Shown here in pieces: positions 1 through 64,000 of a stretch of DNA of 64,000 nt; the first letter of the stretch is position 1, and every line of letters starts with the position of its first letter. The stretch comes from Actinomycetota bacterium (GTDB lineage: Bacteria > Actinomycetota > Acidimicrobiia > IMCC26256 > VFJJ01). Under the pieces are notes generated by a model that worked only from the letters and a program-made list of their open reading frames with translations, did not search any database and had not been told where the DNA came from. The position numbers and the translations under genes were made by a program. The stretch lies in the NCBI GenBank assembly GCA_009886115.1, contig VFJJ01000026.1, forward strand, positions 31,536-95,535. The letters are read 5' to 3'.

Positions 1-2
1 TG

Positions 3-1028
3 CTCGACGCCATCCCGGCCTTGGGCATCGTCGCACTGCTGGCGGTGGGCTCGTGGCGGCTCGACCAGGGGGCGATCACCACCGGCACGATCGTCAGCTT
101 CACCAACCTCTTCGGGCTGCTCACGTTCCCGCTGCGCATCGTGGGGTACGTGTTCGCCGAGATGCCCCGCTCGGTGATCGGATGGGAGCGCATCGACCGG
201 GTGCTGAACCACGAGGCGCCCGATCATGCGCTGGCCGCGGGGCAGCGCACCCCAGCGACGACGGCGACGACGGCGACGACGATGGCCACCGACGCGCCGT
301 GGGCGCTCGTGGTCGACGACCTGAGCTTCGGCTACGAGCCGGGCGAGACGGTGCTCGAGCGCGTGTCGTTGCGGGTGCCCGTCGGATCGACGGTGGCGAT
401 CGTGGGCTCGACCGGGAGCGGCAAGTCGACGTTGATGCTGTGCATCGCGGGGCTGCTCGAGCCCGGGAGCGGCCGCATCGTGTTCGGCGCCCCGGAAGGA
501 CGTCGGGGCGTGGCGCTGGCGTTCCAGGAGCCGTTCCTGTTCGGCGACACCGTGTCGGAGAACATCCTGCTGGGGCTCGACCCCGGTGACGGCACGCTCG
601 AGGACGCCGGTCGCCTGGCGCAGGCCCACGACTTCGTCACCGAGCTCGCCGACGGCTACGAGACCGAGCTCGGCGAGCGGGGAGCCACCCTCTCCGGTGG
701 TCAGCGACAGAGGATCGCGCTGGCTCGCGCCCTGGCTCGCGCTCCGTCGCTCCTGCTGCTCGACGACGCCACGTCGGCCGTCGACCCCACGACCGAAGCC
801 CGGATCCTCGACGGGCTGGCCCGCAACCGTTCAGAGACCACGGTGATCATGGTGGCCACCCGGCCCTCGACGATCCTTCTGGCCGCCGAGATCGTGTACA
901 TCGACAACGGAACCGTGGTGGCCCAGGCCTCGCACCGCGAGCTGATGGCGCGTCACCCGAGGTACGCGCAGCTCGTCCAGGCGTACGAGCACGACCGGCT
1001 CCCCGATGCCCGGGATCAGCCCGCATGA
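3..1028 (+). CDS. ABC exporter half-transporter (TMD-NBD), 5' truncated by window edge
   Basis: Open frame continues to the window start; Walker A GSTGSGKST, signature LSGGQRQR, Walker B LLLLDDATSAVD; 4 bp overlap with next ABC gene. Confidence 0.93.
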   Translation, partial: LDAIPALGIVALLAVGSWRLDQGAITTGTIVSFTNLFGLLTFPLRIVGYVFAEMPRSVIGWERIDRVLNHEAPDHALAAGQRTPATTATTATTMATDAPWALVVDDLSFGYEPGETVLERVSLRVPVGSTVAIVGSTGSGKSTLMLCIAGLLEPGSGRIVFGAPEGRRGVALAFQEPFLFGDTVSENILLGLDPGDGTLEDAGRLAQAHDFVTELADGYETELGERGATLSGGQRQRIALARALARAPSLLLLDDATSAVDPTTEARILDGLARNRSETTVIMVATRPSTILLAAEIVYIDNGTVVAQASHRELMARHPRYAQLVQAYEHDRLPDARDQPA

Positions 1029-3022
1029 GCCGACGCGACGAGGAACGGGCGGCCACGACGGCCGACTACCGGGCCAGCGACGTGCTCCGGGCGGGGCTGC
1101 GGGCCAGTCCCGGGCTGCGTGTCGGCCTGCTCGTCACCCTGGCGCTGGCCCTGGTCGGCGCGATGGGCCGGGTGGTCGTGCCCGTGCTGGTGCAGCAGGT
1201 CGTCGATCGCGGTCTCCGCCGACCTGGTGCATCCGAGCGCGCCGGTCCCGGCGCCGACGGGGTCGACGTCGATCTCGGCGTCGTCTGGGTGATCTGCACG
1301 TTCGCCGTGGGGATCGTCCTCGTCACGGTGCTCGCGACCAGGGCGACCAAGCGGCGCTTGGCCAAGGTGTCCGAGACGGCCATCGGCGAGCTCAGGGTGG
1401 ACGCGTTCGCGCACATCCATTCTCTGAGCCTGGCCCATCACACCGACGAGCACCGCGGTGTCCTGGTCAGCCGTGTCACCTCCGACCTCGAGGCGCTGTC
1501 GCAGTTCTTCTCGTGGGGTGGGCTGGCCATGCTCATCGATGGCGCCGTGGTCGTCACGGTCGTTGCCACGATGCTCGTCTACGACTGGCGGCTCACGCTC
1601 GTCGCCGTGGGCGCAGTGGCACCCTTGGGCGTGGTGCTCCGGCTCCTCCAGCGCCATCTCATCCGCGCCTACGACGCCGTGCGCGACCGGGTGGGCGAGA
1701 TGCTGAGCGCGGTCTCGGAGGCCGTCACCGGCGCGGCGGTCGTGCGCGGCTACCAGATCGAGGAGCGCACCAACGCCAAGGTCCGGCGGGCCGTCGACGC
1801 CCGCAAGGACGCCGAGGTCAGGGCCGGAACCATCTCGGCCTTCATGTTCCCGGCCAACGAGGTCTTCGCCGTCGTCACGATCGCAGCCGTCGTCGTCGTC
1901 GGTGTGGCGCTCGGCCCCGGGAGCGGCTTGAGCGCTGGCGAGCTCGTGGCGTTCTTGTTCCTGGTGGGGCTCCTGCTCGAACCGGTCTCGGAGTTCACCG
2001 AGATCCTCGACCAGACGCAGACGGCGATCGCTGGCTGGCGCAAGGTGCTCGACCTCCTCGCCACCCCACTTGAGATCGTCGAGCCCGTCCCCGGGATCAC
2101 CCTGCCGCGGCAGGCGCCGCAGATCATCCTCGACGGGGTCACGTTCGGGTATCAGCGCCCGAGCGCCCAGGGAGCCCCCGACGTGCTCGCGCTGCGCGAT
2201 GTCTCTTTCGTGATCGCGCCCGGCCAGCACGTGGCGGTCGTGGGTGCCACCGGCTCGGGCAAGACCACACTGGCCAAGCTGCTCACCCGACTGGCCGACC
2301 CGACGGCGGGGCGCGTCCTCGTCGACGGGATCGACCTCCGCGAGGTGTCGTCGGCTTCGCTGCGATCGTCCCTGGTGATGGTGCCGCAGGAGAGCTTCCT
2401 GTTCGACACCACGATCGCTGACAACGTCCGCTACGCCCGGCCCGGCGCCTCCGATGACGAGGTGCGGCTGGCGTTCGTCGAGTTGGGTCTCGAAGCCTGG
2501 GTCGACGGGCTCTCGCACGGGCTGCAGACGGCCGTGGGCGAACGCGGCGAGCACTTGTCGGTGGGGGAGCGCCAGCTCGTGGCTCTGGCCCGGGCGTACG
2601 TCGCCAACCCCACGTGCCTGATCCTCGACGAAGCGACCTCGTCGGTCGACGCCGCCACCGAGACCCGCTTGGCCCGGGCGCTGCAATCGCTCGCCGAGGG
2701 CCGCACCTCCATCACCATCGCCCATCGGCTCGCCAGCGCCGAGCGGGCTGACGTGATCGTGGTGCTGGCCGGCGGCCGTCTGGTCGAGCACGGACCCCAC
2801 GCCGAGCTGCTCGCCCGCGCTGGCGTGTACGCCGGGCTGCACGCTTCGTGGATCGCCGGCACCTCCTCGGCGGGAGGTGGCGGTCTTCCGGTCGCCGCGC
2901 CCCCGGGCTCGGGTGTCCGACGTGCCGCGGCGCTCGGTGTCGCTGGCGTTCCGACTGCCCCGGGCGAGATCGTCACGGAAGTCTCGGCTGGCACCGGTGC
3001 CGCCTCGGGAGAGAGGGAGTAG
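1025..3022 (+). CDS. ABC exporter half-transporter (TMD-NBD), partner of upstream gene
   Basis: 665 aa; TM segments then Walker A GATGSGKTT, non-canonical signature LSVGERQ, Walker B CLILDEATSSVD. Confidence 0.93.
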   Translation: MSRRDEERAATTADYRASDVLRAGLRASPGLRVGLLVTLALALVGAMGRVVVPVLVQQVVDRGLRRPGASERAGPGADGVDVDLGVVWVICTFAVGIVLVTVLATRATKRRLAKVSETAIGELRVDAFAHIHSLSLAHHTDEHRGVLVSRVTSDLEALSQFFSWGGLAMLIDGAVVVTVVATMLVYDWRLTLVAVGAVAPLGVVLRLLQRHLIRAYDAVRDRVGEMLSAVSEAVTGAAVVRGYQIEERTNAKVRRAVDARKDAEVRAGTISAFMFPANEVFAVVTIAAVVVVGVALGPGSGLSAGELVAFLFLVGLLLEPVSEFTEILDQTQTAIAGWRKVLDLLATPLEIVEPVPGITLPRQAPQIILDGVTFGYQRPSAQGAPDVLALRDVSFVIAPGQHVAVVGATGSGKTTLAKLLTRLADPTAGRVLVDGIDLREVSSASLRSSLVMVPQESFLFDTTIADNVRYARPGASDDEVRLAFVELGLEAWVDGLSHGLQTAVGERGEHLSVGERQLVALARAYVANPTCLILDEATSSVDAATETRLARALQSLAEGRTSITIAHRLASAERADVIVVLAGGRLVEHGPHAELLARAGVYAGLHASWIAGTSSAGGGGLPVAAPPGSGVRRAAALGVAGVPTAPGEIVTEVSAGTGAASGERE

Positions 3023-3027
3023 CGGTC

Positions 3028-3160
3028 ATGTTGGTTCCGTCCATCGGTCCGGTCTCGAGCTCCGACCTCGCCACGATCACGGGGCGGACGTGGGACGTCG
3101 TCGTCGTGGGTGGCGGGCACAACGGTCTGACCCGCCGCGGCCTACCTCGCCCGCGCCTTG
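3028..3160 (+). pseudogene. 5' remnant of an NAD(P)/FAD-dependent oxidoreductase (phytoene-desaturase-like)
   Basis: ATG at 3028; WDVVVVGGGHNGLT dinucleotide-binding motif, then AAAYLARA is regained only after a 1-nt frameshift at ~3133; homology stops near 3157. Confidence 0.65.
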
Positions 3161-3492
3161 CGGGCCATGGTTCCGGGACGGAAGTTCTCGACGAGCACGT
3201 CGGCCCGGAGTGCCAGGCGTCGGGCCAGGACGACGTCGGCGGGGGAGTCGAGGTCGAGCAGCATCGAACGCTTGTTGCGGTTGAACCTGAGGTAGTACGT
3301 GGCCGTGCCGTCGGCGGCGACGGGTGGTGACCACGCGCGGGTGTCGTCGCCCGTGCCCGGTCGCTCGACCTTGACGATGTCGGCGCCGAGATCGCCCAGG
3401 ACCATGGTGGCCAGCGGCCCGGCCAGCACCCGTGAGAAGTCGGCGACGAGGACCCCGTCGAGCGCGCCGGCTGACGACTCCCTCGCATCCAT
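3142..3492 (-). pseudogene. 5' remnant of CaiB/BaiF CoA-transferase family III gene
   Basis: 116 aa: LDGVLVADFSRVLAGPLATMVLGDLGADIVKVERPGTGDDTR...NRNKRSMLLDL...ENFRPGTMARK; the family is normally ~400 aa, here cut after ~110 aa. Confidence 0.75.
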
Positions 3493-3493
3493 G

Positions 3494-5182
3494 TCAGGAA
3501 ACCTGACGGGGCCAGCGGGGTGAGGTCGTACGCGGAGGTGTCAAGCCGGCCGAGAGGTGGATGAGGTTGGGCTCGCCCGAGTGCACCGCATCCGCCAATG
3601 CCGCCGCGAACGGCTCACCGACGTCGTCGACCCGACGGGCGGATACGCCGAAGCCGAGCGCGATCGTGAAGAAGTCGGGCGTGTGCAACTCGGTACCGTG
3701 GCGCCCGTCATCACGCCCGTAGCGCAACATCCCGTACCCGCCGTCGTCGACGACCACGACCGTCAGCGGGAGCCGTTCTTGCACCACGGCTGCCAGCTCG
3801 CCCAAGCCGAAGAGCATTCCCCCGTCACCCACGATCGCCACCGTGGGAGCACCGGTGGCCGCGGCGCCGACTGCTGCGGGGAACGCGAACCCGAGCGTGC
3901 CCCAGCCCATGGGGTAGTGCAGGCTCCGGGGACGGGTCACCGGGTGATAGGCCGACATCCAGTAGCCGGCGACGGCCATGTCGGCGAAGACGACGGCATC
4001 CGCCGGCAGCGCCTGGCGGACCGAGGTGAGGAAACCCACCGCCTCGCTCGTTGTCGGATCGTCGCGCAATTCCTCGAACACCTTGTCCCGTATGGACTCC
4101 AGGTCAGGTGGCCACTTCCCTTCGGTCCGCGGCGACACCGTGGTCGAGAGAGCCCCGGCCAGCGCACTCAACACGGCGCTGCTGTCGCCGCGCACGACGA
4201 CGTCGATGGGATAGTTCTTGACGGCGTCGTCGGGGTCGATGTTCACGGCCACCCGGATCGTGGGCAGCGGCAGCGTCCAGCCCATGGTGGACATGTGGTC
4301 GAGATCGCTGCCGACGATCAGTACGGCATCGGCTCGGCGGATCAACGCCGTCACCTCGGGCTCGTGCGGCGGGAGTCCCACGAGCAGCGGATGCCCGTGG
4401 GGCACGGTGCCCCGGGCGAGGAACGTCTCGATCACCGGAGCATCCAGGATTCGTGCAACGACGTCGACCTGCTCGCCGGCGTCCCGTCCACCTCCCCCGA
4501 CCCAGATCAGGGGACGCTCGGCCGTAGCCAGGAGTGCCGCAGCTGTCGTGAGCTCGTGCTCGTCGACGGGAGCGAACACCTGCGCTGGCAGCGCTCGCTC
4601 GGAGGTTGCCGGTCGGGCATGGGGGACGAGCGTCGTCACAGGCGGGAGGGCGGTCGAGAAGAGATCGGTCGGCACCTCGAGGTACACCGGCCCGGTCGGG
4701 GGAGCCAGGGCCAGCGCCAGGGCCCGGACCACGAGATCGCCCAACTCGGCGGCGTCGCTGGCCCTCAGCACGCCCTTGGTCACCGGCGCGAACATGCCGC
4801 CCTGGTCGCGGCACTCGTGGAGCACGCCCCGGTACACGCCCGGCGTGCGCAGCGAGGCGGCGATGTCGGAGGCGATGACCACGACGGGGGAGTGCGCCGC
4901 CTGCGCTTCCCCCACGGCGGCCAGGGTGTTGGCCGCGCCCGGGCCCGTGGTCACGAGCACGACACCGGGCCGGCCGGTCGTGCGGGCGTACCCGTCGGCT
5001 GCGTAGGCGCTTCCCTGTTCGTGGCGGCTGCCCAGGATGCGAACCCCGGCGTCGGCACAGGCCGGCCAGAGCGCGATGTTGTGCACGCCGGGGAGCCCGA
5101 AGACGATGTCGACTCCGCACGCCGCCAGGGCCCGGGCGATCAGGTCGGCCCCGGTGCTCATCGGTGTCTCGCCGTCGTCCAT
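3494..5182 (-). CDS. Thiamine-pyrophosphate-dependent enzyme, acetolactate-synthase-like
   Basis: VDIVFGLPGVHNIALW, GPGAANTLAAV, GDGGMLFGLGELAAVVQERLPLTVVVVDDGGYGMLRY; start chosen at MDDGETP with GGGGGAG upstream (ORF extends to 5239). Confidence 0.88.
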   Translation of the reverse strand: MDDGETPMSTGADLIARALAACGVDIVFGLPGVHNIALWPACADAGVRILGSRHEQGSAYAADGYARTTGRPGVVLVTTGPGAANTLAAVGEAQAAHSPVVVIASDIAASLRTPGVYRGVLHECRDQGGMFAPVTKGVLRASDAAELGDLVVRALALALAPPTGPVYLEVPTDLFSTALPPVTTLVPHARPATSERALPAQVFAPVDEHELTTAAALLATAERPLIWVGGGGRDAGEQVDVVARILDAPVIETFLARGTVPHGHPLLVGLPPHEPEVTALIRRADAVLIVGSDLDHMSTMGWTLPLPTIRVAVNIDPDDAVKNYPIDVVVRGDSSAVLSALAGALSTTVSPRTEGKWPPDLESIRDKVFEELRDDPTTSEAVGFLTSVRQALPADAVVFADMAVAGYWMSAYHPVTRPRSLHYPMGWGTLGFAFPAAVGAAATGAPTVAIVGDGGMLFGLGELAAVVQERLPLTVVVVDDGGYGMLRYGRDDGRHGTELHTPDFFTIALGFGVSARRVDDVGEPFAAALADAVHSGEPNLIHLSAGLTPPRTTSPRWPRQVS

Positions 5183-5345
5183 CGTCTCCCCCGAGATCGA
5201 CCCTCTCAGTCCAGACCGACCATTGTGCAGTGCGGCCATCCCCGGCGATGACGTCCTGGTTGCTCCGGGGCAGGAGACTGCCCGGGCCTGGGACGGGTCG
5301 GGCGGGCGACCGTGCCTTCCTGGTCGTTTCGAGGAACCATGAGCG

Positions 5346-6719
<1,374 letters not shown>

Positions 6720-6770
6720 GAACTCTCCTCGACGCCCCGGTCGTGGCCGGCCCTGGAGGACCGGCGACGT

Positions 6771-8198
6771 TCAGCGGTTGTCGATCTGGGCCCTCTGCAG
6801 CCGGCCCGAATAGTCGACGTACACCGTCTTGATCTCCGAGAATTGCTCGATCCCGCGGCGTCCGGCCTCCCGAAACCCGTTGCCGGTGTGCTTGGTCCCG
6901 CCGAAGGGCAGGTGGATCTCGGCGCCGATCGTGGGGGCGTTCACGTACACGATCCCGGTGTCGATGAGGTCGACGGCTCGCAGCGCGCTGTTCACGTCGC
7001 GTGTGTAGATCGCCGCCGACAGCCCGACGTCGACCGAGTTCACCACCTCGATGGCCTCGTCGAAGCCGTCGACCTCGATCACCGACAGCACGGGGCCGAA
7101 GATCTCCTCGCGAGCGACGCGGTGCGACGCCCGGACACCGGCGAGGATGGTCGGCGCGAAGAACGTTCCTCCGTCGCAGCCGTCGACGGTCACCGCCCGC
7201 CCGCCGCACGCCACGGCGGCTCCTTGCGAGACGGCGGCCTCCACGTAGCCCTCGATGCGTTCGAGCGCTCGCGCGTCGATGACCGGTCCGACGTCGGTGA
7301 TGTCGTCGAGCGGATCGCCGATCGCCAAGGCAGCCGCCCGGTCGACGAGCGCTCCGATGAGCGTCTCGGCCACCGCCCGGTCGACGATGAGCCGAGACGT
7401 CGAGGTGCACCGCTGCCCGGCCGTTCCGAAGGCGCCGAAGAGCGCCCCCTCGAGCACCAGGTCGAGGTCGGCGTCGGCCAGGACCACCATGGCGTTCTTG
7501 CCTCCGAGCTCGAGGCTGACGAGCCTCGGCCCGGTCTCGGCCGCGGTCATCGCCACCCGCCGTCCGGTCGCCACGGAACCCGTGAAGCTCACCGCCCGCA
7601 CCACGGGGTGGCTGCACAGCGCCGATCCCGTGTCGCCGTGGCCGTGGACGACCTGCACCAGCTCGGGGGGCACACCACCGGCACGGCACGCGGCCACGAA
7701 TGCGTCGGCGCAGGCCGGGGCCAGCTCCGAGGGCTTGAGGACGATCCCGTTGCCGGCGAGCAGCGCGGGGAAGACCTTCCACGAGGGGATGGCCACCGGG
7801 AAGTTCCACGGGGTGATCAGCGCGACGACGCCGACGGGCTGGCGGGTGGTGAAGCCGAGCTTGTCCGGAAGCTCACACGGGTGCACGTCGCCGAACGAAG
7901 CCCGTCCCTGGCCCGCGACGAAGCCGGCCATGTCGATGGCCTCCTGCACGTCGCCGCCGGCCTCGACCCCGATCTTGCCGACCTCGATGGTGACCAGCCG
8001 GGCCAACTCCGCCTTGCGTTCACGCATGACCTCACCGATGCGGCCGATGACTTCCGCCCGTGCGGGAGGCGGGACCCGGGCCCAGTGACGTTGGGCGCTC
8101 GCCGCGTTGGCCACGGCGACCTCGACAGCATCGAAGTCGCTGACGTCGTAGCGGCCCACGATCTCGGCCGGACGAGCCGGATTGACGCTCGTGATCAT
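6771..8198 (-). CDS. Aldehyde dehydrogenase family protein
   Basis: ITPWNFPVAIPSWKVFPALLAGN, SLELGGKNAMVV, FGTAGQRCTSTSRLIV; start placed at MITSVNP (ORF track extends upstream). Confidence 0.9.
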   Translation of the reverse strand: MITSVNPARPAEIVGRYDVSDFDAVEVAVANAASAQRHWARVPPPARAEVIGRIGEVMRERKAELARLVTIEVGKIGVEAGGDVQEAIDMAGFVAGQGRASFGDVHPCELPDKLGFTTRQPVGVVALITPWNFPVAIPSWKVFPALLAGNGIVLKPSELAPACADAFVAACRAGGVPPELVQVVHGHGDTGSALCSHPVVRAVSFTGSVATGRRVAMTAAETGPRLVSLELGGKNAMVVLADADLDLVLEGALFGAFGTAGQRCTSTSRLIVDRAVAETLIGALVDRAAALAIGDPLDDITDVGPVIDARALERIEGYVEAAVSQGAAVACGGRAVTVDGCDGGTFFAPTILAGVRASHRVAREEIFGPVLSVIEVDGFDEAIEVVNSVDVGLSAAIYTRDVNSALRAVDLIDTGIVYVNAPTIGAEIHLPFGGTKHTGNGFREAGRRGIEQFSEIKTVYVDYSGRLQRAQIDNR

Positions 8199-8269
8199 GC
8201 GTTCTCCCAGGCGGAGACGAACTCGGGCGGTCGCTGCGTCAAGTATGACGCTCCTGCGGACGGCTCGGG

Positions 8270-8336
8270 ACCCCCCTGCGTTCTTTGTGTCCAGCACCGC
8301 GCCAGGAGCGGTCGTAGACGCAAAGAACGCGGGGGT
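8270..8336. repeat. Imperfect inverted repeat, ~20 bp arms with an inner stem, in divergent intergenic region
   Basis: acccccctgcgttctttgtgtc (8270-8291) pairs with gacgcaaagaacgcgggggt (8317-8336) with a 2-nt bulge and one mismatch; inner accgc/gcggt 8296-8312. Confidence 0.75.
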
Positions 8337-8359
8337 GCTGGGTAGTGTGCCTACACCCC

Positions 8360-9283
8360 ATGGCGCACACGACGACCATCCCACCGCCGCCGATCGACGC
8401 CGCGCTCATGCGCGAGGCGCGCGACCTCGCGCTCGAGGCCGGTGAGATCACCCAGCGGTGGTTCCGGGGCGCCGACATCGGGCTCGAGTGGAAGAGCGAC
8501 GGTACGCCCGTCACCGCGGCCGACAAGGCCGCGGAGCGGTTCCTCCGTGAGCAGATCGGCCGGCGCCACGCCGCAGACGCCGTGCTCGGTGAGGAGGAAG
8601 GCGACACCGCGGGTACCTCGGGCCGGCGCTGGATCATCGACCCCATCGACGGTACGAAGGCCTTCACCCGGGGCGTGCCGCTGTACACGAACCTCCTGGC
8701 CGTCGAGGACGAGCACGGCATCGCGGTGGGTGTCATCAACGTCCCGGCGCTCGGCGAGATCGTCTACGCCGGACGGGGCCTCGGATGCTTCGTCATCTCG
8801 GGCACCTCGCGCGGGACGAGCGCTGCGCACGAGACTCCGGCCCGGGTCAGCACCGTCGCCGATCCGGAGCGGGCGGTGCTCACCACGAGCGGCTACGACT
8901 ACTGGACCGAGACGATGCTCATGGCGGCGCGGCGCAGCGGGTTCACCATGCGCACCTGGGGCGACGGCTACGGGTACGTGCTCGTCGCCACCGGCCGGGT
9001 CGAGGTGATGGTCGACCCGTACGCCAACCCGTGGGACCTCGCGCCCATGCCGGTGATCCTGGGCGAGGCCGGCGGGACGCTCAGCTCGCTGTCGGGTGTG
9101 TCGGGCTGGACGCACGGCAGCGGTGTCGGGAGCAACGGCCTCGTCCACGCCGCCACGCTCGCCATGCTCTCCGTCCCGGGCGTCCCGGGCGTCCCGGGCG
9201 TCGGCACAGCCGCACTCGCGGCCCCGGCCGCCGGAGGAGGCGCGGTGGGCCCGGCTGGCGGCGGCGCCGCACCGTACGCTTGA
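8360..9283 (+). CDS. Inositol monophosphatase family protein (HisN-type phosphatase likely)
   Basis: GEEEGDT, WIIDPIDGTKAFTRGVPLYTNLLAV, NPWDLAPMPVILGEAGG. Confidence 0.87.
   Translation: MAHTTTIPPPPIDAALMREARDLALEAGEITQRWFRGADIGLEWKSDGTPVTAADKAAERFLREQIGRRHAADAVLGEEEGDTAGTSGRRWIIDPIDGTKAFTRGVPLYTNLLAVEDEHGIAVGVINVPALGEIVYAGRGLGCFVISGTSRGTSAAHETPARVSTVADPERAVLTTSGYDYWTETMLMAARRSGFTMRTWGDGYGYVLVATGRVEVMVDPYANPWDLAPMPVILGEAGGTLSSLSGVSGWTHGSGVGSNGLVHAATLAMLSVPGVPGVPGVGTAALAAPAAGGGAVGPAGGGAAPYA
9172..9198 (+). repeat. 9-bp tandem repeat x3 (cgtcccggg) inside CDS
   Basis: Three exact copies encoding VPGVPGVPG in the C-terminal tail. Confidence 0.9.
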
Positions 9284-9287
9284 CCTG

Positions 9288-10769
9288 ATGGACGCGACCG
9301 TTCCCGATCACCGAGCCGACCGGTCGTTCGCGAGCCCGAGCGACGCCGAGCTGACGCGACTCGTGGCCGATCTGGGCGTCGCGCTCGGCCCCGACCGGGC
9401 CCGCAGCGATCCGCTCGAGCTGGCGCTGTACGCCCGTGACGCCGGCGTCGCCAGCGGCCGGGCCGCCGCGGTGTGCTTCCCTCGGACCACCGCCGAGGTC
9501 GCGGCCGCGGTTCAGACGGCCCGCCGTCACGGCCGCCCCTTCCTCGGCCGGGGCAGCGGTACCGGGCTCGCCGGAGGGGCCACGCCGGTCGACGATCCGG
9601 TCGTGATCGTCACCACCCAGATGAACCGGGTCCTCGAGGTCGACGTCGACGAGCGCTTCGCCTGGGTCGAGCCGGGCGTGCTCAACCTCGACCTCACCCG
9701 GGCCGTCGCCCATCTGGGACTGCACTACGCGCCCGATCCGTCGAGCCAGCAGGCGTGCTCGATCGGCGGCAACGTGGCCACCAACGCGGGCGGACCCCAC
9801 TGCCTGTTGTATGGCACCACGCAGGCGCACGTGCTCGCGGCCGAGGTGGTCCTCCCCGACGGGACCGTCACCGTGCTCGGAGGCTTGAGCCCCGATCAAC
9901 CGGGCTACGACCTGCGGGGCGTGTTCGTCGGGAGCGAGGGCACGATGGGTATCGCCACCCGGATCGCCGTTCGCCTCATGCCCGATCCGCCGGCGTTGCG
10001 CACGTTGCTGCTCGACTTCACCGATGTCGACGCGGCCGCGGCCACCGTCTCGGGGATCATCGCCGACGGGCTCGTCCCGGCCGCGCTGGAGATGATGGAC
10101 GCCGACATCACCCGGATGGTCGAGGACTTCGTGGGCGCCGGCTACCCGCGCGATGCCGCAGCGGTGCTGCTCGTCGAGGTCGACGGGCTCACCCACGGCG
10201 TCGACGACGCCATCGAGATCATCCGGCGTGTCGGTACCGCGAACGGCGCCCGCACGGTGCGCGTCGCCGCCGATGCCACCGAACGCAACCTCCTGTGGAA
10301 GGGCCGCAAGTCGGCTTTCGGTGCCATCGCCCGCATCGCGCCCAACTACTACCTCCACGACACCGTGGTGCCCCGCACCCGTCTGGTCGAGGTGCTGCGC
10401 GGCGTCTACGCCATCGCCGACGAGCAGCGGATCAAGGTGCTCAACGTGTTCCACGCCGGCGACGGGAACCTGCACCCGTTGCTCGTGTTCGACGGGCGCG
10501 AGCCGGGCGTGATGGAGCGGGTGCACGCGGCCGGCGATGCGATCATCGAGTTGTCGCTGTCGGTCGGGGGGGTGCTCTCGGGCGAGCACGGCATCGGGCT
10601 GGAAAAGCGCGCCTACATGCGATCGCAGTTCTCGCCCGACGATCTGCACGTGCAGGCCGGGATGCGCGACGCATTCGACCCCGACGGGTTCTCCAATCCC
10701 CACAAGGTCCTCCCGGCCGGCAGCCGCTGTGGCGACGTGCAGTCGCTGCCCGAGGGGGTGTGGGTGTGA
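9288..10769 (+). CDS. glcD: FAD-linked oxidase, glycolate oxidase subunit GlcD type
   Basis: GRGSGTGLAGGATPVDDPVVIVTTQMNRVLEVD, CSIGGNVATNAGGPHCLLYG, VFHAGDGNLHPL, LSGEHGIGLEKR; followed by glcE/glcF-like genes. Confidence 0.9.
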   Translation: MDATVPDHRADRSFASPSDAELTRLVADLGVALGPDRARSDPLELALYARDAGVASGRAAAVCFPRTTAEVAAAVQTARRHGRPFLGRGSGTGLAGGATPVDDPVVIVTTQMNRVLEVDVDERFAWVEPGVLNLDLTRAVAHLGLHYAPDPSSQQACSIGGNVATNAGGPHCLLYGTTQAHVLAAEVVLPDGTVTVLGGLSPDQPGYDLRGVFVGSEGTMGIATRIAVRLMPDPPALRTLLLDFTDVDAAAATVSGIIADGLVPAALEMMDADITRMVEDFVGAGYPRDAAAVLLVEVDGLTHGVDDAIEIIRRVGTANGARTVRVAADATERNLLWKGRKSAFGAIARIAPNYYLHDTVVPRTRLVEVLRGVYAIADEQRIKVLNVFHAGDGNLHPLLVFDGREPGVMERVHAAGDAIIELSLSVGGVLSGEHGIGLEKRAYMRSQFSPDDLHVQAGMRDAFDPDGFSNPHKVLPAGSRCGDVQSLPEGVWV

Positions 10770-11926
10770 CACGGGTCGGGGCCGTCGCCCCCGCCCTGTC
10801 GGCGGCCGAGGTCGCCGAGCGGGCGCGCGAGATCGCGGCGTCGATCGGGAGCTCGCACGGCCCGGTCGTCGCCGTGGGGGCACAGACGCACTGGGAGGTG
10901 GGCGGTCCGGTCCCCGATCTCGAAGAGGCGCTCGTGGTTCGCGCTCCCAGCGGCATCGTGGCGTACGACCCCGCCGAGCTCACGATCACCTGTGGCGCAG
11001 GGACGCCCGTCGCCATGCTCGACGCGACGCTGGCCGAAGCGGGCCAGGAGTGCCCGCTCGACCCGGCCGATCCCGCTGCCACGGTCGGGGGCGTGCTGAT
11101 GGCCGGGCTCTCGGGTCGGCGTCGGCTGCGGTGGGGACCCCTGCGCGAGCGTCTGCTCGAAGCCCGGTTCGTCACCGGAGACGGCCGGATCGTCAAGGGC
11201 GGAGGGCCCACGGTCAAGAACGTGACCGGCTTCGACGTCTGCCGGCTCCTGGTCGGATCGCTCGGGACCCTCGGGGTCGCCGTCCAGGTCACGCTGCGGT
11301 GCCAGCCCCGCCAATCGGTCGCGCTGTGGACGGTCGGTCCGACCGGCGTGAGTGCAGCCGACGTGCGCCGCCGGCTCTTCAACCCGTCGTGCGTGGCCAG
11401 CGACACCCAGGGTGTGCACGTGCTCTTCGAAGGTCACGCCGACGACATCGACGCGGAGCTCGCGGTGTCGGGGTGCACGCCCGTGGTGGCCGGGCCGATC
11501 GGGCCGCAGGGGCCCTGGCGGGGACGGATCTCCGTTCCGGTCACGGCATTGCGGGCCGTCGTCGACGGACTCGACGGACTCGACGGACTCGACGGGCTCG
11601 GCGCGCTCGCAACGTCGATGGTTCCCGCCGCCGGCGACGGAGTGACCGTCGCCTGGCTCGCCGAGTGGGGAGTGGGGACCGTGCACGTGGCGTCGCTGTC
11701 GGCCGAGGGGCTCCTGGCGGCCCGGGCGCTGGCCCAGGCCCACGGCGGTTGGCTCCTACGGGAGGCTGGACGCCTGGGTCCCGCCGGCCCGGATGGCGCG
11801 GGCCCCTCCGGCGTGGGCCTCGACGACGGGTTCGGCGTGGGCCTGCCCGATCCGCAGATCCAGCGCCGGCTCAAGATGGCGTTCGATCCGGCCGGTCGCC
11901 TCAACCCGGGAAGGATCCCGCTGTGA
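10766..11926 (+). CDS. glcE: FAD-binding oxidase, glycolate oxidase subunit GlcE type
   Basis: GTG start overlapping the glcD stop; AGTPVAMLDATLAEAGQECPLDP, VGGVLMAGLSGRRRLRWGPLRERLLEARFVTGDGRIVKGGGPTVKNVTGFDVCRLLVGSLGTLG. Confidence 0.88.
   Translation: MTRVGAVAPALSAAEVAERAREIAASIGSSHGPVVAVGAQTHWEVGGPVPDLEEALVVRAPSGIVAYDPAELTITCGAGTPVAMLDATLAEAGQECPLDPADPAATVGGVLMAGLSGRRRLRWGPLRERLLEARFVTGDGRIVKGGGPTVKNVTGFDVCRLLVGSLGTLGVAVQVTLRCQPRQSVALWTVGPTGVSAADVRRRLFNPSCVASDTQGVHVLFEGHADDIDAELAVSGCTPVVAGPIGPQGPWRGRISVPVTALRAVVDGLDGLDGLDGLGALATSMVPAAGDGVTVAWLAEWGVGTVHVASLSAEGLLAARALAQAHGGWLLREAGRLGPAGPDGAGPSGVGLDDGFGVGLPDPQIQRRLKMAFDPAGRLNPGRIPL
11564..11599 (+). repeat. 9-bp tandem repeat x4 (gacggactc / gacgggctc) inside glcE
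   Basis: Encodes (DGL)4. Confidence 0.9.
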
Positions 11927-13302
11927 CCGCCCTCGACTCGGTGCCCACGACACAACGTCCGATGGGCGTTGCTCCCCAGGGCCCCCTCGACATCTCCGAC
12001 GACGACCTCGTCTCGTGCGTGGCGTGCGGGCTGTGCCTACCGCACTGTCCCACGTACCGCGTGACGGGTCTGGAGACATCGTCGCCCCGGGGGCGGATCG
12101 CGGCCATGCGGGCGGTCCAGTTCGGCGGAGCGCCCATCGACACCGTGTTCGAGCGGTACATGGAGGAATGCATCCAGTGCCGGGGTTGCGAGGCGGCGTG
12201 CCCATCCCAGGTTCCCTACGGGCGCCTCATCGAGGGCGCGCGCCAGGCCCTCCACGAGCGCCGGTCCCACGACCGACGACGCCGCCGCCGACTGGCCGAG
12301 TGGCTGGGATACACGGTGATCCTGCCCCGGCACCGGCTCGTGATCGCCGCGACGTGGCTCCTGGGGTTGGGTCAACGGCTGCGCCTGGTGCCGCGGCGGC
12401 TCGTGCCCCGGGGCGTCGCCCTACCTCTGGTGTCGCTGACCGAGCTCCGGCACCCGTTGCAGCCCACGGCGCCCACGGCGCCGTCCGGCGCGTCATCGGG
12501 TGGCCCCTCGACGGGGAACCCCACCAACGCCTTTGACGCAGTGCTGTTCACGGGCTGCGTGATGGACGCCTGGCAGCGGGGGACGCACCGGTCGGCGATC
12601 ACCGTGATGGAATCCACCGGCGCCATGGTGGGCCTCCCGGGACCGGGCGGCGACTGCTGCGGCGCCCTGCACGTGCACGCCGGCCGCACGGCCGAAGCCC
12701 GCCGTCTCGCGGAGCGGGTGATCGCCTCGATGCCCGGGGATGCCCCGATCGTGGTCGACTCGGCCGGATGCGGCGCCGCGCTGAAAGACTACGGGCACCT
12801 CCTCGGCAGCCCCGAGGCCCGGGCGTTCTCCGAGCGCGTGCACGACTTCGCCGAGTGGCTTGCGCCGCGGGTCGATCGGCTGGCGGTGCGCGACACCCAC
12901 GAGCGGGTGGTGGTGGCCGATCCATGCCATCTCCGCCACGTGCAGCGCCAGACGACCCCGGTGCGGTCGATCCTGGCGGCCAGCCATCGCACGGTCGACA
13001 CCGACGACGACGGCCTGTGCTGCGGTGCTGGCGGGGCCTACAACGCGCTCCAGCCCGACCTGGCCCTGGCCGCCCGGGAGCGCAAGATCGCGGCCCTGCA
13101 ACGGGCGGCCGGCGGGGCGGCGCTCACCGACTTCAGGGTCGTCTCGGCCAACCCCGGTTGCCTCATGCACCTGATGGCGGCCGGTGTCCGGGCCGTGCAC
13201 CCGGCCGATCTCCTCGCCGAGGCGCTCGACCCCGAGCATCCGCGCTGGCCCCGTGACGCCATCCGGCCCGAGCCGTCTCGTCACCCGGGGAGCACACCAT
13301 GA
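11923..13302 (+). CDS. glcF: Iron-sulfur subunit, GlcF type
   Basis: CVACGLCLPHCPTYRVTGLETSSPRGRI, CIQCRGCEAACPSQVPYGRLIE, CCGALHVHAG, CCGAGGAYN. Confidence 0.9.
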   Translation: MTALDSVPTTQRPMGVAPQGPLDISDDDLVSCVACGLCLPHCPTYRVTGLETSSPRGRIAAMRAVQFGGAPIDTVFERYMEECIQCRGCEAACPSQVPYGRLIEGARQALHERRSHDRRRRRRLAEWLGYTVILPRHRLVIAATWLLGLGQRLRLVPRRLVPRGVALPLVSLTELRHPLQPTAPTAPSGASSGGPSTGNPTNAFDAVLFTGCVMDAWQRGTHRSAITVMESTGAMVGLPGPGGDCCGALHVHAGRTAEARRLAERVIASMPGDAPIVVDSAGCGAALKDYGHLLGSPEARAFSERVHDFAEWLAPRVDRLAVRDTHERVVVADPCHLRHVQRQTTPVRSILAASHRTVDTDDDGLCCGAGGAYNALQPDLALAARERKIAALQRAAGGAALTDFRVVSANPGCLMHLMAAGVRAVHPADLLAEALDPEHPRWPRDAIRPEPSRHPGSTP

Positions 13303-13520
13303 ACGAACGCCACGCCGAGCTGATCGGCCGCCTCGAAGCCGTTGAGTCCGAGATCGGCGACCTCATCTACGGGCTGCTGCGTGATGCCGTGTCGAGGGGT
13401 GAGGCCAAGCGCCCCGCCGAGGAGCGCCGGTTGACCCAGGCCCGCAACGCCATCACCAAGGCCATCCGCCTGCTGTCGGTCGACGACGGCAATTCGGGCC
13501 CGGCGGGAGACCACGAGTGA
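13299..13520 (+). CDS. Small hypothetical protein (73 aa)
   Basis: ATG overlaps glcF stop and the 3' end overlaps the next GTG start, so coding in a tight operon is likely. Confidence 0.6.
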   Translation: MNERHAELIGRLEAVESEIGDLIYGLLRDAVSRGEAKRPAEERRLTQARNAITKAIRLLSVDDGNSGPAGDHE

Positions 13521-14212
13521 ACCGGCGCGCCGGTCTCGCCGGGAACGCCTACTTCGTAGAACCCAAGGGAGGTAAGGGCCCTGGGGTTCTGTTGCTGCAC
13601 GGCTGGTGGGGGCTCACCGACTTCTTCCGCGGCGTCGCCCATCGACTCGCCGACGAGGGCTACAGCGTGCTCGCCCCCGATCTCCACGGTGGGCTCACTG
13701 CTGACACGCCCGACGAGGCCGAGGAGATCCTCGCCGATGCCGACGTGAACGAGGTGGCGGCGCTGGTGCTGTCATCGGTCCACACGCTGCGGGCGTTGTC
13801 CCGAAGCAACGCCGACTCCGTCGCCGTCATCGGCTTTTCGATGGGCGCATCATGGGCATTTTGGCTCGCCGCCCGGGCGCCCCAGGCGGTACGGGCCGTC
13901 GTGGGCTTCTACGGCGCCCAGTCGCTCGCTCTCGACGATTCGGCCGAAGAGACGGCCTTCCTCGGCCACTTCGCCGAGCACGACGAGCTGGTCAGCCCGG
14001 ACGAGGTCGCCGAGTTGCTCGCCCATCTGCGCCTCCTCGGACGGCCCACCACCTTCCATCGCTACCCGGGCACGGCCCACTGGTTCTTCGAGGCCGATCG
14101 ACCGCCGGCCTACGACCCCGAGGCGGCGACGCTGGCCTGGGACCGGACGATCGCCTTCCTGCGGGAGCGGATGCCCGAGCCCACGGCACCGGGTTCCCCC
14201 GCAGACGCCTGA
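13517..14212 (+). CDS. Dienelactone hydrolase family protein
   Basis: GVLLLHGWWGLTDFFRGVAHRLADEGYSVLAPDLHGG, GFSMGASWAFWLA, YPGTAHWFFEADRP. Confidence 0.87.
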   Translation: MNRRAGLAGNAYFVEPKGGKGPGVLLLHGWWGLTDFFRGVAHRLADEGYSVLAPDLHGGLTADTPDEAEEILADADVNEVAALVLSSVHTLRALSRSNADSVAVIGFSMGASWAFWLAARAPQAVRAVVGFYGAQSLALDDSAEETAFLGHFAEHDELVSPDEVAELLAHLRLLGRPTTFHRYPGTAHWFFEADRPPAYDPEAATLAWDRTIAFLRERMPEPTAPGSPADA

Positions 14213-15357
14213 TGGATCATCGACGCCACACCGGGGTCGCTCGCGGCCGCGGGCGCGCTCCGTCGCAGTCCATCGCGGCGACCATCGTGATCGGCGTCGT
14301 GCTCGCGGCGTCGGTGGCTGCGAGCTGCTCGACCGGTTCCGATGGTGCGAGCACCGGCCCGTCGGCGACGACGGGGAGCGACCCGGCCGCGGGGTCTTCT
14401 TCGTCGCCCGGGTCGACGACGACGAGCCGACCCGACCCGTACTCCGCGTGCTCGTTCGTCGACCGGGAGGCTGCCGAGCTGGCATACGTCGCGGGCCTTC
14501 CGTTCGACGATCGCACCGTCTCGGCCGAGCCACCGGTTCCCGTCGATGCCGCCGAGGCGGTTGCAGCGGCGTCGGCCGTCGTCGACGGCACCTGCGAGCT
14601 GGCGATCTTCGAGGGCGGGGGGCTCACCACCGCGGCGGTGGAGGTGGCGCGGGCCCGATCCGATGCCTCCATCGTGGTCGTCGACCTCCTCGGCGAGCAT
14701 GTCGACGCCGCCCTGCCGAGCAACCTCGTGGTGATCGACGTGCGCCTCGATCAGGTGGCGTTCCTGGCCGGATTCGTCGCCGCCGGGATGGCCCCTCGTG
14801 GCACGGTCACCGTCGGGAACGGATCGTCCGACGCCGAGGACCCGGCGATCCCCGACGGGCTCGAGCCTCTCGCCGATGCGTTCGCTTCCGGTGTGCGCTA
14901 TCGGGTGGGTGTCTCGGGACTCCCGACGACCATCGGCGAAGGCGGATCGGTGCGGCTGGTTCTCGATCCGGCGGAGCTGACCGACCCCGAGTCGACGCTC
15001 GCTCGGGCCCGGGCCACGGGAACCCTGGTCGTGTGGCCAGCGGGCGACCTCTGCGCTGCCGTGGCGTCCACCTGCGACCTGGCGCTCACCGGTCTCGTCG
15101 CCGACTTGGGCCCCGCGCTGGCGGAGCTGGCAGATCGGGCGGTAGGAGGCGCGTTCATCGGCGGGCGGCGCATCGCCGTCGACCTGGCGAGCGGACAGGC
15201 CCGGTTGGCGCCCTTCCACGACCTCGAGCCCCGCCTCGGCCCGGCATTGCCGCTCGAGGCGGCGGCGTTGGCCGTGTACATCATCGACGGCGAGGTGCGG
15301 GTGGCGCCTCGCGACCTGCCAGCGTCGGCTGGTCGCGCATCCGACGGCCGCGGCTGA
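14212..15357 (+). CDS. Secreted lipoprotein with BMP/PnrA-like region
   Basis: Membrane-targeting N-terminus with VAASCS lipobox; RLDQVAFLAGFVAAGMAPRGTVTVG resembles BMP-family proteins. Confidence 0.6.
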   Translation: MDHRRHTGVARGRGRAPSQSIAATIVIGVVLAASVAASCSTGSDGASTGPSATTGSDPAAGSSSSPGSTTTSRPDPYSACSFVDREAAELAYVAGLPFDDRTVSAEPPVPVDAAEAVAAASAVVDGTCELAIFEGGGLTTAAVEVARARSDASIVVVDLLGEHVDAALPSNLVVIDVRLDQVAFLAGFVAAGMAPRGTVTVGNGSSDAEDPAIPDGLEPLADAFASGVRYRVGVSGLPTTIGEGGSVRLVLDPAELTDPESTLARARATGTLVVWPAGDLCAAVASTCDLALTGLVADLGPALAELADRAVGGAFIGGRRIAVDLASGQARLAPFHDLEPRLGPALPLEAAALAVYIIDGEVRVAPRDLPASAGRASDGRG

Positions 15358-15670
15358 CGGCCACCCGGCCATTCACGACCCGAACCCCTTCGCCGACGAG
15401 CCGTTGCGTGTGCTCGGCTTCGTGGCCGGGCACGAGTCGGCCCGATGCGTTCACCACCCGCCACCACGGCCACTGGCCGCCGCTGTGCGCGAGGAGCCGT
15501 CCGACGGCACGGGCCGCTCCCGGAAAGCCGGCCTCGGCTGCAACCTCGCCGTAGGTCACGACATCGCCGGGAACCGTCGCCAGCAAGACCGCCTCGACCG
15601 CATCACGCAGCGAGGGCGTCGGTCCCCCGGGCCCGGGAGCGGGCCCCGGTGTGGTCATCGGTGGGGTCAT
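15281..15670 (-). CDS. Alkyltransferase-like (ATL) DNA-binding protein, MGMT family
   Basis: VPGDVVTYGEVAAEAGFPGAARAVGRLLAHSGG...WPWWRVVNASGRL; the PCHRV alkyl-acceptor motif is replaced by PWWRVV. Confidence 0.85.
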   Translation of the reverse strand: MTPPMTTPGPAPGPGGPTPSLRDAVEAVLLATVPGDVVTYGEVAAEAGFPGAARAVGRLLAHSGGQWPWWRVVNASGRLVPGHEAEHTQRLVGEGVRVVNGRVAVSRGRRMRDQPTLAGREAPPAPRRR

Positions 15671-15680
15671 CGGCCGTTAC

Positions 15681-15744
15681 GTTCGATCCGTCAAATCAGT
15701 TCGTTCCGTTAAATCAGTTCAATCTGTTGAATCAGTTCGATCTG
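15681..15744. repeat. Degenerate 18-bp tandem repeat x3.6, AT-rich, intergenic
   Basis: gttcgatccgtcaaatca / gttcgttccgttaaatca / gttcaatctgttgaatca / gttcgatctg. Confidence 0.9.
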
Positions 15745-15797
15745 CCTGGTTCCGTTGTCGTTCAGGCGGCGCTGGCAGCGCACCCAACGGAGACCGC

Positions 15798-16427
15798 TCA
15801 GGCCCGACCGAAGAGACGATCGCCGGCGTCGCCCAGGCCCGGCACGATGAACGCCCGCTCGTCGAGCTTCTCGTCGATCGCCGCGGTGAAGATCCGGGCC
15901 TCCGGGAACGCCCGCTCGACCCGGTCGATCCCGTCGGGGGAGGCGATCATGCACACGATGATCATGCGACTCGCCCCCCGGCGCTGCAGCATCTCGAGCG
16001 TGGCCACCATCGAGCCGCCGGTGGCCAGCATGGGGTCGATCACGATCACCGCCCGGTCGGTGAGATCCTCGGGCAGCTTCTCGCAGTAGAGCGCAGGCTC
16101 GAACGTGGCCTCGTCGCGCCGGAGCCCGACCACGCCGACCTCGGCAGCCGGCAGCGCCGTGAGGACCCCGTCGAGCAGACCCAGCCCGGCTCGCAGGATC
16201 GGCACGACGAGCGGCCCGGGCTCGGCGAGACGGGCTCCCGCAGCCGGGAGGCCGAGCGGGGTCGTCACCTCGACCTCCTCGGTGACGAAGTCGCGCGTGG
16301 CCTCGTAGCACAGGAACAGCGCCAGTTCGCGCACGAGGCCGCGGAAGGTGGCCGGGTCGGTGCGCTCGTCGCGGATGCGTACGAGGCGGTGGGCGACGAG
16401 GGGATGGTCGACGACGGTCACCGACAT
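15798..16427 (-). CDS. upp: Uracil phosphoribosyltransferase
   Basis: VPILRAGLGLLDGVLTALPAAEVGVVGLRRDE, VIVIDPMLATGGSMVATLEMLQRRGA. Confidence 0.93.
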   Translation of the reverse strand: MSVTVVDHPLVAHRLVRIRDERTDPATFRGLVRELALFLCYEATRDFVTEEVEVTTPLGLPAAGARLAEPGPLVVPILRAGLGLLDGVLTALPAAEVGVVGLRRDEATFEPALYCEKLPEDLTDRAVIVIDPMLATGGSMVATLEMLQRRGASRMIIVCMIASPDGIDRVERAFPEARIFTAAIDEKLDERAFIVPGLGDAGDRLFGRA

Positions 16428-16450
16428 GCTGGCTCCTGGTCCTTGAACAC

Positions 16451-16470
16451 CGAGCTACCGACGTAGCTCG
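16451..16470. promoter_or_regulatory. Inverted repeat (possible operator) upstream of upp
   Basis: cgagcta-ccgacg-tagctcg, perfect 7-bp arms, 24 bp upstream of the upp start. Confidence 0.5.
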
Positions 16471-16481
16471 ATCGCTGATGC

Positions 16482-16561
16482 CTGAATCGCTCTCTGAATC
16501 GCTGTCTGAATCGCTGTCTGGATCGCTGTCTGGATCGCTGTCTGGATCGCTGTCTGGATCA
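16482..16561. repeat. 12-bp tandem repeat x6.7 (ctgaatcgctgt / ctggatcgctgt)
   Basis: Read directly; lies in the upp/psuK divergent intergenic region. Confidence 0.95.
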
Positions 16562-16580
16562 CGTCGCCCATGTCGACGGG

Positions 16581-16590
16581 TGCACGTGCA
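16581..16590. promoter_or_regulatory. Perfect 10-bp palindrome tgcacgtgca upstream of the psuK-like gene
   Basis: Palindrome in divergent promoter region. Confidence 0.4.
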
Positions 16591-16705
16591 ACGATCTTGG
16601 CATGATCCCCGAGTCGAGGCCCCAGCCACAACCGCGACCATCGGCTTCGCACCAGCGCCCGGCCGCGCCGTCACGTAGGGCGGGTTCCCCCGAGCTCGGC
16701 CGCCG

Positions 16706-17629
16706 ATGACCGACGCGCCGTTGATCCTCACCGTCGGCGACCTCGTCGAGGACGTCGTCGTACGCATCGACGGTCCCGTCGAGCCCGCGGCCGACACGGC
16801 GGTCTCGATCAGCCGTCATCGGGGCGGCAGCGCCGCGAACGTCGCCGTGGCCGTCGTGCGCGCCGGCGGACGAGCGCGTTTCGTCGGTCGCATCGGTCCC
16901 GACGTCCGGGGGAGCGCGCTCGTCGACGCGCTGCGCGACGAGGGCGTGGAAACGATCTGCGAGACGGGTCCCGACGATGGCCCGTCGACGGGGACGATCG
17001 TCGTGATCGTCGACGGTGCGGCCGAGCGGTCGTTCCTCACCGATCGCGGCGCCTGCGTCGACCTCGGCGGACCCGACCCGGCCTGGCTCGACGGTGTCGA
17101 TGCCGTGCACCTCCCCGCGTACTCCTTCTCGGGCGGGCGAATCGCAGCGACCAGCCGGCGCCTCTGCGAGCTCGCGCTCGAGCGGGGGCTGCCGGTGAGC
17201 GTCGACGCATCCTCGACGAGCGTGCTGCGAGATCTCGGCCCGGGACCCTTCTGGGCGGCGCTCACCGAGCTCGGCGTGGGCATCCTGTTTGCCAACGAGG
17301 CCGAGGCCCATGTGCTGTCGGCGGTCGAGGGTTGGCCCGACAACGGCGCGATGCTGGTCGTCGTGAAGCACGGAGCCGCACCCACGATCGTGCATCGCCC
17401 CGGCCTCGGCCTCGTGGCGATCGCCGTCCCGACCATCGACACGGTGCTCGACACCACCGGCGCGGGCGACGCCTTCGCTGCCGGGTTCCTTCTCGCCACC
17501 TTCAGAGGCCATGGACCCGTCGATGCGGCCGAGGCGGCGCACGGGCACGCCTCCAGGGTCGTCACGGCGCTCGGGGCCGGGGGTCCCGAACGCACCGGCC
17601 TCATGGCGCGAGCCCGGCGACTGCGATGA
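16706..17629 (+). CDS. psuK: PfkB-family sugar kinase, probable pseudouridine kinase
   Basis: LTVGDLVEDVVVRIDGPV, RGGSAANVAVAVVRAGG, DTTGAGDAFAAGFL; 4 bp overlap with psuG-like gene. Confidence 0.75.
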   Translation: MTDAPLILTVGDLVEDVVVRIDGPVEPAADTAVSISRHRGGSAANVAVAVVRAGGRARFVGRIGPDVRGSALVDALRDEGVETICETGPDDGPSTGTIVVIVDGAAERSFLTDRGACVDLGGPDPAWLDGVDAVHLPAYSFSGGRIAATSRRLCELALERGLPVSVDASSTSVLRDLGPGPFWAALTELGVGILFANEAEAHVLSAVEGWPDNGAMLVVVKHGAAPTIVHRPGLGLVAIAVPTIDTVLDTTGAGDAFAAGFLLATFRGHGPVDAAEAAHGHASRVVTALGAGGPERTGLMARARRLR

Positions 17630-18549
17630 GGACGATCCACATCTCCGACGAGGTCACCGACGCGCTGGGCGACGGTCGAGCCGTGGTGGCGCTCGAGTCG
17701 ACGATCTTCAGCAGCCTCGGGCTGCCGGCGCCCCACAACGAGGATGCGCTCCGGCGCTGCGACGCAGCCGTGCGGGCCCGTGGCGCGGTGCCCGCGATGG
17801 TGGCCGTGCTCGACGGGGTCGCCCGGATCGGCCTCGACGGCACCGACGGAACCGATGTCGGACGGGTCCTGGCCGGCACCCACAAGCTCGCCGAACGTGA
17901 CCTCCCCTGGGCGGTCGGCACCGGACTGGCCGTCGGTGTGACCACGGTGTCGGCGACGGTCGCCCTGGCCGCCGGCGCCGGCATCGCCGTGTTCGCCACC
18001 GGAGGGATCGGCGGTGTGCACCGCGGCGCCGAGCACAGCTTCGACGTGAGCTCCGACCTCACCGCCCTGGCCCGGCATCCCGTCACCACCGTGTGCGCCG
18101 GGGCCAAGGGGTTTCTCGATCTCCCCAAGACCCTCGAGTACCTCGAGACGCTCGGGGTGCCCGTGCTGGGCCTCGCCACCGACGAGTTCCCGGCGTTCTG
18201 GTGCCGAACGAGCGGGCTGCGCGTCCCGCACCGGGTGGAGGGCCCGGGCGCCATCGCCCAGATCGTGCGTGCGGCTCGCGCGCTCGGAGCCGTCAACGGC
18301 ATCCTGGTCGTGAACCCGTGCCCCGAGGATGCGGCCCTGGCACGCGACACGATCGAGCCGGCGATCGAGGACGCCCTGGCGGCGGCGGCGTCGTCCGGCA
18401 TCACCGGCGGTGCGGTCACGCCGTTCGTCCTGAGCCACCTCGCCGATGCGACCGGCGGCCGCACGCTGCCGGCCAACCTGGCCCTCGCCGAGCACAACGC
18501 CAGTGTCGCCGCCCGGATCGCCGTGGCCCTCTCGGCGGCGTCGCGCTGA
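17626..18549 (+). CDS. psuG: Pseudouridine-5'-phosphate glycosidase
   Basis: VALESTIFSSLGLPAPHN, VTTVSATVALAAGAGIAVFATGGIGGVHRGAEHSFDVSSDLTALA, GVPVLGLATDEFPAFW. Confidence 0.93.
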   Translation: MRTIHISDEVTDALGDGRAVVALESTIFSSLGLPAPHNEDALRRCDAAVRARGAVPAMVAVLDGVARIGLDGTDGTDVGRVLAGTHKLAERDLPWAVGTGLAVGVTTVSATVALAAGAGIAVFATGGIGGVHRGAEHSFDVSSDLTALARHPVTTVCAGAKGFLDLPKTLEYLETLGVPVLGLATDEFPAFWCRTSGLRVPHRVEGPGAIAQIVRAARALGAVNGILVVNPCPEDAALARDTIEPAIEDALAAAASSGITGGAVTPFVLSHLADATGGRTLPANLALAEHNASVAARIAVALSAASR

Positions 18550-18702
18550 GCCGACACAACGAGATCGCAAGAACAACGGGTCATCGGCCAGGCCCGTCCG
18601 GGACCTCCGTCCCTGGTCCGAGTCCGTACCCGGCGGTAGCATCGCGTCCGAGAGCACTGCCCGACTGGGGACCCGGTCGGAACAACAGAACAAGGGGATC
18701 AC

Positions 18703-19821
18703 GTGAAGAAGAACAAGTCCTGGCGGGTACTCCTCGCCCTCCTCGCAACGCTGACCATGGTGGCAGCAGCGTGTGGGGACGATGACGACGACACCACCGC
18801 TCCTGCCGACACCACCGCTCCTGCCGACACCACGACCGCACCCGCGGCCGCCACCACGGCCCCTCCGGCCGCCTCGGCGATATCGGTCGGGTTGGTCTAC
18901 GACACCACCGGACGTGGCGACCAATCGTTCAACGATGCCGCCGCCGCTGGTGGAGACCAGGCGACCGCTGAGTTGGGCGTCGAGTTCAGCGAGGCCACGC
19001 CCAACGCCGACGGCTCCAACCGGGCCGAGCTCCTGCAGCTCCAAGCCGACACGAACCCGCTCGTGTTCGGGATCGGGTTCCTCTTCGCCGACGAGATCAA
19101 CGGCGTGGCCCTGGCGAATCCCACGGTGAACTTCGCAGTGGTCGACGGTGTACCGACCGAAGACCCGGCCCCGAACCTGGCCCTGCTGCTCTTCGCCGAG
19201 CACGAGGGCTCGTTCCTGATGGGTGCGGCCGCGGCGCTCAAGAGCGAGACGGGCACCATCGGGTTCATCGGTGGTGTCAACGTCGATCTCATCAAGAAGT
19301 TCGAGGCTGGATTCACAGCCGGCGCCCAGTACATCAACCCCGACATCGAGGTGCTCGCCGAGTACATCACCCAGCCGCCCGACTTCACCGGCTTCAACTC
19401 ACCCGACCGGGGCAAGGAGATCGGCCTGTCGATGTACGACGACGGCGCCGACATCGTCTATGCCGCAGCCGGCGGGTCCGGTGGCGGGCTCTTCGAGGCG
19501 GCTAAGGAGTTCTCCGAGGGCGGGGACTCGAAGGTCTGGGCGATCGGCGTCGACTCCGACCAGTACAACATCGTCGATCCGGCCGTGCGGGACTATATCC
19601 TCACCTCGATGCTCAAGCGGGTCGACGTTGCGGTGTTCAACACCATCGAGGCCGCCAACAGCGGGGCCTTTGTGCCCGGTTTCAACATCTTCAACCTGGC
19701 GGTCGACGGCGTGGGCTACTCGACGAGCGGCGGCTTCGTCGACGACATCACCGGGGACCTCGAGGACATCAAGGCCAAGATCATCAGTGGCGAGATCGTC
19801 GTTCCCGAGACGCTCGCTTGA
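18703..19821 (+). CDS. BMP family ABC transporter substrate-binding lipoprotein (nucleoside-type)
   Basis: Lipobox MVAAACG; VGLVYDTTGRGDQSFNDAAAAG, FIGGVNVDLIKKFEAGFTAGAQYI, WAIGVDSDQYN, LTSMLKRVD. Confidence 0.92.
   Translation: MKKNKSWRVLLALLATLTMVAAACGDDDDDTTAPADTTAPADTTTAPAAATTAPPAASAISVGLVYDTTGRGDQSFNDAAAAGGDQATAELGVEFSEATPNADGSNRAELLQLQADTNPLVFGIGFLFADEINGVALANPTVNFAVVDGVPTEDPAPNLALLLFAEHEGSFLMGAAAALKSETGTIGFIGGVNVDLIKKFEAGFTAGAQYINPDIEVLAEYITQPPDFTGFNSPDRGKEIGLSMYDDGADIVYAAAGGSGGGLFEAAKEFSEGGDSKVWAIGVDSDQYNIVDPAVRDYILTSMLKRVDVAVFNTIEAANSGAFVPGFNIFNLAVDGVGYSTSGGFVDDITGDLEDIKAKIISGEIVVPETLA
18790..18825 (+). repeat. 18-bp exact tandem duplication (gacaccaccgctcctgcc x2) in lipoprotein linker
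   Basis: Encodes DTTAPA DTTAPA. Confidence 0.9.
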
Positions 19822-19933
19822 TCGTTCCCCAACGGGAGCTCTAGCTCGTTAGAGGTTGCACCACACATGACGCCCTGCGGGGGGTCGGGCTACGGTTCGG
19901 CTCCTCGCAGTGCGTTCGGAAGGGGGACCGATC

Positions 19934-21460
19934 GTGACCGCCGCCGTCGAGCTCCAGGGAATCACCAAGCGGTTTCCCGGCGTCGTCGCCAACGACGGGG
20001 TGACGTTCAGCGTCGAGTCAGGGGAGATCCACGCGCTCTGTGGTGAGAACGGCGCCGGGAAGTCGACGCTGATGAAGATCCTCTACGGGATGCAGCCGCC
20101 TGATGAGGGAACGATGTCGGTCGACGGACGACCCGTCCACCTGCGCTCACCCAAGGACGCCATCGCGCTCGGGATCGGCATGGTGCACCAGCATTTCATG
20201 CTGGCCGACAACTTCACCGTCCTCGAGAACATCATCTTGGGCTCCGAGCCGTCGAAAGGGGCCGGCGTGCTCGATCTCACGGCCGCGCGGGCCCGGGTCG
20301 AGGAGCTCAGTCGGGCCTACGGCCTGGACATCCACCCCGACCAGGTCGTCGAGGACCTCGAGGTCGGCGAACGCCAGCGGGTCGAGATCATCAAGGTGCT
20401 CTTCCGGGGAGCCCGCATCCTGATACTCGACGAGCCGACCGCGGTCCTCGTCCCCGACGAGGTCGACGAGCTGTTCCGCAACCTCAGGGAGCTCAAGGCC
20501 AACGGGGTCACGGTGATCTTCATCGACCACAAGCTCGACGAGGTCCTCGAGATCTCCGACCGCATCACCGTGCTGCGGGCTGGTCGGACCGTCGGCACCC
20601 GTGACGCTGGTTCGGTGACCGCCGCAGAGCTGGCCGAGATGATGGTCGGCTCCGAGCTCCCGAGCCCGGCAACCGGTGAGACCACCGTCACCGATTCGGT
20701 GGCGTTCGCCGTTCGGGGCTTGACGATCGCCGGCGACGGTGGACGGGCGATCGTCGATTCCATCGACATGACCGTCAGGCGGGGCGAGGTCGTGGGGGTC
20801 GCCGGGGTCGAGGGCAACGGGCAGGCCGAGCTCATCGAGGCCTTGCTGGGGCTGCGACACGCCCAGGGGACCATCGAGCTCGATGGCACCGACATCTCCC
20901 ACTGGTCGGTTCGGCGGCGGCGCAACGCCGGGCTCGGCTACATCCCCGAGGATCGCCACCGTCGCGGGCTCATGCTCGACGCGCCGCTCTGGGAGAACGC
21001 CATGCTCGGCCATCAGGCCCGATCGCCCAATGCGCGAGGGATCTGGATCGACCGGGCTGGGGCCCGGGGCCGAACCGAGGAGATCGTCGAGCGCTACGAC
21101 GTCAGGACACCCAACATCGACGTCACCGCTCGGGCGCTCTCGGGAGGGAACCAGCAGAAGCTCATCATCGGGCGTGAGATGCTGGCGGAGCCCAAGGTCC
21201 TCATCGCGGCCCATCCGACGCGAGGCATCGATGTCGGGGCCCAGGCTTCGGTGTGGAACCTCCTCCGCCAGGCCCGCAGGGACGGTCTGGCGGTCGTGCT
21301 CGTCTCAGCCGACCTCGACGAGCTCATCGGGTTGTCAGACACGCTGGTCGTCATGCTTCGAGGCCGCTTGGTCGCCACGCTCGACCCGGCCCGGGTGACC
21401 CCGAGGGAGCTGGGATCCTGGATGACCGGGGCCGCGCTCGACACTGGAGACGCCGCATGA
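19934..21460 (+). CDS. ABC transporter ATP-binding protein with two NBDs (nucleoside/BMP type)
   Basis: GENGAGKSTLMKILYGMQPPDEG, VVGVAGVEGNGQAELIEALLGLR, ALSGGNQQKLIIGREM; start chosen at GTG 19934. Confidence 0.92.
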   Translation: MTAAVELQGITKRFPGVVANDGVTFSVESGEIHALCGENGAGKSTLMKILYGMQPPDEGTMSVDGRPVHLRSPKDAIALGIGMVHQHFMLADNFTVLENIILGSEPSKGAGVLDLTAARARVEELSRAYGLDIHPDQVVEDLEVGERQRVEIIKVLFRGARILILDEPTAVLVPDEVDELFRNLRELKANGVTVIFIDHKLDEVLEISDRITVLRAGRTVGTRDAGSVTAAELAEMMVGSELPSPATGETTVTDSVAFAVRGLTIAGDGGRAIVDSIDMTVRRGEVVGVAGVEGNGQAELIEALLGLRHAQGTIELDGTDISHWSVRRRRNAGLGYIPEDRHRRGLMLDAPLWENAMLGHQARSPNARGIWIDRAGARGRTEEIVERYDVRTPNIDVTARALSGGNQQKLIIGREMLAEPKVLIAAHPTRGIDVGAQASVWNLLRQARRDGLAVVLVSADLDELIGLSDTLVVMLRGRLVATLDPARVTPRELGSWMTGAALDTGDAA

Positions 21461-22587
21461 CCGCGGCACGTCGCAGCCGGTCCGAGCTCCTCCTCGGGTT
21501 CGCCGCCCCGGTGGCCGCCGTGCTGATAGCGCTCGTTGTTGCGTCCATCGTGCTGATGATCTCTGGGAGCAACCCCCTCGATGCCTGGGCCAGCATGTGG
21601 GAATTCGGGACCCGTCTCGAGACCAGCGTCGATGCGATCAATCGAGCCGTTCCGCTGTACATCGCGGGGATCGCCGTGGCGCTGGGCTTTCGGATGAACC
21701 TGTTCAACATCGGCGTCGAAGGTCAGTACATCCTCGCTGCGCTGGTCGCGACTGAGGTGGGGACCAAGATCGACCTCCCCGGCCCGCTGCACGTCGCGGT
21801 CATCGTGCTGGTCGCCATGTCGGTCGGGGCGGCCTGGGCCGCCGTCCCGGCGATCCTCAAGGTGACCCGGGGCGTCAACGAGGTGATCGCCACGATCATG
21901 TTGAATGCCATCGGCGTCTCGTTCGTCGCCGCCGAGCTCCTCGGGCGGTGGGACAGTGCCGGCCAGGACACCCGGACCGCCGACATCGGGGAATCGGGCC
22001 ACGTCCCCGGCATCAACTGGCTCCTGGAGATCTTCACCAGGGACGTGGGCAAGGGTCGCGAGCTGTACGGGTTCCTTTTCGTGGCCATCGCCGTCGGCAT
22101 CGGGTATCACGTCCTGCTCACCCGCACGGTCTTCGGCTACGACCTCCGGGCGAGCGGAGCCAACCCGAGCGCGGCCGAGGCGAGCGGTGTCCCGTCCAAG
22201 CGCATGATCCTGGCCGCCATGATCGGCTCGGGGGCCATCGCCGGGCTCATCGGCCTGCCCGACATCCTCGGCGAGCTGTACCACTACGGCGGCGACTTCT
22301 CGCAGGGCTTGGGATTCCTGGGGATCGCCGTTGCTCTGCTGGGTCGAAACCATCCTGGCGGCATCGTCGCGGCCGCGTTGATCTTCGGCTACCTCGACGC
22401 CAGCTCCCCGATCCTCGAGGTCGAGGGTGACGCGCCGCGCGAGATCGTGACGATCATGAAGGGCGTGATCATCTTCGCTGCGGTGGTGGCATACGCGGTG
22501 ACCGAGCGGTCGAGGCGGCGGCGCCAGGTCGCGGCGGCGGCCGACGCGGTGCCGACGACCTCGACCGAGATCGGGGCGAACCCATGA
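21457..22587 (+). CDS. ABC transporter permease (BMP/nucleoside type)
   Basis: LGFRMNLFNIGVEGQYILAALVATEVG, VNEVIATIMLNAIGVSF. Confidence 0.9.
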   Translation: MTAARRSRSELLLGFAAPVAAVLIALVVASIVLMISGSNPLDAWASMWEFGTRLETSVDAINRAVPLYIAGIAVALGFRMNLFNIGVEGQYILAALVATEVGTKIDLPGPLHVAVIVLVAMSVGAAWAAVPAILKVTRGVNEVIATIMLNAIGVSFVAAELLGRWDSAGQDTRTADIGESGHVPGINWLLEIFTRDVGKGRELYGFLFVAIAVGIGYHVLLTRTVFGYDLRASGANPSAAEASGVPSKRMILAAMIGSGAIAGLIGLPDILGELYHYGGDFSQGLGFLGIAVALLGRNHPGGIVAAALIFGYLDASSPILEVEGDAPREIVTIMKGVIIFAAVVAYAVTERSRRRRQVAAAADAVPTTSTEIGANP

Positions 22588-23789
22588 GCGAGCGCGGCCT
22601 GACCGACGCTGCGCTCCCCGGCTCACCGGGCCGGGTCGATCTCGCTCACCTCTGGAAGCAGCGGTGGTTCCGCTGGCCCGTCTTCGCGCTGGGCGGGATG
22701 ATCGTCCTGCAGCTCGTCGAGTGGATCGCCGATCCCGAATCCGAGGAACTCCTCTCGGGCGGCCAGGCCGGGGCCATGCTTCGTTGGTCGGTTCCCCTGC
22801 TCCTCGCCGGGCTGGGCGGGATGTTCGCCGAGCGAGCCGGGATCGTGAACATCGGGCTCGAGGGGATGATGGTCCTCGGGACGTGGTTCGGGGCCTGGGG
22901 ATCCGTGAAGTACGGACCGGTGATCGGCACGGCGATCGGTCTGCTGGGAGGAGCGCTGGGTGGGCTTCTCCACGCCATCGCCACCGTCAGCTTCGGCGTC
23001 AACCACATCATCTCGGCCGTGGCGATCAACATCATGGCCCCCGGCGTCACCCGCTTCCTGGCCGACGAGATCTTCAGCGGATACGCGGGCGGCAGCATCT
23101 CGCAGTCTCCGCGCGTTGCCTCGTTCGGCTCGGTCGAGCTCCCGGTGCTCGATCGCGTCAGCTGGCTGACGATCATCGCCTTCGCGTTCGTCCCGCTGGC
23201 GTGGTACGTGCTGTGGCGAACGCGCTTCGGTCTTCGCCTGCGCGCTGCGGGCGAGCACCCCTCGGCCGGTGACTCGCTCGGGGTCAACGTCTACCGCTAC
23301 CAGTATGCCGGGGTCGTGATCTCGGGCGCGCTGGCCGGTCTAGCCGGGTCGTTCATCGTGACCGAGCTGACCGGGATCTACCGGGAGGGTCAGACCAACG
23401 GGCGCGGCTTCATCGGGTTGGCGACGATGATCTTCGGCAACTGGCGTCCAGGCGGAACGGCGTTGGGGGCCCTCCTCTTCGGCTATGCCGACGGCCTCCA
23501 GCTCCGCGACCGCGACGGCGTGCACGCGCTGCTGCTCGTCGGCGTCGTCGTCCTGGCCGTCCTCGCCCTGCGGCGGGCCCTCAGCCCGAAGCGGACGGTC
23601 GTGGAGGTCGGGCTTCCCGCAGTGATCGCGACGTTGATCGTGGTCTGGTACCTGCTCCGCGACACGGTGCCGCCGACCTTCAACCAGGTGACCCCGCACA
23701 TCCTCACCCTGGTGGTGCTGGTGTTCTCAGCCGGCCGCTTGCGCCCGCCCAAGGGTGCCGGGCAGATCTGGCGCAAGGGCGAACATTGA
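22584..23789 (+). CDS. ABC transporter permease (BMP/nucleoside type)
   Basis: GLGGMFAERAGIVNIGLEGMMVLGTWFGAWGS, VNHIISAVAINIMAPGVTRFL. Confidence 0.9.
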   Translation: MSERGLTDAALPGSPGRVDLAHLWKQRWFRWPVFALGGMIVLQLVEWIADPESEELLSGGQAGAMLRWSVPLLLAGLGGMFAERAGIVNIGLEGMMVLGTWFGAWGSVKYGPVIGTAIGLLGGALGGLLHAIATVSFGVNHIISAVAINIMAPGVTRFLADEIFSGYAGGSISQSPRVASFGSVELPVLDRVSWLTIIAFAFVPLAWYVLWRTRFGLRLRAAGEHPSAGDSLGVNVYRYQYAGVVISGALAGLAGSFIVTELTGIYREGQTNGRGFIGLATMIFGNWRPGGTALGALLFGYADGLQLRDRDGVHALLLVGVVVLAVLALRRALSPKRTVVEVGLPAVIATLIVVWYLLRDTVPPTFNQVTPHILTLVVLVFSAGRLRPPKGAGQIWRKGEH

Positions 23790-24241
23790 CGACCGCGTCG
23801 AAAGCGTCGACCGGGGAGGCGATCGACTGGGGGGCATTGCACACCGCAGCCGTCGCTGTGGCCCAACGGGCTCATGCGCCGTACTCCCATCTCCACGTCG
23901 GCGCCGCCGGGCTGGTCGACGACGGGCGCATCGTCACCGGGTGCAACGTCGAGAACGCCTCGTACGGGCTCACGCTGTGCGCCGAGTGCGGGCTGGTGTC
24001 GGCGTTGCATGCAACGGGGGGCGGACGGCTCGTGGCCGTGACCATCGTCGACGGTGGGGGAGCGCCCCTCATGCCGTGCGGCCGGTGCCGGCAGCTGCTG
24101 TGGGAAGCCGGGGGAGCCGAGCTGCTCGTCGACGGCTCGGGCGCGCCGCAGCCGATGCGAGACATCCTTCCCGGAGCCTTCGACGCCACCCACCTTCCCG
24201 ATGTCCACCTTCCCCCGGCTGATTCGCAGGACGTGAGCTGA
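23786..24241 (+). CDS. cdd: Cytidine deaminase
   Basis: APYSHLHVGAAGLVDDGRIVTGCNVENASYGLTLCAECGLVSAL, MPCGRCRQLLWE. Confidence 0.93.
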   Translation: MTTASKASTGEAIDWGALHTAAVAVAQRAHAPYSHLHVGAAGLVDDGRIVTGCNVENASYGLTLCAECGLVSALHATGGGRLVAVTIVDGGGAPLMPCGRCRQLLWEAGGAELLVDGSGAPQPMRDILPGAFDATHLPDVHLPPADSQDVS

Positions 24242-24244
24242 GGC

Positions 24245-25540
24245 ATGGACATCATCGACGTGATCCGCACCAAGCGCGACGGCGGCACGCTCTCCGACGA
24301 GCAGATCCGGTGGTTCATCGACGCGTACACCAAGGGGATCGTGGCCGACGAGCAGGCGTCAGCTCTGCTCATGGCCATCTTCTTCCGATCGCTCACGGCG
24401 CACGAGCTGGCCACATGGACCCGGGCCATGATCGACAGCGGCGAGCGGCTCGATCTGTCGACGGTGACCCGTCCCACCGTCGACAAGCACTCCACCGGCG
24501 GCGTGGGCGACAAGGTCTCGTTGATCCTCACGCCGCTCGTGGTGGCCTGCGGTGCGGCCGTCCCCCAGCTCTCGGGCCGGGGCCTGGGCCACACCGGCGG
24601 CACGCTCGACAAGATGGAATCGATCCCCGGTTGGCAGGCGCTCTTGTCAAACGAGCGCTTCGTCGAGATCCTGCGCACCAGCGGCGCGGTGATCGCTGCG
24701 GCCGGCGCGGGTCTGGCGCCCGCCGACCGGAAGCTCTATGCGCTGCGCGACGTCACCGGCACGGTCGAGTCGATCCCGCTCATCGCCTCGTCGATCATGT
24801 CGAAGAAGATCGCCGAAGGGACCTCGGCGCTCGTGCTCGACGTGAAGTTCGGCTCGGGGGCGTTCTTCCCCGACGTGGCCCAGGCTCGGGAGCTGGCCAC
24901 CACCATGGTCGGGATCGGCAACGCCAACGGCGTCAAGACCGTGGCGTTGCTCACCGCCATGGAGACCGTCCTCGGCCGGACCGCAGGCAACGCCCTCGAG
25001 GTCACCGAGTCGATCGCCTGCCTCCGAGGCGGTGGACCGGCCGACCTGGTCGAGGTCACCCTGGCGTTGGCCCGGGAGATGCTGGCGCTCGTGGGTCTGG
25101 GCCCGCTCGACACGCCGGGTGCCGTCGATCCCGCCACGGCGCTGGCCGACGGACGGGCCTACAGGGCGTGGTGCGAGATGGTCGCCGCCCAGGGGGGCGA
25201 TCCCGACGCTCCGCTGCCGGTTGCGCCCCATCGGCACATCGTGGTCGCTCCCGGCAGCGGTGTGCTGAGCCGCCTCGATTGCCGAGCGGTGGGCATCGCA
25301 GCGTGGCGTCTCGGTGCCGGCCGGGCCCGCAAGGAGGACCCGGTGAGCGCCAGCGCCGGCATCGTTTGCCTCGCCAAGCCCGGCGACGCTGTGCGGGCCG
25401 GCGAGCCCTTGCTGGAGCTGCACGCCGACGATCCCGAGCGGTTCAGCGGTGCGCTCGCCGCGCTGGCCGACGGGGCGATCGCCGTCAGCGATGAGGCTCC
25501 GCCCGTGCCCCGGCTCGTCCTCGAACGGATCGCGTCGTGA
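24245..25540 (+). CDS. deoA: Thymidine phosphorylase
   Basis: DVIRTKRDGGTLSDEQIRWFIDAYTKG, DKHSTGGVGDKVSLILTPLV, SGRGLGHTGGTLDKMESIPG. Confidence 0.95.
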   Translation: MDIIDVIRTKRDGGTLSDEQIRWFIDAYTKGIVADEQASALLMAIFFRSLTAHELATWTRAMIDSGERLDLSTVTRPTVDKHSTGGVGDKVSLILTPLVVACGAAVPQLSGRGLGHTGGTLDKMESIPGWQALLSNERFVEILRTSGAVIAAAGAGLAPADRKLYALRDVTGTVESIPLIASSIMSKKIAEGTSALVLDVKFGSGAFFPDVAQARELATTMVGIGNANGVKTVALLTAMETVLGRTAGNALEVTESIACLRGGGPADLVEVTLALAREMLALVGLGPLDTPGAVDPATALADGRAYRAWCEMVAAQGGDPDAPLPVAPHRHIVVAPGSGVLSRLDCRAVGIAAWRLGAGRARKEDPVSASAGIVCLAKPGDAVRAGEPLLELHADDPERFSGALAALADGAIAVSDEAPPVPRLVLERIAS

Positions 25541-25593
25541 CCGGGGTCGCCCGGACTGCAACCCCCAACCCCAACCCCGACACCCCAACCCCT

Positions 25594-25646
25594 CCCAAAT
25601 TTGTGCAACGAACGTCGCCCCGCGACGCTCGTTGCACAAATTTGGG
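25594..25646. repeat. Near-perfect palindrome, 25-bp arms (1 mismatch), 3-nt loop; family member 1
   Basis: cccaaatttgtgcaacgaacgtcgc - ccc - gcgacgctcgttgcacaaatttggg. Confidence 0.97.
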
Positions 25647-25665
25647 GGCGGATCGGACGATCGCG

Positions 25666-26505
25666 GTGATCACGGCCGAGCAACGCGAGCGCTATCAGAC
25701 CGACGGGTACCTCGTGCTCGAAGGTTTCGTGACGCCCGCGGTGTGCGAGGCGCTCATGGCCCGTAGCGCCGAGCTGGTCGAGACGTTCGACCCGGCGAGC
25801 GTGCGGTCGATCTTCAGCACCCACGAACAGACCCGCACGTCCGACGAGTACTTCCTGAGCTCGGGAGACGAGATCCGCTTCTTCTTCGAGGAGAACGCCT
25901 TCGGCGCCGACGGCCAGCTCGCGCGGTCCAAGGAGCTCTCGCTCAACAAGTTGGGCCACGCCATGCACGACCTCGACCCGGTGTTCGAAGCGTTCTCGCA
26001 CACGCCCGCGCTGGCCGAGCTGGCCCGTGATCTGGGGATGCGCGACGCCCGGGTGCTCCAGTCGATGTACATCTTCAAGTCGCCCGCTCTGGGTGGCGAG
26101 GTGACGTTGCACCAGGACGCCACCTTCCTCTTTACCGATCCCATCACGGTGACGGGGTTCTGGTTCGCGTTGCAGGACGCCTCCATCGAGAACGGATGCC
26201 TGTGGGCCGTCCCGGGCGGGCATCGGCGCTTCCCCGTCCGCAAGCTCTTCAAGCGGGCACCGGGAGGCGGCACCGAGTTCGAGATCATTGATCCGGCCCC
26301 GATCCCGACCGACGGCGAGGTCGCGCTCGAGGTCCCGCAGGGCACGCTGATCGTGCTCGACGGGCAGCTTCCCCACCGTTCCGACGCCAACCGCTCGGCG
26401 CTCTCGCGTCACGCTTACTCGCTGCACGCCATCGAGGGCTGGGCCGAGTACCCCGGCTGGAACTGGCTGCACCGGCGGGATTCGATGCCCCTGCGTCCGT
26501 TCTAG
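25666..26505 (+). CDS. Phytanoyl-CoA dioxygenase (PhyH) family Fe(II)/2-oxoglutarate oxygenase
   Basis: DGYLVLEGFVTPAVCEAL, TLHQDATFLFTDPITVTGFWFALQDASIENGCLWAVPGGHRR; GTG 25666 taken as start. Confidence 0.88.
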   Translation: MITAEQRERYQTDGYLVLEGFVTPAVCEALMARSAELVETFDPASVRSIFSTHEQTRTSDEYFLSSGDEIRFFFEENAFGADGQLARSKELSLNKLGHAMHDLDPVFEAFSHTPALAELARDLGMRDARVLQSMYIFKSPALGGEVTLHQDATFLFTDPITVTGFWFALQDASIENGCLWAVPGGHRRFPVRKLFKRAPGGGTEFEIIDPAPIPTDGEVALEVPQGTLIVLDGQLPHRSDANRSALSRHAYSLHAIEGWAEYPGWNWLHRRDSMPLRPF

Positions 26506-26560
26506 CCCCAAATTTGTGCAACGAACGTCGCCTGGCGACGTTCGTTGCACAAATTTCGGG
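26506..26560. repeat. Palindrome with 23-bp perfect core arms, 1-nt loop; family member 2
   Basis: ccccaaatttgtgcaacgaacgtcgcc - t - ggcgacgttcgttgcacaaatttcgggg, directly after the PhyH stop codon. Confidence 0.97.
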
Positions 26561-26609
26561 GGGAAATCGGTCCGCGAGGGCAAGCGGCCTCAGGTCGCTA
26601 CCATGAGTC

Positions 26610-27743
26610 ATGGCACGGACATCGAACATCGCTGGGGGACTGTCGCGGGCGGCGATCAAGCGGGCGCCCAAGGTGTTGCTGCACGATCACCTCGATGGCG
26701 GCGTCCGACCCGTCACGGTGATCGACCTGGCCTCCGAGCATGGCTACACGGGTCTGCCGACCACCGATCCCGACGATCTGGCGCTGGCGTTCACCCAGGG
26801 AGCTTCCCGCCACAGCCTCCCGCTGTACCTCGAGACCTTCACCCACACCGTGGGGGTCATGCAGCACAAGGATGCCCTCACCCGGGTGGCGGCCGAGTGC
26901 GCCGAGGATCTGGCCGAGGACGGCGTCGTCTACGCCGAGGTGCGCTTCGCTCCCGAGCTGCACATGGAGCAGGGGCTCACCCTCGACGAGGTGGTCGAGG
27001 CGGTGCTCGACGGTTTCCGGATCGGCAGCGCCGGGCGACCCATCACCATCGGAACACTCGTCACCGCGATGCGCACCGCCGCACGTTCGCACGAGATCGC
27101 CGAACTTGCCCTGCGCTGGCGCGACTTCGGTGTCGTCGGCTTCGACATCGCCGGCGAGGAGAAGGGGTACCCACCGAGCCGCCATCTCGACGCCTTCGAG
27201 CTCGTGCACCGCGAGAACTTCCACGTCACGATCCACGCCGGTGAGGCCTACGGGCTCCCGTCGATCTGGGAGGCGCTGCAGGTGTGTGGCGCCGAGCGGC
27301 TCGGCCACGGCGTGCGAATCGTCGACGACATCACCATCGGCGACGACGGTGAGGCCCGGCTGGGCCTTCTGGCCAGCTTCGTGCGCGACCGGCGCATCCC
27401 GCTCGAGCTGTGCCCCACGTCGAACGTCCACACGAGCGCCGCGGCCTCGATCGCCGAGCATCCGATCGGGCTCTTGCGCCGCTTGCGTTTCCGGGTCACC
27501 GTGAACACCGACAACCGACTGATGAGCGACGTCACGATGAGCGACGAGTTCGCCAACCTGGCCGAGGCGTTCGGGTATGGCTGGTACGACTTCGAGTGGC
27601 TGACCCTCAACGCCATGAAGAGCGCCTTCTGGCCCTTCGACCAGCGCCTGAAGATCATCGACACGGTCATCAAGCCGGGCTATGCGTCGTTGCAGCACTC
27701 CGAGGTCGGCAGCTCCGGGGGCCTCACCGTCTCGGGGCGATAG
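26610..27743 (+). CDS. add: Adenosine deaminase
   Basis: [80 protein letters not shown]. Confidence 0.94.
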
Positions 27744-27802
27744 CCGTCGGTGGAGCCCATTCGACGGGCGCCCGTCACGCGGCGACTGGAAGACTGCTCG
27801 CC

Positions 27803-28534
27803 ATGATCGAGCGAGAGATCGATGTCGAGACGCCCGACGGTCTGATGAAGACCTTCGTCGTGCACCCGGCACATGATGGACCGTCGCCGGTTGTGCTGTA
27901 CCTCATGGACGCGCCGGGGATCCGTCCGGCCCTGCACGACATGGCGTCGCGGTTGGCGTCGGCCGGGTACTACGTCATGATGCCCTACCTGTTCTACCGG
28001 GGCGGGCCGTTCCGTACGTTCGGCCAATCAGACGAGGACATGCACGCCCGCCAGGAGCTCATGCAGACCGTGACGCCGACGAACATCGTGGGCGACGCCG
28101 CCGCTGTGTTGGATGTTGCCGCGAGTGATCCGGCAGCCCGCGGCGGCCCGGTGGGCGCCGTCGGGTTCTGCATGAGCGGCGGGCTGGTGGTCGCACTGGC
28201 CCGGAGCATGCCCGAACGCATCGCCGCGGTGGCGTCGATCCACGGCGCGTGGCTCGTGCGCGACACCGTTGACTCGCCGCACGTCGGGCTGGAGACGGCG
28301 CGCGCTGAGGTGTACCTCGGTTGGGCCGACAACGACCCCACCGCCCCGACCGAGGACCTTCACGTCATGCGCGACGCCCTCGAGCGGGCTGGTGTGCGCT
28401 ACACACTCGACTTCATCGCCGACGCGGTGCACGGCTACGCCCCACCGGGAACCGAGCGCTACAACCGAGCAGCATCGGAGCTGCACTGGGAACGGGTCCA
28501 TTCGCTGCTGCGGCGCACCCTGAAGGAGACCTGA
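27803..28534 (+). CDS. Dienelactone hydrolase family protein
   Basis: VVLYLMDAPGIRPALHDMASRLASAGYYVMMPYLFYRGG, GAVGFCMSGGLVVALA, DAVHGYAPPGTERYNR. Confidence 0.88.
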   Translation: MIEREIDVETPDGLMKTFVVHPAHDGPSPVVLYLMDAPGIRPALHDMASRLASAGYYVMMPYLFYRGGPFRTFGQSDEDMHARQELMQTVTPTNIVGDAAAVLDVAASDPAARGGPVGAVGFCMSGGLVVALARSMPERIAAVASIHGAWLVRDTVDSPHVGLETARAEVYLGWADNDPTAPTEDLHVMRDALERAGVRYTLDFIADAVHGYAPPGTERYNRAASELHWERVHSLLRRTLKET

Positions 28535-28536
28535 CC

Positions 28537-29811
28537 GTGACGAGAGACCTGGACGGCACAGACCGCGACGACCGCTACGTCATCGTGTCGTCAGACGCCC
28601 ATGCCGGTGCGACGATCACCGGGTACAAGGCGTTCCTGGCATCGTCCTGGCACGACGAGTTCGACCGTTGGGCGGCGGCGGTCGTCAATCCGTGGCACGA
28701 CACGAGCGACACAACCAACTGGAACCACACCGACCGCCTCGCGGCCATGGACCTCGAAGGTGTCGCCGGCGAGGTGCTGTTCCCCAACACGCTTCCCCCG
28801 TTCTTCGACATCCTGGCCCACCTGAGCGGCGTGCCCCGGACCCGCGACGAGCTCGATCGCCGCTGGGCGGGGCTCCAGGCGCACAACCGCTGGCTCGTCG
28901 AGTTCTGCGGCCAGGCCCCCGATCGGCGCCGCGGCCTCATCCAGCTGCTTCCCAACGACATCGACGCCGCGATCGCCGAGATGCGCGTGGCCCGGGAGCA
29001 CCCGGTCATCGGTGGCGTCATGCTCCCGGCGGTTCCGCCCAACCACACGGTCGAGCCCTACTTCCACGAGCGCTACGACCCGCTCTGGGCGGCGTGCGTC
29101 GAGCTCGGTTTCCCCGTCCACCAGCACCAGGGGACGGGGGCCCCCGACGTCGGTCTCGATCAGGACGTCGCGCGGTCGCTCTTCTTCGTCGACCTCGAGC
29201 TCTGGACCCGCCTCACGATGAGCCACCTCATCGTCGGGGGCGTCTTCGAGCGCCATCCCCGGTTGCAGGTCGTGTGGACCGAGATGCCCGGGCTGCGCTG
29301 GGCCGTCGAGGACCTCGAGCGCATGACCCGCAACCTCGGCGTCGTCCAGTCACGCTTCTTCGGCACCCGCTACAACCTGTCGCACACGTTCGGCTCGGCC
29401 ACCGCCGATGGCCTCTCGCTCACGCCCATCGAATACTTCCGTCGCAACTGCCTCATCGGCGCCAGCATGATGCCGCGCCACGAGATCCACCTCGTCCACG
29501 TGCTCGGCACCGACCGGATCATGTGGGGTCACGACTTCCCGCACGAGGAGGGCTCGACGCCGTACACGTCCGACGCGCTGCGCGCCACGTTCGCCGACTT
29601 CGACGAGACCGAGTGCCGGACGCTGCTCGGAGAGACCGCTGCCGCGCTCTACGGGTTCGACCTCTCGGTCCTGACCCCGCTCGCACAGCGGATCGGTCCC
29701 TCCGTCGACCTCGTCCACACCCCGCTGACCGCCGACCCCCCGTCTCGGGGATCAGCGTTCTGGGAGCCCGACGAGCTCGCCCTGGCGCTCGGCAGCCGCC
29801 GAGGTCCGTGA
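28537..29811 (+). CDS. Amidohydrolase family protein (TIM-barrel, ACMSD-like)
   Basis: VIVSSDAHAGATITGYKAFL, LIVGGVFERHPRLQVVWTEMPGLRW, DRIMWGHDFPHEEGSTPYT. Confidence 0.85.
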   Translation: MTRDLDGTDRDDRYVIVSSDAHAGATITGYKAFLASSWHDEFDRWAAAVVNPWHDTSDTTNWNHTDRLAAMDLEGVAGEVLFPNTLPPFFDILAHLSGVPRTRDELDRRWAGLQAHNRWLVEFCGQAPDRRRGLIQLLPNDIDAAIAEMRVAREHPVIGGVMLPAVPPNHTVEPYFHERYDPLWAACVELGFPVHQHQGTGAPDVGLDQDVARSLFFVDLELWTRLTMSHLIVGGVFERHPRLQVVWTEMPGLRWAVEDLERMTRNLGVVQSRFFGTRYNLSHTFGSATADGLSLTPIEYFRRNCLIGASMMPRHEIHLVHVLGTDRIMWGHDFPHEEGSTPYTSDALRATFADFDETECRTLLGETAAALYGFDLSVLTPLAQRIGPSVDLVHTPLTADPPSRGSAFWEPDELALALGSRRGP

Positions 29812-29873
29812 CCGCGACCCGGACCGGTTCCGACGTCCCAGTCGGTGAGGCGGGCGCGGCGCATGGCTACGAC

Positions 29874-30725
29874 TCACATCGTGGTTTCGGGCCCTTCGAG
29901 GCCCTCGAGGACGCCGCGCAGGAGCGCCATCATGCGCGGCCCGGCGTCGAGGCCCGCGGCGAGCACGTCGTGGTGGTCGAGTCCGTCGCCCGAGAGGCCC
30001 GCAGCCAGATTGGTGACCAGCGAGACACCGAGCACCTCGGCGCCGAGGTGCCGGGCGGCGATCGTCTCGAGAACGGTCGACATGCCGACGAGGTCGGCGC
30101 CGAGCAGGCGCAGCATGCGGATCTCGGCCGGGGTCTCGTAGGCGCCGCCCAGCAGACCGGCGTAGACGCCCTCGCCCAGGGTCGCGTCGACGCGATGGGC
30201 CAACGCCCGCAGGCGCGGCGAGTACGCGTCGGTCAGGTCGACGAAGCGTGAACCCCGATCGGACGGGAACGGCCCGGCCATCGGCGAGGCGCCCGTGAGG
30301 TTGAGGTGATCCGACAGCACCACCGGCGTGCCCACCCCGAAGGCGGGGTTGATCGAGCCCGCCGCGTTGGTGAGCACAACGGTGCGACAACCCGCGGCGA
30401 TGGCCGTCCTGACACCGTGCACGACCGTGGCGACGGGATGGCCTTCGTAGTAGTGGCACCGTCCGGCGAGCACGAGCACGGCCCGGCCGCCGACGGACAG
30501 CGACGACAGCGTGCCCTTGTGACCGCCCACGCTCGGCGCCGGCATGCCGGGCAGCGAGCTCATGGGGATCTCGGCGATGACCGTGCCGAGGCCCGCTGCG
30601 GCGTCGCCCCAACCCGAGCCCAACACGACGGCGGCATCGTGGCGCTCGACGCCGACCGCGCTCGCCAGGGCGGCGGCGGCCTCCTCGGCCAGGACGAAGG
30701 GATCGGTGTTCGTCGTTGCGCTCAT
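29874..30725 (-). CDS. punA: Purine nucleoside phosphorylase
   Basis: [102 protein letters not shown]. Confidence 0.95.
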
Positions 30726-31598
30726 TCACGTCCCCATGGGATGCCAGACCGACTTCATCTCGCAGAAGGCTGTCAGAGCCGCGACCGACTGAGCCGATTC
30801 GGCGAGCCAGTCGCACTCGCCCCGACCCGGGTTGATGACGCGCAACACGTGGTCGGCGCCGAGAAACGCGACCTTGCGGCTCAGCTCGACATCGGCGCCG
30901 CCCACGTCGAGCGCGTCGACCTCCTCGTGCCCGGCCAGCCAGGGGGCCAGCTCGGCGGCGCGCCCGGTGAGGAGGTTCACGACACCTCCGGGCACGTCGG
31001 ACGTCGCCAGCACCTCGGCCAACGACACCGCCGACAGCGGCCAGCGACCACCGACGACAGCCACGACGGTGTTACCGCACACGAGCGCCGGGGCCAGGCG
31101 CGACACCAAGCCGAGCAGCGGCGGATCGTCGGGGGCGAGGAGCCCCACGACACCGATCGACTCGGGGATCGTGAAGGCGAAGTACGGGCCAGCCACGGAG
31201 TTCTGCGTGCCGAGGACATGCCCGAGCTTGTCGGCCCATCCCGCGTACCAGACCCAACGGTCGACGGCCGTCGAGACCTCGACCTCGGCCTCGCGCTCCG
31301 AGGAGCCGCCGGCGACGAGCTCGCTCTCGAACTGGGACCGACGAGATTCCATCAACTCGGCGACGCGGTAGAGGATCTGTCCCCGGTTGTACGGCGTACG
31401 GGCCGCCCAACCCGCCCAGGCGCCCCGGGCGGCCCTCACGGCGTCGCGGAGATCCTTGCGCGAGGCCCTCGACGCCTGGGCGACGGTCGCTCCCGTGGGG
31501 GTGACGACCGGGTACGTGCGTCCCGACTCGGAACGGGGGAACTCGCCACCCACGAACAGCTTGAGGGTGCGGCGGACAGCGAGACGGTCGTCGGTCAT
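30726..31598 (-). CDS. Aldehyde dehydrogenase family protein, short (290 aa)
   Basis: LFVGGEFPRSESGRTYPV, ASRASRKDLRDAVRAARGAWAGWAARTPYNRGQILYRVAELMESRR; no obvious catalytic GQ.C segment. Confidence 0.8.
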   Translation of the reverse strand: MTDDRLAVRRTLKLFVGGEFPRSESGRTYPVVTPTGATVAQASRASRKDLRDAVRAARGAWAGWAARTPYNRGQILYRVAELMESRRSQFESELVAGGSSEREAEVEVSTAVDRWVWYAGWADKLGHVLGTQNSVAGPYFAFTIPESIGVVGLLAPDDPPLLGLVSRLAPALVCGNTVVAVVGGRWPLSAVSLAEVLATSDVPGGVVNLLTGRAAELAPWLAGHEEVDALDVGGADVELSRKVAFLGADHVLRVINPGRGECDWLAESAQSVAALTAFCEMKSVWHPMGT

Positions 31599-33166
31599 GA
31601 CCCTGACCCTCCCGCGAGCCCGGCTGGGGACGGGGACGGCAGCGGGGACGGCGGCGGGGACGGGGACGGGAAGGGTTCGAGCTCGAGGTAGGACTCGAGG
31701 CCGTGGCGGCCTCCCTCACGACCGAACCCGCTCTCGCGATAGCCCCCGAACGGCGATGCCGGATCGAACCGGTTGAACGTGTTGGCCCACACGACCCCGG
31801 CCCGGAGCCTCTGCGTCGTCCAGAGGATCTTGGAGCCCTTCTCGGTCCACACCCCGGCCGAGAGCCCGTAGCGGGTGTTGTTGGCCTTGGCCACCGCTTC
31901 CTCGGGGGTGCGGAACGTGAGCACCGACAGCACGGGTCCGAAGATCTCCTCCCGGGCGATGCGGTGCGTCTGCTGCACGTTGCTGAACACCGTGGGAGGG
32001 AACCAGTAGCCGGCCTCGGGCAGCGCACACTCGGGCTGGTAGATCTCCGCCCCCTCGGCGACACCGGCATCGACCAGCTCGGTGATGCGCTCGAGCTGCT
32101 CGGCGCTGTTGATCGCCCCGAGGTCGGTGTTCTTGTCGAGCGGATCGCCGACCCGCAACGTCGAGAGGCGCACCTTCAGCCGGTCGAGCACCTCGTCGGC
32201 CACGGACTCCTGGACGAGCAGGCGTGAGCCGGCGCAGCACACGTGACCCTGGTTGAACCAGATGCCGTTGACGATCCCCTCGACGGCCTGGTCGAGGGCG
32301 GCGTCGTCGTAGACGATGTTGGCCGCCTTGCCTCCGAGCTCGAGGGTGAGGCGTGTGGGCCGGTCCTTGCCCGCGAGGACTCGCTGGATCTCCTTGCCCA
32401 CACTGGTGGAGCCGGTGAAGGCGACCTTGTCGACGTCGGGATGGGTGACCAGCGCAGCACCCGTCGCCCCACCACCGGTGACGATGTTGACGACCCCGGG
32501 TGGGAGGTCGGCCTCCTGGATGATCTCGGCGAGAAGCAGCGCACTCAGCGGTGTGGTCTCGGCCGGCTTGAGCACGCAGGTGTTCCCAGTGGCCAGCGCC
32601 GGGGCCAGCTTCCACGCGGCCATCATCAGGGGGAAGTTCCACGGGATGATCTGCGCGGCCACGCCCACGGGCCGGGCGGTCCGTCCGGCAAAGGCATGGT
32701 CGAGCTTGTCGGCCCAGCCGGCGTAGTGGAAGAAGTGCGCCACGGCGAGCGGGACGTCGATGTCGCGCGACTCCCGAATGGGCTTGCCGTTGTCGAGCGT
32801 CTCGAGCACGGCCAGCTCTCGTGCGCGCTCCTGCATCAGCCGCGCGATGCGGTAGAGGTACTTGGCCCGCTCCTTGCCCGGGAGGTCGCGCCAGCCCGAC
32901 TCGTAGGCCGTGCGGGCCGCGGCCACGGCCGCATCGACGTCCGCGGCGCCGGCCTCGGCGTACGAGACGAGCGGCTGTGCCGTGGCGGGGTTGATCGTGA
33001 CGCTGAAGCGCCCGCTGCGGGGAGCGACGAACGCACCCCCGATGAACAGGCCCCGCTCGTGGAGCTGGTCGAGGCGCACGATGTCGGTCGACTCGAGCGA
33101 TGTCGAGTAGGCCAGGACGGGGTGGACGGGATGCTCGCCGCCCGGCGTGGTGGGGGAGAGGGTCAT
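31595..33166 (-). CDS. Aldehyde dehydrogenase family protein
   Basis: LFIGGAFVAPRSGRFSVTINPATAQPL, IIPWNFPLMMAAWKLAPALATGNTCVLKPAE, LELGGKAANIVYDDAALDQA, FNQGHVCCAGSRLLV; start at MTLSPTTPGGEH. Confidence 0.92.
   Translation of the reverse strand: MTLSPTTPGGEHPVHPVLAYSTSLESTDIVRLDQLHERGLFIGGAFVAPRSGRFSVTINPATAQPLVSYAEAGAADVDAAVAAARTAYESGWRDLPGKERAKYLYRIARLMQERARELAVLETLDNGKPIRESRDIDVPLAVAHFFHYAGWADKLDHAFAGRTARPVGVAAQIIPWNFPLMMAAWKLAPALATGNTCVLKPAETTPLSALLLAEIIQEADLPPGVVNIVTGGGATGAALVTHPDVDKVAFTGSTSVGKEIQRVLAGKDRPTRLTLELGGKAANIVYDDAALDQAVEGIVNGIWFNQGHVCCAGSRLLVQESVADEVLDRLKVRLSTLRVGDPLDKNTDLGAINSAEQLERITELVDAGVAEGAEIYQPECALPEAGYWFPPTVFSNVQQTHRIAREEIFGPVLSVLTFRTPEEAVAKANNTRYGLSAGVWTEKGSKILWTTQRLRAGVVWANTFNRFDPASPFGGYRESGFGREGGRHGLESYLELEPFPSPSPPPSPLPSPSPAGLAGGSGS
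31626..31675 (+). repeat. GGGGACGG-type G-rich microrepeat, G-quadruplex-capable on + strand
   Basis: ggggacggggacggcagcggggacggcggcggggacggggacgggaaggg. Confidence 0.75.
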
Positions 33167-33278
33167 GGCTCGCCTCGGGTTCGGGTTCGGTCGCTCGGCG
33201 CCGCCGTCTCCTTGGACGGTACACGTGCGAGCGTACCGGCATGCTCGGTACAGCCCCGCGTTCGGTGCGGCCCGGCGG

Positions 33279-33302
33279 CCGGTGTGGCGCCCGGTGTGGC
33301 GC
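33279..33302. repeat. 12-bp exact tandem duplication (ccggtgtggcgc x2)
   Basis: Intergenic, upstream of the patatin gene. Confidence 0.85.
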
Positions 33303-33421
33303 AGGTCTCCGAGACTTGCACCCGCATCTCGACCCCAGCAGACTCCCGACCTGATGAGCCTGGTCACCGCGGCCGAAGAGCACACCCGCGTCGCCATCGG
33401 CAGTGCTCTCGGCGACAGCGG

Positions 33422-35209
33422 GTGACCGAGGTCGCGTCGACGTTCGTACGGGTCGACGCTCCGAGTGACGCCGGGGATCTCCTTGCACAGTCGTCGCTCC
33501 TGGGTGCCCTGGCGCCGGCCGAACGGGCCCGGGTGCAAGCGGCGTTCGAGTGGCTGCACGTGCCCGGAGGCTCGGTGCTCTTCCACGAGGGCGACGAAGC
33601 CGACGGGCTCTATCTGGTGGCCGCGGGTCGGCTCCGTGTGAACCAGGTGCGCGCCGGGCTGATGACGGTCGTCGCCGAGATCGACCGGGGCGCCAGTGTC
33701 GGTGAGCACGCGCTGCTCACCGCGGGCCGCCGCAGCGGCACGGTCGTCGCGGTCCGTGACTCCATCGTCGGACGGCTCTCCGTCGAGCACGTGGAGCGCA
33801 TGATCAGGCCCCAGCCCGAGGTGGCCTGGGCCCTGGCCCGACTCCTCGCCGTCCGCATGGCGGCGAACACGGAGCGCACCCACGTCGCCCCGGCCCGGGT
33901 GATGGCCATGGTACGTGTGGGGAGCCTCGAGCCGTTGCGTTTCGACGCTCTCGTCGACCAGCTCGCCCGGTCGGTGCCCGCGGCGCTGCTCGATCGGGGC
34001 CTCGCTCCGGCCGAGGTGGTCAGCCACCTGGCCCGTCTGGAGGTCGACCACGAGCGTGTGCTGGTCGCGGTGTCGGATCCGCATGTCGATCGGCATCTCC
34101 TGCGCCAGGCCGACCGCATCCTCGTCGTCGTCGATGGTCGTGACCGGCCGGCGCTGGGTCTCCTCGAGCAGCACATCAAGAAGATGGAGCGGAACCCGGC
34201 GGCGCCACCGTTGGAGCTGGTGCTCGTGCACCCCCGCTCGACGGCGCACCCGCGAGGCACCGCGCGCTGGCTCGCCCTGGCGCCCTTCGTCCGGCACCAT
34301 CACCTCCGCGACGACACCCCCGGCGACCTCGAGCGTCTGGCTCGCCACGTCGCTGGACGATCGATCGCCCTCGTGCTCGGTGGGGGAGGCGCGCGAGGCG
34401 CAGCTCACATCGGGGTCGTCCGGGCGTGCCGGGAGCTCGGCATCCCGATCGACCGGGTGGGCGGTTCGAGCATCGGGGCCATCGTCGGGGCGCACGTGGC
34501 CCTGGGCTGGGATCCGTCGCAGATGACCGAGCGGCTGGCCCAGGCCTTCTCCGAGGTGCGCGTGCACCGTGACTTCACGCTCCCCACGGTGTCGATCCTG
34601 TCGGGGCGTCGGCTCCAACGGTTCCTCACCGGCCATCTGGCCGACATGGCCATCGAGGACCTCTGGCTCGACTTCTTCTGCACCACGGTCGACCTGAGCG
34701 ATCCCGGTCTCGTGGTGCACCAACGCGGGCGCGTCGCCCAGTGGATCCAGGCGTCAGCGAGCCTTCCCGGGCTGTTCCCACCGGTCGTCGACGATCATGG
34801 CCATCTCCACGTCGACGGCAGCCAGCTCGACAACGTCCCCACCGGGATCATGCGGGCCGACCATCCCGGGATCATCATCGGCGTCGACGTGAGCCCCCTG
34901 ACCGACGTTCCGGGCCGTGCGAACGGCACGTCTGCGGGATGGCGTTTCCTACTCGGCCGTCGGCGCGGTGAGCACGGTCCCGGCATCGTCGAGATCCTCA
35001 ACCGGACGGCCCTCGTCGGGTCCCGTCAGCGCCAGGGTGAGGCGGCGTCGCGCGCCGACGTGTACCTGACCCTGCCGGTCCAGAGCTTCGGCCTCGTCGA
35101 GTTCGAGCGGATAGCCGAGATCGAGGAGACGGGATATCGGTGGGCCCTGGAAACGCTGGGTCGAACCGATATCGTGCGCACCGGCGGCCCGCTCTCTCTC
35201 CCAGCCTGA
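33422..35209 (+). CDS. Patatin-like phospholipase (NTE/RssA-like) with N-terminal cyclic-nucleotide-binding domain
   Basis: FHEGDEADGLYLVAAGRLRV...GASVGEHALLTAGRRSGTVVAV (CNB); LVLGGGGARGAAHIGVVRACRELGIPIDRVGGSSIGAIVGA (GxSxG); HVDGSQLDNVP (catalytic Asp region). Confidence 0.9.
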   Translation: MTEVASTFVRVDAPSDAGDLLAQSSLLGALAPAERARVQAAFEWLHVPGGSVLFHEGDEADGLYLVAAGRLRVNQVRAGLMTVVAEIDRGASVGEHALLTAGRRSGTVVAVRDSIVGRLSVEHVERMIRPQPEVAWALARLLAVRMAANTERTHVAPARVMAMVRVGSLEPLRFDALVDQLARSVPAALLDRGLAPAEVVSHLARLEVDHERVLVAVSDPHVDRHLLRQADRILVVVDGRDRPALGLLEQHIKKMERNPAAPPLELVLVHPRSTAHPRGTARWLALAPFVRHHHLRDDTPGDLERLARHVAGRSIALVLGGGGARGAAHIGVVRACRELGIPIDRVGGSSIGAIVGAHVALGWDPSQMTERLAQAFSEVRVHRDFTLPTVSILSGRRLQRFLTGHLADMAIEDLWLDFFCTTVDLSDPGLVVHQRGRVAQWIQASASLPGLFPPVVDDHGHLHVDGSQLDNVPTGIMRADHPGIIIGVDVSPLTDVPGRANGTSAGWRFLLGRRRGEHGPGIVEILNRTALVGSRQRQGEAASRADVYLTLPVQSFGLVEFERIAEIEETGYRWALETLGRTDIVRTGGPLSLPA

Positions 35210-35219
35210 AAGGGTCCGT

Positions 35220-36266
35220 GTGCTCATCGCAGCCTTGCGTGATCTCCAATGGCGCCGCCGGCGCTACCTCACGGCGGTCCTGGGCGCGGGCCTGGCGTTC
35301 GCCCTGGGCCTGGTGATGTCGGGCCTGCACAACTCGTTCGCATGGGAGATCAACCAGACCATCGCCGCGACGGGCACCGACGCGTGGGCCGTGGCCCCCG
35401 ACTCGTCGAACCCGTTCAGTGCCTTCTCCCCGGTGCAGGCGACCGCCGCGATCGAAGTCGAAGCCTCGGCGGGGATCGACGAGGCCGATCCCGTCGTGAT
35501 CGTCCGCCATGCCATCGGAACGGTCGATCCCGTGGCGGTCGTGCTCCTCGGGGTCGTGCCGGGCGGGGTGGGGGCACCGGCGGTCGACGATGGCGAACCC
35601 CTCGGCGCGTCGGGCCAGATCGTCGTCGGTGATGCACTCGAGCGAGATGTCGGCGAGACGATCTCCATGGGGGGACGGTCGCTCACGATCACCGGGATCG
35701 TCGACGACGCGACCCTCTACGCCGGCCTGCCCGTGGTGTGGATCACGCTTGGCGACGCGCAGGAGCTGGCCTTCGGCGGCGAGACCTTGGCCTCGACGGT
35801 GGCCTGGCGGGGCGACCCGGCAGCGGTGCCCGGGGCTCTCCGGGGCCTGACCAACGCCGAGGTTCGCGACGAGCTGCTCGTGCAACTCGGCTCGCCCCGA
35901 GACGCCATCGCCCTGATGCGGATCATGTTGTGGGTCGTCGCGGCGATCGTGATGGGTTCGTTGTTCTACCTCTCTGCCCTCGAGCGGACCCGCGACTTCG
36001 CCGTGTTCAAGGCCACCGGCGTGGGAACCCGGTCGATCGCCGCCGGACTGGCGCTGCAGGCGGTGGTGCTGTCGCTCGTCGCTGCCGTGATCGCCGAGAT
36101 CGTCGGCACCCTGCTCGTGCCGGTGTTCCCGATGATCATCGTGATCCCCGGGCGTTCGTACCTCGTGCTGCCTGTCGTGGCCTGCGTGGTCGGGATCCTG
36201 GCGAGCCTCGCCGGGCTCCGTCGTGCGGCGCGCGTCGAGCCGGCTCTGGCCTTTGGAGGTCCCTGA
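35220..36266 (+). CDS. ABC transporter permease, FtsX/MacB-like
   Basis: N-terminal TM, periplasmic domain, then IVMGSLFYLSALERTRDFAVFKATGVGTRSIAAGLALQAVVLSLVAAVIAEIVG. Confidence 0.85.
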   Translation: MLIAALRDLQWRRRRYLTAVLGAGLAFALGLVMSGLHNSFAWEINQTIAATGTDAWAVAPDSSNPFSAFSPVQATAAIEVEASAGIDEADPVVIVRHAIGTVDPVAVVLLGVVPGGVGAPAVDDGEPLGASGQIVVGDALERDVGETISMGGRSLTITGIVDDATLYAGLPVVWITLGDAQELAFGGETLASTVAWRGDPAAVPGALRGLTNAEVRDELLVQLGSPRDAIALMRIMLWVVAAIVMGSLFYLSALERTRDFAVFKATGVGTRSIAAGLALQAVVLSLVAAVIAEIVGTLLVPVFPMIIVIPGRSYLVLPVVACVVGILASLAGLRRAARVEPALAFGGP

Positions 36267-36267
36267 C

Positions 36268-37311
36268 ATGGCCGGCCTCACCATCACCGGCCTGACCGTC
36301 GAGTACTCGAGCGGCGGCTACACGGCTCGGCCCCTCGACGGTTTCGACGCCCACATCGCGCCGGGCGCTCTGGCGCTCCTGCTCGGCCCGTCGGGCTGCG
36401 GCAAGACGACGTTGCTGTCGTGCGTCGCCGGGATCTTGTCGCCGACCTCGGGTTCCATCCGCACCGGCGACATCGAGGTGACCACGCTCTCGGGAGCCGC
36501 GCTCACCGAGTACCGACGCCGCCATGTGGGCGTGGTGTTCCAGGCGTTCAACCTCATCCCGAGCCTCGACGCCACCGAGAACGTCATGGTGCCTCTGCGC
36601 GCCGCCGGGATCTCGCGCAAGGCGGCCCGGGCCCGGGCCGTCGATCTGCTCGGGCAGGTCGACCTGGCGCATCGGATCGATCACCGTCCCGGGGCCCTTT
36701 CGGGCGGCCAGCAACAGCGGGTGGCGATCGCCCGGGCCCTGGCGCTCGACCCGCCGCTGGTTCTGGCCGACGAGCCGACGGCGCACCTCGATTACATCCA
36801 GGTCGAGGGCGTGTTGCGGATCCTGCGCCGCCTCGCCGACGGAGGCCGAACGATCGCCATCTCGACGCACGACGAGCGTTTGCTTCCGCTCGCCGATCAG
36901 GTCGTGGAGCTGGCCCCTCGGGGTCGACCCCCGGCCCGTCCGCCTGAGCTGCTCGACGTGGCCGCGGGGGAGACGGTCTTCCGCCAGGGATCTCGAGCCG
37001 AGCTGATCTTCGTGATCGAGGACGGCGAGATCGAGATCGTGCGCGAGCTCGACCACGGGGGTGAGGAGCCGATCGTTCGTCTCGTCGCCGGGCAGCACTT
37101 CGGCGAGATCGGCCCGTTGTTCGGGCTGGCCCGCTCGGCCACGGCCCGGGCCCGCACCGATGCCCGTCTCCTGGCCTACACCGCAGCCGCGTTCGGTGAC
37201 GCCGTCGGTCCGCAGCGTCTCGCCGAGGTGATCCGGGGCGCCGGGGTTCCGGTCTCGGGTGGGGCCCCGAGGATCGACGCCCCCAGCACCGGCGGCGCGG
37301 GGAGCCCGTGA
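36268..37311 (+). CDS. ABC transporter ATP-binding protein (LolD/MacB-like) with C-terminal cyclic-nucleotide-binding domain
   Basis: [48 protein letters not shown], then [25 protein letters not shown]...[30 protein letters not shown]. Confidence 0.9.
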
Positions 37312-37320
37312 CGGGGCGAC

Positions 37321-37380
37321 CGTCTCGACCGTCTCGACCCCCTCCGGTCGCGTCGGTCGCGTCAGTCGCGTCAGTCGACG
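37321..37380. repeat. Two adjacent 9-bp tandem arrays (cgtctcgac; ggtcgcgtc/agtcgcgtc)
   Basis: Between convergent ABC-CNB gene and deoC, reaching into the deoC stop codon. Confidence 0.85.
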
Positions 37381-38315
37381 GGGAGATTGTCGAGCCGTTG
37401 GTAGCGGCCCGTCTTCTGGAAGTGCCACTGCAGCAACAGGTCGTTGAGCAATGACGAGGCCCCGATGCGCAGCCGGTCGGGGTGCAGCCAGTCGGCGCCC
37501 AGCGTCTCGCCGACGACCACCAGGTAGTGCCACGCCTGCTTGGCGGTGCGCACCCCGCCGGCGATCTTGAGACCGACCACGACGCCGGTCTGGGTGTGGA
37601 ACTCCCTGATGGCCTCGGCCATGCACAGCGCGAACGGCAAGGTGGCCGCGGGCGTGATCTTGCCGGTGCTGGTCTTGATCACGTCGCCCCCAGCCGCCAT
37701 GGCCAGCATCGAGGCCTTGCGCACCTGGTCGTACGAGCCGAGCTCGCCGACCTCCAGGATCACCTTGAGATGCGCCGTCGAACAGGCCTGCTTGGCGGCG
37801 GCGATCTCGTCGCCCGCTTCGCCGTAGCGGCCCGACAGGAAGGCCGATCGGTTGAGCACGATGTCGATCTCGTCGGCGCCGTCGGCCACGGCCCGGCGGA
37901 TCTCTTCCAGCCGGAGGTCGAGCGGTCCCAGTCCCGATGGGAACGCTCCGGCGACCGACGCGAGGTGCACGCCGCTTCCCCGCAAGGCTTCGGCCGCGAC
38001 CGCAACCATGAACGGGTACACGCACACCGCGGCGACCGATGGGACCGTGGCGTCGCCGGGATCGGGACGCATCGCCCGGGCGCACAGGGCCCGCACCTTG
38101 CCCGGGGTGTCGGCGCCCTCGAGCGTCGTGAGGTCGATGCAGCGGACGGCCAGCTCGAGCGCGGCCATCTTGGCCTCACGCTTGAGCGATCGTCCGGCGA
38201 GCATCGCCGCTCGAGCCTCCAGGCCCACGGCGTCGACCGCGGTGACCTTCACCGAGACCTGGTGGTGTGCTGCGGTCCATCCGCCCGAGGCTGATCGAGC
38301 CAGCGCGCTGGTCAT
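37371..38315 (-). CDS. deoC: Deoxyribose-phosphate aldolase
   Basis: CIDLTTLEGADTPGKVRALCARA, AVCVYPFMV, EIDIVLNRSAFLSG, LKVILEVGEL, DVIKTSTGKI, VGLKIAGGVRTAKQAW. Confidence 0.94.
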   Translation of the reverse strand: MTSALARSASGGWTAAHHQVSVKVTAVDAVGLEARAAMLAGRSLKREAKMAALELAVRCIDLTTLEGADTPGKVRALCARAMRPDPGDATVPSVAAVCVYPFMVAVAAEALRGSGVHLASVAGAFPSGLGPLDLRLEEIRRAVADGADEIDIVLNRSAFLSGRYGEAGDEIAAAKQACSTAHLKVILEVGELGSYDQVRKASMLAMAAGGDVIKTSTGKITPAATLPFALCMAEAIREFHTQTGVVVGLKIAGGVRTAKQAWHYLVVVGETLGADWLHPDRLRIGASSLLNDLLLQWHFQKTGRYQRLDNLPVD

Positions 38316-38383
38316 GCTCGCATTCTGTCACCCCGATGCCTGGGCTCTGGCGCCGGGACGCACACCTGTGACAGCGTCCGAGG

Positions 38384-39853
38384 ATGAGCCACCGTACGTC
38401 GGCCGAGGTGCGGGCCGGACTCGACCATCCGGTCGTCGACGCCGACGGGCACTTCGTCGAGCTGGCCCCGCTGATGCACGACGAGATCACGGCGTACCTG
38501 GAGGAAGCCGGCGGTGCCGCGCTGCGCGACCGCTACCTGGCGGGTGCTGCGGCGCCCACCGACACGTCGTCGATCCTTGCGGGACGGTCGCTCTCGGGTG
38601 CGGCCGATTCGTGGTCGGCGATGCCGTCGTGGTGGGGATGGCCGGCCGAACGCTGGCGCGACCGGGCCACCGCGCACCTCCCAGCGCTGCTGTACGAGCG
38701 GCTCGACGAGATGGGCATCGACTTCACGGTGTTGTACCCGTCGATGTCGCTCGCGTTTCTCGAGCTGGCCGATGAGGAGCTGGCGCCGGCGTTGTGCCGT
38801 GCGGTCAATCGGATGAACGCCCGGGCCTTTGCGAAGTACTCCGACCGGACGACCGTCGGGGCGCTCATCCCCATGCTCACACCCGAGATGGCCGTGGCCG
38901 AGTTGCGCTACGCCGTCGAGGTGCTGGGCGCCAAAGCCGCGGTGATGGCCGGATACGCCAAGCGCCCGATCGGCCGTCTCGAACGCGAGCACGGAGCGCT
39001 GTCGCCGAGCGTGTACCGCCTCGACCACTTCGGCCTCGACAGCGCCCACGACTACGACCCGTTCTGGCAGGCCTGCTGCGACCTCCAGATCGCCCCGGTC
39101 TCACACAGCTCGGTCCAGTACCACGACCTCAGCCGATCGGTGTCGAGCTACGTGTACAACCACGTCGACGGGCTGGCCAAGTGCCATGAGGCCTTGGCGA
39201 AGTCGTTGTTCCTCGGCGGGGTCACGGCCCGGTTCCCCAAGCTGCGTCTGGGTTTTCTGGAAGGCGGCGTGGCCTGGGCCTGCTCGTTGTACGCCGGGCT
39301 CCAGGGCCATTGGGACAAGCGCAACGGCGCCGAGATCGGCTCGCTCGACCCGGCACAGCTCGACGTCGAGCAGGTGATGCACGCCGTAGCCGCGTACGGC
39401 GATCCGGCGACGGTGGCGGCGAGCGACCGGATCAGGGCCTGGCTGTCGGCGCCCGCGGCACGTCCGGCCGAGCTCGACGAGTTCGCAGCCGTCGGGGCCG
39501 GCACGTCCGAGGAGTTGCGCGACCGCTTCGTGCCCAGCTTCTACTTCGGCTGCGAGGCCGACGATCCTTTGGTGCCGTGGGCCTTCGACGCCGGGCTCAA
39601 TCCGGAGGGGGCGCAGCTGCGGGCCATGATCGGCTCCGACATCGCCCATTGGGACGTGCGAGACATGAGCGAGCCCATCGCCGAGGCGCACGAGGCTGTC
39701 GAGAAGGGCCGCATGTCGGCGGATGCCTTCCGCGACTTCTCGTTCGTCAACCCGCTGCGCCTCCACATGGGCATGAACCCGGCGTTCTTCGACGGCACCG
39801 TCGTCGAGGCGGCTGCCCGTGCTGCGCTGGAGGCCGGCGAGGTCATGTCGTGA
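38384..39853 (+). CDS. Amidohydrolase family protein
   Basis: HPVVDADGHFVEL, GIDFTVLYPSMSLAFLEL, LRLGFLEGGVAWACSLYAGL, MIGSDIAHWDVRDM. Confidence 0.85.
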   Translation: MSHRTSAEVRAGLDHPVVDADGHFVELAPLMHDEITAYLEEAGGAALRDRYLAGAAAPTDTSSILAGRSLSGAADSWSAMPSWWGWPAERWRDRATAHLPALLYERLDEMGIDFTVLYPSMSLAFLELADEELAPALCRAVNRMNARAFAKYSDRTTVGALIPMLTPEMAVAELRYAVEVLGAKAAVMAGYAKRPIGRLEREHGALSPSVYRLDHFGLDSAHDYDPFWQACCDLQIAPVSHSSVQYHDLSRSVSSYVYNHVDGLAKCHEALAKSLFLGGVTARFPKLRLGFLEGGVAWACSLYAGLQGHWDKRNGAEIGSLDPAQLDVEQVMHAVAAYGDPATVAASDRIRAWLSAPAARPAELDEFAAVGAGTSEELRDRFVPSFYFGCEADDPLVPWAFDAGLNPEGAQLRAMIGSDIAHWDVRDMSEPIAEAHEAVEKGRMSADAFRDFSFVNPLRLHMGMNPAFFDGTVVEAAARAALEAGEVMS

Positions 39854-40872
39854 GCGCCAACGCGCCCGAGCGTCCCGCCACGGTTCCGTTGCGGTCGGTC
39901 CTGTTCGTCCCCGGGTCCGAGGCCGACGAGCTCGACGCCGCCCTCGACTCCGGCGCCGATGCGCTCGTCATCGATCTCGAGGAGCCGCGCACACCGTTCA
40001 CCGACACCGACCGGGTGGCCGCCCGATCGCTCGTCCGACGCTTCCTCGGCGACGGTCGCAGCGGCGCTGGCATGGGCGGTCACGGAGACGGCGGCGCCCG
40101 GCCGGGTACCGACGCTCACACCAACGCCACGCCCGTCCTCTTCGCCCGGGTCAACGGGCCGTGGACCGGGCGGATGCTCGGTGACCTGCGAGCGGTGCTG
40201 GGCCCGTCGCTCACCGGGATCCTGCTCCCGAAGATCACCGGTCCCGACGACGTGATCGCCGCCGACGCCCTCCTCCTGAACATGGAGCACGAGCTGGGCC
40301 TACCGGTCGATCGCACGATCATCTACCCGATACTCGAGACGGCCCAGGCCATCCGCAATGCCTACGACATCGCCATGGCGTCACCCCGCGTCGCGTACAT
40401 GGGCGGAGCCATCTCCCGCTTCGGCGACATCCACCAGGCCCTCGGCTACCGGTGGACGGCCGAGGGCCGCGAGACGCTCCACGTGCGATCCCGGGTCCTG
40501 GTCGACGCCAAGGCGGCCGGAATCCGTTACCCGATCTCGGGGATGTGGGGCGGGCCGGTCGACGATCTCGACGGGCTCCGAGCCTTCGCGAGCGAGCTCC
40601 GCGACCTCGGCTACTACGGGATGATGCTGGGGCACGCCGCGCACATCGAGGTCGTGCACGACGTCTTCACGCCCTCGGTCGCCGAGGTGGCGCTGTGGCA
40701 GGAGCTCGTCGACCTGGCCGACCGAGCGGCCGTGGAGGGCGGAGGCCCCATCCGACGAGACGACCCCGACTCGGGCGAGCTCCAGGTGGTCCACCTGGCC
40801 CATGTGGGTTCGGCGCGCCTGAACCTCGAATGGGCCCAAGCCCTTCCCGCCAGCGCCACGGAGCCACGGTAG
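39850..40872 (+). CDS. HpcH/HpaI aldolase / citrate lyase beta family protein
   Basis: RSVLFVPGSEADELDAALDSGADALVIDLEEPR, ILLPKITGPDDVIAAD, YPILETAQAIRNAYDIA, GYYGMMLGHAAHIEVVHDVFTPS. Confidence 0.87.
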   Translation: MSANAPERPATVPLRSVLFVPGSEADELDAALDSGADALVIDLEEPRTPFTDTDRVAARSLVRRFLGDGRSGAGMGGHGDGGARPGTDAHTNATPVLFARVNGPWTGRMLGDLRAVLGPSLTGILLPKITGPDDVIAADALLLNMEHELGLPVDRTIIYPILETAQAIRNAYDIAMASPRVAYMGGAISRFGDIHQALGYRWTAEGRETLHVRSRVLVDAKAAGIRYPISGMWGGPVDDLDGLRAFASELRDLGYYGMMLGHAAHIEVVHDVFTPSVAEVALWQELVDLADRAAVEGGGPIRRDDPDSGELQVVHLAHVGSARLNLEWAQALPASATEPR

Positions 40873-40897
40873 GCCTCGAACGTGGCGTCGAAGTTGC

Positions 40898-40923
40898 CGT
40901 CGCTCACGACGACGTGAGCGACG
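40898..40923. terminator. Perfect hairpin between convergent genes, possible bidirectional terminator
   Basis: cgtcgctcacg-acga-cgtgagcgacg: 11-bp perfect arms, 4-nt loop; no T-tract, so intrinsic termination is uncertain. Confidence 0.5.
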
Positions 40924-43900
40924 AGCCCCGTTCCCTGCCCTGCGATGCGGCCAGCGCTCGAATCGCGGCGACGATCTGCTCGATGACGACGGAGGTCGGC
41001 TGCGTGCGGCCCTGCTCCGCTGCGTCGGTGAACCGGGCCTCGCCCAAGCGTTCGCGAAGATCGTCGACCACGGCGGCCAGGTTGGCGGCCGCGGCGGGCT
41101 CGAAGGGAAAGGCGCGCACGGCGCCGGCTTGTTCGAGCGCGCCGTGGATGGTCGCAGCCAGCTCATCCGCGCCCAGCAGGTGACAGATGCCGAGCACATG
41201 ACGCAACGACAGCCATTGGTTGGCCCAGTCGCCGGCCCGGTGCCATGCGGTGATCACGTCGGCGAACGCCGTGAGCGCCGCGAGCGGCTCACCCTCGTTG
41301 GCTCTCAGCCAGAGGGTCTCGGTGCGAGCGAACAGCTCGAACCACACGTTGCCGACGTCGTTGGCGATGGCTTCGCTGTGCTGGAGCTCCTTCTTGGCCT
41401 GGGTCGGTCGGGTGGTCGCCAACCAGATGCCCCGCGCGTACGCAGCTTGGGCCAGGGCCGTGGGATTGCGGCACTGCGATGCTGCCACGGCCGCTCGCTC
41501 CGCGTAGACGAGGCCGGCGTCGACACCGGCGGTGCTGGTCTCCGACAGCGAGCGCATGTAGCAGGCATGAGCGATTCGAGCTTCGTCGCCCGAGGCCACG
41601 GCGCCCTCGACCAGGCGCGCCAGGGCAGCCTGCGACCGTTCGGGGTCAGCGCGAAAGACATAGGCGTTGCTGAGGGCCCGCTCGGCCAGGCCCAAGGTGT
41701 CGGTGCCGTACCGGCTGGCCGAGGCGATCGACCGCTCGCCGAGATCGATGGACGCGTCGATCTCGCCCCGCACGAACCGACCGTACGCAACGATGCCCCA
41801 GGCTGCGGCTGCGAGCGGCTGGGTTTCGGCACCCTCATGCGCCAATGCGGCTTCGGCCCAGCCGATCAGCTCGTAGCGGAGCCGGCGGAACGCGTGCTCG
41901 CGTGCCGCGACGACGATGCGGAACGCCGTCTCGAGATCATTGGTGTGCAATGCGTTCCGTACCGCGAGCCGGAGGTCGTCGAACAGGCGGTCGAAGGCAC
42001 GGTGCCAGGCGCGTTCATCGACATCGTGGAGGCCAGCGGCTCCGCGTTCGCACATCTCGGCGATCCAGGCGCCGTGGCGCGCCGCGAGCTCCGGCCCTTC
42101 CGCATCCGACAGCGAGCCACCGTAGGCGCGAAGGGTTTCGAGCAGGCGGTACGTCGTGCGGGGACCGGCGACGGCTTGGACCATCGACTTGTCGACGAGG
42201 GAGCCCATCATCAAGGCAACGGAGTCACGCGGCACATCCCCGTAGCCGCAGACCTGTTCCACGGCTTCGAGGTCGAACGAACCGGCAAAGATGGACAACC
42301 GTCGGAAGAGCTGCTGCGCCCCGGGGTCGAGGAGCTGGTACGACCAGTCGACGAGCACCTTGAGTGAGCGGTGGCGCTGATCGGACACCCGGCTCGAGCC
42401 AGCCAGCAGGCTGAAGCGATCGCCGAGGCGTTGGATCATCTCGGTCGGGGAGAGCGCCCGGGTTCGAGCTGCGGCCAACTCGATGGCGAGCGGGATCCCG
42501 TCGAGATGCCGGCACAGATCGGCGACGGCGCCAACGGTGAGCTCGTCGGGATCGAAGTCGGGGTTCGCGGCCTGGGCGCGTCGCATGAAGAGCGCGACCG
42601 CAGGCGACGCCAGAGTCTCGGCCGCCGAGCACCCGTCCTGGGCAACGGGTAACGCCAGGACCTTGTAGACCGTTTCGCCGGGGATGGCGAGCGGCTCTCG
42701 GCTGGTGGCGAGCACCCGGACATCGGGACAGACCCGGAGCAGCCGCTCAGCGAAGCCGGCGATGGTGTCGAGGACATGCTCGCAGTTGTCGAGCACCAAC
42801 AGGAGCGGTCGAGCGCCCGCCACGCCCAGCAGATCGAGCACCGACTCCGTCACGGACCGCCCTTGTTGGGTCTGTACGCCGAGCTGGGTCGCCAACGCCG
42901 CGACGACGCTCTGGTCGTCACGGACGCGGGTCAGCTCGACCGTCTCGCTTCGGAGGCCGTGACGGCCCACCAGCTCGGCGGCCGCCCGCACGGCCAGCTG
43001 CGTCTTGCCGATGCCACCCGGGCCGAGCAAGGTCACGAGCGGTCGGCGCGAACAGAGCTCGACGATGCTCGCCAGATCCTCGTCGCGGCCGATGAGCGAC
43101 ACGGTGCCAGCATCGAACGCCACGACATCTCCGCCACCAGACGGGCTGGGTGCGGGCAGGGTGGCCAGCGTGGCCGGACGCGAGGGTCTGCGGAGGTGAG
43201 CCGCGTCCATGACCACGTCGCGCTCGAGGGCGACGAGCTCCACCGAGGGGTCGAGACCGAGATCGTCTCGGAGTCGGACCCGGTACTCGTTCGCAGTGCG
43301 GAGAGCGTCGCCCTGGCGTCCTGCACGGTGCAGCGCCAAGATCAGCTCCCGCCACGGCCTCTCTCGCCACGGATGATCGACGGTGATCGCCTCGGCCTCG
43401 CTGGCGGCTCGCTCGTCGAGGCCCAGCGCCAGCAAGGCGGTCACTCTCGACTCGCGGGCATGGAGGCGCAACTCGGCCAGCCTGGCCACCTCGGCCAGCG
43501 CCCACCACTCGTTGGCGAACTCGGCGAACGCGTCGCCGCGCCACTGGGCCAGCGCCTCGTCCAGCAGGGCCACCGACCGCTCGGGCGAGCGCTCCAGCTG
43601 CTCCAACCCCGCTGCGAGGGTGGCTTCGAAGCGGTCGACGTCGGTCGTCGCCGGTTCGACGCTGAGCTGGTAACCGGGTGCCCGGCTCACCAGTCGAGCC
43701 GACGACGGCAGGAGTCGGCGCAGGCGGGACACGTACGCCTGGAGGGTGGGAACGGCGCTTTCGGGAGCATCGTCGCCCCACACCACCTCGACGAGACGTT
43801 CGGTGGTGACGACCGCGTTCCGATACAGGATCAGCGCGCCCAGCAGCCGCCGCGGCTTGGCTCCACCGACGTGGACCCGTCGACCATCGAGGTTGATGGA

Positions 43901-43969
43901 GATGGAGCCGAGGACGCACAGCGTCGCGACCTGGTTGCCGCCGTCCGCTGCTGGCGCCGCTTCAGCCAC
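40904..43969 (-). CDS. AfsR/SARP-type transcriptional regulator (BTAD + NB-ARC ATPase)
   Basis: VATLCVLGSISINLDGRRVHVGGAKPRRLLGALILYRNAVVTTERLVEVVWGDDAPESAVPTLQAYVSRLRRLL; VTLLGPGGIGKTQLAVRAAAEL; start GTG 43969 preceded by AAGGAGG (ORF track extends to 44158). Confidence 0.92.
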   Translation of the reverse strand: MAEAAPAADGGNQVATLCVLGSISINLDGRRVHVGGAKPRRLLGALILYRNAVVTTERLVEVVWGDDAPESAVPTLQAYVSRLRRLLPSSARLVSRAPGYQLSVEPATTDVDRFEATLAAGLEQLERSPERSVALLDEALAQWRGDAFAEFANEWWALAEVARLAELRLHARESRVTALLALGLDERAASEAEAITVDHPWRERPWRELILALHRAGRQGDALRTANEYRVRLRDDLGLDPSVELVALERDVVMDAAHLRRPSRPATLATLPAPSPSGGGDVVAFDAGTVSLIGRDEDLASIVELCSRRPLVTLLGPGGIGKTQLAVRAAAELVGRHGLRSETVELTRVRDDQSVVAALATQLGVQTQQGRSVTESVLDLLGVAGARPLLLVLDNCEHVLDTIAGFAERLLRVCPDVRVLATSREPLAIPGETVYKVLALPVAQDGCSAAETLASPAVALFMRRAQAANPDFDPDELTVGAVADLCRHLDGIPLAIELAAARTRALSPTEMIQRLGDRFSLLAGSSRVSDQRHRSLKVLVDWSYQLLDPGAQQLFRRLSIFAGSFDLEAVEQVCGYGDVPRDSVALMMGSLVDKSMVQAVAGPRTTYRLLETLRAYGGSLSDAEGPELAARHGAWIAEMCERGAAGLHDVDERAWHRAFDRLFDDLRLAVRNALHTNDLETAFRIVVAAREHAFRRLRYELIGWAEAALAHEGAETQPLAAAAWGIVAYGRFVRGEIDASIDLGERSIASASRYGTDTLGLAERALSNAYVFRADPERSQAALARLVEGAVASGDEARIAHACYMRSLSETSTAGVDAGLVYAERAAVAASQCRNPTALAQAAYARGIWLATTRPTQAKKELQHSEAIANDVGNVWFELFARTETLWLRANEGEPLAALTAFADVITAWHRAGDWANQWLSLRHVLGICHLLGADELAATIHGALEQAGAVRAFPFEPAAAANLAAVVDDLRERLGEARFTDAAEQGRTQPTSVVIEQIVAAIRALAASQGRERGSSLTSS

Positions 43970-43980
43970 ACGACCTCCTT

Positions 43981-44052
43981 GATTGGCTGGCGCTGATTGG
44001 CTGGCGCTTGATTGGCTGGCGCTGATTGGCTGGCGCTGGACTGGCTGGCGCC
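43981..44052. repeat. 14/15-bp tandem repeat x5 (gattggctggcgct) in the 5' leader of the SARP gene
   Basis: Read directly; the array ends where the Shine-Dalgarno complement cctcctt begins (43974-43980). Confidence 0.95.
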
Positions 44053-44164
44053 GAGCGCCTCCCGGGAGCACGACACTCGCATCCTTGCCGATCCTGGCTG
44101 CTCCTTGCAGATCTGCAAAGAGAGGTGCAGGTGATGTGCAAGGCGACGGGAGGACCATGGGGCC

Positions 44165-45028
44165 ATGACGAGCATGACCACTTCACCAGAGACCACATCC
44201 CCGGTGACTGCCACCCACCAACCCGACCTCGTCGCTGTGAAGGCCCGTCAACAGCGAACCTGGGCCGCCGGCGACTACGCCGTCGTCGGGGCAACGCTGC
44301 AGATCGTCGGTGAGCAGCTCTGCGAAGCCGCCGACGTCGGGCCCGACGATCGAGTGCTCGACGTGGCCACCGGCAACGGCGGGACGGCCATCGCCGCGGC
44401 CCGGCGCGGCTGCGACGTGGCCGGTGTCGACTACGTCCCGGCCCTGCTGGAGCGGGCGCGCCAGCGCGCCGCAGCCGAGGGTTTCACGGTCGCTTTCGAC
44501 GAAGCCGACGCCGAGGACCTCCCGTACCCCGACGCCTCGTTCGACCATGTGCTCTCCACGTTCGGCGTGATGTTCACCGCCGACCAGCAACGAGCCGCCG
44601 CCGAGCTCCTCCGGGTCTGCCGGCCGGGAGGGACCATCTCGCTGGCGAACTGGACTCCCGACGGGTTCATCGGTCAGCTGTTCAAGACCATCGGAGCGCA
44701 CAACCCGCCCCCTGCAGGAGCAGCGTCGCCGGCGCTGTGGGGAACCGAGCCGCACCTCCGCACGCTGCTCGGAGCCGGGATCGTCGACCTTCGGATCGTC
44801 CGGCGCGACTACGTCTTCCGGTATCGCTCGGCCGAGCATTTCCTGGACGTGTTCCGCACCTACTACGGCCCGATGCTGAAGGCCTTCGAGGCGCTCGACG
44901 ACGCCGGGCGGGACGCCCTCGCCGGCGACATCCGCCAACTGCTGACGAACCTGAACACCTCGCCCGAGTACCTCCGCATCCCTGCGGCCTATCTCGAGGT
45001 CGTGGCCACCAGAGCTCCAGCGTCGTAA
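44165..45028 (+). CDS. Class I SAM-dependent methyltransferase
   Basis: VLDVATGNGGTAIAAARRGCDVAGVDYVPALLERARQRA, EADAEDLPYPDASFDHVLSTFGVMF. Confidence 0.9.
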   Translation: MTSMTTSPETTSPVTATHQPDLVAVKARQQRTWAAGDYAVVGATLQIVGEQLCEAADVGPDDRVLDVATGNGGTAIAAARRGCDVAGVDYVPALLERARQRAAAEGFTVAFDEADAEDLPYPDASFDHVLSTFGVMFTADQQRAAAELLRVCRPGGTISLANWTPDGFIGQLFKTIGAHNPPPAGAASPALWGTEPHLRTLLGAGIVDLRIVRRDYVFRYRSAEHFLDVFRTYYGPMLKAFEALDDAGRDALAGDIRQLLTNLNTSPEYLRIPAAYLEVVATRAPAS

Positions 45029-45041
45029 CCGCAGCCCGCAC

Positions 45042-45080
45042 CAGCAATCCGACAGCTATCGGCGCAGTCCGGCGCCAATC
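45042..45080. promoter_or_regulatory. Roughly 11-bp-phased direct repeats upstream of cupin gene
   Basis: cagcaatccga cagctatcggcg cagtccggcg ccaatca; ggcgccaatca resembles the SARP-leader repeat. Confidence 0.3.
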
Positions 45081-45096
45081 ACAGGAGGACGATCAC

Positions 45097-45486
45097 ATGC
45101 GTATCGCCAAGCACGACGTACCGGTGAAGATCGAGGTTCCGGGAGCCACGGCCCGTCAGGTCCCCGATTTCGGTGACGCCACCGGCTTCGGGGTGATCGG
45201 CGGGGAGTACTTCTCCCTCGGCGCCGGTACCGACATCGCCCCGCTCCTGCAGGGTCTCGACGGCGACGCCTGCCACGCACCACATTGGGGATACCTGATC
45301 TCCGGCGACCTCGTCGTCTCGTACACCGACGGGACCGAGGACACGTGCACGGGCGGCGACCTCTTCCATTGGCCTCCCGGCCACAGCGTTCGGGTCACGA
45401 GCGACGCCGAGGTGGTGCTCTTCAGCCCACAGAAGGAGCACACCGAGGTGATGGACCACATGCTCGCCAAGATCGCCGGTTCGTGA
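45097..45486 (+). CDS. Cupin-like small protein
   Basis: 129 aa; HWGYLISGDLVVSYTDGTEDTCTGGDLFHWPPGHSVRVTSDAEVVLFSP; SD AGGAGGA before ATG. Confidence 0.75.
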   Translation: MRIAKHDVPVKIEVPGATARQVPDFGDATGFGVIGGEYFSLGAGTDIAPLLQGLDGDACHAPHWGYLISGDLVVSYTDGTEDTCTGGDLFHWPPGHSVRVTSDAEVVLFSPQKEHTEVMDHMLAKIAGS

Positions 45487-45710
45487 CCTGTGCGGGCTCC
45501 GTCGTGCTCACGGCGCCCGAGCTACGCACGACATCAGGGGGCTCCGACACAGGCGGGCTCCGACGTCAGAACCCGGCACCGGGAACGTCGCAGCACCCGG
45601 CGGCGAGCTTCAGGGCGGCGATGGGCGACCTGCTCGACGCCGTTTCGAGCCCCGGCGCGCTCACCCGCACCGTGACGACGTCCACGTGTTCAGGCTCGGC
45701 GTCCCAACCG

Positions 45711-47459
45711 TCAGCTCGCGAGGAGCTGAGCCAGGTCGATCTCGACGGCGTCGAGGGCGGCGTCGGCGATGGACCGCTCGGACGCCACGATCTCCATATA
45801 GGCCTTGAGCTTGGGCTCGGTACCGCTCGGGCGGATCACGACCCGACCGCGGTCTTCCAAGGTCACGATCAATCCGTCGGTGGGTGGGAGGTCGTCGACC
45901 CCGGGGAGCAGATCGACCCACATCACGACGCGGCGTCCTCCGAGGCTCGCCGGGGGGTTGGCCCGGAGGCGCTCCATACCCCGGGAGATGACGCTGAGCC
46001 CGTCGGGACCGCTCACCCGGAGCGTCCACGGACGGGTCACGTGCAGGCCATGCCGACGAGCGAGGTCGGCGAGCATCTCGGTGACCGATGAGCCCTGCGC
46101 CGAGAGCCCGGCGACGAGCTCGGCCATCACCAGCCCGGCGCTGAGGCCGTCCTTGTCGCGCACGGCGCCGCCGACGTCGTAGCCCAGGGCCTCCTCGTAG
46201 CCCAGCACGAAACGGTGATCGGGCCGGACGAGCGCCGCTGACTCGATCCACTTGAAGCCCGTGAGCGTGCGCGCGCTCACGGCCCCGTGGTGCTCGGCGA
46301 TGCGTTCGACAAGGGTGCCCGAGGCCACCGTCGAGACCACGAGCCGGGGCCGCGTGTCACCCGAGGCGCCCGAGGCTCCCGAGGCTCCCGAGGCGCCGGC
46401 TCGTTGCAGCAGATGCTCGGCGAGCAGGGCTCCGGTCTCGTCGCCGGTGAGCGTTCGCCAGCCTGCGGGCGCGCTCGGGTCGGGGATGGCCACCGCCAGC
46501 CGGTCGGCGTCGGGGTCGTTGGCGATGATCACCTGGGCCTCGGTCTCACGAGCCAGCGCCATCGCCCGGTCGAGCGCTCCGGGCTCCTCCGGATTGGGAA
46601 AGGCGACCGTGGGAAAGTCGGGATCGGGGTCGAACTGCTCCTGCACCCGATGGGGCGGCGCGAACCCGGCCTGGTCGAGCAGCGAGCAGAACGGCGCCCC
46701 ACCCACGCCGTGCATGGCCGTGTACACCACCACGAGCCGGCGAGGGCCTCGCGGATCGACGAGCGCGAGCGCATCGTGCTCGTAGGCGGCGACGAGATCG
46801 TCGGGCACCGGCTCGACCGCGTCGGGGGCAGCTGGCAGGCCGCGAACGTTGTCGACGGCGACCATGTGCGCAGCGATGCAGGCGTCGACGGGCGGACGGA
46901 TCTGGGCGCCGTCGCCCCAATAGACCTTGTAGCCGTTGTCGGGCGCGGGATTGTGGCTCGCCGTCACCATGATCCCGGCCGCCGTACCGAGTTGGCGTAC
47001 GGCGTAGGCCAACCACGGCGTGGGGCCGATCGTCGGGAAGGCCATCACCCGCAGGCCGGCCCCGGCGATCACGGCTGCGCTGTCGGCTGCGAACTCGGCC
47101 GAGCCGTGCCGCGCGTCGCGTCCGATCACGACCCCCCGATCGGCGGCGTCGGAAACGGCATCGAGGAGATGGCGAGCCAGCCCGACCGCCGCCCGCCGCA
47201 CGACAGCCCGGTTCATCCGGTTGGGGCCCGCGCCCACGATGCCCCGCAGCCCGGCGGTTCCGAACTCCAGCAGGCCGCTGAACCGCTCGGCGAGCTCGGC
47301 GTCGGCTACTTCGGCGTCGGCTGCGCCGATGGCGAACGCTCCACGCTCCGGTTGCGCCTCGGCCCGAGCGACGAGGTCCTCGAGCTCGGCCCGGGTCGCC
47401 GGATCGGGATCGTCGGCGATCCAGGCGCGAACCCGGGCCGCGAGACGGCCGTCGATCAC
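45711..47459 (-). CDS. Phosphomannomutase/phosphoglucomutase family (phosphopentomutase activity possible)
   Basis: FGTAGLRGIVGAGPNRMNRAVV, IMVTASHNPAPDNGYKVYWG, NDPDADRLAVAIPD, GYEEALGYDVG, RPSGTEPKLKAYME. Confidence 0.92.
   Translation of the reverse strand: MIDGRLAARVRAWIADDPDPATRAELEDLVARAEAQPERGAFAIGAADAEVADAELAERFSGLLEFGTAGLRGIVGAGPNRMNRAVVRRAAVGLARHLLDAVSDAADRGVVIGRDARHGSAEFAADSAAVIAGAGLRVMAFPTIGPTPWLAYAVRQLGTAAGIMVTASHNPAPDNGYKVYWGDGAQIRPPVDACIAAHMVAVDNVRGLPAAPDAVEPVPDDLVAAYEHDALALVDPRGPRRLVVVYTAMHGVGGAPFCSLLDQAGFAPPHRVQEQFDPDPDFPTVAFPNPEEPGALDRAMALARETEAQVIIANDPDADRLAVAIPDPSAPAGWRTLTGDETGALLAEHLLQRAGASGASGASGASGDTRPRLVVSTVASGTLVERIAEHHGAVSARTLTGFKWIESAALVRPDHRFVLGYEEALGYDVGGAVRDKDGLSAGLVMAELVAGLSAQGSSVTEMLADLARRHGLHVTRPWTLRVSGPDGLSVISRGMERLRANPPASLGGRRVVMWVDLLPGVDDLPPTDGLIVTLEDRGRVVIRPSGTEPKLKAYMEIVASERSIADAALDAVEIDLAQLLAS
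46361..46396 (-). repeat. 9-bp tandem repeat x4 (ccgaggctc / ccgaggcgc) inside the phosphohexomutase CDS
   Basis: Encodes a GASGASGASGAS-type insertion. Confidence 0.9.
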
Positions 47460-48487
47460 CAGGCGAGCTCTCGACGAGCGAGGGCGCGGAGATCGACCGA
47501 CGGGCGAGCCCCGAGGTGGGTGATGACCTCGGCCGCGGCCAACGAACCGAGCCGCGCGCACATGGTGAGGTCGGCGCCGTTGGTGTAGCCGTGGAGGAAA
47601 CCCGCGGCGTAGAGGTCGCCGGCCCCGGTGGTGTCGACCTTGTGGTCGACCGGATGGGCGGGCACGTCGATCACGCCGTCGTGGGTGACGATCACCGATC
47701 CCTCGGGCCCCCGGGTCAGCGCGGCGATCTTCACGTGTCCGCGTACCCGTTCGACGGCCGTGTCGAAGTCGTGCACCCGGTACAGCGAACAGATCTCGAC
47801 CTCGTTGGCAAAGACGATCTCGATCCCGTCGTCCATGAGCTGCAGCCATTCCGGACGGTGACGCTCCACGCAGAACCCGTCGGACAGGCTGATGGCCACC
47901 TCCCGGCCGGCGTCGTGGGCGGTCGATGCGGCCTTCCAGTACGCCTGCTTGGCCTCGGGACGGTCGAAGAGGTAGCCCTCCATGTAGGTGACCTTCGCCC
48001 GGGCCACGAGCTCGGTGCGCACCTCGGCCGGACCGAACTCAGCCGAGACGCCGAGGCAGGTGTGCATCGTGCGCTGGGCGTCGGGCGTGACGACGATGAG
48101 ACAGCGTCCTGTGGGGGTCCCGTCGACCACAGGCGGATTGGGGAACTCGACACCCGCCGCCTTGATGTCGTGCGTGAACACGTGTCCGAGCTGATCGGCC
48201 GAGACCTTGCCCAGATAGGCGACGCGAGAGCCGAACGACGCCAGCCCCACCATGGTGTTGGCCGCCGAGCCGCCCGAGATCTCGATGCCCGGTCCCATGG
48301 CCGCGTAGAGCGCCTCGGCCCGGTCGGTGTCGATGAGGGTCATCGAGCCCTTGGCCAGCTCCAGATTGTGGATGAACGCGTCGGACTCGCTGCTCAACAC
48401 GTCGACGAGAGCGTTGCCGATCCCGACGACGTCGTAGTCGGCTGTAGCGGCCGGCGGGGCCTGCTCGGCCGATCGGGGTTCGGTCAT
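47456..48487 (-). CDS. PfkB-family kinase, adenosine-kinase-like
   Basis: YDVVGIGNALVDVLSSESDAFI, ISGGSAANTMVGLASFGSRVAYLGKV, FANEVEICSLY, DTTGAGDLYAAGFLHG. Confidence 0.88.
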   Translation of the reverse strand: MTEPRSAEQAPPAATADYDVVGIGNALVDVLSSESDAFIHNLELAKGSMTLIDTDRAEALYAAMGPGIEISGGSAANTMVGLASFGSRVAYLGKVSADQLGHVFTHDIKAAGVEFPNPPVVDGTPTGRCLIVVTPDAQRTMHTCLGVSAEFGPAEVRTELVARAKVTYMEGYLFDRPEAKQAYWKAASTAHDAGREVAISLSDGFCVERHRPEWLQLMDDGIEIVFANEVEICSLYRVHDFDTAVERVRGHVKIAALTRGPEGSVIVTHDGVIDVPAHPVDHKVDTTGAGDLYAAGFLHGYTNGADLTMCARLGSLAAAEVITHLGARPSVDLRALARRELAW

Positions 48488-50880
48488 GTGGGCGTTGGCA
48501 CCTTGTGCTTGGCGACGAAGGTCACGGGGATGCGGGTGAGGTCGTCGAGGCTCAGCGACACCGAGGGACGGGCCACGGTCTCGACCCGACCGTAGAGCGT
48601 GGTGCGCTGCTCGAGGCGGCGGCCGATCGGTTCGCAGATGGCGCGGAACTGGTCCTCTTCCACGTACTGACCGTGGTTGGCGCCGGCGGCGCGCGAGATG
48701 TTCTCGTCCATCAGGGTGCCGCCGAGGTCGTTGACCCCCGCGAGGAGCATCTGCTGCACGCCGTGCATCCCGAGCTTGACCCACGACGCCTGGATGTTGT
48801 CGATCACCCCGAAGAACGCGATCCGGGCCGTGGCATGCAGCGCCAGGGCTTCGCGAAACAGGGGACCGGGACGCGACCGGCGCTGGAGGTAGATCGGCGT
48901 GGCCATGTGCACGAACGGCAAGGGCACGACCTCGGTGAAGCCCCCGGTCTCCTTCTGGAGATCACGGGCCCGAACGAAATGCCGGGCGATGTGGATTGGA
49001 TGCTCGACGTGGCCGAACATGATGGTGACGTTGGAGCGCAGGCCGACCCGGTGGGCTTGACGGTGGGCGTCGAGCCACTCCTCGGTGTTCACCTTGTCGG
49101 GGCAGATGATGGCCCTGACCTCGTCGTCGAGGATCTCGGCGGCCGTGCCCGGCAACGTCCCCAACCCCAAGGCCTTCAGCCGGCTCAGGTACTCGCCGAG
49201 CGGAACGCCGAGACGGCGAGCCCCCTCGGTCACCTCGAGAGCGGTGAAGCCGTGGACGTGGATGTCGGGGGCGACGGTCTTGACCGCCTCGATCACCGAC
49301 GCGTAGTAGTCGCCGTCGAAGTCGGGATGGATCCCGCCTTGCAGGCAGACCTCGGTGGCCCCCCGTTCGACGGCCTCGACCACCCGGCGCTGGATCTCGG
49401 AGTGGTCGAGCAGGTACGGAGCGCCGCGCAGGTTGAGCGAGAGCGGCCCTTTCGAGAACGCGCAGAACTTGCACTTGAACGTGCAGACGTTGGTGTAGTT
49501 GATGTTCCGGTTCCGTACGAACGTGACGACATCGCCGACGGCCTGGGTCCGAAGATCGTCGGCCAGCTCACACACGGCGTTCAGCTCCGGGCCCCGGGCG
49601 CTCAGGAGGGTGACGATCTCGTCGATGCCCACCTCCTGGCCGCTCCGCACGCCCGAGATCACCTCCTCGACCCGACCCCCGGGGAACGTCCGGGCCTGCC
49701 GGGCCCGCTCGAGCCGATCGACGGCTACCAGCGTCGGCGGCTCGTGGTCTTCGTCGCCGGCGGTCCACGTGTCGTCGCGGGCCAGTCCCTCGGCGTCGCT
49801 GCGGCCCATCACCGCGAAGCGCAGCCCGGCGTCGATCCAGGCCTCGGGCCGGCGCACGTACTCGGGGTAGATCGTGAGGCGCGGCACGAGCACCTTGCCC
49901 GCAGCGTCCGTGGCCGTAGCCAGGAGGTCGAGGCCGGGCCAGGGTCGCTCGGGATTCACATGGTCGGGCGTGACCGGTGAGACGCCACCCCAGTCGTCGA
50001 TGCCCGCGGCCACGAGGGGCGCCAGATCGTCGGACAGGTTCGGCGGAGCCTGGAGATGCACCGCGTCGGGGAGCAGCAGGCGGGCCACGGCGATCGTCCA
50101 ACGCAGCTCGTCGGCCGGGCACGCCTTGGCCCGGAACATGGTGGTCCCCGCCTTGGGCAGGAAGTTCTGGACGATCACTTCCTGCACGTGGCCGTGCCGG
50201 TGGTGCGATGCCGCGATCGCCAGCAACGCCTCGATGCGCTCCTGCCGAGTCTCGCCGATGCCCACCAGGATGCCCGTGGTGAACGGGACAGCTGCCTCAC
50301 CTGCGGCCTCCAGGGCAGCCAGACGGCGCTCGGGCGTCTTGTCGGGAGCACCCGCGTGGGGACCCCCGGGCTCGCCGAGGCGAGCGGCCAGGGTCTCGAT
50401 CATCATCCCCTGGCTGGGGCTCACGGCGCGGAGGCGCTCGAACTGGGCTCGGGTGAGCGCCCCGGCGTTGGCGTGGGGCAGCAGCCCCGTCTCGTCGAGA
50501 ACGGCCCGGGCCGCAGCCACGAGGTAGTCGACGGTGTCGGCGTACCCGTGCTCGGCCAGCCATGCTGCAGCGACGGGGTAGCGCTCCTCGGGAGCCTCGC
50601 CCAGTGTGAAGAGGGCTTCGTGGCAGCCCATCGCCTGACCGTGCCTGGCGATGTCGAGCACCTGGTCGATCGTGAGGTACGCAGCGTCGAGACGGGCGGG
50701 CGGCTTGGCGAACGTGCAGTAGCCGCAGCGGTCGCGACAGAGCATGGTGAGCGGTATGAACACCTTGGGGGAGTAGGTGATCCGGCTCCCGAACAGGCGG
50801 TCGCGCCGCTCTCCGGCCCTGGCGACGAGCTCGGCAAGGGGGGCGTCGAGCAGCCAGCGGGCCGCAGCGAGATCGTCCAT
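48484..50880 (-). CDS. fbiC: Bifunctional FO synthase (CofG/CofH), coenzyme F420 biosynthesis
   Basis: Two radical-SAM domains: CRDRCGYCTFAKPP and CTFKCKFCAFSKGP; 798 aa. Confidence 0.95.
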   Translation of the reverse strand: MDDLAAARWLLDAPLAELVARAGERRDRLFGSRITYSPKVFIPLTMLCRDRCGYCTFAKPPARLDAAYLTIDQVLDIARHGQAMGCHEALFTLGEAPEERYPVAAAWLAEHGYADTVDYLVAAARAVLDETGLLPHANAGALTRAQFERLRAVSPSQGMMIETLAARLGEPGGPHAGAPDKTPERRLAALEAAGEAAVPFTTGILVGIGETRQERIEALLAIAASHHRHGHVQEVIVQNFLPKAGTTMFRAKACPADELRWTIAVARLLLPDAVHLQAPPNLSDDLAPLVAAGIDDWGGVSPVTPDHVNPERPWPGLDLLATATDAAGKVLVPRLTIYPEYVRRPEAWIDAGLRFAVMGRSDAEGLARDDTWTAGDEDHEPPTLVAVDRLERARQARTFPGGRVEEVISGVRSGQEVGIDEIVTLLSARGPELNAVCELADDLRTQAVGDVVTFVRNRNINYTNVCTFKCKFCAFSKGPLSLNLRGAPYLLDHSEIQRRVVEAVERGATEVCLQGGIHPDFDGDYYASVIEAVKTVAPDIHVHGFTALEVTEGARRLGVPLGEYLSRLKALGLGTLPGTAAEILDDEVRAIICPDKVNTEEWLDAHRQAHRVGLRSNVTIMFGHVEHPIHIARHFVRARDLQKETGGFTEVVPLPFVHMATPIYLQRRSRPGPLFREALALHATARIAFFGVIDNIQASWVKLGMHGVQQMLLAGVNDLGGTLMDENISRAAGANHGQYVEEDQFRAICEPIGRRLEQRTTLYGRVETVARPSVSLSLDDLTRIPVTFVAKHKVPTPT

Positions 50881-50941
50881 GGCGGCGAGGCTATTCGTTC
50901 CGCCGCCCGTCAGCAGATGCCACCCGCCGCGCGGGCCGCGA

Positions 50942-51124
50942 TCAGTCGTCGGTCAGGTCGTCCTCGGTGATCTCCATGTCCCACCGTTCGCGGCAGTCGG
51001 GGCAGCGGTAGGCCACGATGTCGCCGCCCTCGTACTCGTCGTCGGGCTTGATCTCATAGAGCAAGAAGCACTCGCCGCCGCATTCCATGCAGGCGATCGT
51101 CGCGGGCGGACGGGCGTTGGCCAC
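50942..51124 (-). CDS. Small CxxC...CxxC zinc-ribbon-like protein (60 aa)
   Basis: MANARPPATIACMECGGECFLLYEIKPDDEYEGGDIVAYRCPDCRERWDMEITEDDL. Confidence 0.7.
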   Translation of the reverse strand: MANARPPATIACMECGGECFLLYEIKPDDEYEGGDIVAYRCPDCRERWDMEITEDDLTDD

Positions 51125-51139
51125 AGCCGGCCTCCTCGC

Positions 51140-52258
51140 TCAGCGGGCCCGCATCTCGTCGGCGCGCTTGGCGATGGTCTCGAGCACCTGGATGTGCGAC
51201 GCCGAGAACGCCGCGACGCCTTCCTCCTCGATGACACGGGTGACGTCGTCGAAGTCGACGCCGGCTCCGGCCAGCCCGGCGATCTGCTCGGCTGCCTCGT
51301 CGACGTCGCGCATGATCGTGTCGCGCTGGGGATCGCCGTGGTCGTGCAGTGCCTCGATCGACGCAGGCGCCAGGGTGTTCACGGTGTCGGGACCGATGAG
51401 CTCGTCGACGTAGAGCGTGTCGGAGTAGGCCGGGTTCTTGGTCGAGGTCGAGGCCCACAGCGGTCGCTGTACCCGGGCGCCGGCCGCCGCGAGCGGCTCC
51501 CACCGCTCGCCCGAGAAGCGTTGCTGGAACAGGCGGTAGGCCAGCTTGGCGTTGGCGACCGCGGCGGTACCGCGCAGCGGATGCCCTTCCGGCAGCCGTC
51601 GATCGGCCTCGGTGTCGACCCGGCTCACGAAGAAGCTGGCGACCGACCCCAGCTTCGACGGATCGCCTCCCGCAGCGACGAGCCGCTCGAGCCCTCGCAG
51701 GTAGGCTTCGATCACCTCGCCGTAGCGGGCGAGACTGAAGATCAACGTGACGTTGACGCTGCGGCCTTCGGCGATGGCCTCCTCGATGACCGGCAGGCCT
51801 TCGGGGGTGGCCGGCACCTTGACCATGACCGTGGGGCGGTCGAGGCGTGTATGCAACTCGCGGAGCTGGCGAAGGGTGCCCGCCGTGTCACGGGCCAAGC
51901 GGGGATCGACCTCGATCGAGACGAAGCCGTCGCGACCGTCGAGCCGTTGGTGGATGGGCGCCAGCAGATCGGCAACCTGGGAGATGTCGCGGAGCACCAT
52001 CTCCCAGTAGCACTCGTCGGTGCTGCGGCCCTCGGCGACGAGCTCGCGGAGCTGGGGGTCGTACTCGTCACCCGAGGAGATCGCCTTGTCGAAGATCGAC
52101 GGGTTCGATGTGACGCCCCGGATGCCGTGGTCGTGGAGCAAGCGCGCCAGGTCGCCGTTGGTGATGAGGAGGCGCCTGACGTTGTCGTACCACGGGCTCT
52201 GGCCGAAATCGTTGAGCCGGGCGATGGGGCTACCGGTCGAAGCGGTGCTGGAGGTCAT
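51140..52258 (-). CDS. tal: Transaldolase
   Basis: GIRGVTSNPSIFDKAI, SIEVDPRLARDT, MVKVPATPEGLPVIEEAIAEGRSVNVTLIFSL, RPLWASTSTKNPAYSDTLYVDELIGPDTVNT. Confidence 0.95.
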   Translation of the reverse strand: MTSSTASTGSPIARLNDFGQSPWYDNVRRLLITNGDLARLLHDHGIRGVTSNPSIFDKAISSGDEYDPQLRELVAEGRSTDECYWEMVLRDISQVADLLAPIHQRLDGRDGFVSIEVDPRLARDTAGTLRQLRELHTRLDRPTVMVKVPATPEGLPVIEEAIAEGRSVNVTLIFSLARYGEVIEAYLRGLERLVAAGGDPSKLGSVASFFVSRVDTEADRRLPEGHPLRGTAAVANAKLAYRLFQQRFSGERWEPLAAAGARVQRPLWASTSTKNPAYSDTLYVDELIGPDTVNTLAPASIEALHDHGDPQRDTIMRDVDEAAEQIAGLAGAGVDFDDVTRVIEEEGVAAFSASHIQVLETIAKRADEMRAR

Positions 52259-54306
52259 TCGTCGTCCTCGTCTTCTTCGTCGTCGTCGTCGTCGTACTCG
52301 TCGTCTTCGTAGGCGGATTCCTGCATGAGCTGGCGGGCCCGCTCGGTCACGTTGGGCACGTTGAAGCCGAACTTCTCGAGCGCGATCGCGCCCGGAGCGG
52401 AGGCTCCGAAGGTGTCGATGGTGACGGCGTCGTCGGCCCAACGATCCCATCCGAAGCTGGTGCCGGCCTCGACCACCATCGTGAGAGCGTCGGAGGGCAG
52501 CACGTCCTCCTGGACGTCCTCGCTCTGAGCGCCGAAGAGCTCGCACGACGGCATCGAGACCACCCGCACCGAGTAGCCCTCCTCCTCGAGCTGCGCCGCG
52601 GCGGTGACGCACAGGCTCAGCTCGGAGCCCGTGCCGATCAGGATGAGGTCGAGGGCGGCCGGGTCGGACTCGGCTTCGAGCACGTACGCGCCCTGGGCCA
52701 CTCCCACGTCGGCGTTGGCCTCTGTGCCTTCGAGGACCGGCAACGCCTGGCGGCTGAGGATGATCGCGGTCGGGCCGTCGCCTTCGAGATGCACCTTCCA
52801 GGCCGCTGCGGTCTCGTTGGCGTCAGCGGGACGGATCACCGTGAGATGGGGAATGGCGCGAAGGCTGGCCAGCTGTTCGACGGGCTGGTGGGTGGGGCCG
52901 TCCTCGCCGAGGCCGATGGAGTCGTGCGACCAGACGAAGGCCACCTTGGCCCGCGAGAGCGCAGCCAACCGTACGGCGGGCCGCATGTAGTCGGCGAAGA
53001 CGAGGAACGTGCCTCCGAAGGGGATCGTGCCGCCGTGCAGCGCCATCCCGTTCATGATCGAGCCCATGCCGTGTTCTCGTACCCCGAAGTGGAGTTGGTT
53101 ACCCGTGAAATCGGTTCGGGTGATCGGGCGGGAGCCCTTGATGGCCGTCCCGGTGTTGCCGGTGAGGTCGGCGCCGCCGCCCACGAGACCGGGAACGTCG
53201 GGGAGGATCGCGGTGAGCACGTCGGAGGAGGCCGCACGTGTGGCGACCGACGCTCCGGGCTGCCAACGGGGCAATCGGGCCATCCAGCCCGGACGGCCTC
53301 GGGCCGACCACGTCGTCGCCCAACGCTCGGCCCGCTCGGGATCGTCGCGTTCGAGGGCGCCGAGTCGCGCCTCCCACGCCTCGCGCAACGGCAGACCCCG
53401 GCGCCCGGCCGCCCGGTAGTACGCGCTCACGGCATCGGGCACGAAGAAGTGCTCGTCCTCGGGGAGCCCGAGGATCCGCTTGACGACGGCGACCTCGTCG
53501 GCGCCCAGCGGATCGCCGTGAGCCTTGGACGTGTCGGTGAACTTGGGGCTGGGCGTGCCGATGTGGCTGCGCAGGATCACCAGGCTCGGACGATCGTCAA
53601 CCACCATGGCCCGCCGCAGCCCGGCTTCGATGGCTTCGAGGTCCTCAGCGACCTCGCCGAGCTGGACGACGTTCCAGCCGTAGCCCTCGAAGCGGCGGGC
53701 GGCGTCGTCGCTCAGCGCTACCTCGGTCGGGCCGTCGATGGTGATGTGGTTGTCGTCGTAGATGGCGACGAGGCGTCCGAGGCCCAGATGGCCGGCCAGG
53801 CTGGCGGCCTCGTGGCTCACGCCTTCGGAGAGGTCGCCGTCGCCGCAGATCACGAAGATCCGGTGATCGCACAGGTCGGCGCCGAACGTCTCACGGAGAT
53901 GCCGCTCGGCGATGGCCATGCCCACGCCGTTGGCGAAGCCCTGACCCAGCGGACCGGTCGTGACCTCGACCCCGGCGGCATGACCACGCTCGGGATGGCC
54001 GGGCGTGCGCGACCCCCATTGGCGGAACGCCTTGATGTCGTCGAGGGTCAGCCCGAAGCCCGTGGTGTGCAAGAACCCGTAGAGCAACATCGAGGCGTGG
54101 CCGGCCGAGAGGATGAACCGGTCGCGGTCGGGCCAGTCGGGCGCGGTGGCGTCGTAGTTCATGACCCGGGTGAAGAGCACGTGCGTGAGCGGCGCCAGGG
54201 CCATGGCCGTGCCCGGATGGCCGGAGTTGGCCTGCTGCACGGCGTCCATGGCCAACGCCCGGATCACGTTGATGGCGCGGCCTTCAAGCTCGCCGGTCTC
54301 GCTCAC
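52255..54306 (-). CDS. tkt: Transketolase
   Basis: ALAMDAVQQANSGHPGTAMALAPL, DRFILSAGHASMLLYGFLH, GPLGQGFANGVGMAIAE, GDGDLSEGVSHEAASLAGHLGLGRLVAIYDDN; start GTG 54306. Confidence 0.95.
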   Translation of the reverse strand: MSETGELEGRAINVIRALAMDAVQQANSGHPGTAMALAPLTHVLFTRVMNYDATAPDWPDRDRFILSAGHASMLLYGFLHTTGFGLTLDDIKAFRQWGSRTPGHPERGHAAGVEVTTGPLGQGFANGVGMAIAERHLRETFGADLCDHRIFVICGDGDLSEGVSHEAASLAGHLGLGRLVAIYDDNHITIDGPTEVALSDDAARRFEGYGWNVVQLGEVAEDLEAIEAGLRRAMVVDDRPSLVILRSHIGTPSPKFTDTSKAHGDPLGADEVAVVKRILGLPEDEHFFVPDAVSAYYRAAGRRGLPLREAWEARLGALERDDPERAERWATTWSARGRPGWMARLPRWQPGASVATRAASSDVLTAILPDVPGLVGGGADLTGNTGTAIKGSRPITRTDFTGNQLHFGVREHGMGSIMNGMALHGGTIPFGGTFLVFADYMRPAVRLAALSRAKVAFVWSHDSIGLGEDGPTHQPVEQLASLRAIPHLTVIRPADANETAAAWKVHLEGDGPTAIILSRQALPVLEGTEANADVGVAQGAYVLEAESDPAALDLILIGTGSELSLCVTAAAQLEEEGYSVRVVSMPSCELFGAQSEDVQEDVLPSDALTMVVEAGTSFGWDRWADDAVTIDTFGASAPGAIALEKFGFNVPNVTERARQLMQESAYEDDEYDDDDDEEDEDDE
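52259..52312. repeat. TCG/TCC trinucleotide repeat encoding an acidic C-terminal tail of transketolase
   Basis: cgtcgtcctcgtcttcttcgtcgtcgtcgtcgtcgtactcgtcgtcttcg; protein end YEDDEYDDDDDEEDEDDE. Confidence 0.9.
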
Positions 54307-54503
54307 GATGCACCCTTCGTCGTCACTGCGTCTCTCGCGGGACGCTCCCCCAGTGTGGATCGTCCGGTCCTGCGCTCCAGAGCCTATGCGGCAGAGATGC
54401 TGGTCTCGCGCCCTCTGGGCGATCGTGCGCGTGCCCGCCTGCCGTCGATGGGCTCCCGCCGAAATCGGGGCGGCGGCGAAGGCACCGGTAGCCTCTCGCG
54501 TCG

Positions 54504-54845
54504 ATGAGCGACCCTGTCGACAACTCGCCCGACGCACGCCACGGCATCCGGATGACAGCGGATCGGATCCTCGCCCGCCCAGCCCAAGACGGCGGAGAAC
54601 GGCGGTCGCGAGCCGGCATCCTCATCCCGGCCACGGCCGAGCTGAACAAGCGGCTCCAGTGGGCGGAGGTCGTCGCAGTGGGGCCGACGGTGCGCAACAT
54701 CGAGGACGGCGACCGGGTGCTGTTCTCGCCTGAGAATTGCTTCGAGGTCGACCTGCGAGGCGACAACTACCTGATCCTGCGCGAGCGCGACATCCACGCC
54801 ATCGCCTCGGCCCGCGGCGAAGGCCAGACCGGGCTCTACCTGTAG
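54504..54845 (+). CDS. Divergent GroES/Cpn10-family protein
   Basis: RMTADRILARPAQDGGERRSRAGILIPATAELNKRLQWAEVVAVGPTVRNIEDGDRVLFSPENCFEVDLRGDNYLILRERDIHAI. Confidence 0.78.
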   Translation: MSDPVDNSPDARHGIRMTADRILARPAQDGGERRSRAGILIPATAELNKRLQWAEVVAVGPTVRNIEDGDRVLFSPENCFEVDLRGDNYLILRERDIHAIASARGEGQTGLYL

Positions 54846-54895
54846 CTCACGCGGGTGCGCCGTCGGTGCATCATCGGGCGCGTACGCTGTCGCCC

Positions 54896-55852
54896 ATGTC
54901 ATCTGAGGCGTCGAGCGGTCGAGCATCGCGGGCCGGCCGACGCTGTGGCGCTGCGGTTGGTGCCCTCCTCGCCTGCGTGAGCGTGCTCGTCGGCGTGCTC
55001 GGCGCCCAGCCGGCCGGTGCGGCCACGGTCGACGCCGGGGTCACCGTCAACTGCCCGCCATCCACCGGTTGCGTGGCGACGGCCTTCAACCCGGCGACGT
55101 TCACGGTGACGCTCGGCGATTCGGTGCGGTGGAACCCGCACGTGCCCGGGTCGGGTCAGAAGCAGGCCTTCTACGAAGTGAGGTCGACCGATCCCGACGG
55201 GCCCAACAGCCCGGGGGAGATCACGGCTGCGTACGTCTGGACCCCCACCGCGATCGGCACGTACTCGTTCTCCTGCAACATTTGCCAACAGTTCGTACCG
55301 CTCGCGGGCGGTCGCGTCACCGTCCAGGCCGCACCGACCACCACCACGACCGCCCCGACCACCACGACCACGGCTCCCACGACCACGACCACGGCCCCCA
55401 CGACCACGGCTCCCACCACCACGACCACAGCTCCCACGACCACGACCACGCGACGGCCCACCACCACCACGATCCCCACCACCACGACCCGTCCCCCCAA
55501 GGCCACCGCCTTCAGCGCGCCGACCACCACGACCCTGCCGTCCACCTCGACGTCGACCTCGACGACCACGTCGACGACCACGACCACCACGACCGGGGCG
55601 TCGACCACCACGGCGGAGCCGTTCGTGGAGGTTGAGGCCGTCGGCACGCTCGACGGCAACGGGGCGAGCTCCGACGGTGGCGGTGCCGGCTCGGGTGGCG
55701 ACGACGGTGGCACCGACGTCGGGCTGGCGCTCGGCGCGGGAGCCGCCGCGCTGGTGGGGCTGGGTGCGGTGGGCACCGGGCTCTGGTGGCGGCGGGGTCG
55801 GATCGACCGGCTCGATCCATTCGACGACCTGACCCTGCGAGCGGGCCGATGA
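54896..55852 (+). CDS. Secreted cupredoxin-like domain on Thr-rich stalk with C-terminal TM anchor
   Basis: Signal peptide; FNPATFTVTLGDSVRWNPHVPGSGQKQAF...IGTYSFSCNICQQFVPLAGGRVTV; PTTTTTA repeats; ALGAGAAALVGLGAVGTGLWWRR. Confidence 0.8.
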   Translation: MSSEASSGRASRAGRRCGAAVGALLACVSVLVGVLGAQPAGAATVDAGVTVNCPPSTGCVATAFNPATFTVTLGDSVRWNPHVPGSGQKQAFYEVRSTDPDGPNSPGEITAAYVWTPTAIGTYSFSCNICQQFVPLAGGRVTVQAAPTTTTTAPTTTTTAPTTTTTAPTTTAPTTTTTAPTTTTTRRPTTTTIPTTTTRPPKATAFSAPTTTTLPSTSTSTSTTTSTTTTTTTGASTTTAEPFVEVEAVGTLDGNGASSDGGGAGSGGDDGGTDVGLALGAGAAALVGLGAVGTGLWWRRGRIDRLDPFDDLTLRAGR

Positions 55853-56730
55853 GCGTTCGCCGCACTGTCCGGGTGCCGATCGGGCCCCCGCTCGCCGCGA
55901 TGGCGCTGATGCTCACGGCGTGGGCCCTGCTCTGTGCAGGCGCGGCCGTCTCGGCCACCGCCGCGGTGGTCGCGGCCGCGCAAGCGTCGACGACGCCCAC
56001 CACGACGCCCGACCCGTCGTCGACGACCACCACGACCGCGGGAGGTTCAACGACCACGACGGCCCTGGACACGACCACGACCACGCTGGCCACGACGACG
56101 ACGGGCGCGACCACCACGACAGCGGCGACCACCCCGACCACATCGGCGACCTCGACCACCGTCATCGTGACGACGAGCCCGGCTCCGGCCACGACCAGTC
56201 CGGCGGCGACGACCCGTCCCACGGCCGCGCCGACCCAGCCGAGCCGACCCACGACGGCCCCGCCGACCTTCCCCGCCATCGCCACCACGACCGCGCTGGC
56301 CGCCACGACCACCACGCTGCCTTCCACGACGACGTCCGCGGTCTCGACGACGACGTCCCCCGACGCCGGAGTCGGCGAGGACGGCGGCAGCGGCGGGGTC
56401 GCGGTGATCCTGGGTTCGGTGGCCGCGTTGGCGGGCCTCGGTGCCGCCGGCCTCCTCCTGTATCAGCGTCGCCAGCGGGCGATCCTCGACGACGCCCAGC
56501 TCGCCGGCGGGTCAGCTCCCCCCCGGAGCCCGCACCCCGGCGCGCCCGCGTTCTCCGACACCGCGCCTCTGGCGCCTCTGTCGGAGCCGGTCCGACCCGG
56601 TCCCGAGAGCCCGGAGCCGGTCGGCCCCGACGACGACGATCTCCTCGAGGGCCAGCTCGTCGAGGACATCGATGACGGTGAGCACGACGGTGGGCTCGAA
56701 GGTGACCACGGTCCCTGGCGCCCGAGCTGA
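55849..56730 (+). CDS. Thr/Ser-rich mucin-like membrane protein
   Basis: Signal/TM N-terminus, ~150 aa Thr/Ser/Ala/Pro tract, TM VAVILGSVAALAGLGAAGLLLYQRRQR, acidic cytoplasmic tail; 4 bp overlap with previous gene. Confidence 0.8.
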   Translation: MSVRRTVRVPIGPPLAAMALMLTAWALLCAGAAVSATAAVVAAAQASTTPTTTPDPSSTTTTTAGGSTTTTALDTTTTTLATTTTGATTTTAATTPTTSATSTTVIVTTSPAPATTSPAATTRPTAAPTQPSRPTTAPPTFPAIATTTALAATTTTLPSTTTSAVSTTTSPDAGVGEDGGSGGVAVILGSVAALAGLGAAGLLLYQRRQRAILDDAQLAGGSAPPRSPHPGAPAFSDTAPLAPLSEPVRPGPESPEPVGPDDDDLLEGQLVEDIDDGEHDGGLEGDHGPWRPS

Positions 56731-57077
56731 CCGTCGCACGGCCTCCAGCCACCACCGGAGCACCCGGCCGCAGGCGGGAGTCGTCCCCCTGCCGTCGCGG
56801 GCACGGGAGACCGCGCTGGACAACCTCGGGTGCTGCTCGGCCGACAGGCTCGACCACCCGGGTCGGCCACCCTCGGGCGAGCCCCGGAAAAGATTCGGAC
56901 CACCGCTGACACTCGCCGCTATCGTGAGCTGACCCTCAGGCCGGGCCACCGTCGTCCCGCCACCCCGGACAGTGCCGTCCACCCACCAGCTGCAGGCACG
57001 GCAGCCGCTGTCGATCCAGAGCAGCAGTCGCCGAGCAGTCCCCTCCGAGGCACGTACCGTCCGCACGCGACACCGGG

Positions 57078-60000
57078 ATGACGAACATGCGCAGCGACTC
57101 GCCCGAGGCTCAGGGCCTCTATGACCCGCGATTCGAGCACGACTCGTGCGGCGTGTCCTTCGTCGTCGACATGCACGGGCGCCGCACCCACGGAATCGTC
57201 GAGCAGGGCCTTCAAGCGTTGTGCAACCTCGAGCACCGGGGCGCCGCCGGGGCAGAGGTCAACACCGGAGACGGCGCCGGCATCCTCGTGCAGATGCCCG
57301 ATGCGTTCCTCCGCTCGGTCGTCGTGGAGGAGGGACTGGGTTTCGAGCTCCCACCCCTCGGCGAGTACGCGGCCGGGATGTGCTTCTTGCCCCGCGACCC
57401 CGTGCAGGCCGAGGCCACGGAGGCGTTGGTCGAGCACGTCTTCGCCTCCGAAGGGCTGCGGGTCCTCGGATGGCGTGACGTTCCCGTCGACGACCACATG
57501 GTCGGGTACTCGGCGTCGGTCGTGCAGCCCTCGTTCCGGCAGGTCTTCGTGGCCCCGCCCGCCGGGCGTCACGTGCACGGCCTCACCCTCGAACGTCGCG
57601 TCTACATGGCCCGCAAGCGTGCCGGCCACGAGGTGGCCGACGCGTACTTCTCGAGCCTGTCGACGCGCACCCTCGTCTACAAGGGCATGCTCCACGCCCA
57701 CCAGCTGCGTGCGTTCTACCCCGACCTGGCCGACGAGCGGTTCGTATCGGCCCTGGCCCTGGTGCACCAGCGCTTCTCCACGAACACGTTCCCGTCGTGG
57801 CCGCTGGCACATCCGTACCGATACGTCGCGCACAACGGCGAGATCAACACGCTGCAGGGCAACAGGAACTGGATGCGCGCCCGCGAGTCGCTGCTCGAGT
57901 CCGACGTGTTGCCGGGCGATCTCGAGCGGATCTTCCCGATCTGCACGCCCGACGCGTCCGACACGGCGAGCTTCGACGAGGTGCTCGAGCTGCTGCACAT
58001 GGCCGGACGGTCGCTGCCCCATGCCGTGCTCATGATGATCCCCGAGGCCTGGGAGAACCACGAGTCGATCGATCCCGACCGGCGGGCGTTCTACCAATTC
58101 CACTCCTCGATGATGGAGCCATGGGACGGCCCGGCGTCGATCGCGTTCACCGACGGCACGGTCATCGGTGCGGTCCTCGATCGCAACGGTCTGCGCCCGA
58201 GCCGCTACTGGGTCACCGACGACGGTCTGGTCGTGATGGCATCCGAGTCGGGGGTGCTCGACATCCCCACGGCGAAGGTCATCAAGAAGGGCCGGCTGCA
58301 GCCGGGTCGGATGTTCCTCGTCGACACCGAGCTGGGGCGCATCGTCGACGACGACGAGATCAAGGCCGAGCTCGCAGCCGGGCATCCGTACGACTCGTGG
58401 CTCTACGGCGGGCTCGTGCACCTCGACGAGCTCCCGGCGCGACCGCATTTCATCTCGACCCATTCGAGCGTCAACCATCGACAGCAGATCTTCGGCTACA
58501 CGCACGAGGAACTGCGGATCCTCTTGGCCCCCATGGCCCGCACGGGGACCGAGGCCATCGGGTCGATGGGAACCGACACGCCCATCGCCGTGCTCTCCGA
58601 CCGTCCGCGCCTGCTGTTCGACTATTTCTCGCAGCTCTTCGCCCAGGTCACGAATCCTCCGCTCGACGCCATTCGCGAAGAGCTCGTCACCTCGCTCGGC
58701 ACCACGATCGGCCCCGAGGGCAACGTGTTCGAGGCCACCCCGGCATCGTGTCGGCAGCTGGTGCTTCCCTTCCCGATCATCGACAACGACGACCTGGCGA
58801 AGATCGTCCACGTCAACGACGACGGCGACATGCCGGGATTCGAGGCGGCGACGATCTCGGGGCTCTTCGAGGTCGCGCACGGCGGCGACGGTCTGCGCGA
58901 AGCCCTCGACCGGGTGCGGACCGAGGCCAGCGCCGCGATCATGCGGGGCGCCAAGATCCTGGTCCTGTCCGACCGTCATTCCGACGAGCACCACGCACCC
59001 ATCCCGTCGTTGCTGCTCACGGCGGCCGTCCATCATCACCTGATCCGCGAGAAGACCCGTACGAAGGTGGGTCTGGTCGTCGAGGCCGGCGACGCCCGCG
59101 AGGTGCACCACATGGCGCTGCTGGTCGGCTACGGCGCCGGCGCCATCTGCCCGTACCTGGCGTTCGAGTCGATCGAGGACATGATCGGCACGGGGATCAT
59201 CCGCGACGTGCTGCCCGACAAGGCCCTCCGCAACTACATCAAGGCCGCGGGCAAGGGCGTGCTCAAGGTCATGTCGAAGATGGGCATCTCGACCGTGGCC
59301 TCGTATTGCGGGGCCCAGGTGTTCGAGGCCATCGGGCTCGGCAGCGATCTGGTCGACGAGTACTTCACCGGAACCGTGTCACGTCTCGGTGGGATCGGCC
59401 TCGACGAGCTGGCCCGGGAGGTGGCCCGCCGCCACGCGGCGGCGTTCCCCGACCGGGCGAGCGAACGGGCTCACCGCGATCTCGACTACGGCGGCGAGTA
59501 CCAGTGGCGGCGCGAGGGCGAGTACCACCTCTTCAACCCCGACACCGTCTACAAGCTCCAGCACGCCACCCGGACCAAGCAGTACTCGATCTTCAAGGAG
59601 TACACCCGGCTCGTCGACGACCAGTCGAAGCGGCTGGCGACCCTGCGGGGCCTGTTCGAGCTGCGCGAGGGGGTGCGGCCGGCCGTCCCCATCGAGGAGG
59701 TCGAGCCGGTCTCGGCGATCGTCAAGCGGTTCTCGACCGGTGCCATGAGCTACGGCTCGATCTCGAAGGAAGCCCACGAGACGCTGGCCATCGCCATGAA
59801 CCGCATCGGCGGCAAGTCGAACACCGGTGAGGGTGGCGAGGACGCCGATCGCTTCACCCGCGACGACAACGGCGATCTGCGACGGTCGGCCGTCAAGCAG
59901 GTTGCGAGCGGCCGCTTCGGAGTGACGGCCGAGTACCTCACCAACGCCGACGATCTCCAGATCAAGATGGCCCAAGGGGCCAAGCCCGGTGAGGGCGGTC

Positions 60001-61646
60001 AGCTCCCGGGCCACAAGGTGTACCCGTGGATCGCCAAGACCCGTCACTCCACGCCAGGCGTGGGTCTCATCAGCCCGCCGCCGCACCACGACATCTACTC
60101 CATCGAAGACCTGGCCCAGCTCATCCACGACCTGAAGAACGCCAACCCGTCGGCGCGGGTGCACGTGAAGCTCGTGGCCGAGGTGGGTGTGGGCACCGTG
60201 GCCGCCGGGGTCTCCAAGGCCCATGCCGACGTCGTGCTGATCTCGGGCCACGACGGCGGGACGGGCGCCTCGCCGCTCACGTCGCTCAAGCATGCGGGAG
60301 CGCCGTGGGAGCTGGGGCTGGCCGAGACCCAGCAGACCCTGCTGCTCAACAACCTGCGTGACCGCATCGTGGTCCAGACCGACGGGCAGCTCAAGACGGG
60401 GCGCGACGTCGTGATCGCCGCGCTGCTCGGGGCCGAGGAGTTCGGCTTCGCCACCGCGCCCCTCGTCGTGAGCGGCTGCATCATGATGCGGGTCTGTCAT
60501 CTCGACACCTGCCCGGTGGGCGTCGCCACCCAGAACCCCGAGCTGCGCAAGCGCTTCACTGGACGCCCCGAGTTCGTGGTGAACTTCATGGAGTTCATCG
60601 CCGAAGAAGTCCGCGAATACTTGGCGTTGCTGGGTTTCCGGACGATCGAAGAGGCTGTCGGTCACGCCGAGATGCTCGACACCAAGTCGGCGATCACGCA
60701 CTGGAAGGCGAGCGGGCTCGACCTCACGCCCATCCTCGCCATGCCCGAGCCCTTCGAGGGCACGACCCTGTACCGCTCACGGGCTCAAGACCACGGCATC
60801 GACCGGGCGCTCGACAACACGCTCATCCAGCTCTGCGAGGGCGCGCTCATGGATGGTCGACGGGTCACCCTCGAGCTGCCGATCCGCAACGTCAACCGCA
60901 CCGTGGGCACGATGCTGGGCCACGAGGTGACCAAACGCTTCGGTGGTGAAGGTCTCGCCGACGACACGATCCACATCACGTTCACGGGCTCGGCCGGGCA
61001 GTCGTTCGGGGCGTTCATGCCCCGGGGGATCACGCTCGAGCTCGCCGGCGACACCAACGACTACTGCGGCAAGGGTCTCTCGGGGGGCCGGGTCGTGGTG
61101 TACCCACCGGCCGACTCGCCACTCGTGGCCGAGGACAACGTGATCACCGGCAACGTCGCGCTCTATGGCGCCACGTCGGGTGAGGCCTTCTTCCGGGGTC
61201 TGGCGGGCGAGCGGTTCGGGGTCCGCAACTCCGGAGCGACGGCCGTCGTCGAGGGCGTGGGCGACCACGGGTGCGAGTACATGACCGGTGGCCGGGTGGT
61301 CGTGCTCGGGCCGACGGGTCGGAACTTCGGAGCCGGCATGTCGGGCGGGATCGCCTACGTGCACGATCCCCATGGCCATCTGCCCGAGAAGCTCAACAAC
61401 GACATGGTCGAGATCGAGCCGATCGACGACGCCTCGTCCGAGTTCCTTGAGGCGGTGATCGGCCGTCACGTCGAGCTGACCGGCTCGGCGCTCGGGCAGC
61501 GTCTCCTCGAGCGCTGGACGTCGACCGTGTCCGAATTCGTCAAGGTGATGCCCACTGATTACAAGCGGGTGCTCGAGGCGATGCGTGTCGCCGAGGAGCG
61601 GGGCGAATCGATCGAGGTGGCGGTCATGGCCGCTGCCCACGGATAG
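57078..61646 (+). CDS. gltB: Glutamate synthase large subunit
   Basis: [86 protein letters not shown]; 1522 aa. Confidence 0.97.
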
Positions 61647-61663
61647 GCGAGGACCACACACCG

Positions 61664-63133
61664 ATGGGTGAGATCAACGGGTTCCTCACATGGGGGCGCG
61701 AGACGCCGACACGCCGGCCCGTGCCGGTTCGGCTCCGCGACTGGCGCGAGGTCTACGAGCCGTTCGACCGTGAGAAGCTGAACCACCAGGCCGGGCGCTG
61801 CATGGACTGCGGCGTCCCCTTCTGCAACAACGCCTGCCCGCTCGGGAACATCATCCCCGACTGGAACGATCTCGTGTACCGCGACCGTTGGTTCGAGGCC
61901 ATCGAGCGACTCCACGCCACGAACAATTTCCCCGAGTTCACCGGCCGCCTGTGCCCGGCACCGTGTGAAGGCTCGTGCGTGCTGGGCATCAACCAGGATC
62001 CCGTCGCCATCAAGCAGATCGAGGTCGAGATCATCGATCACGCCTGGGAGCACGGCTGGGTCGTGCCGGTGAAGCCGTCGGTGCTCACCGGTAAGCGCGC
62101 CGCGGTGATCGGCTCGGGACCGGCGGGCCTGGCGGCTGCGCAACAGCTCACCCGAGCCGGTCACACCGTGCACGTGTTCGAGCGGGCCGATCGCCTGGGC
62201 GGGTTGCTGCGCTACGGGATTCCCGAGTTCAAGATGGAGAAGCGCCATCTCGATCGGCGGATCGAGCAGATGCGGGCCGAGGGCACGGTCTTCCATGTGA
62301 ATGCCGAGGTCGGCGCGAACGTGCAGATCGACGAGCTCCAGCGGGAGTTCGACGCGTTGGTGCTCGCCGGGGGAGCGACGGCCTGGCGCGACCTCCCCGT
62401 TCCCGGGCGCGAGCTCACCGGCGTGCACCAGGCCATGGAGTACCTGCCGCTGTCGAACCGTGTGCAAGAGGGCGATTACCCGGAGCCCGCCATCTCCGCT
62501 GCCGGCAAGCACGTGGTGGTGATCGGCGGGGGAGACACCGGGGCCGACTGCATCGGTACCGCACACCGCCAAGGAGCCACCACGGTCACGTCGTTCGAGA
62601 TCCTGCCTCAGCCTCCGCTCGCGCGGGCCGAGGCCAATCCCTGGCCGCAGTGGCCGATGCTGTTTCGCACCGCCTCGGCACACGAGGAGGGCGGGACGCG
62701 GACCTACTCGGTCAACACCGAATGCTTCCTGGGCGACGACGGCGACGGTGGCGGGCACGTTCGGGCCCTGCGCTACCACACGGTCGAGCAGAGCGTGGTC
62801 GACGGCCGGATGAGCTTCGAGAAGGTCGAGGGAACCGACACCGAGATCCCGGCCGACCTCGTGCTGCTGGCGATGGGCTTCCTCGGCCCGCAACGAGACG
62901 GGATGCTCACCGAGCTCGGTGTCGCGCTCGATCCCCGGGGCAACGTCGCTCGCGACAGCGACTTCGCCACGTCGGTTCCTTCGGTCTACGCGTGTGGCGA
63001 CATGGGCCGGGGCCAGTCGTTGATCGTCTGGGCGATCGCCGAGGGCCGGTCGTGCGCGGCCAGCGTCGACCGCTTCCTCACCGGTGAGACGTTGCTCCCA
63101 GCGTCGATCACGCCCGATCGCCGTCCCGTGTGA
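61664..63133 (+). CDS. gltD: Glutamate synthase small subunit
   Basis: QAGRCMDCGVPFCNNACPLGNIIPDWNDLVYRDRW, AAVIGSGPAGLAAAQQLTRAGHTVHVFERADRLGGLLRYGIPEFKMEK. Confidence 0.97.
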   Translation: MGEINGFLTWGRETPTRRPVPVRLRDWREVYEPFDREKLNHQAGRCMDCGVPFCNNACPLGNIIPDWNDLVYRDRWFEAIERLHATNNFPEFTGRLCPAPCEGSCVLGINQDPVAIKQIEVEIIDHAWEHGWVVPVKPSVLTGKRAAVIGSGPAGLAAAQQLTRAGHTVHVFERADRLGGLLRYGIPEFKMEKRHLDRRIEQMRAEGTVFHVNAEVGANVQIDELQREFDALVLAGGATAWRDLPVPGRELTGVHQAMEYLPLSNRVQEGDYPEPAISAAGKHVVVIGGGDTGADCIGTAHRQGATTVTSFEILPQPPLARAEANPWPQWPMLFRTASAHEEGGTRTYSVNTECFLGDDGDGGGHVRALRYHTVEQSVVDGRMSFEKVEGTDTEIPADLVLLAMGFLGPQRDGMLTELGVALDPRGNVARDSDFATSVPSVYACGDMGRGQSLIVWAIAEGRSCAASVDRFLTGETLLPASITPDRRPV

Positions 63134-63170
63134 ACGAGGCGTCTTCGCTGCAACGCCGTCGAACAGCCGC

Positions 63171-63899
63171 ATGACGCTCACCCAGGGCCTGGTGATCGCG
63201 TTGCTCGCGGCGGTCGCGTCGAGCACCCAGGCCCTCACCGGTTTCGGCTTCGCGCTCTTGATCGTGCCACCGCTCGCCGTTGTGCTGGGCCCCAAGGAGG
63301 CCGTCGTGGTCACGACGCTCCTCGGCACCCTCGTGAACCTGGCTCGCCTGGCGCGAACCGGCCGTCACGTCGATTGGACCACGGCCCGCCGCTTCGTCGC
63401 CGGGTCGCTGGTCGGGCTCCCCATCGGCGCCGTCATTCTCGACCGGGTCGACGAGCGGGTGCTCCAGGCCGTGATCGCGCTGACGGTTGCCGGGTTCGCG
63501 ATTCCCATGGCCCGGGGCGCCGCGCTGCGAACCTCCGGTCTGCTGGCCGACCTCGGAGCCGGCCTCGTGAGCGGGATCGGTAACACGGCCACCGGGATGT
63601 CCGGGCCCCCGCTGGTGATCACGCTGCACGGCCGCGACCTCGAACCCGACCGGTTCCGGGCCACGCTCTCGACGGTCTTCGTGACCATGGGAGCCCTGTC
63701 GTTGGTGCTCTTTGCCCTGGCCGACCGGCTCACCGAGGACCGCTTCGCCGAGGCCGGCGCCGGTCTCCCCGGGCTCGTTGTGGGTTTCACCGTGGGAGAG
63801 CTGGCGTTCCGCCGGGTGAACACCGACCGCTTCAAGCAGCTCGTCGTGGCCATGCTCTTCTTCTCTGCCTGCCTGGCCCTCGCCACCCTGCCCTTCTGA
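63171..63899 (+). CDS. TauE/SafE (TSUP) family membrane permease
   Basis: QALTGFGFALLIVPPLAVVLGPKEAVVVTTLLGTLVNL, SGIGNTATGMSGPPLVI; hydrophobic throughout. Confidence 0.85.
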   Translation: MTLTQGLVIALLAAVASSTQALTGFGFALLIVPPLAVVLGPKEAVVVTTLLGTLVNLARLARTGRHVDWTTARRFVAGSLVGLPIGAVILDRVDERVLQAVIALTVAGFAIPMARGAALRTSGLLADLGAGLVSGIGNTATGMSGPPLVITLHGRDLEPDRFRATLSTVFVTMGALSLVLFALADRLTEDRFAEAGAGLPGLVVGFTVGELAFRRVNTDRFKQLVVAMLFFSACLALATLPF

Positions 63900-63933
63900 C
63901 ATCTCGTACCGACGGCCCTCGCGCTTCGACCGC

Positions 63934-63949
63934 GACGGCGATCGCCGTC
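63934..63949. promoter_or_regulatory. Perfect 16-bp palindrome gacggcgatcgccgtc
   Basis: Downstream of the TSUP gene at the window end; role unknown. Confidence 0.35.
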
Positions 63950-64000
63950 AACCGCTCGTCCTGCGGTGCCGATGATCTCGCCATGCCTCCGACGACGAAC

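Follow-up and report, generated by a model that had tools for sequence, protein, structure and literature searches.

Across relatives of the bacterium analyzed here, genes for a two-domain protein with an AbiEi-like N-terminus and a VSR/DUF559-type C-terminus (AbiEi-VSR) systematically lie between two copies of a palindrome that differs from lineage to lineage. Two palindromes also surround a PhyH-family oxygenase gene in the window, i.e., the whole 64,000-nt stretch of DNA that was analyzed. These two hairpins are probably solo copies of a dispersed REP-like family that inserted independently of PhyH. Judged from sequence comparison, palindromes and partner gene would form a system like that of REPs and RAYTs, set up around an unrelated nuclease that would recognise, cut and mobilise the palindromes.

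Two palindromes in a conserved nucleoside gene cluster

The features of the region are as follows.

24245..25540, plus strand, deoA-type pyrimidine-nucleoside phosphorylase gene, upstream of PhyH
25541..25593, plus strand, C-rich and G-poor tract between the deoA stop and palindrome copy 1 (30 C and 9 G of 53)
25597..25643, no strand assigned, palindrome copy 1, 47-nt core (66.6 bits to covariance model R1)
25666..26505, plus strand, PhyH-family oxygenase gene, native member of the nucleoside cluster (Pfam PF05721, E 2e-42; conserved neighbourhood)
26510..26556, no strand assigned, palindrome copy 2, 47-nt core (71.8 bits to model R1)
26610..27743, plus strand, add, adenosine deaminase gene, downstream of PhyH

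The original prediction of two long palindromes around a single PhyH gene was correct, and both lie where it placed them. The symmetric part of copy 1 extends over 25594-25646 (CCCAAATTT...AAATTTGGG), with one internal mismatch in the arms and a 3-nt loop; 19 bp separate it from the likely GTG start codon of PhyH (25666). Copy 2 has perfect 23-bp arms around a 1-nt loop and an extended form at 26506-26560 with one mismatch; the base after the TAG stop of PhyH (26505) is the first of the CCCC that leads into it. Folding energies are -46.9 kcal/mol for copy 1 and -44.6 kcal/mol for copy 2 (z about -9.9 and -9.6). Within the window the 22-nt core is found only in the four arms of these copies, where shuffled sequences would lead us to expect none. 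An Rfam search gave nothing beyond chance matches of microRNA models to long hairpins.

PhyH lies between deoA and add, as had been noted, but it does not break the operon. Orthologues with 48-63% identity are present in 25 other genomes of the class (probably Acidimicrobiia), and in the 20 relatives' regions that were examined PhyH adjoins genes for a nucleoside transporter, deoA, cdd or add, most often directly upstream of add. PhyH is therefore a native, conserved operon member and not a passenger. The palindrome covariance model gave no match in these 20 regions. Thus PhyH is kept and the palindromes are absent, rather than all three being present or absent as one block, which implies that the palindromes entered a pre-existing gene cluster.

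These comparisons decide against a mobile palindrome-PhyH-palindrome cassette with PhyH as its passenger. Exactly one gene lies between the two copies, and both carry the middle segment ACGAA, which no other copy of the family has. Such a cassette is nevertheless extremely improbable, and we rejected it, because PhyH orthologues occupy the same nucleoside neighbourhood in relatives without any palindrome. The private ACGAA variant rather points to local copying or conversion, with one of the two copies probably derived from, or converted by, its neighbour. The other option in the original prediction, that members of a hairpin family inserted twice into the gaps of the operon, fits best with the dispersed copies described below and with the palindrome-free regions of relatives.

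A dispersed palindrome family at gene 3' ends

A pattern search followed by a covariance model over the 5.45 Mb of the genome gave 105 two-strand matches, corresponding to 53 sites, with E values down to 6e-21. The suspected REP-like dispersed repeat was thereby recovered, with a safe count of about 50 copies, as at least one pair (C129/C151) is a single copy at two contig ends. The first bases of six contigs (C18, C21, C31, C124, C129 and C151) fall inside a palindrome or shortly ahead of one; the repeat therefore probably interrupts short-read assembly, and copies may have been miscounted.

Nearly all copies are exactly 47 nt long. The outermost arm sequence is AAATTT or (A/T)TCTGT on either side, and the inner part reads GTGCA-NNNNN-CGTCGC, or GCGCGGAAATGCTCAC in a second subfamily. 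Changes in one arm are mostly matched by the other, i.e., they are compensatory. With gene contexts taken from a codon-bias ORF caller and not from annotation, the sites lie at gene 3' ends, as 22 are convergent, 20 tandem, 1 divergent and 10 at contig edges. Control gaps of at least 60 bp are distributed differently (33 convergent, 128 tandem and 55 divergent; chi-square p 1e-7 vs palindrome sites). Stop-side flanks are rich in C (0.60) and poor in G (0.19) compared with control 3' flanks (0.38 and 0.34). They hold short C-rich, G-poor tandem repeats (CCCCA, CCCTCGAA), which are less frequent in control 3' flanks; the tract at 25541-25593 in the window is a typical example.

The position at 3' ends with convergent enrichment, the C-rich stop-side flanks and the compensatory stem changes would all be expected if the palindromes were bidirectional terminators or hairpins protecting 3' ends that selection maintains; Rho would then act on the C-rich tracts, and the link to AbiEi-VSR would be secondary. 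We regard this as unlikely. A scan for intrinsic terminators, i.e., a GC-rich stem followed by a T-rich tail, found none at either window palindrome, and terminators need neither a shared sequence nor a fixed length of 47 nt at unrelated loci. Nor would terminators need to flank members of a single gene family with a matching copy at each end, and the PhyH-add pair exists in relatives without palindromes. The symmetry of the arms could also arise by template-switch repair.

With insertion of solo copies as the preferred reading, several known kinds of repeat were considered. Among 49 sites, target-site duplications of 3-9 bp showed no clear excess over shuffled flanks, and a MITE with target duplications was rejected on this ground. 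No autonomous transposon carrying the palindrome ends was found in the search. The Y1/RAYT transposase that had been suggested was not found in this genome either (no match to PF01797, with control genomes positive), and the GTAG/CGTC tetranucleotide tag is absent from the palindrome ends. DNA-uptake-type single half-sites were rejected since AATTTGTGCA occurs only inside palindromes.

An AbiEi-VSR nuclease gene between palindromes

On contig C178 of the same genome, a single gene encoding about 300 aa lies between two palindrome copies whose middles are rare and resemble each other. The same kind of gene is bracketed by a palindrome pair in genome G090, and in an Acidimicrobiales MAG it lies between palindromes of a different family. 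The expectation of palindromes bracketing one mobile gene thus holds for the palindrome family and fails for PhyH, as the gene in question is an AbiEi-VSR nuclease gene at another locus. In the loci that were read, the roughly 1 kb between the palindromes holds the AbiEi-VSR gene alone.

All three proteins combine the AbiEi-like N-terminus with the VSR/DUF559-type C-terminus. AbiEi_4 (PF13338) is above the cut-off in two of them, PADLOC AbiEi models match with E down to 5e-29, and the C-terminus has weak Pfam matches to DUF559/MTES_1575. A profile of 12 AbiEi-VSR proteins matches the structures 3hrl (endonuclease-like) and 3r3p (mobile intron protein). D232, E243, H250 and D259 are invariant in the 12 proteins and form a PD-(D/E)XK-type motif, D...E.DG..WH...D; the nuclease of this genome has V in the ExDG motif where most have D. 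A structure model of one AbiEi-VSR protein, predicted with no alignment, was too poor to rely on (mean pLDDT 39), and one representative protein had no match in phage records. A second AbiEi-VSR gene in this genome (C70:2400-4510) lies between copies of another palindrome, GCTGGCAGCGCATTGGACCGCATGCGGTcc...GCTGCCAGC (locus L342).

Flank repeats across relatives

AbiEi-VSR (AbiEi/DUF559) genes are found in 213 of 395 genomes of the class, i.e., more than half. An early scan placed all full-length homologues in the loci that it covered beside a palindrome, which is a lead only as many of those loci had been chosen for a palindrome. The test set consisted of 110 loci ranked by protein similarity only, of which 105 from 74 genomes were analyzed for a repeat common to both 250-bp flanks of the gene. 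A shared repeat of at least 16 nt was present at 44 of the 105 loci, while none of 325 control genes and none of 2077 mispaired flanks had one; with the threshold lowered to 14 nt, the counts were 58 of 105 loci and 3 of 325 control genes. The controls are ordinary genes and not other mobile genes, and some of the AbiEi-VSR loci are orthologous. Three test loci were members of the query, and dropping them leaves the picture unchanged. The 44 bracketed loci represent 41 genomes and 20 families, so the bracketing is general among the relatives, and about a third of the AbiEi-VSR genes are without even a 12-nt shared repeat.

The flank repeats are strongly palindromic and lineage-specific, and their windows are strongly folded (mean z -3.1 vs -0.3 for control windows). 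Protein and repeat co-vary across families significantly but weakly (Mantel rho 0.11, p 5e-4). Solo palindromes occur elsewhere in at least six genomes (this genome, G090, G013, G203, G118 and the MAG) and in diverged form in G015. In G013, a dispersed family at convergent gene ends also brackets the AbiEi-VSR gene. Beyond the class, the Tsukamurella record NZ_LR134454.1 has three AbiEi/DUF559 genes, of which two lie between near-identical palindromes of about 63 and 41 nt (L367:21064-21954 and L365:2462-3331).

The borders of the unit are directly visible in one pair of loci from different families (L276 and L277), which resemble each other only between about -95 and +14/+26 of the gene, palindrome to palindrome. 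Another pair (L246 and L265) is 86% identical in the gene and about 35 bp beyond, in unrelated surroundings. At L261, L289 and L303 the AbiEi-VSR gene occupies a conserved gene neighbourhood, which indicates that units can be inherited for long times. At these three loci the outer stem CGAGTAAATA is kept and the inner stem differs between species; at L261 and L289 the inner stem has changed alike in both flanking copies.

The median distance from the upstream copy to the start codon is 72 bp, which would suit an operator. AbiEi antitoxins bind a pair of 23-bp inverted repeats, separated by 3 bp, that lie before their own gene and are specific to the cognate protein (PMC7319586). The window palindromes share the geometry of these published operators. 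AbiEi-VSR might then be a repressor acting on the palindrome at its own promoter, with the dispersed copies as its regulon, in line with the autoregulation of AbiEi antitoxins through upstream inverted repeats of the same geometry (PMC7319586). We consider this quite unlikely as the full explanation, given that the second copy follows the stop codon (median 20 bp), that solo copies sit at gene 3' ends and almost never in divergent promoter regions, and that the nuclease residues are conserved. Autoregulation could coexist with nuclease-driven mobility, which remains our preferred reading. Between the upstream palindrome and the AbiEi-VSR start, a TGTCACACCCC-like element recurs at six loci (L319, L326, L290, L334, L219 and L155) and is perhaps a promoter.

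A putative palindrome-nuclease element

That AbiEi-VSR genes lie between matching palindromes in many actinobacteria suggests a small mobile DNA system of a type not described before. In the mechanism that we propose, the AbiEi-type winged-helix domain would recognise the palindrome, which has the arm and loop geometry of the published AbiEi operators. The VSR/homing-endonuclease-like domain would then nick or cut it. Both the palindrome-gene-palindrome unit and solo palindromes may spread by break repair and gene conversion, much as RAYT spreads REPs by its own chemistry. Solo palindromes, including the two around PhyH, would be by-products of a palindrome-specific nuclease living between two of its own sites. 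In RNA, the window copies would be strong hairpins at the 3' ends of deoA and PhyH that may attenuate transcription or protect mRNA ends as a side effect.

On balance we lean towards the view that actinobacteria carry a minimal mobile element of a new class. In it, the gene for a palindrome-specific nuclease would be flanked on each side by the palindrome that the enzyme recognises, and would spread both the gene and solo palindromes with no need of a Y1, DDE or recombinase-type transposase, palindrome specificity changing in concert on both sides. A literature search on DUF559/AbiEi together with palindromes, REP or mobility returned no precedent within a coverage that left out most subscription papers and is not proof of novelty.

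The closest counterpart is REP/REPIN-RAYT (Y1/HUH), which likewise has short intergenic palindromes in tens of copies at the 3' ends of convergent or tandem genes, a partner gene bracketed by two copies and no target-site duplication. However, the partner here is a non-homologous AbiEi-VSR nuclease instead of a Y1 tyrosine transposase, of which no gene was found in this genome, and the repeat, a symmetric 47-nt palindrome, carries neither a GTAG nor a CGTC tag at its ends. VSR-like (EDxHD) homing endonucleases such as I-Bth0305I are also free-standing genes, and the C-terminal domain is related in sequence to 3r3p and 3hrl. AbiEi-VSR differs in carrying an AbiEi-type DNA-binding N-terminus and in being flanked by two whole palindromes, not one split target site. 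The AbiE type IV toxin-antitoxin system (AbiEi antitoxin, Rv2827c) shares the AbiEi-like N-terminus and a palindrome geometry like that of two 23-bp inverted repeats, whereas AbiEi-VSR has a VSR-like nuclease domain after the AbiEi-like part, forms a one-gene unit between two palindromes and is accompanied by palindromes dispersed at gene 3' ends. Palindromic MITEs are similarly small, dispersed and non-coding, but here neither a target-site duplication nor an autonomous transposon with these ends was found.

AbiEi/DUF559 genes are currently annotated as antitoxin-like or of unknown function, and the pairing with palindromes gives them a concrete, testable role. If the proposed element is real, it would provide REP-like repeats with a partner enzyme in genomes without RAYT; the missing RAYT partner of CGTC-type REPs has been noted as a gap (PMC3733652). 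It would also imply that arrangements of the REP/transposase kind have more than one origin, with unrelated nucleases as their starting points.

Other hairpin families

When the exact end motif was searched for as a pattern across the database, most matches came from AT-rich Clostridia, where the inner sequence is unrelated, and a few Acidimicrobiales MAGs also carried it. Many Clostridia MAGs contain a conserved hairpin, AAATTTGTGCAAATTAATA...TATTAATTTGCACAAATTT, which often precedes a GATACATT-like segment and is by its inner sequence unrelated to the 47-nt family (loci L051, L054, L055, L057, L061, L062, L065, L071, L074, L078 and L079). A further hairpin family, GACCAGGAGTGAGTTG...CAACTCACTCCTGGTC, is dispersed in the genome studied here, with three occurrences in 460 kb (C39:39458-39514, C193:91160-91209 and C193:106486-106538).
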